A stretch of 53,486 bases of DNA from an uncultured Legionellales bacterium (GTDB lineage Bacteria; Pseudomonadota; Gammaproteobacteria; Eutrophobiales; Eutrophobiaceae). The translations under genes and the position numbers were made by a program. Below the pieces are notes generated by a model. It did not search any database. It saw only the letters and a program-made list of their open reading frames with translations, and had not been told where the DNA came from. This document shows positions 1-53,486 of this stretch, piece by piece. How positions within the stretch are numbered: the first letter of the stretch is position 1; every line of letters starts with the position of its first letter. Where the stretch lies: contig CAJWRJ010000008.1 in assembly GCA_913046215.1 (NCBI GenBank), positions 1 through 53,486 of the forward strand, in the 5' to 3' direction.

Positions 1-2
1 CT

Positions 3-719
3 GATAACACTACGTCTGATTTACTCAATGATATGGAGGCTATTAGAAATACGTTAGGCATCGAGAAGTTTATATTGTTTGGTGGTTCCTGGGGAGCAAC
101 GCTTGCATTACTTTATGCAGAGCTCTACCCACAACATGTATTAGGTATAATTCTAAGAGGTTCATTCTTAGCGCGAAAGAAAGATTTAGAATGGTTTATT
201 GGAGGCGGTGTAAATCGAATCTATCCACACTATTGGCAAGAATTTTTATCTATATTTAGCAACGAAGAAAAAAATAATTTAATGAATTCTATGCATCAGC
301 ATGTATTCTCAAAAGATAGAAAGATACAGCTAGTTGCTGCAAAAGCTTGGTCACTATGGGCGGGAAGAGTTGTAACCCACTGTTTTGATCAAGAATATCT
401 ATTAGAAGATGATGAAGATGAAGATAAATTAATTAGCGATGTAAAAATAGAAATACATTATGCAAAAAATAGTTATTTTATAAGCGAGAATCAAATAATC
501 GAAAATGTAGGCAATATTCCCGATATTCCTATTACTATAGTGCATGGTGAGCATGATATAACATGTTTGCCAGAGTCCTCTCACTTATTAAATAAAACTC
601 TGCCTAATTCAAATCTTATTCTTGTTCCAAATGCCGGACATTTAGCAGGAGAGCCAAAAATTACTGATGCCTTAATTAATGCAACAGATAACATGCTAAA
701 ACATATCAATGAAAAATAA
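3..719 (+). CDS. pip: Proline iminopeptidase, 5'-truncated by window edge
   Basis: The gene is cut by the left edge. The reading frame is open from base 3 and reads NTTSDLLNDMEAIR ahead of the first in-window Met at 33, which matches an internal stretch of proline iminopeptidases, so the ATG at 33 is not the start. It is an alpha/beta hydrolase of peptidase family S33 that removes N-terminal proline from peptides, probably in the cytoplasm. The nucleophile elbow GGSWG is encoded near base 80. The acid region HGEHD and the catalytic His in the C-terminal NAGH stretch are present, and the C-terminus lines up with the family end. About 238 residues of a usual 310-320 are visible. It overlaps folP by 11 bases, so the two are probably cotranscribed. 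Confidence 0.9.
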   Translation, partial: DNTTSDLLNDMEAIRNTLGIEKFILFGGSWGATLALLYAELYPQHVLGIILRGSFLARKKDLEWFIGGGVNRIYPHYWQEFLSIFSNEEKNNLMNSMHQHVFSKDRKIQLVAAKAWSLWAGRVVTHCFDQEYLLEDDEDEDKLISDVKIEIHYAKNSYFISENQIIENVGNIPDIPITIVHGEHDITCLPESSHLLNKTLPNSNLILVPNAGHLAGEPKITDALINATDNMLKHINEK

Positions 720-1533
720 TTACTCAGTTAAACCTAAAATTATGGGCATCTTGAATGTAACTCCCGATAGTTTTTCAGATGGCGGAGAATTTAATAATCT
801 TGATTCTGCAGTATCGCAGGGAAAAAAAATGATTGATGAAGGTGCAGATATTATTGATATCGGAGGAGAATCAACACGTCCTGGTTCAAAACGTATTTCC
901 AGTCAAGAGCAAATAGACAGAGTAGTTCATATTATTGAAGCAATAAATGAAACTAAACCAGGGCATGTTGAAATCAGTATTGATACAACTCAATCCGAAG
1001 TTGCTGAAGCAGCACTAAGCGTTGGAGCTAATATAGTAAATGATGTTTCAGGAGGTAATGATGACCCAGAGATTATTCAGTTGTGTGCTGAAAAAAAATG
1101 TCCATATATCATTATGCATATGCAAGGAACTCCAGAAACGATGCAAAATGATCCAAGCTATGACGATGTAGTTACAGAGATTTTATCTTTTCTTCAGAAA
1201 CGTGCGGAGGAGTGCATTAAAGCTGGCATTGATAAAAATGATATTATTATTGATCCAGGAATAGGTTTTGGAAAAAAAAGTGACCACAATCTTAAACTAC
1301 TAAATAATCTCAATATTTTTGTTAATACAAAATATCCTGTGTTGTTAGGCACAAGCAGGAAAAGATTTATGGGTGAAATATGCTCTGTTAATAAACCTTC
1401 GGACTTAGTTGGTGCTACAACAGCAACTACTTCATTAGGAGTTTTAGCGGGTGTAAAAATATTTCGTGTTCATGATGTAATGGCAAATAAACAGGCAATG
1501 GAAACAGCTTGGGCTATAAAATCATTGGGCTAA
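709..1533 (+). CDS. folP: Dihydropteroate synthase
   Basis: It condenses 6-hydroxymethyl-dihydropterin pyrophosphate with p-aminobenzoate to make dihydropteroate in folate synthesis. The 274 residues cover a full TIM-barrel DHPS: N-terminal [15 protein letters not shown], then [15 protein letters not shown] (sulfonamide-binding loop), [11 protein letters not shown], and a C-terminal GTSRKRF motif. The start overlaps the iminopeptidase end by 11 bases. Its stop codon overlaps the pqqE stop (convergent, shared CTAA at 1530-1533). In most gammaproteobacteria folP lies beside ftsH and glmM; here it sits beside PQQ genes and near a second DHPS-like gene (4877). It is the ordinary folate enzyme by length and motifs; additional use in a methanopterin-type pathway is possible but unproven. 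Confidence 0.95.
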
Positions 1534-2699
1534 ACAGATTCAGGTGTTTTTTTGTTACTGATTTCCTTTGAATTCTTCATATTTCTAAATATCAATGGTT
1601 TTGATTCAAATTCTTTATTACCAGAAAGTTTAGCAATGCGTTCAACGTCACCGTGAAGTTTTTCATGAAAAGGTGATTTATCGCACACTGGGTCTGCGTT
1701 GGTTGCATCACCTGTTAACATATAGGCTTGGCAACGACATCCTCCAAGATCTTTATGCTTTTCGTCGCAAGAGCTACATGGCTCTTTCATCCAAGAGGTT
1801 CCCCTAAATTTATTAAAATCTGGAGAATCATTCCAAATCCAATCGACATTATGATCTCGTACATTTGGAAATTGAAGACCAGGCAGTTGACCAGCAGCAT
1901 GACATGGTAGCGCGCTTCCATCGGGAGCAATAGTTAAGAAAATATTTCCCCATCCATTCATGCATTTTTTTGGTCGATTTTCGAAATAATCAGGAATCAC
2001 ATAGATTATTTTCATTTTATCTTTCATTTTTTCCTGATACTCGCGCGCAATAGATTCAGCATGCATCAACTGTTCTTTTGTTGGGAGTAACTGATCAATG
2101 TTTACTCTTGACCATCCATAGTACTGAGTACTCGCAAGTTCTACATAATCGGCATTTAGATCAACAGTCATATCCAATATATCTTTTATTTGGCTAACAT
2201 TTTTACGATGCAGGACAATATTAAGTACCATAGGGTATTCATATTTCTTTACTAGCCTTGCCATTTCATATTTATGTTGAAATGATTTTGTTCCACCAAT
2301 GTAATTATTTAATTCTTCATTGCTTGCTTGAAAACTTATTTGAATATGATCAAGACCTGCTTCTTTGAAGGCTACAATTCTTGACTCATCCATACCAACA
2401 CCCGAAGTGATTAAATTGGTGTAATATCCTAAGCTGCGTGCTTCTTTTATTAAGATTTCAAGATCTTTTCTAACTAACGGTTCGCCTCCAGAAAATCCAA
2501 GTTGTGTTGCTCCCATTTTACGAGATTGCTGCATAACCCTAATCCAATCTTCTGTACTAAGTTCATTTTTATACTTAGCCATCTCAACGGGGTTTGAGCA
2601 GTACGGACACTGCAGAGGACAGCGATATGTTAGTTCAGCAAGCAACCATAGAGGTTGAGATTGGTTACTTAACTCTGATCCAGCCGTTGCCATAGACAA
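1530..2699 (-). CDS. pqqE: PqqE, PqqA peptide radical SAM cyclase
   Basis: It is a radical SAM enzyme that forms the Glu-Tyr C-C cross-link in the PqqA precursor peptide, the first step of PQQ synthesis. The SAM-cluster motif CxxxCxxC is Cys27, Cys31 and Cys34 ([13 protein letters not shown]). The C-terminal SPASM-type region carries further cysteines for auxiliary clusters ([24 protein letters not shown]). Its 389 residues are typical of the family. The start overlaps pqqD by 35 bases, which fits translational coupling and the PqqD-PqqE partnership; a second Met at residue 3 is equally possible. It is the last gene of the minus-strand pqqBCDE run. Confidence 0.96.
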
Positions 2700-2937
2700 C
2701 CTCCAAAAATTTCATGACATCCTCATTTACATCAGCCCCATCGAAAGTAGCAGAAACATCCATAATAATATCACTTATCGATTTTTTACCATCTACACGC
2801 TTCATTATTTCTCCTGCACTTTGACTTAGTTTAACCATACCCTCAGGGTAGAGCACTACATAGCAGTTTTGAACCTCTTCCCATTGAACACGAAAAGTAG
2901 GTACAATTTCAAGTATAGTTTCATTCTTTAGTTCCAA
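2665..2937 (-). CDS. pqqD: PqqD, PqqA-binding peptide chaperone
   Basis: It is a small protein (90 residues) of the RiPP recognition element fold that binds the PqqA precursor and presents it to PqqE. Family features are visible: [19 protein letters not shown] near the N-terminus, then [18 protein letters not shown] and a C-terminal winged-helix-like half. It lies 8 bases after pqqC and overlaps pqqE by 35 bases, so PqqD and PqqE are probably made in step. Some methylotrophs carry a PqqCD fusion, but here pqqC and pqqD are separate genes. Confidence 0.95.
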
Positions 2938-2945
2938 AAAAGCCC

Positions 2946-3671
2946 CTATTTACAATTATAAAACGGCGGTTTTTTCTCAATATATGCCATCCACATACAA
3001 TCTAGCATAGTCCATAGAATATCAAGCTTAAATTGCAAAAGTTGTAGAGCATGTTCTTGTTCAGCTCTGGTTTTATAATAATCGAGAGTTATATCTAAAC
3101 CATGTTGAACATCTCGACGTGCTTCTTTTAATCTTTTACGAAAATACTGATAACCTTTCTCATCGATCCAGGGATATAAATTCGGCCAATTATCGAGTCT
3201 TTTCTGATGAATTTTTGGAGCAAATAATTCAGTTAGTGATGAACTCGCAGCTTCTTCCCATGTGGCTCTTCTTGCAAAATTTAGATATGCATCAATTGCA
3301 AATTTAACACCGGGCAATACATGTTTATATGACAATGTTTCTTCTCTAGATAATCCAACAGCTTCAGCTAATTGAAGCCATGCTTCAATGCCACCATCAT
3401 CTCCTTCCGTTCCATCGTGATCAATGATTCTTTGAACCCATTGTCTTCTTGCATCACGATCTGTGCAGTTAGACATAATCGCTGCATCTTTAATTGGAAT
3501 AGTAGTTTGATAGTAGAAGCGATTAGCGACCCAGCCTTGAACAGCATCTTTATCTAGGCCACCTTCATTCATTAAAATATGAAAGTCGTGATTGATGTGA
3601 TAATACTTTTCTTTTGAGCGAAGCTTTTTTTCAAATTCTTCGCGAGTCCATGGTTTATGATCTTTAGTCAT
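2946..3671 (-). CDS. pqqC: PqqC, pyrroloquinoline-quinone synthase
   Basis: It is a cofactorless oxidase for the last step of PQQ synthesis: ring closure and eight-electron oxidation of AHQQ to PQQ with oxygen. The 241-residue, mostly helical protein belongs to the TENA/PqqC fold. The family stretches [28 protein letters not shown], and [22 protein letters not shown] are clear. It lies 18 bases after pqqB and 8 bases before pqqD in one operon. Confidence 0.96.
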
Positions 3672-3689
3672 TTTTTATTTTTCCAAAAA

Positions 3690-4604
3690 TTAAATTACAA
3701 TATCCATACCATCAAAAGAAACTTCTATTCCAGCCTCAGTTAATTTCTTTCTTTCAGAAGAGTCTTCATCCAATATAGGGTTTGTGTTGTTAATATGAAT
3801 TAAAATTTTACGTGGTTTTTTAAGTTTACAAAGGGTTTCCATAATACCACCCTTGCTTGATTGATCTAAATGTCCCATTTCACTTGCTAATTTATCGCTG
3901 ATACCATGTCTTGACATTTCATCATTGGTCCAAACAGTTCCATCGACTAGTATGCAATCAGCATTAGACATATATTCGAGGACATGATCTTCAATTACAC
4001 CTAAACCCGGTGCATAGAAAAGATTTTTGCCAGTACCCGTGTCTTCAATTTTAAAACCAACATTATCGCCTGGTACCGTTGCGTGTCTGTGTGGAGAATA
4101 TGGAGGCGCTTCACTTTTTAATGGTACAGCAGTAAATATTAAATTATCTGCTTTCTCGATAGTAAAACTTGATTGGTCAGTTTTAATTTCATTCCAATTG
4201 ACACCGCGAAAGTGACTTAGCATATTAAATATGGGGTATCCGGTTGTCATATCTTCATAAACTGCAGATGTACAATATACATCCCAAGGTTTGTCGTGCT
4301 CTCTCATTATGATTAATCCGGTAGTGTGATCAATTTGAGCATCACAAAGAATGATTGCACAGATCCCCGTATCTCTAATTTTACGTGCAGGCTGAAGGGG
4401 AGGAAAAGATTCTATTTGAGCACGAATATCTGGAGACGCATTAAACAATACCCAATCCTCGCCATTACCACTAATTGTGATTGATGATTGATTTCTTGCA
4501 GAACTTTTAATCGTTCCTGCACGAAGTCGACTGCAATTGTCGCAATTACAGTTCCACTGTGGGAAACCTCCACCAGCACCAGTTCCTAGTAAATGGATTT
4601 GCAT
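3690..4604 (-). CDS. pqqB: PqqB, PQQ biosynthesis metallo-beta-lactamase-fold protein
   Basis: It is the first gene of the pqqBCDE run. PqqB is a metallo-beta-lactamase-fold oxygenase proposed to hydroxylate the cross-linked Glu-Tyr intermediate. The N-terminus [17 protein letters not shown] with following cysteines is diagnostic, and the 304-residue length is normal. The metal-binding DHT region is at [11 protein letters not shown]. The upstream 272 bases, shared with a divergent gene, contain a sigma-54-like promoter but no pqqA that I could find on either strand. The ATG has only a weak, distant AGGA as ribosome-binding site. Confidence 0.96.
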
Positions 4605-4657
4605 ATAATTGTGATGATTTATTCCTAAAATAAAGTTCGTGTTAAGTGAAATCTATT

Positions 4658-4672
4658 GCGATAATCGTGCCA
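4658..4672 (-). promoter_or_regulatory. Candidate sigma-54 promoter for pqqBCDE
   Basis: On the minus strand the sequence reads TGGCACGATTATCGC. It matches the sigma-54 consensus TGGCACG-N4-TTGC at every fixed base except one (TC instead of TT), and the GG and GC dinucleotides are at the required spacing. It points toward pqqB, with the -12 element 54 bases before the start codon. An imperfect inverted repeat (TAGTTTTACAA at 4681-4691, TTTGTAAACTA at 4734-4744) lies just upstream and could be an activator site. The match is seen; its use depends on the cell having RpoN and an activator, which are not in the window. Confidence 0.5.
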
Positions 4673-4876
4673 AAGAAGAATAGTTTTACAAGTTAAACAT
4701 AAATAACTATATAAATCAATACGATATAATTTATTTGTAAACTAAATTCTTCATATTAATTATATTATTTTATTTTTTTTCCAACTAATTTTAGAAAAAA
4801 TTGGTTCATAACAGCCGATTAATTAGATAAAAATATAGCTCTATTAAATAATCTTGCACGCTTATAATCATTCGCG

Positions 4877-6352
4877 ATGAATAAATTAAAGATCGAAAAT
4901 ATACTTTTTCTCACTGGAAAGCTTGCACAAAAGCGTCTCGAGAGAATTCTCAAAGAAATGGCGCCAACGGAATTCACCTATGAAATTCGAAATATAGGCG
5001 TAAGTGTTGCAGCCCTCATGACTGCTCAAATGATCAATCGTAGAATTAAGGACCTGGAGCAGATTGATCGGATTATTGTTCCAGGACTTTGTCGCGGGGA
5101 TCTTTCAATACTATCAAAGGAAATTGGAATACCTTGCGTAAGAGGGACTGTTGATATGAAAGATTTGCCGACTTTTTTTGGAAGAGATTGCAAACCTGTA
5201 GATTTAAGTAAACATGAAGTAAAAATCTTTGCAGAAATTGTTGATGCGCCCATGGTAACTATAGATAGTATTCTTAAAAGAGCTGAGCAATATAGGCAGG
5301 ATGGAGCAAATGTTATTGATATTGGATGTTTACCAGATACATCATTTCCTCATTTAGAAGATGCTATTAAAGAACTACATCAAGCTGGTTTTAAAGTTAG
5401 CGTAGACTCATTAAATGAGGATGAATTATTAAGAGGAGGTAAAGCTGGTGCTGATTATTTGTTAAGTTTAAAAGAAAGCACTTTATGGATTGCTGATGAA
5501 GTTAGTTCAACACCTGTACTGATTCCTGATAGACATGCTGATATGAAATCTTTATTCAATGCGATTGAAAAATTTTCTAGTATTGGGCGAACTTTTTATG
5601 CAGACCCAATACTTGATCCAATTCATTTTGGATTTACAGAATCAATAATCCGTTATCATGAATTGCGCGAAAAATACCCTGATATAAAAATAATAATGGG
5701 CGTTGGAAATTTAACAGAGTTAACGGAAGCAGATACAACCGGTATTAATGCAATTTTGTTTGGACTAATATCTGAAATGAATTTAAATGCTGTGTTAGCA
5801 ACTGAGGTGAGCGCACATTGTCGTAGCGCGGTTAGGGAAGCAGATATTGCTCGACGTATTTTTTATGCAGCAAAAAAAGATAATAGCTTGCCGAAAGGTC
5901 TTGATGGATCTTTACTGGGTATGCATGAGAGAAGACCTTTTCAGTATGATACTGATGAAATAGAAGAATTTTATAGAGATGTAAAGGATCCAAGTTATCG
6001 AATTCAAGTTAATGAAGATGGTATTCATGTTTATAATCGTGATGGAATTAGTGCGAGTATGAATCCTTTTGACCTGTTTCCAGAGTTAGATTTATTACAA
6101 GAAGATGCACCTCATGCATTTTATATGGGCGTAGAACTTGCAAGAGCACAAATTGCACTACAACTAGGAAAAAAATATATGCAAGATGAAGAATTAGATT
6201 GGGGTGTTGCGACAAATCGAAGAACAGAAGAACAGAAAAAAGAAGATATAGAAGCAACCCATAACATGAGAGAGCTTAGAAAACAGTCAAATGAATATAA
6301 ATCCGAAGGAAGCACATTAAAAGCAAGAAAAAAAAGAATAAAGCAAAAATGA
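4877..6352 (+). CDS. Dihydropteroate synthase-like protein of the methanopterin (C1) gene set
   Basis: This 491-residue protein has an N-terminal domain of about 130 residues (FLTGKLAQKRLERILKE, IVPGLCRGDLS) ahead of a DHPS-like barrel containing DGANVIDIGC and KVSVDSLN. This is the archaeal/methylotroph 'dihydropteroate synthase-related' type rather than FolP. Homologues occur in organisms making tetrahydromethanopterin, so a role in forming the pterin-arylamine part of H4MPT is the best guess, but the reaction is unproven here. It is the first gene of a four-gene overlapping cassette; its TGA overlaps the next ATG. The Lys/Glu-rich C-terminal tail (after about residue 440) is probably disordered. 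A TATAAT at 4863-4868 lies only eight bases before the ATG and no Shine-Dalgarno sequence is visible. Confidence 0.85.
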   Translation: MNKLKIENILFLTGKLAQKRLERILKEMAPTEFTYEIRNIGVSVAALMTAQMINRRIKDLEQIDRIIVPGLCRGDLSILSKEIGIPCVRGTVDMKDLPTFFGRDCKPVDLSKHEVKIFAEIVDAPMVTIDSILKRAEQYRQDGANVIDIGCLPDTSFPHLEDAIKELHQAGFKVSVDSLNEDELLRGGKAGADYLLSLKESTLWIADEVSSTPVLIPDRHADMKSLFNAIEKFSSIGRTFYADPILDPIHFGFTESIIRYHELREKYPDIKIIMGVGNLTELTEADTTGINAILFGLISEMNLNAVLATEVSAHCRSAVREADIARRIFYAAKKDNSLPKGLDGSLLGMHERRPFQYDTDEIEEFYRDVKDPSYRIQVNEDGIHVYNRDGISASMNPFDLFPELDLLQEDAPHAFYMGVELARAQIALQLGKKYMQDEELDWGVATNRRTEEQKKEDIEATHNMRELRKQSNEYKSEGSTLKARKKRIKQK

Positions 6353-6921
6353 TATATGAAGTTATAATAACAACAGTAAATGCCAATGGTTCAGTACATA
6401 TGGCGCCAATGGGTATTTGGAAGAATGAGGGAAAAATTATAATCTCTCCCTATAGGCCATCAGCAACACTCGAAAATATAAAAAGGACCAATAAGTGCAT
6501 AGTTAATAGTATTGATGATGTTAGAATATTTGCAGGTTGTTTGACTGGAAACAAGGATTGGGATTTATTACCAACTGAAAAAGTAGAAGGGTATCGATTG
6601 AAAGATGCACTAAGTCATCTTGAGCTTGAGCTGGTAATGCAAGAAGATGATGAGCTGAGACCGCGTTTTTATTTTAAACCTATTCATGAAGTGATACACA
6701 AGCCTTATAAGGGTTTTAATCGAGCTCAGCAAGCAGTTTTAGAATTAGCCATCTTAGTTAGTCGAATCGATATGTTACCTTGGGAAAAGATTGAGCATGA
6801 AATAAAGTATTTATCAATTGCTATAGAAAAAACTGCTGGTAGTAAAGAGAAAATTGCATGGGGCTGGCTAATGAAAAAAATTGAGGACAGTGGACACAAA
6901 ATAAAGAGTGATAATTTATGA
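6349..6921 (+). CDS. DUF447 family protein (flavin-reductase-like fold), C1 cassette
   Basis: This 190-residue protein begins YEVIITTVNANGSVHMAPMG, the hallmark of DUF447, a split-barrel flavin-binding-like family found in methanogens and in H4MPT-using methylotrophs. It has no known reaction. It overlaps its neighbours by four bases at each end (ATGA junctions at 6349-6352 and 6918-6921), so it is translated together with the DHPS-like protein and the MfnB homologue. A role in H4MPT or methylofuran assembly is inferred from context and co-occurrence only. Confidence 0.82.
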   Translation: MIYEVIITTVNANGSVHMAPMGIWKNEGKIIISPYRPSATLENIKRTNKCIVNSIDDVRIFAGCLTGNKDWDLLPTEKVEGYRLKDALSHLELELVMQEDDELRPRFYFKPIHEVIHKPYKGFNRAQQAVLELAILVSRIDMLPWEKIEHEIKYLSIAIEKTAGSKEKIAWGWLMKKIEDSGHKIKSDNL

Positions 6922-7658
6922 CGAGAATGTTAGCAAGCGTCTGTACAATAAAAGAAGCACAAATTGTTCTTCGTGAAGGCGTAGATATTATTGATTTAAA
7001 AGATCCAAAATCTGGCGCACTCGGAGCACTTGATTTAGACACTATTAGTTCAGTTGTTAAATTAGTCGATAATGATCTTCCAACAAGTGCAACGATAGGT
7101 GATATCTCATCAGATAATCCCAAGATAAAAAATAGAATTATTGATGTGGCAGCAACAGGTGTTGATTATGTAAAAGTCGGATTATTTAGCAAAAAAATTA
7201 CAAAGAATTTTTTAAATGCAATAAAAGAATCTAGTGCCTATAAAATTAAAATTGTAATTGTTGTATTCGCGGAAGATCTAGAGGACGTTAAGGCATTAGA
7301 ACCAATAATAAAATCAAATATCCAAGGGATTATGCTTGATACAAAAAATAAGTCTCGACTGAATCTCTGTTCATTAGTTGAATTGGAGCATATAGAGAAA
7401 TTTATACAATTAGGAAAAAGCTATAATTTGATTACAGGTTTGGCAGGATCAATTAACCACAATCATATCGATAGGCTTTTACCTCTCCGGCCAGATTATT
7501 TAGGTTTTAGGGGCGCACTTTGTGTAAAAAGAAATCGCATTAGTTCTATTGATGCTTTGTCAGTAAAAAAAATAAAAGATATAATTCATAAAAAGAAATT
7601 AATTGATTGTGACAATGGTTTAACAAAGGAGGTTTTGATAAATGGCTCAATGGCGTAA
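6918..7658 (+). CDS. mfnB: (5-formylfuran-3-yl)methyl phosphate synthase
   Basis: MfnB (formerly DUF556) makes the furan precursor of methanofuran/methylofuran from two glyceraldehyde-3-phosphate molecules by a TIM-barrel Schiff-base mechanism. The N-terminal DIIDLKDPKSGALGAL motif, with Lys28 and Lys31, is diagnostic, and the length (246) is close to archaeal enzymes. In methylotrophs methylofuran serves the formyltransferase/hydrolase complex at the end of the H4MPT route. It overlaps the preceding gene by 4 bases and the next by 17, placing methylofuran and pterin genes in one transcript. Confidence 0.88.
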   Translation: MTRMLASVCTIKEAQIVLREGVDIIDLKDPKSGALGALDLDTISSVVKLVDNDLPTSATIGDISSDNPKIKNRIIDVAATGVDYVKVGLFSKKITKNFLNAIKESSAYKIKIVIVVFAEDLEDVKALEPIIKSNIQGIMLDTKNKSRLNLCSLVELEHIEKFIQLGKSYNLITGLAGSINHNHIDRLLPLRPDYLGFRGALCVKRNRISSIDALSVKKIKDIIHKKKLIDCDNGLTKEVLINGSMA

Positions 7659-8028
7659 AAAAGAAAAGGATGAAATATATTCAGATGAAGAAATAGAAGC
7701 AAGGTTGAAGGATGAGTTACCAAGCTGGTATTACGAAGCTGGATGGATTAGGCGTAAATATAAAACAAGCGGATGGAAGGGAAGTTTAATGGTTGTTAAT
7801 ACAGTCGGACATTTAGCAGAGGCAGCTTGGCATCATCCTGATTTGACAGTTTCTTACGCATTTGTTGTTGTTAAATTAGTAAATCATGCTGCTAAGGGTG
7901 TTACAGACAAAGATTTTGATCTGGCAAAAAAAATAGAAGCAGTATTAATGTGGCAACCAGGTAATGAGGACTCGGCACTTGAAGGTACACCGGACGACCA
8001 AAGATTTAAGTACATAAAATACGACTAA
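7642..8028 (+). CDS. Pterin-4a-carbinolamine dehydratase-like protein
   Basis: The active-site pattern of the PCD/DcoH family is complete: Glu60, His64-His65-Pro66, Tyr72, His82 and Asp91. At 128 residues it is longer than the usual 95-105, with about 25 extra residues at each end. The ATG at 7642 lies inside mfnB and is preceded by a strong AAGGAGG at 7625-7631. No aromatic amino-acid hydroxylase, the classical partner, is present; pcd genes are instead a recurring member of H4MPT gene clusters in methylotrophs. A pterin-processing role in H4MPT synthesis is therefore inferred. It ends convergent to moaC with a four-base CTAA overlap. Confidence 0.85.
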
Positions 8029-8501
8029 ATTCTACTCCAGTCACCAGACTTTCCGCCTGTTTTCTCTAGTAGTTTTATTTCGGTTATAGTCATTTCTTTA
8101 TCAACTGCTTTACACATATCGTATATTGTCAGGAGTGTTATCTGTACGGATGTTAGCGCCTCCATTTCAACCCCAGTTTTGCCTTCCGTTTCAGCACAGC
8201 ATTCACAATAAATTGTATTTTTTTTGTCATTGATATCTAGTTCAATATTAATATGTGTAAGAGAAAGAGGGTGGCAAAGCGGAATAAGGTCGCTTGTCTT
8301 TTTTGATGCAATAATTCCCGCAGTTCTTGCTATAGCCAGTACATCTCCTTTCTTATTAGTTTTTTCCTTTATTAGAGACAGTGTTTCTGGCTTCATTGTA
8401 ATCATTCCAGAGGCGACCGCTCTGCGACGTGTAATAGCTTTATCGCCAATGTTTACCATATGAGCAGCACCTTCGGTGTTAAAATGCGTTAATTTAGACA
8501 T
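8025..8501 (-). CDS. moaC: Cyclic pyranopterin monophosphate synthase MoaC
   Basis: With MoaA it converts GTP into cyclic pyranopterin monophosphate, the first molybdenum-cofactor intermediate. Its 158 residues show the family stretches [31 protein letters not shown] and [27 protein letters not shown], plus the C-terminal KTGGKSGDW. It is divergent from moaDE with 74 bases between and convergent with the PCD-like gene. Confidence 0.97.
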
Positions 8502-8517
8502 AAAAATAGTTACTCTT

Positions 8518-8526
8518 TGTTATAAT
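8518..8526 (+). promoter_or_regulatory. Extended -10 promoter candidate for moaDE
   Basis: TGTTATAAT is a perfect extended -10 element (TGn plus TATAAT) 49 bases before the moaD ATG in the moaC-moaD divergent gap. No good -35 is seen at the normal spacing, which extended -10 promoters tolerate. Use is inferred. Confidence 0.4.
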
Positions 8527-8575
8527 ATTTAATATTACTCAAATTAAGTCTGTAGATATACAGAAGTTTATATTT

Positions 8576-8812
8576 ATGCAAGTTTCAGTCAAATATTTTG
8601 CAAGTTTACGAGAGCTGATGGGCGAATCAAGTAGATTATTTGATATTGAAGAGAAATCATCGGTTGACGATCTTTGGCAGCAAATAAAAAATAAAAAAAA
8701 TGTAAATTTCGAGAATGTTATGGCAACTGTCAATATGCAATATGTTAAATCTAATCATCAATTACACGATGGAGATGAAGTCGCTTTTTTTCCTCCTGTG
8801 ACTGGAGGATAG
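8576..8812 (+). CDS. moaD: Molybdopterin synthase small subunit MoaD
   Basis: It is a ubiquitin-like sulfur carrier of 78 residues whose C-terminus is activated to a thiocarboxylate and donates sulfur in molybdopterin synthesis. The invariant Gly-Gly end is present (FFPPVTGG), and SVKYFASLRELMG is typical of the N-terminus. It is followed two bases later by moaE, whose ribosome-binding site (GGAGG) lies within the last moaD codons. The MoaD-activating enzyme MoeB is not in the window. Confidence 0.96.
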   Translation: MQVSVKYFASLRELMGESSRLFDIEEKSSVDDLWQQIKNKKNVNFENVMATVNMQYVKSNHQLHDGDEVAFFPPVTGG

Positions 8813-8814
8813 CT

Positions 8815-9252
8815 ATGAAAATTAACATCTGTGAAAATTCATTTAACTCTTATGAAGAAATTGATGCATATGAAAAAAAGTTAAATGCTAAAGGTAAATT
8901 TGGTGCAACGGCATCATTTATTGGGTCAATGAGGAATTTTAATGAAGATAAAAAAATTGAAAGCATGTTTCTTGAACATTATCCTGACATGACAGAAAGT
9001 TTTTTAAATCAAATTGCGAATGATGCGCAAAAAAGATTTAATCTTATTGATATATTGATACTTCATAGGGTGGGGCAGATTGAAATTAGTGAGCACATTG
9101 CACTAGTTGCTGTCTGGTCGGAACATCGAAAAGAGGCCTTCGAGAGCTGTCGCTTTATAATGGAGGAGCTTAAGAGTAGAGCACCTTTTTGGAAAAAAGA
9201 AAAAACAACCACTGGCACACATTGGGTTAAAAACAACACCCCTGGAACTTAG
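8815..9252 (+). CDS. moaE: Molybdopterin synthase catalytic subunit MoaE
   Basis: With MoaD it forms molybdopterin synthase, which inserts the dithiolene sulfurs into cyclic pyranopterin monophosphate. The 145 residues include the family signatures GATASFIGSMRN, LEHYPDM, HRVGQIEI, and the active-site APFWKKE near the C-terminus. It starts two bases after moaD. It ends convergent to the molybdoenzyme gene with a 19-base gap and no visible terminator hairpin. Confidence 0.97.
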   Translation: MKINICENSFNSYEEIDAYEKKLNAKGKFGATASFIGSMRNFNEDKKIESMFLEHYPDMTESFLNQIANDAQKRFNLIDILILHRVGQIEISEHIALVAVWSEHRKEAFESCRFIMEELKSRAPFWKKEKTTTGTHWVKNNTPGT

Positions 9253-9271
9253 AAAAACAATTCCAACCAGA

Positions 9272-11398
9272 CTAGTTCGTAGATTCCACTTGTACAAGAT
9301 TGTCTGAAAATGTAGGCGCATGCCCCATGTTCACAAATTCAGCAGAACTTATACAGTTAACCGTACCGTTATTTAGCTGACGCCAATAGCCAAGAGTAGC
9401 TACAACAAGTCCAGCATTAACATCATCTGTAACTTTTGCGTCTCCTTCAAAACTACCACGGTCATTAAAAACTCGAATTTTATCTCCACTATTGATACCT
9501 CTTGATTTTGCATCAATCTCATTTATTAATACAAACTGTTCGCCTTGACCTTTGATTTTATGATCCATATTTGCATAACATGAATTTAAAAAGCCATGAC
9601 TTTTTGGCGATACAATATTTAGTGGATATTTCTTTGCGAGCTCAGGACTTGTTTCAGCTGATTCACGTGGTGGCACGTAATCTGGTAAAACATCAATTGG
9701 CTCTCCAGGTTGGTAAGCATCATACATTTGACGAAATGGACCTGCTACAAAGTTAGTTGCTCCCTCTAGTTTAATTTCACATTTACCTGATGGGGTTGGA
9801 AAATTACCTTCTTTATGCGGGACTCTATTATCTTTTGTACCAACATTTAAACGCGCAAACCCATTCTCTCTTAAGTAGTTAAGATCAATTCCTTCACACG
9901 CTGGAGAATCCCAATCAACATAATTTTCTAAACATTCTGTATCAGTCCATTTGAATTGATCATCATCATAACCCATGCGCTCTGCAAGACGACGAAAGAT
10001 TTCAGCATTTGGTATTGCTTCTCCAGGGGAATCAACACTCTTTGCATTGTATGTTAGATATAAATGCCCCCACGATAAAATAATATCTTCCATTTCAGCT
10101 CCCATTGATGCAGGCAGCACTATATCAGCGTAAGAGGCTGTATCAGATATAAAATGTTCTGCTGATACAGTAAAAAGATCATCACGCATTAAACCCTTAA
10201 CAATTTTTTCTGTCTCGGGTGCTTGTGTTACTGGGTTGGCGTTCCAGCACATAAATGATTTGATAGGTACTTCTGTGTGGGTTTCTCCTGTTAATGCGCG
10301 ACCAATTTGAAGTGCATTTATCACTCTAGTTCCTTCAGGTATTAAATCAGGTCGACAAATTACATCGAACTTATATGGATGTTCCCAAACTGGAAATTGA
10401 GTAATACCGCCTCCAACATGACGCCATGCTCCTGTTAATGCAGGAATACAAGTTACAGCGCGAATAGTTTGACCACCACCAAAATGCCGCTCTAGTGCAA
10501 CCCCAATTCTGATTGCAGCAGGTTGTACTGTTGCTAGTTCTCTAGCAAGAGTTCTTATATCCTCTGCCTTAATACCAGTTATTTTCTCAGCCCACTCTGG
10601 TGTACGTTCTTTAGCACGCTCTGCTAATTCTTCAAAACCTACTGTGTAATTTTCTGCGTAGTCTTTATCAACTAAATCTTGTTCTATAATACTATTGATG
10701 ATCGCCATTGCTAGAGCACCATCAGTACCTGGTTTTGGTGCAATGTGCCAGTCCGCTTGTTTTGCAGTTCTTGATGCATAACTGTCAATCACCACAACTT
10801 TCGCACCTTTTTGTTTTGCATCTTGCACGATAGCCCAATGATGCAGGTTTGTACTAACGCTATTACAGGCCCAAATTACAATGTATTTAGAATGTATATA
10901 ACTCTCTGGATCAACGCCCGCTGTTGGACCAACTGTTGACAACCATGCAGTACAAGAGCCTTCACCACAAAATGTTCGTTCTGTGACAGTAGCACCCATA
11001 CGCGCAAAAAAAGCATCTGCGCCATTTAATCCGTGAACGAGTCCTTGATGTCCAAGATAGCTATATGGGACGATTGCTTGAGGACCATACTCTTCGATTA
11101 TTTGTTTCCAGTTATTCGTTATTTCATTTAACGCCTCATCCCATGAAATTTTTTCGAACTTTTTGCTTCCTTTTGGTCCCGTTCTTCTTAGTGGCGTTAG
11201 AACACGATCTTGATGATAATGACGCTTTTCGTAGTCTTTTAATTTTACACAAAGACCCCCACGAGTCATCGGGTGTTCTTTGTTTCCACGTACGCCCGTA
11301 ACTTTTCCATCTTCAATATCGAAAACCATCGCACATGTATCTGGACAATCATGTGGACATCCACCAAAAGCAGTTTTAATTTTTGGATTAGCAGCCAT
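9272..11398 (-). CDS. Formate-dehydrogenase-like molybdopterin oxidoreductase
   Basis: It is a 708-residue cytoplasmic molybdoenzyme of the bis-MGD (DMSO reductase/formate dehydrogenase) superfamily. The N-terminal [4Fe-4S] motif is Cys14-x3-Cys18-x3-Cys22-x27-Cys50. A FCGEGSC stretch (Cys144, Cys149) lies where family members place the Mo-ligand residue. The C-terminal molydopterin-binding domain is present. There is no Tat signal and no adjacent Fe-S, cytochrome or NADH-linked partner gene. Surrounding moeA, mobAB, fdhD and moaA suggest the cluster matures this enzyme. The substrate is not determined; formate oxidation fits the context, but related single-subunit proteins are uncharacterised. 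Confidence 0.85.
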   Translation of the reverse strand: MAANPKIKTAFGGCPHDCPDTCAMVFDIEDGKVTGVRGNKEHPMTRGGLCVKLKDYEKRHYHQDRVLTPLRRTGPKGSKKFEKISWDEALNEITNNWKQIIEEYGPQAIVPYSYLGHQGLVHGLNGADAFFARMGATVTERTFCGEGSCTAWLSTVGPTAGVDPESYIHSKYIVIWACNSVSTNLHHWAIVQDAKQKGAKVVVIDSYASRTAKQADWHIAPKPGTDGALAMAIINSIIEQDLVDKDYAENYTVGFEELAERAKERTPEWAEKITGIKAEDIRTLARELATVQPAAIRIGVALERHFGGGQTIRAVTCIPALTGAWRHVGGGITQFPVWEHPYKFDVICRPDLIPEGTRVINALQIGRALTGETHTEVPIKSFMCWNANPVTQAPETEKIVKGLMRDDLFTVSAEHFISDTASYADIVLPASMGAEMEDIILSWGHLYLTYNAKSVDSPGEAIPNAEIFRRLAERMGYDDDQFKWTDTECLENYVDWDSPACEGIDLNYLRENGFARLNVGTKDNRVPHKEGNFPTPSGKCEIKLEGATNFVAGPFRQMYDAYQPGEPIDVLPDYVPPRESAETSPELAKKYPLNIVSPKSHGFLNSCYANMDHKIKGQGEQFVLINEIDAKSRGINSGDKIRVFNDRGSFEGDAKVTDDVNAGLVVATLGYWRQLNNGTVNCISSAEFVNMGHAPTFSDNLVQVESTN

Positions 11399-11426
11399 TA
11401 TCTATACCCTCGTGTTTTTTAATTCT

Positions 11427-11460
11427 TATGATTTTCATCATAGCAAATTAGATATTGCTA
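11427..11460 (-). promoter_or_regulatory. Two adjacent palindromes and -10 upstream of the molybdoenzyme gene
   Basis: TAGCAA-N8-TTGCTA (11441-11460) and TATGAT-TTTC-ATCATA (11427-11442) are perfect inverted repeats 29 to 62 bases before the ATG of the molybdoenzyme. On the minus strand a TATAAT occurs at 11465-11460, so the first palindrome would cover the transcription start, a usual place for a repressor site. A GAGGG ribosome-binding site follows nearer the ATG. The repeats are seen; the regulator is unknown. Confidence 0.4.
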
Positions 11461-11563
11461 TTATATCTTTTTTATCGGGGATAACGGTAAAATAAAGATT
11501 AATTAAATTAATAAAAACATATAGTTATAGATATTTAGGATGGGAGAGTGTTGATTTTAGTGA

Positions 11564-12832
11564 TTAAATAATGCCTTCAAATGGCTGAATATCAACACTA
11601 TCACCAGGATTCACCTCTTTACTATCAATAGGCAATACAATAAAACAATTTGCTTCAGACATTGAGCGAAGAATTCCCGAACCTTGGGGGCCTGTTTTTC
11701 TTACTGTAAGATTATTATTTTTATCCTTTTCGAAGATACCGCGCTGATATTCAACTCGACCCGGCTTTTTTCTTAATGAAGAAGTTGATATTGCTTTTAA
11801 TACTATTGGTAAATAAGAAGTCTCACCAGCAAATTTTTTTATTGCGAGTTGAGTAAACTGATAAAATGTTACCATTACAGAAACTGGGTTACCTGGAAGG
11901 CCAAAGAATAATGTGCTTTTTATTTTTCCAAATGTTAGAGGTCTTCCTGGTTTGATAGCCACTTTCCAAAAATTAATATTTCCATATTTTTCTAAAATAT
12001 CTTTTATATAATCTGCTTCTCCTACAGATACGCCACCCGATGTAATCAGCATATCAACTTCGCCAGCTGCCTCATTGAAAGCTTGAGTGAGTGATTCTTT
12101 ATCATCTTTAACGACTCCCATATCAAAAATTTCAACGTTAAGATTTGATAACATCGTATACAAGGTGTAACGATTACTATCATAGACGTCGCCAACATTT
12201 AATTTTTCTCCTAACGAACGTAATTCATCGCCTGTTGAAAAAAATGCAATCTTTAGTTTTCTGTAAACTTCAACCTTAGGTATGCCTAGTGATGCTAATA
12301 GCCCAATATCTGCTGGGGTAAGATTTTTTCCTTTTTTAATAGCAATAGCTCCTTTTGCAATATCTTCACCAGCTTCTCTTACATTAGAACCAGGTTTGAT
12401 TTCGTTATCAATCAAGATTTCATTTTGTGTTTTTGAAGTTTCAACATGTTCCTGTATGACTACAGTATCCGCACCATCTGGAACAACCGCGCCAGTCATT
12501 ATTTTTACACACTGACCATCTTTAATTGATGTATTGCATGGTTTTCCCGCGAGACTTTTTCCAACAACTTTTAGTGTTTTTGTCTTTTTAGGTATATTTT
12601 TCGAGTTAATTGCATATCCATCCATAGCTGAATTTTTTGCAGACGGAACATTTATAGTTGATTTAACATCTATTGCAAGCACACGATTTAGCGATTCCCT
12701 AATAGGCACTAACTCAGTTTTTTTAATAGGCGAAATTGAACTTAATATTTTATTAATTGCTTCTTCAGTCGTTATTGATTCACGATCGTAATCATCTACA
12801 CAACTTGGATTTTTTTCTATATTTTCTCTCAT
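11564..12832 (-). CDS. moeA: Molybdopterin molybdenumtransferase MoeA
   Basis: It inserts molybdate into adenylylated molybdopterin. The 422 residues show the four-domain MoeA layout: an N-terminal PSAKNSAMDGYAI, IMTGAVVPDGADTVV, the MogA-like TSGGVSVGEADYIKD, and FFGLPGNPVSVMVTF followed by the C-terminal beta domain. It is seven bases downstream of mobB and probably part of a mobA-mobB-moeA transcript. A 165-base gap with its own palindromes separates it from the molybdoenzyme gene. Confidence 0.97.
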   Translation of the reverse strand: MRENIEKNPSCVDDYDRESITTEEAINKILSSISPIKKTELVPIRESLNRVLAIDVKSTINVPSAKNSAMDGYAINSKNIPKKTKTLKVVGKSLAGKPCNTSIKDGQCVKIMTGAVVPDGADTVVIQEHVETSKTQNEILIDNEIKPGSNVREAGEDIAKGAIAIKKGKNLTPADIGLLASLGIPKVEVYRKLKIAFFSTGDELRSLGEKLNVGDVYDSNRYTLYTMLSNLNVEIFDMGVVKDDKESLTQAFNEAAGEVDMLITSGGVSVGEADYIKDILEKYGNINFWKVAIKPGRPLTFGKIKSTLFFGLPGNPVSVMVTFYQFTQLAIKKFAGETSYLPIVLKAISTSSLRKKPGRVEYQRGIFEKDKNNNLTVRKTGPQGSGILRSMSEANCFIVLPIDSKEVNPGDSVDIQPFEGII

Positions 12833-12839
12833 AGGAATT

Positions 12840-13391
12840 TTACTTTGACTGTTTATTTATAAAATCATTAATAATGAAGTCAACTATCATTTTATGATTA
12901 TTAATATCCATGGTTTTAATGTCTATATCTTCTTCTAATTCATCATCACTAGCAATAGCAATAATATTTTTATCATTTTTACAGATTAGTGGATGTCCAA
13001 GTGAAGGACGATGTAATTCAATTTTTTTTATATTCTCAGATTTAAAACCTTCGACGAGTATTAAATCAATGTTTTCTTCATTCAATTTAACTATATATTC
13101 TTCCAATTTTGGCTTGCTAGGAATACTGTTTTCTACCATAAGTGCCCAGCGATTATTTGATGCTATTAGCATATGACTCGCTCCAGCTTTTCTTAACTCA
13201 AAACTATCTTTTCCTTTTTTATCAATATCAAATGCATGGTGCGCATGTTTTATTACAGCTACTCTATATTTTTTCTGCTTTAATAAAGGAATTATTTTTA
13301 CGAGCAGTGTTGTTTTACCTACGCCACTAAAAGCTGCAAAACCAAGTATAGGAATCTTTATCTTATTTTTATCCATCATTCTCCTCTGCAA
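12840..13391 (-). CDS. mobB: Molybdopterin-guanine dinucleotide biosynthesis adaptor MobB
   Basis: It is a GTP-binding P-loop protein that assists MobA in forming the guanine-dinucleotide form of the cofactor. The Walker A sequence GFAAFSGVGKTT is at residues 17-28, with VIKHAHH and LILVEGFK farther on. The start overlaps mobA by 23 bases; Mets at residues 5 and 6 are alternative starts that still overlap. Its 183 residues are usual for MobB. Confidence 0.93.
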   Translation of the reverse strand: MQRRMMDKNKIKIPILGFAAFSGVGKTTLLVKIIPLLKQKKYRVAVIKHAHHAFDIDKKGKDSFELRKAGASHMLIASNNRWALMVENSIPSKPKLEEYIVKLNEENIDLILVEGFKSENIKKIELHRPSLGHPLICKNDKNIIAIASDDELEEDIDIKTMDINNHKMIVDFIINDFINKQSK

Positions 13392-13962
13392 TAACTATTT
13401 CTTGATGAGAGTTAAAGTTTTTAAAGCTATCTGGAAAATTTGATAAATCAGCGATTGCCATATTGTGACCTTTGAACCATTCATCAATTTTTCTATTACC
13501 ATTATCCAAATATTGATTTATTGATGTCATTAGCGATCTTTTCAACATACAAAAGACAGGTTGCAATCTTTCACCATTATGTGCAACGCTAATATCAGCA
13601 TTTTCATCAGTCATTGCTTGACTTAAATATGATACAAGTTCAGTTGATAAAAATGGGCAATCACATGGCGCAGTTACTAAATATGGTGTTTTTATAACAT
13701 TTAAGACGCTAGCCATTCCTGCTAGGGGACCAAGATAATCATTGAACTCATCAGCAATTATTTTCAGACCATATTGACCATACTTCGTGTGATTTCTGTT
13801 TGCATTTATTACTAATTTACCGACCTGTGGTTTAAAAATATCAATCACATGCTCAATTAGCGGTTTATTCTTAAAGAGTATAAGCCCCTTGTCTTGCCCT
13901 TGCATCCTTCGTGCTTGTCCACCAGCAAGTATTGCACCAGTTATTTCATTTTTTTTAATCAT
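13369..13962 (-). CDS. mobA: Molybdenum cofactor guanylyltransferase MobA
   Basis: It transfers GMP to molybdenum cofactor to make bis-MGD, the form used by the formate dehydrogenase/DMSO reductase superfamily. The nucleotidyltransferase signature AILAGGQARRMQGQDKG is at the N-terminus and APCDCPFLS in the middle. Its 197 residues are normal. Its presence, with fdhD, says the cell makes a bis-MGD enzyme. Confidence 0.96.
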   Translation of the reverse strand: MIKKNEITGAILAGGQARRMQGQDKGLILFKNKPLIEHVIDIFKPQVGKLVINANRNHTKYGQYGLKIIADEFNDYLGPLAGMASVLNVIKTPYLVTAPCDCPFLSTELVSYLSQAMTDENADISVAHNGERLQPVFCMLKRSLMTSINQYLDNGNRKIDEWFKGHNMAIADLSNFPDSFKNFNSHQEIVIAEENDG

Positions 13963-14046
13963 TTGTACTCATATTTTAACTATGAAAAAGCCACCATAAC
14001 CATTATTCTTTACTATAACAGACACATCTAAATCGAGGCATCTATT

Positions 14047-14253
14047 ATGAATCAAGATCATTTTAATATGGAAATAAGAAAATACTTAAAAAAAGTAGGC
14101 ATAACCTCACAGCGAGAGATAACGGATTTAGTTACTAAGGCAATTTCAGAAGGGAAATTAACTGGAAATGAGACACTTAAGGCGCATGCAAATATAACGC
14201 TTCAGGACTTGGGCTGCACCATTGAGATTGATGGTGAGATTTCATTAGATTAA
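14047..14253 (+). CDS. DUF6494 small protein
   Basis: This 68-residue protein begins with an ATG six bases after its leader TCTATT and has the pattern FNMEIRKYLKKVGITSQREI, then TGNETLKAHANITL and a C-terminal CTIEIDGEISLD. It matches the small DUF6494 family of proteobacteria, whose function is unknown. It sits alone on the plus strand between mobA and fdhD, and its stop codon directly abuts the fdhD stop. A link to molybdoenzyme maturation is only suggested by position. Confidence 0.75.
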   Translation: MNQDHFNMEIRKYLKKVGITSQREITDLVTKAISEGKLTGNETLKAHANITLQDLGCTIEIDGEISLD

Positions 14254-15117
14254 TCATTTTTCTTTGACTATATTTCCTACTTCTTGCTTTGGCGGCAATG
14301 AAACATCATATTCAATGTTTTCATGGCCGTTATAGACTAAGAAGTGCTTATTTTTTACTCTTGAGAGTAACGTTATATTTAACTCTTGAGCCAAACTAAG
14401 CCCCATTTGCGTGATTCCTGATCGTGATAAAAGTATGGGGATTTTCATTTGCGCTACTTTGATAATCATTTCAGATGTTAATCTTCCTGTGGTATAGAAT
14501 ATTTTATCCCCGCCAGGAATTTCCTCAATCCACATTTTTCCTGCTATTGCATCGACTGCATTATGTCTTCCTACATCTTCAATAAAAACAAGTGATTCCA
14601 ATTCGTTACATAATGCACATCCGTGTACTGCTCCTGCGTTTTTATAGACATCATTATATGCATTAAGGTTTTTCAATAACAGATATAGTGCCGATTGTTT
14701 TATTTTTCTTGGTTTAATTTTAAGTTTATCTAGTTGCTCCATAATTCCATGAAAAATAGTGCCTTGACCACAACCGGTTGTTACGATTCTAGTACCTAAT
14801 TTATCTTTCCAGTCGTCTCTTTTATTTTGTGTTGTGATAGCTGCAGCATTAACATCCCAATCAATTTGAACCGATATTATTTCATTCAAGTTAGAAATTA
14901 GTTCCTGATTTTTTATGTAACCTAGAGCTAGTAACTCTGGCTCACAACCAAGCGTCATTAATGTAACGATTTCATAACTGTCAATGTATATTGTTAGCGG
15001 ACGTTCTTCAGCAATATTTAATTCTCGCGTATTGTTGTATTCATCCTTAACGAAAACTTTTTTTGTTGGCAACAAGCCAGCATTCGTCATAATTGGTATG
15101 TGTGAGGGCATACTCAA
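14254..15117 (-). CDS. fdhD: Formate dehydrogenase accessory sulfurtransferase FdhD (variant Cys motif)
   Basis: FdhD carries sulfur from a cysteine desulfurase to bis-MGD so that formate dehydrogenase becomes active. The 287 residues contain the conserved EDVGRHNAVD at 180-189 and SRSGITQMGLSLAQ. The usual CGVCG loop is instead TGCGQGT with a single Cys116. Two other cysteines occur in HGCALC (167 and 170), where the Enterobacteria have HAAA. This looks like a recognised subtype with a rearranged cysteine set. The start overlaps the moaA end by four bases. Confidence 0.92.
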   Translation of the reverse strand: MSMPSHIPIMTNAGLLPTKKVFVKDEYNNTRELNIAEERPLTIYIDSYEIVTLMTLGCEPELLALGYIKNQELISNLNEIISVQIDWDVNAAAITTQNKRDDWKDKLGTRIVTTGCGQGTIFHGIMEQLDKLKIKPRKIKQSALYLLLKNLNAYNDVYKNAGAVHGCALCNELESLVFIEDVGRHNAVDAIAGKMWIEEIPGGDKIFYTTGRLTSEMIIKVAQMKIPILLSRSGITQMGLSLAQELNITLLSRVKNKHFLVYNGHENIEYDVSLPPKQEVGNIVKEK

Positions 15118-16127
15118 CCACCTGTTACATTCATATGTCGAAATATAATTGGTTTATCTTGAGTATTAAAATCATGACCTTTAGGTTTTATATGCATCGA
15201 GTTACGTATAGATTCTTTAAGTTTTTCATTATTGCCTGGATGCGCACGAATTATTTTTTTAAGATCGACAGAGTTTTCTTGTCCCAGACATAATAATAGG
15301 CGACCTTCAGCAGTTAATCTAATTCGGTTGCATTGATCGCAAAAATTATGACTATGCGGTGAAATAAATCCAACTTTTGTCTTGGAACCATGAATTTGAA
15401 AGTATTTTGATGGACCACCAGTTGATTCTGTCGAAGAAATTAACTCAAACTTTTTTTGTATATCTTCTTTTATTTCGTCACTTGAGTAATACATCTCAGT
15501 ACGGTCATGGTCATCTATTAATCCCAGAGGCATTTCTTCAATAAAACTAATATCAATATTTTTCATTACAGCAAAGGAAACTAAATCAATAATTTCATCA
15601 TGGTTTCTATTTTTTAAAATTACAGTATTTATTTTTATTTTATCGAAACCTACAGACAATGCCTTATCAATTCCATTTAGCACCTTATCAAGATTTCCAG
15701 TGCGTGTAATGCGTTTAAATCTATCTGGTTTCAATGAATCTAAGCTAATATTGATTCTATTTACGCCGGCTTCTTTTAACGGTATTGCAAGTTTCATAAG
15801 CTGCGAACCATTAGTAGTGGTTGTAAGTTCCTCAAGGCCATCAAGGTTACCAAGTTTGTTGAATAGGGTAATAACGTTTTTTCGTATCAGTGGCTCGCCC
15901 CCCGTTATTCGTATTTTATTAATTCCAAGAAGAGTAAAGACATGAGCTATAGTTGAAATCTCTTCTAAGGTGAGTAATTGCGCCCTCGGCACAAATTCCA
16001 TTTCTTCTGACATGCAATATATACAGCGAAAATCACAACGATCTGTCACCGATATGCGAACATAGTTGATGTGACGATTAAAACTATCAACCAATTTTTC
16101 TGAGTGATTTTTATTTGAAGTAGCCAT
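15114..16127 (-). CDS. moaA: GTP 3',8-cyclase MoaA
   Basis: It is a radical SAM enzyme that rearranges GTP as the first step of molybdenum-cofactor synthesis. The SAM-cluster cysteines are Cys31, Cys35 and Cys38 (CDFRCIYC). The second, substrate-binding cluster cysteines are in FCDQCNRIRLTAEGRLLLC. The C-terminus ends with the Gly-Gly tail typical of MoaA. Its length is 337. It overlaps fdhD by four bases (ATGA-type) and follows the AmpG-like gene by 16 bases. Confidence 0.97.
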   Translation of the reverse strand: MATSNKNHSEKLVDSFNRHINYVRISVTDRCDFRCIYCMSEEMEFVPRAQLLTLEEISTIAHVFTLLGINKIRITGGEPLIRKNVITLFNKLGNLDGLEELTTTTNGSQLMKLAIPLKEAGVNRINISLDSLKPDRFKRITRTGNLDKVLNGIDKALSVGFDKIKINTVILKNRNHDEIIDLVSFAVMKNIDISFIEEMPLGLIDDHDRTEMYYSSDEIKEDIQKKFELISSTESTGGPSKYFQIHGSKTKVGFISPHSHNFCDQCNRIRLTAEGRLLLCLGQENSVDLKKIIRAHPGNNEKLKESIRNSMHIKPKGHDFNTQDKPIIFRHMNVTGG

Positions 16128-16143
16128 ATTTCTTACATATCAA

Positions 16144-17673
16144 TTAGTATTTTAAATTTTTATTTGTAAAATAAATTACTAATAATACAGGTATGCCCAA
16201 TAGGGATGCAATTAGGAAAAAATTAGTATATCCAATACTTTCAACTATAGAGCCTGAATATCCGGCTGAAATCTTAGGAATGAGTGTCATCAACGAACTA
16301 AATATTGCATATTGCATCGCCGTAAATGAAATATTTGTTAGTCTTGATAAAAAAGCAACGAATGCAGCACTTGCAATGCCAGCTGTTAAATTATCTGCTG
16401 AAATTACAAAATATAGCAATGAGGGACTATACCCATATGTCGATAATAACATGAATAAAAGATTAGTTATTACCGTTAGTATTGCACCTAAATACAAAAT
16501 TCTCATTAAGCCAAATCTAATTGACAAAACACCACCAATAAAACCACCCAGAATTGTCATAAACAAACCATAGGTTTTCACAATCGATGCAATTTCAATT
16601 TTATTAAATCCTATATCCTGATAAAAAATATTCGCAATTACTCCTAGCATGATATCTGATATTCGATATAGGCATATTAGCAGTATAAGAAATAGTGCTA
16701 ATTTTAATTTATATCTTTCAAAAAAATCTTTAACTGGAGCTAAATAACATTCAGCAAATATTTTTTTATTAATTATTTCTATATTAACTGCAAGTATTAT
16801 AATTAATAATGCAGCACAGAAGGCTACAATTAATCTTAATACCTCAATTAGAAAATTAGAAAGATAATCATTATTTGTTATTGCTTTTATTTCACTCTTT
16901 ATAGAATTAGCTATTTCTGCGCTTAGTAGAAATACTCCAACAAAGCCAATGATCGCAATTAAAAAAACTAAAAAGAATTTTATATAGACTGAGAGAGAAT
17001 ACTTTTTTTCAAAGTTAAAATTATTTTTTGGTTCATTAATTATAAGTGTTGTTGTGATTCCAATAAACATGAAAGTAGCCATAAAAAAATATGTGTATTT
17101 CCATGCTTCATAATTATACGAGTTTATTTCGGACCCAAAGTAACTTGCTAACAAGAGACTGCCAGCTCCAGAAACAAGCATTCCAATTCTGTAGCCAGCT
17201 ATATACGTTGAAGACATTAATGCTTGAAGCTCAATTGGTGCTGATTCAATTCTATATGCATCAATTACAATGTCCTGTGTTGCTGAGGAAAAACCTAATA
17301 ATATTGCCGATAGCGCCATAATTTTTAATTGATGATCTCCCAAGGCAGGATTAGTTAGTGCCATCATAGATATAGCAGCAATAACTGATATTTGTGAAAC
17401 CAGCATCCAGGAGCGCCTTCTTCCAAATTTTTTATCGAAAAATGGAAAAGGAAGAAAATCAACAATTGGCGCCCACACAAATTTAAATGAATACCCCAAT
17501 GCTGCCCAGCTAAAGAATGTTACAGCGGAACGATCTAATCCTGCTTCACGGAGCCATAGACCTAAGGATGAAAATATCAGTAGCAGCGGGAGCCCTGCAG
17601 AAAAACCAAAAAATAGCATGGTTATTACACGAGGATGTATAAAAGATTGAAAACTTTGGCGCCAACTAACCAT
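16144..17673 (-). CDS. AmpG-like MFS permease
   Basis: A 509-residue, very hydrophobic protein with 12 or more predicted membrane spans. The N-terminus (FGFSAGLPLLLIFSSLG, LREAGLDRS, KFVWAPIVD, GRRRSWML) follows the AmpG family, which imports anhydromuropeptides for cell-wall recycling; other AmpG-like proteins carry different solutes. It lies upstream of moaA in the same orientation with a 16-base gap, so it may share a transcript with moaA and fdhD. Substrate is uncertain. Confidence 0.85.
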   Translation of the reverse strand: MVSWRQSFQSFIHPRVITMLFFGFSAGLPLLLIFSSLGLWLREAGLDRSAVTFFSWAALGYSFKFVWAPIVDFLPFPFFDKKFGRRRSWMLVSQISVIAAISMMALTNPALGDHQLKIMALSAILLGFSSATQDIVIDAYRIESAPIELQALMSSTYIAGYRIGMLVSGAGSLLLASYFGSEINSYNYEAWKYTYFFMATFMFIGITTTLIINEPKNNFNFEKKYSLSVYIKFFLVFLIAIIGFVGVFLLSAEIANSIKSEIKAITNNDYLSNFLIEVLRLIVAFCAALLIIILAVNIEIINKKIFAECYLAPVKDFFERYKLKLALFLILLICLYRISDIMLGVIANIFYQDIGFNKIEIASIVKTYGLFMTILGGFIGGVLSIRFGLMRILYLGAILTVITNLLFMLLSTYGYSPSLLYFVISADNLTAGIASAAFVAFLSRLTNISFTAMQYAIFSSLMTLIPKISAGYSGSIVESIGYTNFFLIASLLGIPVLLVIYFTNKNLKY

Positions 17674-17770
17674 ATTTAATATTTAAAATAAGTAAGATTA
17701 TATCTATATAATTGCAGTTTACCGAATATAATGTTTAATATCCGCTAAAATAATATTTAGGAAAGTTAAT

Positions 17771-18058
17771 ATGAAAATTAATTATCAAACACCTAGAGTC
17801 GAAATTCATTATTGTACTGAATGCCGATTTATCCTTCGCGCAAATTGGCTATCTCAGGAATTATTAATGACATTTAGTGATAAAATCGGTGAGCTTGCAC
17901 TAATACCATCTACCGGAGGAGTATTTGAGGTTATTTGTGATGGGGTATGCATTTTTTCAAGAAAAGAAGTAGGGCGTTTTCCAGAATCAAAAGAATTAAA
18001 ACAGTTAGTGCGTGATAAAATTGACCTTGAATTTTCACTAGGACATAGTGAAGTGTGA
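17771..18058 (+). CDS. SelT/SelW/SelH family thioredoxin-fold protein
   Basis: This 95-residue protein starts VEIHYCTECRFILRANWLSQELL; the CxxC (Cys16-Thr-Glu-Cys19 by my count) is the redox motif of the Rdx family, with cysteine in place of selenocysteine. STGGVFEV and a C-terminal helix complete the thioredoxin-like fold. Its function in bacteria is not established. It is a single gene, convergent to the kinase gene at 18082. Confidence 0.88.
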   Translation: MKINYQTPRVEIHYCTECRFILRANWLSQELLMTFSDKIGELALIPSTGGVFEVICDGVCIFSRKEVGRFPESKELKQLVRDKIDLEFSLGHSEV

Positions 18059-18081
18059 ATTAGAATGAATTACTTACTTTT

Positions 18082-19887
18082 TTAAGGAAGATCTCTCGCA
18101 ATCCTTATTCCTATCCTACTGAGCCTATCATTTTGTTTAAATTTCTCTCTTTTTGTATTTCTTAAAGATTGTTGAGGCGAAGCGTACGAACCGCCTCTTG
18201 CAATCCTTATGCTACAATCTCCACCAGCCCATACTTCTCCCGTCGTTGGCGCATCTTTGTATGTTTCGTGCCAACAATCTGCAATCCATTCGCTAAGGTT
18301 ACCTGCTGTATCGTTAATTCCAAATAAATTGGATTCAAAGCTACCTATATAAGTTGGTTCAGATGTATTAAATGGTGATTCGCATGTTTTACAATGTGCT
18401 TTCTTTGGCTCCTCGTCATAGCCCCACCAGAATGTTGATTTTTTTCCAGTTGAAGCTATATATTCCCATTCAGATTCACTTGGTAGTCTGTACTTAACTC
18501 CAGTTTGCTGGGTGAGCCAATTAGCATAATCATCTGCATCCTTCCATGAAACAAAATTAGCTGGAAATTTATCTCTATTTTTTTGTTTTGGATTAGGGAT
18601 GTTTCTTCCAGATGATTTAGCAAAAACATCATATTCAGCCAGTGTTATTTCATTTTTACTTATTGCAAATTTTTTAATTTTTACTTTATGACGCGGTCCC
18701 TCATTTTTTCTAATACTACTAGTTATTCCCATTGAGAATTCACCAGAGTTAATGATAATCATAAGAGGACCTTTTGCACCATTTTTTAACTTATCTTGAA
18801 TTGTTTTTATTTGCTGTTTCTGTTCAATAATAGGTTCGTCTGTCAAGACTTCTATTATTTCTTCAGCTATTGGTGCTTCATTTTTATTTTGATTTTTTAT
18901 AAATTGAAATCCGAATATAGAAATTATAAGTATAAAAATAGTAGGGATAATATATTTTAATTTCGATTCTGACTTTGCTACATATTTTGGTCTTGGTATC
19001 AGTTCTTTTCCTTCGAGTTCTTTTATAAAGTGAGTTACTGTGGGGCTTCTGTCTGCACGAAAAAAAGCAATTGCATTTCTTAGGGCAATATTTTGTACTT
19101 TATTTAATGATTTAATATACGGCGGAGTGAGACGTTTTTCTCTAGCTTTGTTAGCAGGTACTTTTTTAAAAGGGTGTTCACCAGTCAACAATTCATAAGC
19201 AGTGCATCCCAAGGCATAAATATCATCCCGTATATCTGGTTTTTCTCCATCAAGTTGCTCGTGGCTAGCATAGGCCGGTGTAAGTGCTCCAAGTTTTCCA
19301 GGATCAAATAAAGTCTTTGTTACATCACCAGTTAATGGGTTTTCCACAGCACGCGCTATACCAAAGTCGAGAGTTTTAACTTTTCCATCGTTACAAAGAA
19401 ATGCATTTGATGGTTTAAAGTCAGAATGCACTAAATTGTGTTCATGGGCATATGTCAATCCACTAGCAATCTGTTTTATTATTTCGTAGGCTTCTTCGAA
19501 AGGTAACCCTTTTTTTGGACGAACTTTTTTTCTTATAAAATCTTTGATTTCAACGCCTTCCATTAGCTCCATGGTAATGTAGACTGCTGTACCCGGACCA
19601 CCAACGCGATCAAAATCATAGACTGTTGCAATATTTGGATGTGATAATTTCTGTTGCCGACTCGCTTCTCGCTGAAGAGATATGAATGCCTCGGGGTGAG
19701 TCTTGAAGCTATCATTCAATAATTTTACAGCTACGTAGGGTTTTCTATCCTTTGCCTCTGCTTTTAAAAGGTCCAGTGCTTTATAGACTTTACCCATCCC
19801 CCCTACACCGAGCACTTTTTCAAGCCTGAAACGATCTCTGATAACTGAACCTACATCGTAATCATCTGCATTATTTTGGTCACTCAA
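18082..19887 (-). CDS. Membrane Ser/Thr kinase fused to FGE/SUMF1-like domain
   Basis: This 601-residue protein has three parts. Residues 20-290 are a Hanks-type kinase with glycine loop GVGGMGKV (27-34), Lys55, catalytic HSDFKPSN (154-161, with Ser for the usual Arg of HRD) and DFG (174-176). Residues 312-330 form one membrane span. Residues about 374-600 are a formylglycine-generating-enzyme-like (SUMF1) domain, likely periplasmic. The RGGSY motif near the end is followed by ASPQQS, so the paired catalytic cysteines that true FGEs carry there seem absent; it may be a sensing or binding domain. It is monocistronic by layout, with a 249-base promoter region to the divergent antiporter. Confidence 0.9.
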   Translation of the reverse strand: MSDQNNADDYDVGSVIRDRFRLEKVLGVGGMGKVYKALDLLKAEAKDRKPYVAVKLLNDSFKTHPEAFISLQREASRQQKLSHPNIATVYDFDRVGGPGTAVYITMELMEGVEIKDFIRKKVRPKKGLPFEEAYEIIKQIASGLTYAHEHNLVHSDFKPSNAFLCNDGKVKTLDFGIARAVENPLTGDVTKTLFDPGKLGALTPAYASHEQLDGEKPDIRDDIYALGCTAYELLTGEHPFKKVPANKAREKRLTPPYIKSLNKVQNIALRNAIAFFRADRSPTVTHFIKELEGKELIPRPKYVAKSESKLKYIIPTIFILIISIFGFQFIKNQNKNEAPIAEEIIEVLTDEPIIEQKQQIKTIQDKLKNGAKGPLMIIINSGEFSMGITSSIRKNEGPRHKVKIKKFAISKNEITLAEYDVFAKSSGRNIPNPKQKNRDKFPANFVSWKDADDYANWLTQQTGVKYRLPSESEWEYIASTGKKSTFWWGYDEEPKKAHCKTCESPFNTSEPTYIGSFESNLFGINDTAGNLSEWIADCWHETYKDAPTTGEVWAGGDCSIRIARGGSYASPQQSLRNTKREKFKQNDRLSRIGIRIARDLP

Positions 19888-20051
19888 ATTTGCTATCCTT
19901 AGTTAATTATATTTCTAGAAAAACAATATAAATAATTGAAATATATATAATATTATAATTGTTTACTATCTATTTCGTTCTGATTTTAGTTTCAAATCAT
20001 AGCCTAATATAATACCAGTGGTGATGTATTTTCACTAGAATGATTAAGCGG

Positions 20052-20071
20052 TAATTACATTTTAGTAATTA
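20052..20071. promoter_or_regulatory. Perfect inverted repeat upstream of the antiporter gene
   Basis: TAATTAC-N6-GTAATTA lies 66 bases before the antiporter start in the 249-base divergent gap (19888-20136). It could be an operator or a weak hairpin; the A+T content makes chance possible. No other structure or small gene is apparent in this gap. Confidence 0.25.
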
Positions 20072-20136
20072 TGGTCTCAAATAAAAAGGCTCTAATTATT
20101 AATATAAGTTTAGTTTTTTGAATGTATCATTAAGGA

Positions 20137-21309
20137 ATGATGGGTGAACATTCAATAGAATTCTCAATATTCGTAATATTCACGAGTGCAGCTGTATTCG
20201 CTACTTTAGCCCTGTATGCGAGACAAGCAATGATCGTCGCGTACATACTTTTAGGGCTTCTTTTGGGGCCATGGGGAATTGCTTTAATTTCTGATGCGAA
20301 GCTAATTTCTGAAATATCAAATATCGGAATTATATTTCTATTGTATTTGTTGGGGCTAGATTTATTACCACAACAGTTATGGAAAATGTTCAGGGAAGCT
20401 GTGATTGTTACTTTGGTTAGTTCAATTACGTTTTTTTTGTTAGGTTTTATTGTCGGCATTATATTCAACTTCGATTATTTTGTGTCAGCTTTGATTGGCG
20501 CAATTATGATGTTCTCTAGCACTATTATTGGCTTGAAACTATTGCCCACGTCGATACTCCATCATAAACATACCGGCCAAATAATTATAAGTGTTTTATT
20601 AATTCAAGACTTGATAGCAATAATAGTATTACTTTTATTACAAGGCTACGACAAAGGAGGCAATCATATAGTCGATATTGTTAATCAAATACTATATCTG
20701 CCTTTTTTAGTTACTGTTGTCTATTTATTTGAAAGATTTATTTTATTCAAGCTAATCCAACGTTTTGAACAAATTTACGAGTATATTTTCTTGCTAGCCA
20801 TAGCTTGGTGTCTAGGTGTAGCTGAATTTGCTCATTATATTGGTTTGTCTCATGAAATTGGCGCATTTATTGCCGGAGTTACACTTGCCTCAAGCCCAAT
20901 TGCATTATTTATTACAGAAAGGTTAAAACCACTTAGAGATTTTTTTCTCATTATATTTTTCTTTTCTCTTGGCGCAAGTTTTAATATTGGAATAATTGGT
21001 GATATTTATTTACCTGCAATAGTACTTGCTTTATTAGCTGTTGTATTAAAACCGTTGGTATTTTCCTTTTTACTTGTTTTTGAAGGAGAAAAGAAGTCGA
21101 TTTCAAAAGAATCTGGTATTAGGTTGGGGCAAATAAGCGAGTTTTCACTATTAATATCTGTTCTTGCATTGAATTCAGGATTCATTGAGGAAAATATAGC
21201 GTCTTTAATACAGCTTTCAGTATTGATATCTTTTGTACTATCTTCATATATCATTGTTTTAAAATATCCAACTCCAATATCGTCTAATGATTCTTTAAGA
21301 CGCGATTAA
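20137..21309 (+). CDS. CPA2-family cation:proton antiporter (KefB/GerN-like)
   Basis: It is a 390-residue integral membrane protein with about 12 spans matching the sodium/hydrogen exchanger domain of the CPA2 group (ILLGLLLGPWG, IIFLLYLLGLDL). It has no C-terminal TrkA-N nucleotide-binding domain, unlike KefB/KefC, so it is not gated in the Kef way. The ATG follows TTAAGGA at a suitable distance; a second Met follows directly. The ion is undetermined; sodium or potassium exchange for protons is expected for the family. Confidence 0.85.
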   Translation: MMGEHSIEFSIFVIFTSAAVFATLALYARQAMIVAYILLGLLLGPWGIALISDAKLISEISNIGIIFLLYLLGLDLLPQQLWKMFREAVIVTLVSSITFFLLGFIVGIIFNFDYFVSALIGAIMMFSSTIIGLKLLPTSILHHKHTGQIIISVLLIQDLIAIIVLLLLQGYDKGGNHIVDIVNQILYLPFLVTVVYLFERFILFKLIQRFEQIYEYIFLLAIAWCLGVAEFAHYIGLSHEIGAFIAGVTLASSPIALFITERLKPLRDFFLIIFFFSLGASFNIGIIGDIYLPAIVLALLAVVLKPLVFSFLLVFEGEKKSISKESGIRLGQISEFSLLISVLALNSGFIEENIASLIQLSVLISFVLSSYIIVLKYPTPISSNDSLRRD

Positions 21310-21349
21310 ACTTAATCTAAAATAATATTAAATAGGAGCAAAATGTAAT

Positions 21350-21955
21350 ATGTTTAATAAGAAAATTGATGTAAATGCCCCAGTGCATGAGTTAATTGCT
21401 AAACGCTGGAGCGGGCGCGCATACGATCCCAAGAAGATGATAGCAAGAAAAGAAATAATTTCTATGTTAGAGGCGGCGAGATGGGCACCATCATGTTTTG
21501 GTTATCAGCCATGGAGATATATTGTATGCGATAAGGCCTCCAATAAACTTTCATGGGAAAAATTATTGAAATGTTTATCGGAAGGAAATCAAAGTTGGGC
21601 ACAGAATGCACCACTTTTGTTACTTGCAACAGCTGATTCAAAAAACTCAAAAAATGATACTAATAGATGGGGTGAGTACGATACTGGTGCTGCATCAGAA
21701 AATTTGAGTATTCAAGCTACAGCTCTAGGGCTTATGGTTCATCAAATGGGTGGTTTTGATCTCGTTATGGCTAGAAGAAAATTTAATATACCCGAGCGTT
21801 ATGTGCCAATGGCTGTAATAAGTATTGGTTATCAGTTAAAGGAGGACGAAATTCCAGAGGGTATAAAAGAAAGAGAGCATAGCGATAGGGTGCGCAATAT
21901 AATTGAAGAAAATTTTTTTGAGGGTGAATGGCAGAAACCAATAGAAACTCTCTAA
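21350..21955 (+). CDS. Nitroreductase family protein
   Basis: It is a 201-residue FMN-dependent oxidoreductase of the NfsA/FRP superfamily. The N-terminal KRWSGRAYDP, EAARWAPSCFGYQPWRYIV, and the later ENLSIQATALGLMVHQMGGFD are characteristic FMN and dimer regions. The substrate is not predictable. It lies 40 bases after the antiporter and 89 bases before moaB on the same strand. Confidence 0.9.
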   Translation: MFNKKIDVNAPVHELIAKRWSGRAYDPKKMIARKEIISMLEAARWAPSCFGYQPWRYIVCDKASNKLSWEKLLKCLSEGNQSWAQNAPLLLLATADSKNSKNDTNRWGEYDTGAASENLSIQATALGLMVHQMGGFDLVMARRKFNIPERYVPMAVISIGYQLKEDEIPEGIKEREHSDRVRNIIEENFFEGEWQKPIETL

Positions 21956-22044
21956 TTGATATGTTTTGTACTCAACCGATATAACTATTATTTTTTTTTG
22001 AATAAATATATTATAAATAGCTAATAACAAAAATATTAACTCCA

Positions 22045-22575
22045 ATGGAAAAAAAACAGTCAAAAAGAAAATTTATTCCGCTAAATATTGCCGTTTTAAC
22101 AATCTCAGATACTCGTACAGAAGATTCTGATGTTGCGGGTAAACGTCTAGTAGAAATGTTAGAAAATTGCCAACACTTACTATTTGAGAAAAAAATAGTA
22201 AGAGATGATATAGAATCAATCAGACTTGAAGCATCAAACTGGATATCTAATGAAAATGTGAATGTAATTTTAACTACGGGCGGTACTGGTATTACTGGGC
22301 GTGATGGAACTCCCGAAGCTCTCGAACCTCTTTTTGATAAAGTGATTGATGGTTTTGGAGAAATATTTCGAGCGATCTCTTATCAGCAAATTAAATCCTC
22401 TTCCTTACAATCTCGCGCTATTGCCGGTGTTGCAAATGGAACTTTTTTGTTTTGTCTGCCTGGCTCTGTTAACGCATGTGTGACTGGCTGGGAGGAATTA
22501 ATCAAGTATCAGTTAGATTATCGTACAAAGCCATGTAATCTAGTCGAATTAATGCCTAGATTAAAAGAAAAATAA
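22045..22575 (+). CDS. moaB: Molybdenum cofactor biosynthesis protein MoaB/Mog
   Basis: This 176-residue protein of the MoaB/MogA family adenylylates molybdopterin before MoeA inserts molybdate. TISDTRTEDSDVAGKRL, ILTTGGTGITGRDGTPEA and FCLPGSVNAC are the conserved ligand-binding stretches. It provides the step otherwise missing from the Moco genes at 8-16 kb. It precedes the efflux genes by 30 bases. Confidence 0.93.
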   Translation: MEKKQSKRKFIPLNIAVLTISDTRTEDSDVAGKRLVEMLENCQHLLFEKKIVRDDIESIRLEASNWISNENVNVILTTGGTGITGRDGTPEALEPLFDKVIDGFGEIFRAISYQQIKSSSLQSRAIAGVANGTFLFCLPGSVNACVTGWEELIKYQLDYRTKPCNLVELMPRLKEK

Positions 22576-22605
22576 TATTCAATTTTATTAAGTTAGTAAT
22601 TAATT

Positions 22606-23661
22606 ATGATTAATAGATTTATAGTAATATTTTTATTCCAATTTTTATTTTATTTTAGTGTTACTGTTGCCAAAGCCGATAATTCAGCTGCAGTAGTTCA
22701 AGTAGATAACGTTATTGATATCGAAATATCACCTGTTGTATGGGTGCCTGGAGATATTATAAGTAGATATGATTCGAAGATTTCTTCTGAAGTAGAAGGG
22801 AAGGTAATTAGTATCGTTGATGCTGGTGATTTTATTAAAAAGGGTGATGTAATCGGCAAGATTGAAAATACAAGATATAAATTGAATTATAGTGAAATTA
22901 AAGCTGAAATTGAGCCAATAGAATCACAGCTTAGATTCTACACAAGCGAAACAGAACGATTAAAGAAACTTGCGAAAGATAATAACGCGGCAAAAAATAA
23001 ATTAGAAGAAATTGAATCTAATAAAAATGAAGCTATTGCAAAAATAAAATTAATTAAATCACGCCTGTCATCTGCTGAAGATTTACTTATGAGAACTACA
23101 ATACGAGCACCTTTCACTGGAATTATAACTAACAGGTATAAATCATTAGGCGAAAGAGTTGACTATAATGATGAAATTGTAAGATTAGTTGATACTAGTA
23201 ATTCTGAAGTTCAGTCCTATATTCAAAGTGAATCACTGAAGTATATTGAAATTGGTGATTTATTAGAAATGAAAGTGAATTCAAAAATAGTCGATGGTAT
23301 TGTTACAAAATTGATACCCGTAGCTGATAATATTTCAAAACTTTATGAAATTAGAATAGCTTTTAAAAATGACTCATGGCCAATAGGTGCTGCTGTTGAG
23401 ATCGCATGCCCTATAAATAATAAACAAAACGTTCTTGCTGTGCCTAGAGATGCTCTTGTAATTAGAGAGTCTGGTGTAATTCTATATAGAGTTAATAGCG
23501 ATAATAGGGTTACACCTGTTCCTATCAAAACAGGTATTTCAAATAAAACACATATTCAAGTTATTGGTGATATCAAACTAAAAGATCAAATAGTCATTAG
23601 AGGAAATGAGCGATTAAGACCAAATCAGTCGGTAAAAATTATTAATAATTTGGATAACTAG
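22606..23661 (+). CDS. RND efflux periplasmic adaptor subunit
   Basis: It is a membrane-fusion protein of 351 residues. An N-terminal signal sequence (about residues 1-24, ending VAKA) is followed by lipoyl/barrel-sandwich halves (KISSEVEGKVISI, MRTTIRAPFTGIITNRY), a coiled-coil hairpin of about residues 95-160, and a beta-barrel domain. It links the inner-membrane pump to an outer-membrane channel. Its stop codon shares one base with the GTG start of the RND permease. No TolC-type gene is in the window. Confidence 0.92.
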   Translation: MINRFIVIFLFQFLFYFSVTVAKADNSAAVVQVDNVIDIEISPVVWVPGDIISRYDSKISSEVEGKVISIVDAGDFIKKGDVIGKIENTRYKLNYSEIKAEIEPIESQLRFYTSETERLKKLAKDNNAAKNKLEEIESNKNEAIAKIKLIKSRLSSAEDLLMRTTIRAPFTGIITNRYKSLGERVDYNDEIVRLVDTSNSEVQSYIQSESLKYIEIGDLLEMKVNSKIVDGIVTKLIPVADNISKLYEIRIAFKNDSWPIGAAVEIACPINNKQNVLAVPRDALVIRESGVILYRVNSDNRVTPVPIKTGISNKTHIQVIGDIKLKDQIVIRGNERLRPNQSVKIINNLDN

Positions 23662-26600
23662 TGTATTTAACGAGAGCATGTTTATCTAATCCAAGAGCAC
23701 TTTTTGTGGGTGCTATTCTGTTATTTATATTTGGAACAATAAGTCTTTCTCGGTTGCCAATTCAATTAACCCCTGAACTCGAAGAACCTGAAATAACTAT
23801 TACAACAGTATGGCGATCAGCATCACCAAACGAAATTGAAACAGAAATAATTGAACCTCAAGAAGATGTACTGAGAGGGTTGCCCGGACTTACTGAAATT
23901 CGTGCCAAAGCATTTGAAAGTCGCGGAGAAATTAATCTAACTTTTGCTGTTGATATCGACATGCGAAGAGCATTAATTGAAGTTATGAATCGGCTAAATC
24001 AGGTTTCAAATTATCCAAGAGATGCGGAGGAACCTTCTATTAGTACCGTTGGTGAGGATGCACGTGCAATTGCTTGGTTTATTATAAAAACAAAAGATGA
24101 TAATCAAAAATCTATAGAATCATATAAGGATTTTGTTGAAGAAGTAGTTCAGTCTAAATTTGAAAGAGTTCCAGGAGTAGCTCGCTCTGAAATTTTTGGA
24201 GGCATGGGAAAAGAATTAAGAATTACTTATGATCCATACAAAATAGCTCATCTTGGTATTGAAATTAACAAAATTATAAATCTCGCAAGCACAAGCAAAG
24301 ATGTTTCTGGCGGTTTTGCCGATGTTGGCAAACGTAAGTATAGCGTTCGTTTTGCAGGTAAGTATGACGCAGAAGAATTAGGGCAGATGATATTAATGTG
24401 GCGCAATGATCGTCCAATCTATTTACGTGATGTTGCAACAATTGAAGAGAAACTTATTGATAAAGATAGTTTTGTTCTAACAAAAGGATCACTTTCTATT
24501 GCAATAAATGCTAAAAGAGAATCAGGTGTTAATGTTCTTGACGTCATGACAGGTCTAAAAAGTGTTGTTGATGAATTAAATAGTGGGCCTTTAGAAAGAG
24601 CAGGTTTGAATATCGAGCAGGTATATGATGAAACTTTATATATTGAACGTTCAATTAGAATGCTACGAAATAACCTTGGATTAGGTATTAGTTTATCTAT
24701 TGTAATTTTATTTTTATTTACAGCAAAGTTTCCAGCGACATTGATTGTAGCCATGTCGATACCGATATGCCTCATAACCAGTTTCAGTATTATGGATATA
24801 ACTGGTAGAACTTTGAATGTTATCTCACTTGCAGGGTTAGCTTTTGCCGTGGGTATGGTGCTAGATGCATCAATTATTATATTGGAGAATATAATACGTC
24901 TAAGGGAGAATGGTTTATCTCCAGTCCAGGCTTCAATCGAAGGTACAAATCAGGTTTGGGGTGCATTACTTACTTCAACTGCAACAACAGTGGCAATATT
25001 TTTACCCGTAGTTTTTCTTGGAGATGAAGTAGGGCAATTATTTTCAGATTTAGCTATTACAATCACATCAGCTATTTTATTATCATTATTAACAGCGATT
25101 ACTGTAGTTCCAACAGCATCAAAAATATTTTTAAGCAGAGAAACCTTTGTTGATCGATACAAAAAAATATGGGAAAAATTGAGTTCCACTATTATCTATT
25201 TAACAGATACATCAAAGCGAAGGTTTATTTGGATAATAGTATTAATCACAATTCCTATTTTAGTTATATATACTTTAAAGCCACGTGCTGATTATTTGCC
25301 AGATGGAAATAGAAATTTAGCTTTCGCATTCATATTGCCCCCACCAGGAACTAATACAGAGACAATTGAAAAGGAAATGGGTGATATCGTTGCAAAACGT
25401 ATGCAACCTCATATTGATCATTTGAAAGAGCCTTTTGTAAAACATTATTTCTTTGTAGCTTTTTCAAAAGGCGTGTTCATGGGTGCTAGCGCGACAAATG
25501 AATCAGAAACTGATGAATTAGTTACCTTAGTAAATTCTGTCGTTCAAGGTTTTCCGGATACAATTGCATTTGCTAAAAAATCTTCTTTATTTCGTAGTTT
25601 TGGCTCAGGACGAACAATTGATATTAATATTCAATCAAAAGATTTAATAACTTTAATGAAAGTTGCATTGCAGTCGTTTATTAATACAACAGCAGTATAT
25701 CCTAATACTAGACCACGACCCGGTCTTGAATTGGCTCAACCTGAAATAAGACTGATTCCTAACGAGAGGAGAATAGTAGAAGTAGGCTGGAATCGTTCAG
25801 ATGTTGCATCATTAACTCAAACACTAGGTGATGGTAAATTTGTTGGAGATTATTTTAATGGAGAAGAAACATTAGATGTAATATTACGCTCTTTACCATG
25901 GGATACTCCTGAATCACTGGCTAGTATCCCTGTTGTGGTTCCTGGAGATCGCGTACTACCATTAAATGAAATAGTTAATATTGTTCGTACTGTAGGACCG
26001 GAGCAAATAAGAAGACTTAATCGAAGACGCACAGTAACACTTGAGGTTTCCCCGCCACCTAACATACCTCTAGAAGAAGCAATGGTAGTTTTAAAGAATG
26101 AAGTTGAACCAAAAATCATGGAACAATTACCAAATGATGGCGACATTTTTTATACTGGAACCGCCGATAAATTAACTACAGCAATAATAAATATGACAGG
26201 AAGTTTCTTACTCGCGATTACAATTTTATATTTACTTATGAGTGCGATGTTTCGCTCTTTTAAAGATAGTTTGCTTGTTATATTAGCAATCCCATTAGCT
26301 ACATTTGGAGGTATTCTTGCATTGAACTTAATGAATCTAGTAACCTTTCAAGCAATGGACTTATTAACTATGATTGGTTTCATTATATTACTAGGATTAG
26401 TTGTAAATAATGCAATATTATTGGTCTATCAGGCAAGAACAGCTGAGAAAAATGGGGCATCTAGGAGAGATTCAGTTAAGGAGGCTGTGCTTTTAAGATC
26501 AAGACCGATAATGATGAGTACTTTGACAAGTATTTTTGGAATGTTACCACTTATTATTATTCCAGGACCTGGAACTGAGTTATATCGTGGATTAGCCGTA

Positions 26601-26696
26601 GTAATTGTTGGTGGTATGATTGTAAGTACTTTGTTTACCCTAATATTATTACCAAGTTTATTACGCATAGGTGAAGAAAATTCATTTGTACGATAA
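23661..26696 (+). CDS. RND family efflux permease
   Basis: This 1011-residue inner-membrane proton-driven pump has the AcrB-type layout: a first span, a large periplasmic porter domain, spans clustered near residues 335-540, a second periplasmic domain and a last cluster of spans near residues 835-1000. The GTG start at 23661 overlaps the adaptor's stop and gives the normal N-terminus. It groups with the broad hydrophobe/amphiphile RND type. The substrate is unknown. It is followed nine bases later by an L,D-transpeptidase gene. Confidence 0.93.
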   Translation: MYLTRACLSNPRALFVGAILLFIFGTISLSRLPIQLTPELEEPEITITTVWRSASPNEIETEIIEPQEDVLRGLPGLTEIRAKAFESRGEINLTFAVDIDMRRALIEVMNRLNQVSNYPRDAEEPSISTVGEDARAIAWFIIKTKDDNQKSIESYKDFVEEVVQSKFERVPGVARSEIFGGMGKELRITYDPYKIAHLGIEINKIINLASTSKDVSGGFADVGKRKYSVRFAGKYDAEELGQMILMWRNDRPIYLRDVATIEEKLIDKDSFVLTKGSLSIAINAKRESGVNVLDVMTGLKSVVDELNSGPLERAGLNIEQVYDETLYIERSIRMLRNNLGLGISLSIVILFLFTAKFPATLIVAMSIPICLITSFSIMDITGRTLNVISLAGLAFAVGMVLDASIIILENIIRLRENGLSPVQASIEGTNQVWGALLTSTATTVAIFLPVVFLGDEVGQLFSDLAITITSAILLSLLTAITVVPTASKIFLSRETFVDRYKKIWEKLSSTIIYLTDTSKRRFIWIIVLITIPILVIYTLKPRADYLPDGNRNLAFAFILPPPGTNTETIEKEMGDIVAKRMQPHIDHLKEPFVKHYFFVAFSKGVFMGASATNESETDELVTLVNSVVQGFPDTIAFAKKSSLFRSFGSGRTIDINIQSKDLITLMKVALQSFINTTAVYPNTRPRPGLELAQPEIRLIPNERRIVEVGWNRSDVASLTQTLGDGKFVGDYFNGEETLDVILRSLPWDTPESLASIPVVVPGDRVLPLNEIVNIVRTVGPEQIRRLNRRRTVTLEVSPPPNIPLEEAMVVLKNEVEPKIMEQLPNDGDIFYTGTADKLTTAIINMTGSFLLAITILYLLMSAMFRSFKDSLLVILAIPLATFGGILALNLMNLVTFQAMDLLTMIGFIILLGLVVNNAILLVYQARTAEKNGASRRDSVKEAVLLRSRPIMMSTLTSIFGMLPLIIIPGPGTELYRGLAVVIVGGMIVSTLFTLILLPSLLRIGEENSFVR

Positions 26697-26705
26697 TATT
26701 TAACT

Positions 26706-27668
26706 ATGAAAAGAATATTAATAATTACAATTTTTACAATATTTCATATTCTAAATATAACTTCTGTTAATGCAGCACGTTATTTTACAGTTGATCCAAA
26801 TAGTACAATTATTGGTGAAATTAAAACAGTGAATGTAGATGAGCGTGACACATTATTAGATGTAGCACGCAAACATGGCTTTGGCTATCAAGATATAAAA
26901 CTTGTTAATCAAAATATTGACACATGGCTACCGACTGACGGTGCAGAAATTTTATTACCATCAAATTTCGTCTTACCTGTTGCCCCTATGCAAGGGATTG
27001 TACTTAATGTTCCTGAAATGCGTTTGTATTACTATCCTCCAAAAAAAGAAGGTAAGCCACAAGATGTTCATACATATCCACTTGGTGTTGGTAGAGAGGG
27101 CTGGAATACTCCATATATTAAAACTACGATTGTTGAAAAAAAAGTAAAACCATATTGGTATCCTCCTTTGTCAATTAGAAAGGAACACGAAGAAGAGGGC
27201 GATCCATTGCCAAAAATTGTAAAACCTGGACCAGACAACCCTCTTGGAAATTACGCAATGCGATTGGGAAGACGTGATTATTTAATTCATGGTACAAATA
27301 AACCATACGGAATTGGCATGAGAGTTAGTCATGGGTGTATACGACTATATCCTGAGGATATTGAAGATTTATTTTCAAAGGTTTCTGTTGATACACCCGT
27401 TAATATCATTAATCAACCATATAAAATTGGTATTAAAAATAATGTTATTTATCTTGAAGCGCATCCTTTCTTAGATGAAGACAAAGATATATATGAGAAT
27501 AATTTAACAAGCGTGATTGCTTTACTAATTAAAATTTCTAATAATCGTAAATATCAGTTAGATATGGCTGCAGCATACGAAGCAATTAAAAACCCAACTG
27601 GCTTACCAATAGCAGTAGGTTTATTTGTTAATCCAAATAATACTATTGAAAATAATTCTGATATTTAA
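26706..27668 (+). CDS. L,D-transpeptidase (ErfK/YbiS type)
   Basis: This 320-residue periplasmic enzyme has a signal peptide (about residues 1-23), a LysM-like segment (about 43-85) and a YkuD domain. The catalytic set is His195 (IHGTNKPYGIG), His209 and Cys211 in SHGCIR with Arg213. Length and order match E. coli ErfK/YbiS/YcfS, which attach the Lpp C-terminal lysine to peptidoglycan; 3-3 cross-linking is the alternative. A Lpp/OprI-like lipoprotein gene lies convergent 82 bases away, which supports a Lpp-anchoring role. It is probably cotranscribed with the RND pump. Confidence 0.93.
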   Translation: MKRILIITIFTIFHILNITSVNAARYFTVDPNSTIIGEIKTVNVDERDTLLDVARKHGFGYQDIKLVNQNIDTWLPTDGAEILLPSNFVLPVAPMQGIVLNVPEMRLYYYPPKKEGKPQDVHTYPLGVGREGWNTPYIKTTIVEKKVKPYWYPPLSIRKEHEEEGDPLPKIVKPGPDNPLGNYAMRLGRRDYLIHGTNKPYGIGMRVSHGCIRLYPEDIEDLFSKVSVDTPVNIINQPYKIGIKNNVIYLEAHPFLDEDKDIYENNLTSVIALLIKISNNRKYQLDMAAAYEAIKNPTGLPIAVGLFVNPNNTIENNSDI

Positions 27669-27693
27669 ATAAATACATTAATAAGGATGCAAA

Positions 27694-27728
27694 AAAAAAC
27701 CTGACACTTTTACGTAGCCAGGTTTTTT
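27694..27728. terminator. Bidirectional intrinsic terminator
   Basis: AAAAAACCTG and CAGGTTTTTT form a perfect ten-base inverted repeat around a 15-base loop, with A- and T-runs on both sides. It lies between the convergent L,D-transpeptidase and lipoprotein genes and can end both transcripts. Confidence 0.85.
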
Positions 27729-27750
27729 ATTATAACTTAAGTTATTTTTA

Positions 27751-28035
27751 TTATTTCATCATTGCTTTTTCAAACATACGATCAAGCTTCTGTGAATTTT
27801 CATTACAACATTCCATAGCAGCATCTGCTGTATTTTGTGCTTGTTCAGCCGCATACGATGCTTCTGATGCAATTTCTCTTGCATTAGTTGCAAGGTTGTA
27901 TGCGTCATTTGCTTTAGCTAGAGCAGCCGCAGCGTTTGCATTTGCAGCATCAATTTGACTCATGTCAGCAGCACATCCACCAAGCAATCCCAATGAGAGC
28001 GCTAGTATGGAAATTTTGATGATTTTCGATTGCAT
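27751..28035 (-). CDS. Lpp/OprI-like Ala-rich lipoprotein
   Basis: This 94-residue protein has a lipoprotein signal ending LLGGC, with lipidated Cys21. The mature 74 residues are an Ala/Asn-rich helix with coiled-coil spacing (AALAKANDAYNLATNAREIA), and the C-terminus is a lysine. This is the plan of Lpp and Pseudomonas OprI, the abundant outer-membrane lipoproteins that hold the envelope to peptidoglycan. An unusual adjacent Cys pair (MECCNEN, residues 75-76) could form disulfides. A good GGGAG ribosome-binding site precedes the ATG. It is convergent with the L,D-transpeptidase. Confidence 0.85.
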   Translation of the reverse strand: MQSKIIKISILALSLGLLGGCAADMSQIDAANANAAAALAKANDAYNLATNAREIASEASYAAEQAQNTADAAMECCNENSQKLDRMFEKAMMK

Positions 28036-28081
28036 AGCTTATTCTCCCGTTAAATCCGTGACCGAGGTTATCCTCAGATCT

Positions 28082-28091
28082 CCATATATGG
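28082..28091. promoter_or_regulatory. Palindrome and leader hairpin upstream of the lipoprotein gene
   Basis: The perfect palindrome CCATATATGG lies 47 bases upstream of the lipoprotein ATG. A small hairpin (CTGAGG-ATAA-CCTCGG on the minus strand, one G-T pair) lies between it and the gene, at about 28062-28077. Either could affect expression or mRNA stability. The rest of the 171-base gap shows no gene. Confidence 0.25.
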
Positions 28092-28206
28092 TCCGTATAT
28101 CATGACCTATTTGATGTACTTAATCAATTTTTCCATGGGAAATATGGTTAATAATCTATAAAAAATAAGCTTTTTTTAGTTAAAATTAGCTGAAAAAGAT
28201 CAAATT

Positions 28207-28677
28207 TTATCTTCCGCCTCGTCTAGCTGAGGTTTTCATGCGGCCATCATGATGATCAAGGGCGAAACTTGTGAGGGCGTTTTCTACTGAGGACATCGGG
28301 TTTTCTTTGCAGTAATCATTCAGCCATTCAACGACATCTTTTTCTTTCATAACCCCAGTAATGCTAAAAGTATTTTCTGTGAAAATATTATAGGCCGTTA
28401 AGAAACCTTTCATATAGCTCTTATAACGATCAAAATCTTCTGTTGGTTTTTCTTCAGTATCAGTTTTTTCCCAAAATTTTATTTTAGACAGTAAGGTTTC
28501 TTCTTCTTTATCAGGTTTAGCAGTCTCTGAATTAAGATAGTTAACGGTTGCCGAATTAAAGGCAAAACAAGATTTAGAACCAATGCCCCAGACAGCATAA
28601 TTTCCTGTTGCATCAACAGCAATCACATTAGTTGTTAGTAGCAGAGCGCCCAAAAAAGTAATTAATAATGATTTCAT
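28207..28677 (-). CDS. Secreted protein of unknown function
   Basis: This 156-residue protein has a clear signal peptide (about residues 1-20, MKSLLITFLGALLLTTNVIA). The mature part has a Trp-Gly-x-Gly-x-x-x-Cys start (WGIGSKSCFAF), an acidic linker of about 25 residues rich in Glu and Lys, then YKSYMKGFLTAYNIF, a VVEWLNDYCKENP segment, and ends in Arg-Gly. The two cysteines probably pair. The layout recalls small periplasmic HdeA/Rap1a-like proteins, but I cannot assign a function. It is 31 bases after the aminotransferase gene. Confidence 0.65.
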   Translation of the reverse strand: MKSLLITFLGALLLTTNVIAVDATGNYAVWGIGSKSCFAFNSATVNYLNSETAKPDKEEETLLSKIKFWEKTDTEEKPTEDFDRYKSYMKGFLTAYNIFTENTFSITGVMKEKDVVEWLNDYCKENPMSSVENALTSFALDHHDGRMKTSARRGGR

Positions 28678-28708
28678 TTATATCCTCTCTTTCTATATTA
28701 CAAGAACA

Positions 28709-29887
28709 TTAGCCTATTGTCTCTCTAAGACCTTTAATCAATCGTTGAGTTCCAATTTCAGATACACCTGTATTTAATGCTCCATAGCTTACACGAAGAT
28801 AGCAGTCCTTTTCCATTCCAAATGGCTCTCCTGGTATTGCCGCAATTTTATAATCTTTAATTAATATCTCTACAAGCTCAAGTCCTGCTAAATTTGTTCT
28901 AAGTTTAACAAAGAAATAAAATGCTCCCATGGTTACCGGAGAAATACATATATCTTTTATCTGCTGTAATCCAAAAAGAAGATTTTTTCTTGAGTCTATA
29001 ATTTGTTTGATATGTTTTTTAGTAAAGCTTCGGCCTGTTTTTAATGCTTCAATAGCGGCCTCTTGTGAGATACGTGTTGGGCATATTAAGTATGTGTCTT
29101 GTATTTTTTTAATTGGTAATGATAGATGTTCGGGAATCACCATGTAACCAATCCTCCAGCTTGCGAATCCATATGCTTTCGAAAGCGAGTATAATGCAAT
29201 TGTATACTCCTCTGAATTATCAATAGAGCATGGTGAAAAATGTTCTATCTCATCATATGTAAAGTATTCATATGCTTCATCTGAAATATGATAAATGCTG
29301 TTATCCTTACATATTTTATTGATTTCAATTAATGTTGATTTTGAATATACCGCACCAGATGGATTATTTGGTGATACTGTCACAATAGCTTTAGTTCGAG
29401 AGGTTATTGCGCTGCTAATCTTTTCTAAACAAGGTTGATAATTGATATCAGTATCAATAATAATCGCTTTGCAATTAATCATGTTAATGGCCATTTCATG
29501 ATTAAAATAATAAGGGCGAAGAAGGATTATTTCATCATTTGGTTCAGCTATTGCTATAATTGCATTCATAAAGGCCATATTTGATCCAGCTGAGATAATA
29601 ACTTCTCTTTTTTTATTGATCGTAGTTTTATTTTCAGATTTTAATTTTTTTGTTACTTCTTTTCTTAATTCTTCAGTTCCTTCAACCTCAGAATATGTGT
29701 GGCAATCAATAGATGAACCAAATTCTTTTATTTTTTTATAAACAGATTTTGGGGGTCCATAATATGCAACACCTTGGCCGAGGGAGATTGTATTTGGATA
29801 TTTTTTAATTAAGTCGGAGATTATCGGAATTATTGGTTCTTGAACTTGGTTAATACGTTGGCTGGCTTTTAATGATCGAATTGACAT
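28709..29887 (-). CDS. Class I/II PLP aminotransferase
   Basis: It is a 392-residue fold-type I aminotransferase. SLGQGVAYYGPP, the Asn in SPNNPSGAVYS, DEAYEYFTY, and the PLP lysine in SLSKAYGFASWRIGY are all present. It resembles aspartate/aromatic aminotransferase-type enzymes, but the substrate cannot be read from sequence. It may share a transcript with the secreted protein downstream. Confidence 0.9.
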   Translation of the reverse strand: MSIRSLKASQRINQVQEPIIPIISDLIKKYPNTISLGQGVAYYGPPKSVYKKIKEFGSSIDCHTYSEVEGTEELRKEVTKKLKSENKTTINKKREVIISAGSNMAFMNAIIAIAEPNDEIILLRPYYFNHEMAINMINCKAIIIDTDINYQPCLEKISSAITSRTKAIVTVSPNNPSGAVYSKSTLIEINKICKDNSIYHISDEAYEYFTYDEIEHFSPCSIDNSEEYTIALYSLSKAYGFASWRIGYMVIPEHLSLPIKKIQDTYLICPTRISQEAAIEALKTGRSFTKKHIKQIIDSRKNLLFGLQQIKDICISPVTMGAFYFFVKLRTNLAGLELVEILIKDYKIAAIPGEPFGMEKDCYLRVSYGALNTGVSEIGTQRLIKGLRETIG

Positions 29888-29939
29888 GATTAAGGAACAA
29901 GAATCAATATGAACTAATTATGATGTAAGTATTAGTATC

Positions 29940-30512
29940 TTAATTTTCAAAGAATGATATCTTTCTTCCCGAAAATTGCGTTTTAAGAAATTCCATTTGG
30001 TCTGCCAAGATTTTTCGATTTGATAAAGCTAGGTATTCAGCCCAATTTGGTACGTATGGAATTGCAAGTAATGGCATATGAGCGTTTTCCGGTGTTCGAT
30101 TACCTTTTCTTATATTGCAATTTCTACAGGCAGTTACTACGTTTGACCATTGGTCTTTACCACCTTTAGAAAGGGGCACCACATGGTCACGAGTGAGAGA
30201 TAGGGGGTAATTCTTGTTTCCACAGTACATACAAATATTTGCATCTCTTGTAAATAACTCTCTATTTGTTAATGGTGGTGTTGCTCTTCCAATATATTTC
30301 GATGGGCTTGAGCGTTTAACGGCGATTATTGAGTTTATTTTTACAGTTGAGCGCTCACCAGTTAATCGGCTGATACCACCACGAAAAGTGAAAACACTAT
30401 TTCCAGCTGTCCAAGCAATCATTTCTCTACTATAAAGGCTTACAGCAAGCTGCCACGGAATCCACCTTACGGGAGATCCAGAGATATCAAGTCTTAATAT
30501 AAGTGGAGTCAT
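29940..30512 (-). CDS. HNH endonuclease family protein
   Basis: The 190 residues carry an HNH domain in the middle: a zinc pair CMYCG, the active-site DHVVPLSKGG, then NVVTACRNCNIRKGN with the second zinc pair. The N-terminal 80 residues are family-specific. No methylase, phage or toxin genes adjoin, and similar single-gene HNH proteins are widespread in gammaproteobacteria with unknown role. It is divergent from the MazG-like gene. Confidence 0.88.
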   Translation of the reverse strand: MTPLILRLDISGSPVRWIPWQLAVSLYSREMIAWTAGNSVFTFRGGISRLTGERSTVKINSIIAVKRSSPSKYIGRATPPLTNRELFTRDANICMYCGNKNYPLSLTRDHVVPLSKGGKDQWSNVVTACRNCNIRKGNRTPENAHMPLLAIPYVPNWAEYLALSNRKILADQMEFLKTQFSGRKISFFEN

Positions 30513-30637
30513 TATATATTTATATTTTTATTAGTATTTTATATATTTGCATCTATGCTTAGGCTAGTGTTTTATGTGAAAGTAAGACTAAGGTCAAGCA
30601 TGATATTTAATTTTTTTTCAATACTTGGATATAAACT

Positions 30638-31021
30638 ATGACAAATTACATAACTGACTGCGTTAGCAAGGATTTAGAGCCTATACATAGAGCTGAAAAA
30701 CTTCAGCAAGAGGCTGCAAAATACGGTTTCGATTGGGTAAGAAGTTTACACATTATTAAAAAAATTGAAGAAGAATTACACGAAGTAGAAGCTGTTCTAG
30801 ATGATAGAATTAAATTAGCTGAAGAATTAGGTGATCTCATTTTCAGCTGTATTAATCTGGCAAGATATCATCAAATTGATACGAAACTGGTTTTACAACA
30901 GACAAATAATAAATTTGTCAAACGTTTGAATTACATTGAAGACTCACTAAAAAGCAAAGGAAAATCTTTATTAGATGCAAATTTAGAGGAGATGGATGCT
31001 TTATGGAATGAAGCAAAGTAA
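30638..31021 (+). CDS. MazG-like nucleotide pyrophosphohydrolase
   Basis: This 127-residue all-alpha protein has the MazG metal-binding pattern: KIEEELHEVEAVL, then AEELGDLIFSCINLARY, and a KFVKRLNYIEDSL helix. These proteins hydrolyse non-canonical or stress-associated NTPs. It is about half the length of E. coli MazG and corresponds to a single catalytic domain (C-terminal-like). It ends five bases from the convergent BamE-like gene. Confidence 0.85.
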   Translation: MTNYITDCVSKDLEPIHRAEKLQQEAAKYGFDWVRSLHIIKKIEEELHEVEAVLDDRIKLAEELGDLIFSCINLARYHQIDTKLVLQQTNNKFVKRLNYIEDSLKSKGKSLLDANLEEMDALWNEAK

Positions 31022-31026
31022 ACGTT

Positions 31027-31320
31027 TCATTTAACACGGTATCTGTCACGTTTTATAAGCTTGCCATTTGAATCGAATTTTATTTCAGTAATCCACTTGT
31101 TGTTACTGCTATGATTTGGTATATAAAACCAAGTCTTGCTTAACGTGTAGTCTAGTCGATCACTTCTTATGGTTTCGTGATCTGATGGACCAAATTTATA
31201 GAGGACTTCAGCTTCAGACATTCCTGTTCTTAATGTTATATAGTCCCGCATTTCAATAGCAGCTGAATACACTAAAGAGCTATATAAATAGGTAACAAGT
31301 ACAAATAGATATTTCTTCAT
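31027..31320 (-). CDS. Small BamE/SmpA-like periplasmic protein
   Basis: The 97 residues include a signal peptide (about 1-20, ending VYSA without a lipobox). The rest, LRTGMSEAEVLYKFGPSD, a TWFYIP strand and ITEIKFDSNGKLIKRDR, is the BamE/OmlA-like fold. It is not BamE itself since it lacks the lipid-anchor cysteine. Function unknown. It lies 34 bases downstream of folE2 on the same strand. Confidence 0.7.
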   Translation of the reverse strand: MKKYLFVLVTYLYSSLVYSAAIEMRDYITLRTGMSEAEVLYKFGPSDHETIRSDRLDYTLSKTWFYIPNHSSNNKWITEIKFDSNGKLIKRDRYRVK

Positions 31321-31354
31321 AAAGATAATCTAGAGAAAACAATTAAAAAAGAAC

Positions 31355-32170
31355 TTATTTACTCTTTTTCTTTTTGTCACAGGTAAGCATTGCATATGCA
31401 GAATGGTTGTGAATTGACTCAAAGTTTTCAGACTCAACAGTATAAGCAGCTATACGATCATCGTTATTAAATTCGACAGCGATATCTCGTACAAGATCTT
31501 CTACAAATTTAGGATTATCATAGGCTTTTTCTGTAACATACTTTTCGTCTGGACGTTTTAGTAAGCCATATAATTCACATGATGCAACTTTTTCGATTAC
31601 TTCTAATAACTCTTCTATCCAAATAAAATCATTCATTTCAACACAAGCTGTTATTCGTGATCGTTGGTTATGTGCACCATAGTCAGAAATATTTTTTGAA
31701 CAAGGACAAAGAGAAGTAACCGGCACTTCAACTTTGACTAAAACCTCAGGTTTTCCATTTTCAATTTTACCTATAAACGAAACAACATAATCCATTAAGC
31801 TTTCAACTCCTGATACTGGCGCAGCCTTATTAACAAAGTAGGGAAATGTCATTTCTACGTTGCCTGATTCCGCATTCAGAAGTTCTGTCATTTCTTCGAT
31901 CATGCGCTTAAAGGATTTTACTGTAATTTCATATTCATGATTATTTAGAATTTCGACAAAACGAGACATATGTGTGCCTTTATATTGATCAGGCAAGTTA
32001 ACGTACATATTAAAGTTTGCTACGGTGTGCTGTTCTCGACCCGAACGGTCTTTAACAACGACAGGATGTTTAATATCTTTAATTCCAACTTTGTCTATAG
32101 ATATATGCCTGGTATCTTTACTACTTTGAATATCAGGTATGTTTGAAATAATAGGTGCAGCTTTATTCAT
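31355..32170 (-). CDS. folE2: GTP cyclohydrolase FolE2
   Basis: It converts GTP to dihydroneopterin triphosphate, the entry to folate and, where made, to H4MPT. It is the type IB enzyme, recognised by SLCPCSK (Cys155, Cys157), [16 protein letters not shown] and the C-terminal [10 protein letters not shown]. The 271 residues are typical. FolE2 does not strictly need zinc, unlike FolE, and is often found in cells that face zinc shortage. It lies 62 bases after ispA. No folE is present in this window. Confidence 0.96.
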
Positions 32171-32232
32171 AATTTTTTGTAGTTCTATAATTTTGTTGTT
32201 GTTTAAAAAGTTACCTAACTGAACTTTCTCAT

Positions 32233-33126
32233 TTATTTGCTTCTGTTAATTATATAATCAGCTATTTCTCTCAACATCTTAGCTTTTTCATCGAATACAT
32301 CAAGGCATTTTATTGCTTTATGATGTAGTTTGTGTGCCATTTCTTTAGCTCCTTCAAGCCCAAGCAAATTAGGATAGGTAGGCTTATTCATGGATTCATC
32401 GGATCCTTGTGGTTTTCCCAGTGTCGATGTATCGCTTTCTATATCCAAGATGTCGTCTTTGACCTGAAATGCAATACCAATATATTTTGCATAATCAGAT
32501 ATAGCTGAAAATAGAGCATCATTTCTTTTATTGGTTGAGAGAGCTCCTATTTCTGCGCTCGCTTTTATCAAAGCACCGGTTTTATGCGTATGCATGTTTT
32601 CTAACTCAGAAATATCTAGTTTTTTTCCAACAGCAGCTAAATCTATTGCCTGTCCGCCTGCCATACCTTGAGAGCCGCTTGCGCGAGCAAGGGTTTGAAT
32701 CATTTTTAATCTTTGTGAGTCGTCTACTTTGATTTTAGGATCAGATGCAATTATTTGAAAGGCGAGTGTTTGCAATGCATCTCCAGCTAATATTGCCGTT
32801 GCTTCACCGAAAGCTCTATGACAGGTTGGTCTTCCTCGTCTCAGATCATCATTATCCATTGAAGGTAAATCATCATGAATTAAGGAATAAGCATGAATTA
32901 TCTCGACTGCACAAGCTTGGCCATTAAGATTTTCCAATTCAACATCAAACGCCTGACCTGTCGCATATACTAATATTGGTCTAATTCTTTTTCCCTCAGC
33001 TAGAACAGAGTATCTCATTGCCTCATGGAGATTTCTTGGTGGCAATGTTTCATCAGGAAGCCACAGAGCAAGAGCCTTCTCAACAGATTTTTGATAAATC
33101 TGTATTTGATCAAAAAAATCATTCAT
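32233..33126 (-). CDS. ispA: Farnesyl diphosphate synthase
   Basis: It is a 297-residue prenyltransferase that makes C15 farnesyl diphosphate from isopentenyl and dimethylallyl diphosphate for ubiquinone, undecaprenyl carriers and haem O. The first Asp-rich motif (DDLPSMDND) and second (DDILDIESD) are present, as are LIHDDLPS and GKRIRP. Its ATG abuts the stop of xseB, the usual gammaproteobacterial xseB-ispA pair; dxs, which often follows, is replaced here by folE2. Confidence 0.96.
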
Positions 33127-33369
33127 TTAATTTTTATTATTTGGAGAGAATTCCCCAAGAGTTTCCTTGTTATTTTTTTCCAATAATATTTTGACTTTCT
33201 GTTCAGCTTCACTCAATGCCTGTTGGCAGCTTTTTGTTAGTAATATGCCTTTTTCAAAACATTTAAGTGATTCCTCTAGGGAGAGGTCTCCTTCTTCCAT
33301 TGTTTCTACAAGCTCTTCAAGCTCTAAAAAAGCCTTTTCAAAATCTATTTTGTTGTTTTTTTTTGGCAT
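33127..33369 (-). CDS. xseB: Exodeoxyribonuclease VII small subunit
   Basis: The 80-residue helical protein partners XseA to degrade single-stranded [35 protein letters not shown] is represented by the conserved [19 protein letters not shown] core. The C-terminal tail is polar. It overlaps none of ispA: stop and start are adjacent. XseA is not in the window. Confidence 0.93.
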
Positions 33370-33495
33370 AGATGTGTTCGTCTTATTTTGCTATTCATGG
33401 ATTATATCTTCAGTTTCATTGATTTTCTCAGTTATTCACGACTTAATTTTAGCTAAATATTGTCCTAGTCTGACCATGTATTTCATTCTATGTAT

Positions 33496-33524
33496 TTGAC
33501 AGTGGTTTTGCTATTCATTAGAAT
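33496..33524 (+). promoter_or_regulatory. Strong sigma-70 promoter for rubrerythrin
   Basis: TTGACA (33496-33501, perfect -35), a 17-base spacer and TAGAAT (33519-33524, five of six) make a near-consensus promoter. Transcription would begin about 33531, giving a 60-base leader with an AGGAG ribosome-binding site before the ATG at 33591. Confidence 0.75.
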
Positions 33525-33530
33525 TTTCGG

Positions 33531-33547
33531 TTTAGACTAAGTCTAAA
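33531..33547. promoter_or_regulatory. Palindromic operator candidate at the rubrerythrin start site
   Basis: TTTAGACTAAGTCTAAA is a perfect palindrome with eight-base arms and one central base, beginning at the predicted +1. A weaker inverted repeat (TATTGT/ACAATA, 33550-33555 and 33565-33570) follows. Placement over +1 suggests repression, probably by a redox or iron sensor, but the sequence matches no operator I can name. Confidence 0.5.
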
Positions 33548-33590
33548 TATATTGTTGTATTAAGACAATACCACTACGAGGAGAATAATA

Positions 33591-34007
33591 ATGGACCTTA
33601 AAGGCTCAAAAACAGAAGAAAATCTCAAAGCAGCATTTGCTGGAGAGTCTCAAGCGAATCGCAGATACCTATATTTTGCACAAAAAGCTGATGTCGAGGG
33701 TTTTAACGACGTATCTACTGTTTTTCGTTCAACTGCCGAAGGTGAAACAGGGCATGCTCATGGCCACTTAGAGTATCTAGAATCTGTTGGAGATCCAGCA
33801 ACGGGTGAACCAATTGGTTCAACTGACCTTAATTTAAAAGCAGCAATTGCCGGCGAAACTCACGAATACACAGACATGTATCCAGGAATGGCAAAATCTG
33901 CTCGCGAAGAGGGATTTGATGAAATCGCTGACTGGTTTGAAACTTTAGCAAAAGCTGAACGTTCTCATGCAAATCGCTTTCAAAAAGCACTAGATAATTT
34001 GTCATAA
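33591..34007 (+). CDS. Rubrerythrin (diiron domain only)
   Basis: This 138-residue four-helix diiron protein reduces hydrogen peroxide. Ligand motifs are visible in pairs: [15 protein letters not shown] with a following [10 protein letters not shown], and [16 protein letters not shown] with [11 protein letters not shown]. The C-terminal rubredoxin domain of classical rubrerythrin is missing, so electrons must come from another protein; the Fe-S protein encoded next is the natural candidate. The promoter, palindrome and a downstream terminator make this a strongly expressed and probably regulated gene. Confidence 0.93.
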
Positions 34008-34022
34008 ATCAATTCTATAATT

Positions 34023-34066
34023 TAGTTGAGTCGGTCCTATTTTTAGATCGATTCAACTATTTTCTT
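34023..34066 (+). terminator. Intrinsic terminator after rubrerythrin
   Basis: Left arm TAGTTGAGTCGGTC (34023-34036) pairs with GATCGATTCAACTA (34046-34059) along 14 bases, with two G-U pairs, around a nine-base loop, followed by TTTTCTT. It lies inside the rubrerythrin-Fe-S-DUF3501 set and would lower downstream expression relative to rubrerythrin. Confidence 0.85.
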
Positions 34067-34085
34067 ATAGGCAAATATAAATTAT

Positions 34086-35420
34086 ATGAATGAAATAGTT
34101 CGTGAAGGCGGAGTAGAAGCGCCCACTCGAAATCCAATTAATTGGAAAACTGGCGAATTCAATGATGAAGATTCATTGTTTAATGAGCTCGAACGTGTGT
34201 ACGATATTTGTCACGGATGTCGTCGATGCGTTAATTTATGTAATGCATTTCCAACGCTTTTTGACTTGATCGATGAATCAGATACTTTTGAAGTTGATGG
34301 CGTTGAAAAAACAGATTACTGGAAAGTAGTTGAACATTGTTATCTTTGTGATCTTTGTTATATGACAAAGTGTCCTTATGTCCCACCTCATGAATGGAAT
34401 GTGGATTTTCCACATCTAATGTTAAGAGCTAAAGCACAGAACTTTAAAAAAGGAAATGTAGCTATTCGAGATAAAGTATTAACATCAACTGATAAAGTCG
34501 GTGCTTTTTTTGGTATTCCTGTGGTTGCACAAACAGCAAATTTAGTTAATACAGTAAGACCAATACGTAAAATTATGGAAAAAACTGTTGGAATACACTC
34601 CGATGCAGTTTTACCAAAATTTTATAGTAATTCATTGAGAAAAAGTCACAAAAATAATAAAGAAAAAAACAATATAAATAAAATAAAATCTAACGGGAAA
34701 GTTGGTTTATTTGTAACTTGTTATGGTAATCGCAATGAGCCAGAGGTGGTTAAGGATTTAATCGCAGTGTTGGAACACAATAACCTCGAAGTTAAATTAG
34801 TTCATCAGGAAAAATGCTGCGGTATGCCAAAAATGGAATTAGGTGATCTGAAATCAGTTGAGGACTTGAAAGATTTTAATATACCTAATTTATTAGAGTT
34901 AGTTAATGATGACTGGAGTATTGTTGCACCAATTCCATCATGCGTTCTGATGTTTAAAAAAGAACTTCCATTATTATTTTCTGAAGATGCTGATGTGCAA
35001 AAAGTTAAAGATGCTTTTTACGATCCTTTCGAATTACTAATGAATTTAAAAAAGAAAAAGGAACTTAATACAAACTTTAAAATGTCATTAGGTGAAGTTG
35101 CATATCATGCTCCATGCCATCAACGTGTTCAAAACATCGGCCCAAAAACTAAAGAAATATTGGAACTTATACCAAATACAAACATCACACTAATAGAAAG
35201 ATGTTCAGGTCACGATGGAACATATGCTGTGAAAAAAGAATATCATGAAACAGCAATGAAAATTTGCAAACCTGTTACTAATAAGATTGAAAATATGGAG
35301 TTGGACCATTATATCAGTGACTGTCCTATGGCTGGTCATCAAGTTGATAATGGAATTGAAAAAATTGAAATAAGATCTGAAAGTCCTTTCAGTTTATTAA
35401 GACAAGCATATGGTATTTAA
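34086..35420 (+). CDS. Two-[4Fe-4S], heterodisulfide-reductase-like Fe-S protein
   Basis: This 444-residue protein has an N-terminal double [4Fe-4S] domain: Cys42, 45, 48, 52 (CHGCRRCVNLC) and Cys85, 88, 91, 96 (CYLCDLCYMTKCP). Two cysteine-rich CCG domains follow (KCCGMPKME; YHAPCHQRVQ; ERCSGHDGTYAVKKEYH), as in GlpC and HdrB. It is soluble and likely transfers electrons or reduces a thiol/disulfide. Rubrerythrin, this protein and DUF3501 form a recurring three-gene group in proteobacteria; electron supply to rubrerythrin is the obvious proposal but is inference. Confidence 0.88.
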   Translation: MNEIVREGGVEAPTRNPINWKTGEFNDEDSLFNELERVYDICHGCRRCVNLCNAFPTLFDLIDESDTFEVDGVEKTDYWKVVEHCYLCDLCYMTKCPYVPPHEWNVDFPHLMLRAKAQNFKKGNVAIRDKVLTSTDKVGAFFGIPVVAQTANLVNTVRPIRKIMEKTVGIHSDAVLPKFYSNSLRKSHKNNKEKNNINKIKSNGKVGLFVTCYGNRNEPEVVKDLIAVLEHNNLEVKLVHQEKCCGMPKMELGDLKSVEDLKDFNIPNLLELVNDDWSIVAPIPSCVLMFKKELPLLFSEDADVQKVKDAFYDPFELLMNLKKKKELNTNFKMSLGEVAYHAPCHQRVQNIGPKTKEILELIPNTNITLIERCSGHDGTYAVKKEYHETAMKICKPVTNKIENMELDHYISDCPMAGHQVDNGIEKIEIRSESPFSLLRQAYGI

Positions 35421-35423
35421 TTA

Positions 35424-36008
35424 ATGAAAAAACTTACACGTGAAGATTTGTATAGTCTAGAAAAATATTCGGAAATACGTAATGATTTTCGTAGCAAGGT
35501 GATGGCCCATAAAAAAAATAGACATTTAGGTATTGGGCCAAATGCAACTTTGTACTTTGAAGACAGATTAGTAATGCATTATCAAATCCAGGAAATAATG
35601 AGAGCTGAAAAAATTTTTGAAATTGAAGCAATCAATGAGGAATTAGAGGCATATAATCCATTAATTCCAGATGGAAATAACTGGAAAGCTACATTTATGA
35701 TTGAATTTACAGACGAAGAAAAGAGGCGTGTAGCACTAACCAAACTGACAGGTATCGAAAGTAAATTATGGTTGAAAGTGGATGGTTTTAATGAAATCGT
35801 TCCAATAGCGGATGAAGATCTTGAGCGTGAGAATGACGTAAAAACATCAGCAGTTCATTTTTTAAGGTTTCAATTGAGCGACGAAATGGTTGAAGCTCTT
35901 AAATTGGGAAGTCAATTATCAGCAGGTATAGAGCATCCAAATTACAGTCATATCGTAAATCCCATACCAGAAAACATTCTAAAATCTTTGATTTTAGATT
36001 TAGACTAA
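35424..36008 (+). CDS. DUF3501 family protein
   Basis: The 194 residues match DUF3501, with YSEIRNDFRSKVMAHKKNR, IGPNATLYFEDRLVMHYQIQEIMRAE and LIPDGNNWKATFMIEF. Function is unknown. It starts three bases after the Fe-S protein and is the regular third member of the rubrerythrin gene group. No metal or redox motif is evident; it may act as an assembly or regulatory partner. Confidence 0.9.
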   Translation: MKKLTREDLYSLEKYSEIRNDFRSKVMAHKKNRHLGIGPNATLYFEDRLVMHYQIQEIMRAEKIFEIEAINEELEAYNPLIPDGNNWKATFMIEFTDEEKRRVALTKLTGIESKLWLKVDGFNEIVPIADEDLERENDVKTSAVHFLRFQLSDEMVEALKLGSQLSAGIEHPNYSHIVNPIPENILKSLILDLD

Positions 36009-36034
36009 ATAAGCATTATTAGATATTTTCTCTA

Positions 36035-37969
<1,935 letters not shown>

Positions 37970-38019
37970 TAAAATCAATTATTTATAATATATTTTTAAT
38001 GTAAATTAGAGGTAACTTT

Positions 38020-40275
38020 ATGCAAAATACAATGGATTTTGATTTCGAGCAAAGCGAAAAATACCCGCTCGAAATTTATAGTGAAAAAGCATACCTGGAT
38101 TACTCTATGTACGTTATTCTTGATCGCGCATTACCTCATATTGGCGATGGTTTGAAACCAGTCCAGCGACGTATTATCTATGCAATGTCTGAACTTGGCC
38201 TGAAAGCGACATCTAAATTCAAAAAATCAGCAAGAACCGTTGGCGATGTTATCGGCAAGTTTCACCCACATGGCGACTCAGCATGTTATGAAGCAATGGT
38301 TTTGATGGCACAAAGCTTTTCTTATCGATATCCATTAATTAATGGCCAAGGAAATTGGGGGTCTATGGATGATCCAAAATCATTTGCAGCTATGAGATAT
38401 ACAGAGTCCAAGCTAACTAGCTATGCCGAGACATTATTAGCTGAGGTTGAAAAAGGAACTGTCGATTGGTTGCCAAATTTCGATGGGACCTTGAATGAAC
38501 CCAAGCTATTACCAGCAAGATTACCAAATATTTTATTAAATGGTACAACAGGCATTGCAGTTGGAATGGCAACTGATATTCCTCCTCACAATTTAAGAGA
38601 AGTTAGTGCTGCTTGCATAAAGCTACTTGATAAGCCAAAAAGTACAATTTCTGAATTATGTCAACATATTAAGGCTCCAGATTTCCCAACAAATGCAGAA
38701 ATAATTAGTTCTAAATCATCAATACGAGAAATCTATAAAACCGGTCAAGGCTCAATAAAGATGAGAGCAGTCTGGCAAAAAGAGGAAGGGTATATAGTTA
38801 TCACAGACATACCATATCAAAGTTCTGGAAGTAAAATTTTAGAGCAAATTGCCACACAAATGCAGTCAAAAAAATTACCAATGATAGATGATTTGCGAGA
38901 CGAATCCGATCATGAAAACCCAACAAGATTAATATTAGTACCGCATTCTAATCGCATTGATTTAGAGGAATTAATGCTTCATTTATTTGCAACAACTGAT
39001 CTTGAAAAAAGTTATAGAGTTAATTTAAATATTATTGGTACAAATGGAAAACCTCAAATAAAAAATTTAAAAGTAATTTTAACAGAATGGATTGAGTATA
39101 GAACAGAAACTGTTCGTAAGAAGTTACAGTTCCGATTAGATAATATTCTTTCGTCAATTCATATTTTAAATGGATTAGTAATTGCATATAAAAATTTAGA
39201 TAAAATTATTAAGATTATTAGAAATGAAGATAAACCGAAAACTAAACTGATTAAAAATTTTAAACTTAGCGAAATACAAGCAAATTCTATATTGGATTTA
39301 AGATTAAGAAAACTTGCTAAACTTGAAGAATTAAAAATCAAATCAGAATTAAAAGAATTAAAAACAGAAAAAAAAGAAATAGAAGTATTATTAGGATCTA
39401 AACAACGTTTAAAGACATATATCAAAAAAGAAATAAATGACGATGCGGAGCTATATGGAGATGAAAGGAAATCTCCGATTAAAGTAGCTGATGATGCTAA
39501 AATAATAGATGAAAACAGTCTTATTAGTTCTGACCCCGTATCTATTATACTTTCCTCAAAAGGCTGGGTGAGAGCTGCTAAAGGTCATGATATCAATCCA
39601 AACTCTTTAAACTATAAAAGTGGCGATGAATTCAAACAAATTGCTTTGGGTAAGACAAACCAACCTGTAGTTTTTCTAGATTCAAAAGGACGTTGTTATT
39701 CATTACCGTCACATACATTGCCATCAGCACGAAGTTATGGAGAGCCAGTTTCTGCTCGACTGAATCCTCCTGACGGAGTTAGTTTTGAAGGAGTTATGAC
39801 CGGTGAAAGTGAAGCGGTTTATCTTTTAGCTACTGATAGTGGTTATGGATTTATGGTTAAGCTTGAAGATGTATACACAAAAAATAGAAACGGTAAAGCA
39901 ATTCTAAGAGTACCGAATAATGCGAATGTCTTACTACCGGCAAAAGTTAATGATATTGAAAATGATTGGATTGTTGCTGTTACATCTATAGGAAGAATGT
40001 TAATGTTTCCAATTACAGAGCTTACCTTACTACCAAAAGGAAAAGGTTTAAAAATAATTCAAATACCACCTGCTAAACTAAAAACTCGAGAAGAATATGT
40101 TGCAGCAGTGACTGTAATTGCTGAAATGGATAACTTAGCAATTTATACAGATAAAAGGCATATGATCATGAAGGAAAAAGAGCAGGAATATTATATTGGT
40201 GAGAGAGGAAGAAGAGGGAATATGTTGAAACGAGGCTTTCGTAATATTGTAAGAATTTCCTCTGAAACAACATAA
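38020..40275 (+). CDS. parC: DNA topoisomerase IV subunit A
   Basis: It is the DNA-cleaving subunit of topoisomerase IV, with 751 residues. The catalytic tyrosine is Tyr127 in AAMRYTE. The quinolone-resistance region GDSACYEAM has the sensitive-type Ser87 and Glu91. A coiled-coil of about residues 425-470 and the C-terminal pinwheel domain follow. An AGAGGT ribosome-binding site precedes the ATG. Confidence 0.96.
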
Positions 40276-40304
40276 TTTATAAAATACAACAAGGAGATTT
40301 TTTA

Positions 40305-40871
40305 GTGAGTTACAGTACCAGTGAATTTAAACCAGGATTAAAAGTTCTAATCGACGGAGAACCATGCTCAATTTTAGAAAATGAATTTGTTAAACCAGGC
40401 AAAGGCCAAGCATTTAATCGTATTAAAATACGAAATCTTAAAACTAAGAGAGTCTTAGAAAAAACCTATAAATCTGGAGAATCACTTGAAGCGGCAGATG
40501 TAATCGATTTGGAAATGCAGTACCTATATAACGATAGTCAAAATTGGTATTTTATGGAACAAAATAATTTTGAACAATACACTGCAGATGAAAATACTGT
40601 ATCAGATGCTAAACAGTGGATAGTAGGAGAGGAAATGTGCTTTGTGACTTTATGGAATGAAATACCAATATTAGTTAGTCCTCCTAATTTTGTTATTCTG
40701 AAGGTTAAAGATACAGATCCGGGATTACGAGGAGACACAGCACAGGGAGGGACGAAGTCTGCCACACTTGAAACAGGCGCAGTAGTTAAAGTGCCGCTGT
40801 TTATTGATAATGATGAGCTTATAAAAATTGATACTAGAAATGGCCAATACGTTAGTAGAGCTAAAGATTAA
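40305..40871 (+). CDS. efp: Elongation factor P
   Basis: It relieves ribosome stalling at polyproline stretches. The GTG start is supported by AAGGAG eight to ten bases upstream. The modified lysine is in KPGKGQAF (Lys33 with the initiator counted), the type modified by beta-lysylation through EpmA/EpmB. The three-domain length of 188 is exact. It ends two bases from the convergent tsaB. Confidence 0.97.
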
Positions 40872-40873
40872 TT

Positions 40874-41545
40874 TTACTGCTGTTTTGTAACATTATCTCT
40901 CAAGTAAACTGGTGATATTTTATCGGCGGATATAAATTTACCTTTTTGATAGGAGTTTTTTGCTAATTCAAGAACACCTCTTGCTTCGGGTAATGCATCA
41001 GCTTTTATAGCGGTAATGTTAGCCGTGAACTTTGATTTTATTTTTTCATGATACTTATTCCAACCAGTACCAATACACATCCAGTTATTCTTTGAAGGGG
41101 AAAGTATATCCTCAGGGGCGCATACTTTTTCTTTGGTAATTTCTTCCATTACTCCTTCATCATTTTTTTTATACAGACCCCAATAGATTTCATTCATTCG
41201 AGCATCTATAGCCGTAGCTATATGATCATTTTCTTTTGAAAATTGTTGAGCTAATGTCTTAAGAGATGATACGCCTATTACGGGTATATCATGAGGATAT
41301 GCAAGTCCTTGTGCAACACTGATTCCAATACGCACTCCTGTAAATGCCCCTGGACCATGACTAAAACAGATACAATCCAAGGCATTTATTTTAATATCTG
41401 CCTCACTTAGAAGAGAATCGATCATTGGTAGAATTAGCTTTGAATGTTTTCTAGGCGCCAACTCATATCGATATGCACAAGCATCATTAATACTAATTGC
41501 AGCCGAACAGGCTTCTGTTGATGTTTCAATTGCTAAGAGTTTCAT
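40874..41545 (-). CDS. tsaB: tRNA threonylcarbamoyladenosine biosynthesis protein TsaB
   Basis: It is an ASKHA-fold partner of TsaD in making t6A at position 37 of ANN-decoding tRNAs. The N-terminus MKLLAIETSTEACSAAI and the central CFSHGPGAFTGVRIGISVAQGLA are diagnostic. Its 223 residues are close to E. coli TsaB. A divergent 127-base gap separates it from the lolC-like gene. Confidence 0.95.
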   Translation of the reverse strand: MKLLAIETSTEACSAAISINDACAYRYELAPRKHSKLILPMIDSLLSEADIKINALDCICFSHGPGAFTGVRIGISVAQGLAYPHDIPVIGVSSLKTLAQQFSKENDHIATAIDARMNEIYWGLYKKNDEGVMEEITKEKVCAPEDILSPSKNNWMCIGTGWNKYHEKIKSKFTANITAIKADALPEARGVLELAKNSYQKGKFISADKISPVYLRDNVTKQQ

Positions 41546-41672
41546 TACATTTTTTTATAATTATATTTAGGAACTAACATACCTTATAATTTACTACAAA
41601 ATACTAATATTATTCACTAATATAGCATTTTATTTTAGTTTCAACGTTTATATAACCCTTTATAATGTAAAT

Positions 41673-42926
41673 ATGATATCTCAATATGAAGCCATGATTG
41701 GATTACGTTACGTTCGTGCACGTAGACGCAATCACTTTATTTCGTTTATTTCTATGTCATCAATGATTGGTGTTGCGCTTGGTGTAGCCGCATTGATTAC
41801 AGTGATTTCTGTAATGAATGGTTTTGAAAAAGAATTAAAAGATCGTATCTTAGGAATGGCATCTCATGCTGTTATTGAAGACTTCAATGGATTAAATAAT
41901 TGGGAGAGGGTAATTGGTGAGGTTAAACAGCATCCCGATATAGATGGTGCTGCACCATATTTACATGCTGAAGGCATGTTAACGAAAGATAATTTAGTCA
42001 ATGGCGTAATTATAAGGGGTGTATTACCTAATGAAGAAATTAATGTTGCTGTTGTTGCTGATAAAATGGTATCAGGAAGTTTATCAAATTTAGAAGCAGG
42101 TAAGTTCAATATAATTTTAGGCAGCGAGCTTGTAAGAAACCTTGGAATTAAAATTGGCGATAAAGTAACTCTAGTAGCACCTCAAGCCAATCTAACTCCA
42201 GCTGGCATTATGCCTAGATTGAAGAGATTTAAACTAATTGGTATTTTTGATGTTGGAATGCATGAATTTGATAGCGGTTTAGCATTAATACATATGGAAG
42301 ATTCATTGAAGTTATTTAAAAAATTAAACCCTACTGGAATAAGACTAAAAACAAATAATATTTTAAAGGCACCAATCATAAGCAGGGAAATTGCAAGTAA
42401 TTTATCAGATAGTCTATCAGATAATTATTGGGTTATAGATTGGACCCAAAGACATTCTAATTTTTTTCGTGCATTAAAAACTGAAAAAACAGTCATGTTC
42501 GTAATTCTTACGTTAATTGTTGCTGTTGCGGCATTCAATATTATTTCAACTTTAGTTATGGCTGTATCAGATAAACAATCTGATATTGCTGTACTTAGAA
42601 CACTAGGCGCTAGCCCTAAAAGTATTTTACAAATATTTATGATACAAGGAATTATTATAGGGGTTATTGGTATTGCAATCGGTGTTCTAGGTGGTGTGTG
42701 GATGGCAACAAATATAGAAACGCTAGTCCCAGCTTTAGAAAATATACTCGGTTTTAAATTTCTATCACCAGATGTTTACTATATAAGTGATTTACCATCT
42801 GATATGCATTGGAATGATGTTTTCTTAGTCAGTGCTGTCTCTTTTGTATTATGTTTACTAGCAACAATTTATCCTGCTCTACGTGCAGCAAAAGTTTTAC
42901 CGGCAGAGGCATTACGCTATGAGTAA
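41673..42926 (+). CDS. Lipoprotein-releasing permease LolC/LolE (LolF-like)
   Basis: It is the inner-membrane subunit of the ABC machine that extracts lipoproteins for transport to the outer membrane. The 417 residues have one N-terminal span (YEAMIGLRYVRARRRN, then FISMSSMIGVALGVAALI), a periplasmic domain and three C-terminal spans with the FtsX-like SDKQSDIAVLRTLGASPKSI. Only one such gene accompanies lolD, so it may be a LolF-type homodimer. The start has no Shine-Dalgarno sequence; TATAAT is at 41661-41666. Its end overlaps lolD by eight bases. Confidence 0.92.
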   Translation: MISQYEAMIGLRYVRARRRNHFISFISMSSMIGVALGVAALITVISVMNGFEKELKDRILGMASHAVIEDFNGLNNWERVIGEVKQHPDIDGAAPYLHAEGMLTKDNLVNGVIIRGVLPNEEINVAVVADKMVSGSLSNLEAGKFNIILGSELVRNLGIKIGDKVTLVAPQANLTPAGIMPRLKRFKLIGIFDVGMHEFDSGLALIHMEDSLKLFKKLNPTGIRLKTNNILKAPIISREIASNLSDSLSDNYWVIDWTQRHSNFFRALKTEKTVMFVILTLIVAVAAFNIISTLVMAVSDKQSDIAVLRTLGASPKSILQIFMIQGIIIGVIGIAIGVLGGVWMATNIETLVPALENILGFKFLSPDVYYISDLPSDMHWNDVFLVSAVSFVLCLLATIYPALRAAKVLPAEALRYE

Positions 42927-43599
42927 TGTCCTGCTTACTGCAAATAGTGTAAAGAAATCTTTTAATGACGGGGATCTGAGTGTTAATGTTTTAAAAGGAA
43001 TTGAATTGAGTGTCAATAAAAATGAAACTATATCCATTATTGGAAGCTCAGGATCAGGAAAAAGCACTTTACTACATTTACTTGGCGGACTTGATACTCC
43101 AGACAATGGAGATATTATAATTAATGATCAAAATATTAATAAACTTAGTCATACTGAAAGAGGCGTCTTACGAAATAAATACCTTGGCTTTATATATCAA
43201 TTTCACCACCTCTTGCCTGAATTTACGGCAATCGAGAATGTTGCAATGCCATTACTTATAAGGCGTTGTCCAAAAAATCAAGCCTTAGAAAAAGCAGAAG
43301 AATTGTTGCGTGGTGTTGGTTTATCAGATCGTATAAAACATAAACCTGGCGAATTATCTGGAGGCGAACGTCAAAGAACAGCTATAGCAAGAGCATTGGT
43401 CACTAATCCAATGTGTGTACTTGCAGATGAGCCAACAGGAAATCTTGATGAAAAATCAGCCCGCGAAGTATTTGAGTTGGTAATAAATTTAAATAAACGT
43501 TTAGGTAGTAGTATGATAATGGTTACTCATAATTTAGAATTGTCTAAAAAATCAGATCGTGTATTTGAATTAAAGGATGGAATATTAATAGAGCTATAG
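42919..43599 (+). CDS. lolD: Lipoprotein-releasing ABC ATPase LolD
   Basis: It is the ATPase subunit that powers lipoprotein release. The start is placed at 42919 (MSNVLLTANSVKKSF, 226 residues), which matches family N-termini; a longer frame from 42883 would add 12 residues inside lolC. Walker A is GSSGSGKST, the Q-loop is at FIYQFHHLLPEF, the signature is LSGGERQR and Walker B is CVLADEPTG. It overlaps lolC/E by eight bases. Confidence 0.95.
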   Translation: MSNVLLTANSVKKSFNDGDLSVNVLKGIELSVNKNETISIIGSSGSGKSTLLHLLGGLDTPDNGDIIINDQNINKLSHTERGVLRNKYLGFIYQFHHLLPEFTAIENVAMPLLIRRCPKNQALEKAEELLRGVGLSDRIKHKPGELSGGERQRTAIARALVTNPMCVLADEPTGNLDEKSAREVFELVINLNKRLGSSMIMVTHNLELSKKSDRVFELKDGILIEL

Positions 43600-43604
43600 G
43601 ATGC

Positions 43605-44132
43605 TTATTTTTTATTTCGGCTACTCCATTTTGTAATTGTACTAAGCCTCCATAATATTCTCACTGTGAAATAAGTGAATATTGCGGAAATCAGACCAAG
43701 AATAAGACAACCTGCAACTAATGGCTGCCAAATATGTATAAATTGTGTCCCAAACCATTCATGTAGGGTTTTGTTATTTAAGCTAAGTTCCATAATGTTA
43801 CTGTCTTCTACCTGAAGAAGAAATGAACCGACCTTATAGCTGGAAAGAAAGATAAATGGTATTGTAAAAGGATTGGTTAATAGTGAAAAAAGTATCGAAA
43901 TCGGTAAATTTACTCTAAATATAATGGCAAATGCCACAGCAGATATAGTTTGAATTGGCAGAGGAATAAACGCACAGAATACACCTATAGCTGCACCGCC
44001 AGCAGATGAACGTCTGTGAACATGCCAAATATTTGGGTCATACAAATAATTAGAAAATAATCGCATCATATTTTTATTCATGATGCTTTTTTTATTTGGC
44101 ATATAGCGCTTTAGAAGCTTTTTGATAGTCAT
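43605..44132 (-). CDS. DUF2062 membrane protein
   Basis: The 175 residues contain two to three membrane spans and the DUF2062 pattern WHVHRRSSAGGAAIGVFCAFIPLP, then NLPISILFSLLTNPFTIPF. Function is unknown. In Pseudomonas and relatives this gene sits between lolCDE and comEC; here the comEC position is empty. It ends five bases from the convergent lolD. Confidence 0.9.
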   Translation of the reverse strand: MTIKKLLKRYMPNKKSIMNKNMMRLFSNYLYDPNIWHVHRRSSAGGAAIGVFCAFIPLPIQTISAVAFAIIFRVNLPISILFSLLTNPFTIPFIFLSSYKVGSFLLQVEDSNIMELSLNNKTLHEWFGTQFIHIWQPLVAGCLILGLISAIFTYFTVRILWRLSTITKWSSRNKK

Positions 44133-44250
44133 TTTAATATTTTTTTTGTCTTAAAAAGCGCGCTATTATAGCTGCACTAATTAGTATTAACAGCTAATAA
44201 ACTTGGCTTTTGTTAGTATAGACGACTATTTTATTATTGAGGTAATTCAT

Positions 44251-44874
44251 GTGTTCGAACTTGTAAATGCTGGCGGATTTTTAATGTGGCCAATTATACT
44301 TTGCTCTATTATATCAATGGCCATTGTAGCTGAGAGATTTTGGTCTTTGAGAGAAGCTAAGATAGCACCACAAAATCTACTTGCAAATGTATGGCAATGG
44401 CATAAATCAGGAAAGCTTGATTCAAAACGCATTCAAGCTTTACGTCAAAATTCACCACTTGGAATGATTCTTGCTGCGGGACTTTTAAATCGCAAGCATT
44501 CAAGAGAAGTTATGAAAGAAAGTATTGAGGAAGTCGGTAGGCTTGTTGCTCATAGCTTAGAGCGTTTTTTAAATACGCTTGGGACAATCGCATCAATTAC
44601 GCCATTACTAGGTTTACTTGGAACAGTTATTGGAATGATAAAAGTTTTTACAGTTATTACATCACAAGGAATAGGAGACCCTAGCGTTTTATCAGAAGGT
44701 ATATCAGAAGCACTTCTTACAACAGCTGCTGGATTATCTGTTGCAATTCCAACTCTAATGTTTTTTCGATATTTTCGAGGAAAGGTAGATGATCTTGTTT
44801 TTACCATGGAACAGGAAGCGCTTAAAATGGTAGAAGTTATGCATGGCATCAGGGAAAAAGATACTCAAAAATAA
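44251..44874 (+). CDS. exbB: MotA/TolQ/ExbB proton channel protein
   Basis: It is the inner-membrane proton-channel subunit that drives TonB-type transport. I place the start at GTG 44251 because TTGAGG lies eight bases upstream and the protein then begins FELVNAGGFLMWPI as in relatives; a TTG at 44203 would add 16 residues without a ribosome-binding site. It has 207 residues and three spans, with the conserved TPLLGLLGTVIGMI and LLTTAAGLSVAIPTL. It is followed by exbD; TonB is not nearby. Confidence 0.9.
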   Translation: MFELVNAGGFLMWPIILCSIISMAIVAERFWSLREAKIAPQNLLANVWQWHKSGKLDSKRIQALRQNSPLGMILAAGLLNRKHSREVMKESIEEVGRLVAHSLERFLNTLGTIASITPLLGLLGTVIGMIKVFTVITSQGIGDPSVLSEGISEALLTTAAGLSVAIPTLMFFRYFRGKVDDLVFTMEQEALKMVEVMHGIREKDTQK

Positions 44875-44883
44875 TGAGCTACA

Positions 44884-45300
44884 ATGAATTTCAAAACAAA
44901 AAATAAAGAAGAATTAAATCTCGATATAACTCCTTTAATCGATGTTGTTTTCTTGCTGCTTATCTTTTTTATGGTTTCAACAACATTCAAGCATGAGTCT
45001 GAAATAAATATTGTTTTACCAACAGCATCAAATGAATCTGTTGAGATTAAAGAAAATATTATTGATATTGGTCTAGATATGGATGGTAAAATTTATATTA
45101 ATGGAAAAGTTTTGAAAAATTCTGAATTTGAAACAATTAAAAAATCATTATCAATTATTACTGCTAATAAAAAGGACCCGCCCATTGTAATAAGTGCAGA
45201 TGCAAATGTAAAACATCAAGCTGTAATTCATTTGCTAGATGTACTTCGTCAATTAGATTTAGTTAAAATAACATTTGCTACTCAAATTTTAGAAGATTAG
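44884..45300 (+). CDS. exbD: ExbD/TolR family protein
   Basis: It is the partner of the ExbB-like channel. One N-terminal span carries the proton-coupling aspartate in LDITPLIDVVFLLLIFF, followed by a periplasmic domain; 138 residues in all. It begins nine bases after exbB. A role in outer-membrane energising is expected. The adjacent lipid-A gene lpxK reflects a conserved gammaproteobacterial order. Confidence 0.93.
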   Translation: MNFKTKNKEELNLDITPLIDVVFLLLIFFMVSTTFKHESEINIVLPTASNESVEIKENIIDIGLDMDGKIYINGKVLKNSEFETIKKSLSIITANKKDPPIVISADANVKHQAVIHLLDVLRQLDLVKITFATQILED

Positions 45301-45329
45301 ATATTTATATGTATATCTATTAAATAAAA

Positions 45330-46331
45330 GTGTTTAAATTATTTTTAAAAATATTAATCGAAAAGATTTGGTACTCTAAAAATTTCATCAGCTTTCTTCT
45401 TCTTCCATTAAGCTGGATTTATATATTTTTTGTAGAGTTACGATTAAAACTATATCAATTTGGTATTTTTCCTATAAACAAGTCATATGCCCCCACAATT
45501 ATTGTTGGAAATATGGTGGCAGGCGGAACAGGCAAAACACCGCTAGTTATTTGGCTTGCATGTTATTATAAGGAACAAGGATTTTTTCCAGGAGTTATTA
45601 GTAAAGGATATAAAGGTAGGTATACAACAAATACACAGTTTGTTGATTCAAATACAGACCCAATATTAGTTGGAGATGAGCCTGTCTTAATTGCAAAAAA
45701 AACAAAGTGTCCCGTACTAGTAGGAAATAAACGATCAACTGCTGCAAAAGAAATAGTTGAAAAATATAAGTGCAATCTAATTATTAGTGATGATGGTCTG
45801 CAACACTATTCACTTGCGAGAAATATTGAAATAGCCGTTATTGATGGACAACGTCGCCTAGGTAATGGTTTTTGTATTCCCGCTGGCCCATTGAGAGAAT
45901 TAAAAAGTCGGTTAGATTCTGTGGATTTGGTTGTTGGAAAATATTTAGCAAAGAAATCTGAATATAAGATGGAATATATATATAATGATTTGGTTTCACT
46001 TAATAATCCAAAAGATAAAATGCCCATATCAGATTTAGATTCAAAGAAAATACACGTAGTTTCTGGAATTTCTAACCCTCAGTCTTTTTACTCGTACCTA
46101 CGTTCTCAAAATTATGAATTACTAATTCATGAATATCCAGATCATCATATATACAATGAGAACGACCTTGAGTTCGATGATGATTTTCCAGTAGTAATGA
46201 CAGAGAAAGATGCTGTAAAATGTTTCAAATATTCTAATGAGAGGTATTGGTATCTTCCAATCTCAGCAAAATTATCAGAACGTTTTACGTTAGATTTAAA
46301 TGAACTTTTAGAAAGAAATAAATATGGATAA
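45330..46331 (+). CDS. lpxK: Tetraacyldisaccharide 4'-kinase
   Basis: It phosphorylates the 4' position of the lipid A precursor at the inner membrane. The P-loop [12 protein letters not shown], a [17 protein letters not shown] motif and the N-terminal membrane-binding helix are present in 333 residues. A GTG start at 45330 is used. It overlaps the YcaR-like gene by eight bases. Confidence 0.95.
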
Positions 46332-46512
46332 AAAATTATTAGAAATATTAGTTTGTCCTATAACAAAAGGACCCTTGATTTATGACAAAGAAAATCAGGA
46401 GTTAATTTCAAAATCCGCTCGACTCGCATATCCAGTGCGTGATGATATTCCAATTATGCTCGAAGAAGAAGCAAGGGAAATTAGTGAAAATGAATTGGAA
46501 AAATATAAATAG
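46324..46512 (+). CDS. Trm112/YcaR-like small protein
   Basis: This 62-residue protein has the Trm112 fold pattern [17 protein letters not shown] and [19 protein letters not shown]. Only one of the possible zinc cysteines (Cys11) is kept, as in E. coli YcaR. It lies between lpxK and kdsB as in many gammaproteobacteria, overlapping both (eight bases and one base). Its role is uncertain. Confidence 0.9.
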
Positions 46513-47249
46513 TGAAAAATGGTTATAGCATTATAATTCCTGCACGTTATGGTTCCTCTAGACTGCCAGGAAAACCGCTATTGCAAATTAAAGGTAAACC
46601 ACTTATTCAGCATGTATATGAAACCGCTTCAACAACTAAAGCAAAAGAAATTATAATTGCAACGGATAATGATGATATTTTAAATACTGCAACTTCATTT
46701 GGATGTCGTGCAATCCTAACGTCAGAAAAACATCAGTCGGGTACAGATAGAGTAGCTGAAATTGTAGAAAAACTTGATTTTGATGATGATGAAATAATTA
46801 TTAATCTTCAAGGTGATGAGTATGGTTTACAGGCAGAATTAATTGATTCATTAGCGTCCAACTTATCCCTTAACATCGATTCTGATGTTGCTACACTATG
46901 CGAGCCAATTCAAAATATTGATGATTATACGGATCCAAATATTGTAAAAGTTGTTTTTGATAATAACAACAAGGCTCTTTTTTTTAGTCGTTCTCCCATT
47001 CCAGCAGAAACATCTGGCAAGCTTCCAGTAAAAGCATACAGACATATTGGACTTTATGCGTATCGTGTTAATTATTTAATGAAATTTACTAAATTTGAAA
47101 GATGTGACCTTGAAAAGACAGAAAAACTCGAGCAATTACGAATCATTTATAACAAAGGAAGAATACAGATGATGATTACAGATAAAGCAAAAGGAATTGG
47201 GGTTGATACAGAAAAAGACCTTCAAGCAGCCCGTTCAACAAAGGATTAA
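46512..47249 (+). CDS. kdsB: CMP-KDO synthetase
   Basis: It activates KDO with CTP for lipopolysaccharide inner core synthesis. The 245 residues begin SIIIPARYGSSRLPGKPL, with the LQGDEYGLQAELI and FSRSPIPAE motifs farther on. The GTG start at 46512 shares a base with the preceding stop. Its presence with lpxK shows a lipopolysaccharide-bearing outer membrane. Confidence 0.96.
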   Translation: MKNGYSIIIPARYGSSRLPGKPLLQIKGKPLIQHVYETASTTKAKEIIIATDNDDILNTATSFGCRAILTSEKHQSGTDRVAEIVEKLDFDDDEIIINLQGDEYGLQAELIDSLASNLSLNIDSDVATLCEPIQNIDDYTDPNIVKVVFDNNNKALFFSRSPIPAETSGKLPVKAYRHIGLYAYRVNYLMKFTKFERCDLEKTEKLEQLRIIYNKGRIQMMITDKAKGIGVDTEKDLQAARSTKD

Positions 47250-47256
47250 ATTGACT

Positions 47257-47475
47257 TCATTTTGCCCTGTATGTAATTCTGCCTTTTGTTAAGTCATACG
47301 GCGTCATTTCAACTGTTACCTGATCGCCTGTAAGTATTCTAATGTAATGCTTTCTCATTTTTCCAGATATGTGTGCTGTGATTTTGTGACCATTTTCTAA
47401 TTCTACTCGAAACATTGTATTGGGTAATGTTTCAACAACTGTGCCTTCCATTTCAATTTGATCTTCTTTTGCCAT
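47257..47475 (-). CDS. infA: Translation initiation factor IF-1
   Basis: It is a 72-residue OB-fold factor that binds the ribosomal A site during initiation. [38 protein letters not shown] and [16 protein letters not shown] are conserved. It follows aat on the same strand, as in many gammaproteobacteria, with a 75-base gap. It ends seven bases from convergent kdsB. Confidence 0.98.
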
Positions 47476-47550
47476 AAATATACCTCGTATTTTGAAAGCT
47501 CACGATTTTGCACTAATTTAATAAAGTTTGATAGTAATTTTGATTATTTT

Positions 47551-48264
47551 TTAAGAGAAATATGTTTTATCTAGATTGCAATGATTATTAAGGATTTTAT
47601 TAAATTTTTTACGTGAAAACAGTTGAGCGCCAAGACTTTTCAAGTGGTCTGATTCAATTTGGCAGTCTAATAAGCGAAAATTTAAGCTTTCTAATCTATC
47701 CATTAGATGAGCTAAGAGAATTTTAGAAGCATCTGAGACTCTACTATACATAGATTCTCCAAAGAAAATCTTTCCCATCACTACTCCATATAGTCCACCC
47801 ACAAGTTTTTTATTTTCCCAGCATTCAACTGAGTGCGCATAACCTGATTTATAAAGATTAAAAAAGGCATGCTTTATTGAAGGTGTTATCCACGTGTTAT
47901 CATCTACTCTGTTGATTGAACATTCATGCATAACTTTTTTAAATTCTTTGTTATAAGTTATGGAAAAGATATTATTATTTAATTTTCTCCTGAGAGTACG
48001 AGATATGTGAAAATATTTCGGGATTAATACGCATCTCGGATTAGGCGACCACCATAAAATAGGCTGACCTAAATTAAACCATGGAAATATTCCCTTTTGA
48101 TAGGCATTTAGTAGTCGTTTTTCAGAAAGATCTCCTCCGATTGCAAGCAAGCCATTTGGATTATCAAGTGCGTCCTCTTGATTTGGAAATGAATTAGACA
48201 TTCTCTTATTTTTTATTAGATAAAGATCTTTATTGCTATGTAAATATTTTTTATCTAAATCCAT
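47551..48264 (-). CDS. aat: Leucyl/phenylalanyl-tRNA--protein transferase
   Basis: It adds Leu or Phe to proteins with basic N-termini, marking them for ClpAP through the N-end rule. NPNGLLAIGGDLSEKRLLNAY, GIFPWFNLGQPILWWSPNPR and GLYGVVMGKIFFGESMYSR are family hallmarks. The 237 residues use the first Met; a Met at residue 22 is a shorter alternative. It lies nine bases after the unknown secreted protein gene. Confidence 0.95.
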   Translation of the reverse strand: MDLDKKYLHSNKDLYLIKNKRMSNSFPNQEDALDNPNGLLAIGGDLSEKRLLNAYQKGIFPWFNLGQPILWWSPNPRCVLIPKYFHISRTLRRKLNNNIFSITYNKEFKKVMHECSINRVDDNTWITPSIKHAFFNLYKSGYAHSVECWENKKLVGGLYGVVMGKIFFGESMYSRVSDASKILLAHLMDRLESLNFRLLDCQIESDHLKSLGAQLFSRKKFNKILNNHCNLDKTYFS

Positions 48265-48273
48265 AAAAAAATC

Positions 48274-48804
48274 TTAGGGGTTCAAGATAATATCTTTTCC
48301 TATAACTTTTAGTGCTGCTCTCTTTGAGCCAGTTAGAGAAAAACTCGTTTCTTTATAACTTCCGTTATCTAATACGAATCTAAAAGTTACTTCATTTCCA
48401 TTTAGTAAGGCATCAAGTGATAGCGAGGAAATTTGATTATTCGTTATATAGCCTAGTATAAATTCACTCCAGTTTAAATTAGAAATACAGGGAGCATCAT
48501 TAAAAGAGGTATTTTTTACTAGTGTCAGGTCCACTTGATAGGTAGGACATATATCTGTTGATATAAGATTAAGTGAAGAGTTAAGGGTGAAGCGAGATCT
48601 CACAGAACCTACGTTATCTTTATAGATTTCCAGACTATAACCACTCTTGTTTTCCGTATACGCTACTTGCGTTTTTAAATCATTATTTAAACTAGTATGT
48701 GTTATGATATTCCACTCAGCGGAGACGCTTAGAGGTGTCATAAAAACAATAAATAAATATATTATACTGAAATTCTTATTATATTTTCTATTTTGTATGT
48801 TCAT
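48274..48804 (-). CDS. Predicted exported protein of unknown function
   Basis: This 176-residue protein has a basic start and a hydrophobic stretch ending LSVSA (about residue 29), so it is exported. The mature part is beta-rich with two cysteines (ICPTYQ and APCIS), likely a disulfide, and closes with SFSLTGSKRAALKVIGKDIIL. I recognise no family with confidence. It lies just upstream of aat and may share its transcript. Confidence 0.65.
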   Translation of the reverse strand: MNIQNRKYNKNFSIIYLFIVFMTPLSVSAEWNIITHTSLNNDLKTQVAYTENKSGYSLEIYKDNVGSVRSRFTLNSSLNLISTDICPTYQVDLTLVKNTSFNDAPCISNLNWSEFILGYITNNQISSLSLDALLNGNEVTFRFVLDNGSYKETSFSLTGSKRAALKVIGKDIILNP

Positions 48805-48886
48805 AGACGTTTTATTATTGCATTGAAATCTGAAAATTCAAACTACATTAGTGATTTTAACTTAAATATTAAAGAATTTTAAAAAA

Positions 48887-49927
48887 ATGAACCGAAGGAC
48901 CTTTCTAAATAGCATTCTATCAACCTTACTGTATATTACACATAGGCAATTATCAGCCGCAGAAGCTCTAGTGAAAAAAGATAGTGATTTTCTTAAAGTC
49001 GAAAATTTAGAGAAAAATAATACTACTATTATGGTGGATCCGGTATTTTTAGAGCATCACATAGGACCAACTCACCCAGAAAGCCCCTCCAGGATCCAGC
49101 ACATTGAGAGAGCATTAATAGAAAGTAATTTATTTGAAATTACTAAATCAGTTGGTTTAAAAAATGACATATATAAATGGATTGAGACTGTACATACTAA
49201 GAATCACATCAAATCTATTAGAGAATCTACACCAATAGCAAACAAAGTAGCAACTGCTGCTGTAAATGCAGCCCTCTCAGCAGTGGATTCAATTATGCAC
49301 AATAATTCAACTAATGTATTTTGCGCTACAAGGCCACCGGGACACCATGCTCTGAATACCGGAAGAGAGGAGGGTTTTTGTTATTACAATCATGTTGCTA
49401 TTGCAGCTAAGTATGCCCAAGAAAAATACAACTTAAAAAGAATTTTAATTATTGACTGGGATTATCATCATGGGAATTCAACGGAAGCAATTTTTTATAC
49501 TGATCCAAGTGTTTTATTTTTTTCAACACATGATAAAAATGCATATCCAGGAACTGGCGATCCATTGAAAACGGGAAGTGGTGATGGAGAAGGTTACAAT
49601 ATAAATGTCCACTTACCTTGTGGAACTAGCGATAGAATAATAATTAAAAAATTTAATGAAATATTATTACCAAAAGCAAGAAAATTTAAGCCAGATCTAG
49701 TACTAATATCAGCTGGATTTGATAGTAGAAAGGATGATTTATTGGGATGCTTTAGTATTACTGATTCTGGTTTTATTGAACTTACAAAAATTGCTATGAC
49801 TATAGCAAATGAATTTTGTAATAATCGCTTAGTTTCGGTTTTAGAAGGCGGTTATAATTTAGACGGTAATGCAAAAGCTGTTGTTGCTCATGTCTCCACG
49901 CTGAAGAATAATATGCATACTAGTTAA
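48887..49927 (+). CDS. Histone-deacetylase-family hydrolase with Tat-type signal
   Basis: This 346-residue zinc hydrolase of the arginase/deacetylase fold shows RPPGHHALNTGREEGFC, DWDYHHGNST (metal Asp and His) and YPGTGDP. The family includes acetoin-utilisation and acetylpolyamine deacetylases. The first residues, NRRTFLNSIL followed by a hydrophobic stretch and QLSAAEA, read as a twin-arginine signal, so the enzyme may be exported folded. Substrate is unknown; an acetylated amine or amide in the periplasm is plausible. It is a single gene flanked by divergent and convergent neighbours. Confidence 0.88.
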   Translation: MNRRTFLNSILSTLLYITHRQLSAAEALVKKDSDFLKVENLEKNNTTIMVDPVFLEHHIGPTHPESPSRIQHIERALIESNLFEITKSVGLKNDIYKWIETVHTKNHIKSIRESTPIANKVATAAVNAALSAVDSIMHNNSTNVFCATRPPGHHALNTGREEGFCYYNHVAIAAKYAQEKYNLKRILIIDWDYHHGNSTEAIFYTDPSVLFFSTHDKNAYPGTGDPLKTGSGDGEGYNINVHLPCGTSDRIIIKKFNEILLPKARKFKPDLVLISAGFDSRKDDLLGCFSITDSGFIELTKIAMTIANEFCNNRLVSVLEGGYNLDGNAKAVVAHVSTLKNNMHTS

Positions 49928-49961
49928 TTTTTTGTAACTAACAGTAGGAAATCAGTTGTAA

Positions 49962-50303
49962 TTATTGAGAATCTACATCTTTACTTGGTTTTGTGTAGAC
50001 GGGAAATGGCATAATATTCTCATTCTCACCATCTCGATTTGAAATCTTTGCCGAACCTTGTTTTTCAACTTCATCAATTCTTATAATTGCATGCATTGGA
50101 ATATAGGTTCTATCAACACCACTAAATTCATTTTTTAAATTTTCTTCACTTGGATCTACAACAACTGAAGATTTTTCCCCAAATAAGAGTTTTTCTATTT
50201 CAACGAAACCAAACATTGCGCTGTGATGAACGTTCTTAGCATATATTTCATAGACTTTTCCTTGATTGTGAAATATTACTTTGTATATTTTATCTTTTGA
50301 CAT
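49962..50303 (-). CDS. DUF1820 family protein
   Basis: The 113 residues match DUF1820, a small cytoplasmic family found almost only in gammaproteobacteria: KIYKVIFHNQGKVYEIYAK, GFVEIEKLLFGE and RTYIPMHAIIRIDEVEKQG. Function is unknown. It supports the taxonomic assignment. It is the last gene of the minus-strand group after the AbgT transporter, with a 72-base gap. Confidence 0.9.
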   Translation of the reverse strand: MSKDKIYKVIFHNQGKVYEIYAKNVHHSAMFGFVEIEKLLFGEKSSVVVDPSEENLKNEFSGVDRTYIPMHAIIRIDEVEKQGSAKISNRDGENENIMPFPVYTKPSKDVDSQ

Positions 50304-50375
50304 TTTTATGCTGGACCTCGTTGTTAATAGTGCTCATGTGATTTAGATAAATAATATCATAATTAAATTAAATGA

Positions 50376-51857
50376 CTATATTTGATAAGATAAGTTCCCT
50401 CCAGGTCCCAATGGCCAGCCCATATGCATCCAAAATAATAATAATACGAGCCAAACAATCAAGAAATATATTGTGTAGGGCAACATCATTGAAATAACTG
50501 TGCCCAAACCAGAGCCCTTAAGGTATTTTTTGATTTCTATTAAAATAATAATCATATATGGATTCATCGGGGTAATCACATTTGTAACGGAGTCTCCAAT
50601 TCTGTAACTTAGTTGTGTTAGTTCAGGACTTATTCCAATTTGCATGAGCATTGGTACAAATACAGGTGCAAAAAAAGCATATTTTGCTGAAGATGAGCCA
50701 ATAAATATATTCACTATTGAAGCCATCAAAATAAAGCAACTCAGTAATAATGCATTTTCTATGTCTAGGTTTTTTAGGAATTCTCCTCCAGTAATAGCTA
50801 ATAAGTGCCCTAAGCCTGAATAATTAAAGGCCGCAATAAACTGAGCAGCAAAAAACGCCAGAACAATATATGGACCTAGGGTTGATAGAACGTCGCCAAG
50901 GATTTTTGCTAGATCATTACTATTTTTTATTTTACCACTTAAAATACCGAATATTAGTCCAGGTATAAAAAAAATAATAAAAAGAAGTGGAACTGTTACC
51001 TCTACCCATCTATCAAAATTTTCTCCTTTACCAAATAATGGAGTATTTTCTGAAATTACTGATAAATAAAAAATTGTCAATAAAAATATAAAAGCAAAGA
51101 AGGAAAAGAGCAGGGCTTTGTTATTAGTTTTTTCAGACTTATTATTTTCTTTTATTTTTATAATAGGAGTATTTGCTATTAAAGGGGCAGCTATTTTTTC
51201 AGTCACATACCATCCTGTTAACGTCAAAACTATAGTTGAAGCAATCATAAACCACCAATTTGCAGTAACCGCAACAACATATGATGGCTCTATAATTTGT
51301 GCGCCTAGTTGTGTAAAGCCAGCGAGCAGTGGATCTAGAGCTGTAATAAATAAATTCGCACTGAATCCTGCAGAAACGCCTGCAAATGCAACTGCAATAC
51401 CTAATAAAGGTGAGCGACCTGCGGTTAAATATAGAGAGGCTGCGAGTGGAATAAGTACCACATAACCGGCATCCAGTGCTATGGACGATAGAATACCTAA
51501 AAACATCACCATAGGAGTAAGAAGGCATTCATGAGTTCTAATAGTAATAAATTTTAACAATGCGGGTAAAAAACCAGTTTTTTCTGCAAGACCTATACCC
51601 AACATTCCAACCAATACAATACCTAGAGGAGGGAAGCTAATAAAGTTGTCTACCATACTTGATAGAAACCACCAAATACCGTGTGACGTTAATAAATTAT
51701 TAATAATAACTTCACTACTAGCCGCACTGGTAGTTGTAATATCAAGCTCTGATATAATCATTGATAGAATAAACACCAAGATTGTTCCGAATATAAATAA
51801 AACTGAAGGATCCGGGAGTCTATTACCTAATTTTTGAATTGAATCTAGTAGTTTCAT
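50376..51857 (-). CDS. AbgT family transporter
   Basis: This 493-residue membrane protein of the AbgT family has about 12 spans and begins LGNRLPDPSVLFIFG, with SFPPLGIVLVGMLGIGLAEKTG and a C-terminal GDSVTNVITPMNPYM. E. coli AbgT imports p-aminobenzoyl-glutamate, a folate breakdown product; MtrF and YdaH export sulfonamides and other drugs. Either role is open here. Its start overlaps the alpha/beta hydrolase end by four bases. Confidence 0.9.
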   Translation of the reverse strand: MKLLDSIQKLGNRLPDPSVLFIFGTILVFILSMIISELDITTTSAASSEVIINNLLTSHGIWWFLSSMVDNFISFPPLGIVLVGMLGIGLAEKTGFLPALLKFITIRTHECLLTPMVMFLGILSSIALDAGYVVLIPLAASLYLTAGRSPLLGIAVAFAGVSAGFSANLFITALDPLLAGFTQLGAQIIEPSYVVAVTANWWFMIASTIVLTLTGWYVTEKIAAPLIANTPIIKIKENNKSEKTNNKALLFSFFAFIFLLTIFYLSVISENTPLFGKGENFDRWVEVTVPLLFIIFFIPGLIFGILSGKIKNSNDLAKILGDVLSTLGPYIVLAFFAAQFIAAFNYSGLGHLLAITGGEFLKNLDIENALLLSCFILMASIVNIFIGSSSAKYAFFAPVFVPMLMQIGISPELTQLSYRIGDSVTNVITPMNPYMIIILIEIKKYLKGSGLGTVISMMLPYTIYFLIVWLVLLLFWMHMGWPLGPGGNLSYQI

Positions 51858-52687
51858 CTTTCGAGAATATATTTTAAAAACTTGTCAATACCCTCAGTGT
51901 ATACAGCACCACTTGTTAGATAACCATCGTTATGTAATCCATAAATTTCAAGAAAATGTTTAGGTTCATTCGCAGCTTCAAATAATGCTCTACCAAATTT
52001 ATATGGAACAATATCATCTTCTTTGCTATGTATTAAAAGAATTGGAATATCAATGTTTGGCACTCTTTCAATCGAGGGATAGTAGATATTTGCAAGTATA
52101 GTGATGGGTAAGTACGGATAATTATGTTTTCCCATGTCAATTATGGAGGTAAAGCTTGACTCAACAATCAATGCTAATGATTTATATTTTTTTGCTAACC
52201 AAATAGCAACAGCGCCACCTAGAGATCGACCAAAAATTATAATATCGTCTTCGCTTATATTTTTTTCATTCCTAAGAAAATAAAAAGCAGTTTCAGCATC
52301 AATATATGTTCCATTTTCTGTGGCAATTCCCGAACTATCTCCATATCCTCTGTAATCTATTATAAAAACAGATAAGCCGAGTTGATGAAAAATATTAATA
52401 CTATCTAGTCTGCTCGAAAGATTACCACCATTTCCATGCAAAAAGAGTAAAGTAGCTCTTGGGTTATTATGCGGAATAAACCATGATTTAATTTCTTCAT
52501 TATCTTCTGTTGTTAATGTTATATCTTCATATATTAAATTATAATTTGAAGGAGTGTAATTAGAGCCTTTGGTAGGAACATAGACTAAGTTATTTTGATT
52601 GAAATAGACCATTAATGAAAATAAAATCCAGACTGTAATTAGTATAGTTAATATTGATTTTATTACTTTAAAATATTTTCTTTTCAC
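51854..52687 (-). CDS. Membrane-anchored alpha/beta hydrolase
   Basis: This 277-residue protein has an N-terminal membrane span (about residues 9-29) and a hydrolase domain with FLHGNGGNLSSR (oxyanion region), the nucleophile Ser in GRSLGGA, an Asp in SKEDDIVP and a His in GLHNDGY. It resembles the BEM46/YfhR group of unknown substrate. It is joined to the AbgT gene by a four-base overlap and to the oxidoreductase gene by 13 bases. Confidence 0.9.
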   Translation of the reverse strand: MKRKYFKVIKSILTILITVWILFSLMVYFNQNNLVYVPTKGSNYTPSNYNLIYEDITLTTEDNEEIKSWFIPHNNPRATLLFLHGNGGNLSSRLDSINIFHQLGLSVFIIDYRGYGDSSGIATENGTYIDAETAFYFLRNEKNISEDDIIIFGRSLGGAVAIWLAKKYKSLALIVESSFTSIIDMGKHNYPYLPITILANIYYPSIERVPNIDIPILLIHSKEDDIVPYKFGRALFEAANEPKHFLEIYGLHNDGYLTSGAVYTEGIDKFLKYILER

Positions 52688-52700
52688 TTTTAAATACTTG

Positions 52701-53486
52701 TTAGGTTACGATAACTATTTTTCCCATTGCATGACCGTCCTCGATGATTTCATGTGCCTGTGCAATATTTTCTATAGGTAGAATATTATCAACATGAATT
52801 TTTAATTTTCCTGAGTCAAATAACTCTGAGCATTTTTTTAGAATATTTGTTTGCTCAATTTGCTTAGCTTTTAAGTTATATAATTGGGGTGTAAGCATAA
52901 CCTCAAAACTTAGTTTTAAATTTTTGAATCTTGCTAATGACCAATCAATATTACTGCTTGGTTGGAGAAGAGTGACAATTTGACCATAGTTTTTAGTTTT
53001 TAAAATTAAGTTTGATATTTCATCGCCGCCTACATTATCAAGCGAAATATCAACACCCTCATTATTTGATAATTCTAGTATATTTTTTTGAATTTCATTT
53101 TCATCTAGTTCTTTGTAATTATATATGTGATCAGCACCTAAGTTTGCAACGAAATTTTCTTTATCTCTATTGCTAATACTTGTAAAAACAATAGCACCTT
53201 TGCTTTTAGCTAGTTGTATGGCTAAGTGACCAACACCACCAGCACCAGCATTGATAAATATCTTTGAACCTTTTTCAATTTTTGCATGAAAAAATAATGA
53301 TTCCCATGCAGTAATTAAGGCTAGTGGGGCTGCAGCTGCTTCTTCAAAAGATAATGATTTAGGAATATGTGCAACAAATTTTTCACTAATTACTTTATAT
53401 TCAGCATAATTACCCTGAATATTTTCAAAACCACCATGAAAAAAGAATACAGCATCACCTTTTTTGAAATTCTTTACCATCGACCC
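52701..53486 (-). CDS. Zinc-free medium-chain oxidoreductase, 5' part beyond window
   Basis: It is an NADPH:quinone-reductase-like MDR protein. The frame is open to the right edge, and codons before the first Met (Gly-Ser) fit the family consensus, so about 60-70 N-terminal residues are outside the window. The Rossmann motif INAGAGGVGHLAIQLAKSKG, VNVGGDE-like DNVGGDEIS and the C-terminal HEIIEDGHAMGKIVIV are clear. No structural-zinc cysteines are seen, which points to the quinone oxidoreductase branch. It begins the minus-strand run with the hydrolase and AbgT genes. Confidence 0.88.
   Translation of the reverse strand, partial: GSMVKNFKKGDAVFFFHGGFENIQGNYAEYKVISEKFVAHIPKSLSFEEAAAAPLALITAWESLFFHAKIEKGSKIFINAGAGGVGHLAIQLAKSKGAIVFTSISNRDKENFVANLGADHIYNYKELDENEIQKNILELSNNEGVDISLDNVGGDEISNLILKTKNYGQIVTLLQPSSNIDWSLARFKNLKLSFEVMLTPQLYNLKAKQIEQTNILKKCSELFDSGKLKIHVDNILPIENIAQAHEIIEDGHAMGKIVIVT

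Follow-up and report, generated by a model that had tools for sequence, protein, structure and literature searches.

Work on classical deacetylases treats them as regulators that act on protein acetylation in the cytoplasm or the nucleus. A gene in the stretch of DNA that was analyzed here (the window, 53,486 nucleotides) raises the question of where such an enzyme acts, as its product joins a histone deacetylase domain to an N-terminus that reads like a twin-arginine (Tat) export signal. The coding sequence occupies positions 48887..49927 on the + strand, starts with ATG and encodes 346 residues, with the stop codon inside the end coordinate; homologues align with it over its full length. In a Pfam profile search, the Hist_deacetyl model (PF00850) matches residues 63-338 with an E-value of 1.4e-83 and a score of 281.1 bits, as compared to a cut-off of 27.9, and positions 1-297 of the 298 in the profile are covered, which bears out the family named in the original prediction. 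A comparison of the window protein with the NCBIfam models gave no match. The catalytic domain (residues 45-341; 49019..49909, + strand) is delimited by PF00850, by an AlphaFold2 model and by superposition on the structure 5ji5. The model, computed from an alignment of 62 sequences, has a pLDDT of 90.2 and an HDAC-like fold. The full-domain profile match, the catalytic and zinc-binding residues and the arginase/deacetylase fold place the protein among the classical zinc-dependent deacylases, and it is the sole PF00850 protein of its genome (G000, 1.40 Mb, 98.8% complete).

The first 27 residues (MNRRTFLNSILSTLLYITHRQLSAAEA; 48887..48967, + strand; longer excerpt MNRRTFLNSILSTLLYITHRQLSAAEALVKK) are predicted to form a Tat signal peptide, based on their sequence, their SPase-I-like sites and conservation among homologues. 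The basic start contains Arg3-Arg4, whose codons lie at 48893..48898 (+ strand), and Arg4 is at least 90% conserved in alignment A1, which holds 61 of the 80 homologous loci together with the window protein. The arginines are followed by Thr, Phe-Leu and a short hydrophobic stretch, after which come an Arg (within HRQL) and the AxA-type sites LSA, SAA and AEA, with cleavage likely after residue 24, 25 or 27, respectively. The Tat signal consensus is given as (S/T)RRxFLK in the available portion of a published study (PMC1182353). The hydrophobic stretch is of moderate strength, with a best 10-residue Kyte-Doolittle mean of 1.67 (FLNSILSTLL), and this modest value fits a Tat signal better than a Sec signal. 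The window sequence thus has RRx(F/L) at the n/h border, a less hydrophobic h-region and an AxA-type site, as expected of a Tat substrate. The letters that had originally been read as a Tat signal (NRRTFLNSIL, a hydrophobic stretch and QLSA) are present, and motif reading supports a signal of this type. The signal is joined to the catalytic domain by a linker (residues 28-44; 48968..49018, + strand) that varies in length among homologues and is in part modeled with low confidence (pLDDT ~50 in the block 31-40).

Homologues were sought in one genome per species, and the best 80 of 226 loci were retained by score using patterns derived from the window protein, a selection from which the share of RR motifs among more distant members cannot be read. 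Two of the 80 (L046 and L098) lie at contig edges and were dropped. Within the best 80 of 226, RRx[FL] occurs in the N-terminal region of 64 of the 78 readable homologues (L108 being counted by direct reading of its N-terminus), ten others, all from alphaproteobacterial single-cell genomes, have KRx[FL], and two (L053 and L069) have a KK-type start with another hydrophobic signal. The signal is absent from two of the 78, L092 and L103, both from Aminicenantes in whose genomes TatC is present. The original prediction had proposed the N-termini of orthologues as its check, and this comparison upholds it. A fairer sample is provided by the Gemmatimonadota, where copies were picked by E-value in whole genomes (L150, at an edge, was dropped): the signal-type enzyme is found in 23 of 150 genomes (E up to 1e-80), and all 23 copies carry RRx[FL]. 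As a chance background, 12 of 1103 neighboring ORFs have RRx[FL][LIVMG] in their first 25 residues, and several of these resemble genuine Tat substrates; judged from these sequences, the motif at the homologue N-termini is not a product of chance. Among the 63 homologues counted, RR is spelled with 21 different codon pairs, and it is therefore the protein sequence, not the DNA, that has been kept. A stricter automatic Tat criterion, in which 13 uncharged residues were required, was passed by 43 of the 78 homologues, and in some rows it was applied from a wrong upstream start. This criterion is too strict because a c-region with Lys/Arg is common among the signals; the Tat counts given here rest on motif reading instead.

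The enzyme family, the intact catalytic residues, the conserved signal, the Tat genes and the clade-wide loss of a loop can all be read from the sequences, and on this basis we consider it probable that the protein is a Tat-exported, signal-cleaved, periplasmic zinc deacetylase that acts on acetylated substrates through an open pocket. The steps of export, cleavage and periplasmic activity are ones that we infer. The enzyme would fold and take up zinc in the cytoplasm, be exported in the folded state by the Tat machinery and then lose its signal peptide, and the mature form would hydrolyze acetyl (short acyl) amides in the periplasm. The alternative in which the signal is not cleaved, so that the enzyme faces the periplasm while tethered to the inner membrane, appears unlikely. 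It would agree with the AlphaFold2 model, which draws residues 3-36 as a single long helix, and with the one RR-bearing N-terminus whose expected range lacks an SPase-I-like site; however, such a site is found in 64 of the 65 RR-bearing N-termini (window included), and the linker that follows is variable and poorly ordered.

The signal-bearing proteins also constitute a distinct clade in which the L2 loop is shortened, a finding that goes beyond the original prediction. In a maximum-likelihood tree of 111 catalytic domains (midpoint root only; the partial L134 and L142 were left out), 84 signal-type rows, of which 68 have RR, ten have KR, four have neither and two are cut, are separated from 27 paralogues by a branch with 100/94 support. 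Some loci obtained from the other genome searches are the same genes as in the best-80 set. Members of the clade come from Gammaproteobacteria (among them Methylophaga muralis and M. lonarensis), alphaproteobacterial single cells, Gemmatimonadota, Chitinivibrionales and Aminicenantes. In the tree, the rows from alphaproteobacteria lie beside the window's own lineage, a placement that points to transfer. A whole-genome search of the window's order recovered the signal-type enzyme in 28 of 53 genomes (E up to 1e-80), and of 369 genomes taken from across the class, 14 have it (E up to 1e-70). L142 (G023:C1, near 648000) is a partial signal-type copy located inside an apparent 24,200-aa open frame, which is probably a run of masked bases.

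The catalytic machinery is intact throughout the clade. His153-His154 within RPPGHH (49343..49348, + strand), Asp192 and His194 within DWDYHHG (49460..49468, + strand, a stretch that also encodes the clade residue Tyr193), Asp279 (49721..49744, + strand, together with the clade-typical Ser280-Arg281 and the gatekeeper Leu286) and Tyr323 within EGGY (49853..49855, + strand) are invariant in the 84 clade rows and the 27 paralogues. Asp192, His194 and Asp279 are assigned as zinc ligands by alignment, with HDAC6 in the case of the first two, whose roles also follow the HDAC6 numbering. RPPGHH and EGGY are both found in 84 of 84 clade members. In the available parts of a 2024 survey of bacterial deacylases, the RPP and XGGY motifs, which line the foot pocket, go with robust deacetylases and not with long-chain deacylases (PMC11532494), and all 84 members carry RPP and EGGY. 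Several other positions distinguish the clade from the paralogues: Tyr193 is present in 83 of 84 clade rows, as compared to Val in 27 of 27 paralogues; Asp, Ser and Arg in the clade correspond to Gln216 (24 of 27 paralogues), Ala280 (26) and His281 (24); and His107 (Tyr in the paralogues), Ala219 (mostly aromatic in the paralogues) and Cys288 are further clade-typical residues.

The largest change is the shortening of the L2 rim loop, in which relatives carry an LDxDT-like segment. An alignment-based count puts 45-47 residues between His103 and Arg149 for 83 of the 84 clade rows (every one of the 23 Gemmatimonadota copies has 45) and 60-63 for 27 of 27 paralogues, such that a segment of ~15 residues is absent around Asn119/Lys120 (49241..49246, + strand). 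The signal and the short loop are not strictly tied, because L122 (G274:C73:4962-5867), at the base of the clade, combines a signal with an unshortened L2 loop, and in the Aminicenantes copies a short loop occurs with no signal; L122 is possibly an intermediate state or a case of independent signal acquisition. A hand alignment with the HDAC8 sequence would place the Asp101-type residue of that enzyme in the deleted piece. The loss of L2 is expected, from the deletion itself, to leave an unusually open pocket, with the rim loop missing whose acidic residue in relatives holds the peptide backbone of the substrate. A pocket-surface Asp/Glu (Asp101 in HDAC8) hydrogen-bonds the substrate peptide bonds, and it is absent from the cluster 4 and 5 enzymes examined in the available sections of the survey (PMC11532494). 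Our guess is that the substrates would be small or flexible acetylated amines, acetyl-lysine or acetylated peptide ends that derive from turnover or from outside, with folded proteins less favored. An envelope substrate is possible. No acetyl-CoA is expected in the envelope, and the substrate would therefore be made elsewhere.

An acetylated polyamine had originally been suggested as the substrate, which would make the protein a periplasmic acetylpolyamine amidohydrolase, and we regard this as quite unlikely. Polyamine deacetylases are described, in the parts of the survey at hand (PMC11532494), as having an extended L2 loop, a Glu gatekeeper and a P[E/A]CE motif as determinants, and all three are absent here. 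L2, whose extended form underlies both the dimer and the specificity of ApaH, is instead shorter than in the paralogues in 83 of 84 clade rows, so that the extended, dimer-forming loop of cluster 4 acetylpolyamine amidohydrolases is missing; the gatekeeper, rather than the Glu of HDAC10-type enzymes, is Leu286 in 83 of 84 rows and Ile in one; and P[EA]CE is found in 0 of 84 members. On the other hand, export and an open pocket would admit small amines, the acidic L2 residue is absent from the clade as it is from the cluster 4 polyamine enzyme PsApaH, and the bacterial ApaH enzymes likewise have no Glu gatekeeper, as stated in the same available sections (PMC11532494), so that a promiscuous amine activity is conceivable. 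Because the bacterial polyamine enzymes are promiscuous, the polyamine proposal retains some probability. The original prediction is therefore supported with respect to the enzyme family, the Tat-type signal and its conservation among orthologues, and departed from with respect to the acetylated polyamine.

Returning to export of the folded enzyme by Tat, the genome of the window encodes TatC together with TatA/B-family genes. On contig C11 of G000, TatC (30594-31223) and two TatA/B-family genes (31372-31521 and 31610-31753) lie adjacent to each other on the - strand. Of 58 relatives, 52 gave a TatC hit, the search being negative in G001, which is of the same genus as the window genome, and TatC was also found in 23 of 25 tested genomes of homologues; its absence from the other two (G058 and G072) may reflect genome incompleteness. 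Three Methylophaga-type genomes, G080, G081 and G082 (loci L049, L057 and L064), have two TatC matches each.

Export by Sec, with the RR pair as a coincidental basic n-region, seems very improbable for the window protein. The alphaproteobacterial KR and KK copies, with their long and strongly hydrophobic segments, do suggest Sec in those genomes. In the gammaproteobacteria and Gemmatimonadota, however, RRx[FL] is kept, the variety of codon pairs noted above argues for retention at the protein level, the h-regions of the 65 RR rows are modest (median best 10-mer 2.0), and 52 of the 65 have Lys/Arg between the h-region and the last candidate site. Since the KR and KK copies contain very hydrophobic, Sec-like segments, Tat is perhaps not universal in the clade, and these alphaproteobacterial copies may use Sec. 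According to the available text of the signal study, Lys is tolerated in place of either Arg, though not of both, in E. coli SufI, and the Salmonella TtrB signal naturally has Lys in the first position (PMC1182353). Loss of Tat as the origin of the alphaproteobacterial RR loss was considered and rejected, as a TatC match is present in 13 of the 14 genomes tested (L050 to L102); among these 13 alphaproteobacterial/'Rickettsiales' genomes, the match in G064 is broken by stops.

A cytoplasmic enzyme whose N-terminal extension is not an export signal would accord with the location of most studied relatives and with the two signal-less Aminicenantes copies, but it is extremely improbable given a signal that is conserved across phyla and absent from 27 of 27 paralogues, and given the presence of Tat genes. 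These sampled signal-less paralogues, taken from the bacterial family and class to which the window belongs and 33-42% identical to the window protein, contain the motif in 0 of 27 cases, and they often share a genome with a signal-bearing copy. In the 24 that have the HPE landmark (L141, in which it is missing, was excluded), the start codon lies 17-19 residues before HPE, that is, at the catalytic domain, whereas the RR-bearing proteins start ~40 or more residues ahead of it.

We next consider the gene neighborhood, in which the lineages of the homologous loci have no neighbor in common with one another. A common operon partner was rejected as the neighbors change with lineage, and because of this the gene context does not name the substrate. 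The window's lineage has Aat, a secreted 176-aa protein, DUF1820, AbgT and an alpha/beta hydrolase as neighbors. The 176-aa protein (48274-48804, - strand) begins with a Sec-like segment and matched neither Pfam nor NCBIfam; its gene is divergent from the deacetylase gene with 82 bases between them, and the two genes adjoin each other in 22 of 81 loci. The DUF1820 protein, the AbgT-family transporter and the alpha/beta hydrolase (49962-52687, - strand) are kept beside the deacetylase in many loci of this lineage; AbgT as a possible clue to p-aminobenzoyl-glutamate was set aside, as the gene is on the opposite strand and the association is limited to one lineage. Methylophaga neighbors comprise a crotonase-like gene and HD-GYP-like regulators. 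The crotonase-family gene, which presumably resembles DSF synthases, lies 54-246 bases downstream on the same strand in the Methylophaga-type loci (L049, L055, L057, L058, L061, L064, L065, L081, L095, L096 and L099), with HD-GYP-like response regulators nearby. In alphaproteobacterial single-cell loci, an HD-domain gene follows the deacetylase, and a small gene of family 22 directly upstream ends 0-9 bases before it in all 11 of the 11 alphaproteobacterial loci that have it (L050, L051, L060, L067, L071, L074, L077, L085, L087, L090 and L102). Two family 22 members were scanned, with no Pfam match above cut-off, and their N-termini look like lipoprotein signals. This adjacency lends mild support to an envelope role for the deacetylase.

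Within the open literature, as judged by title and abstract opening, no Tat-exported or periplasmic enzyme of the HDAC family was found to be described, although automatic Tat annotations may well exist. The terms 'signal peptide', 'signal sequence', 'periplasm' and 'twin-arginine' do not occur in the available main text of the 2024 bacterial deacylase survey (PMC11532494). With an export tag and a trimmed active-site loop that are shared by bacteria of several phyla, the clade has the look of a branch that was overlooked in a familiar enzyme family, one that would operate in an unexpected compartment and that shows a coherent structural change. With slightly less than even confidence, we propose that it constitutes an undescribed, phylum-spanning, envelope-located subfamily of the HDAC fold that has lost the L2 grip loop, acts on some acetylated envelope or environmental molecule, and is the sole HDAC-family enzyme in some streamlined marine bacteria. 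If this exported branch is real, reversible or catabolic deacetylation would also occur in the bacterial envelope. The clade supplies a concrete group of enzymes for testing, among them those of cultured Methylophaga species, that is marked by a defined loop deletion, and it calls for caution against annotating its members as cytoplasmic histone deacetylases or acetylpolyamine hydrolases.

Comparison with known systems places the enzyme closest in fold to the Burkholderia phymatum histone deacetylase superfamily protein (PDB 5ji5), on which the model superimposes over the range 45-341 with a Z of 44.7 and an rmsd of 1.3 Å for 288 aligned residues at 38% identity. The catalytic residues are the same in the alignment, but in 5ji5 the L2 loop is complete and includes a DPDT segment, which the window protein lacks. 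Pseudomonas HDAH and the HDAC6 domains are the next structural neighbors. By sequence, the best PDB matches are the catalytic domains of HDAC6 (class IIb), with which the catalytic residues align and whose second domain has a Leu gatekeeper like that of the window protein; HDAC6 differs in being eukaryotic and in its other rim loops, and to our knowledge it is not a Tat substrate. HDAC10 and an acetylpolyamine aminohydrolase are also among the PDB matches. PsApaH, M. ramosa ApaH and HDAC10 share the fold and the chemistry of the window protein, but ApaH has an extended L2 loop and HDAC10 has a Glu gatekeeper and PECE, none of which is found in the window protein. The signal-less paralogues (e.g. 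L129 and L133) have the same PF00850-type domain, yet they start at the catalytic domain and have an L2 region of 60-63 residues. Finally, the bacterial classical deacylases of clusters 1-5, as described in the available portion of the survey, share with the clade both the HDAC fold and the RPP/EGGY motifs of robust deacetylases (PMC11532494).
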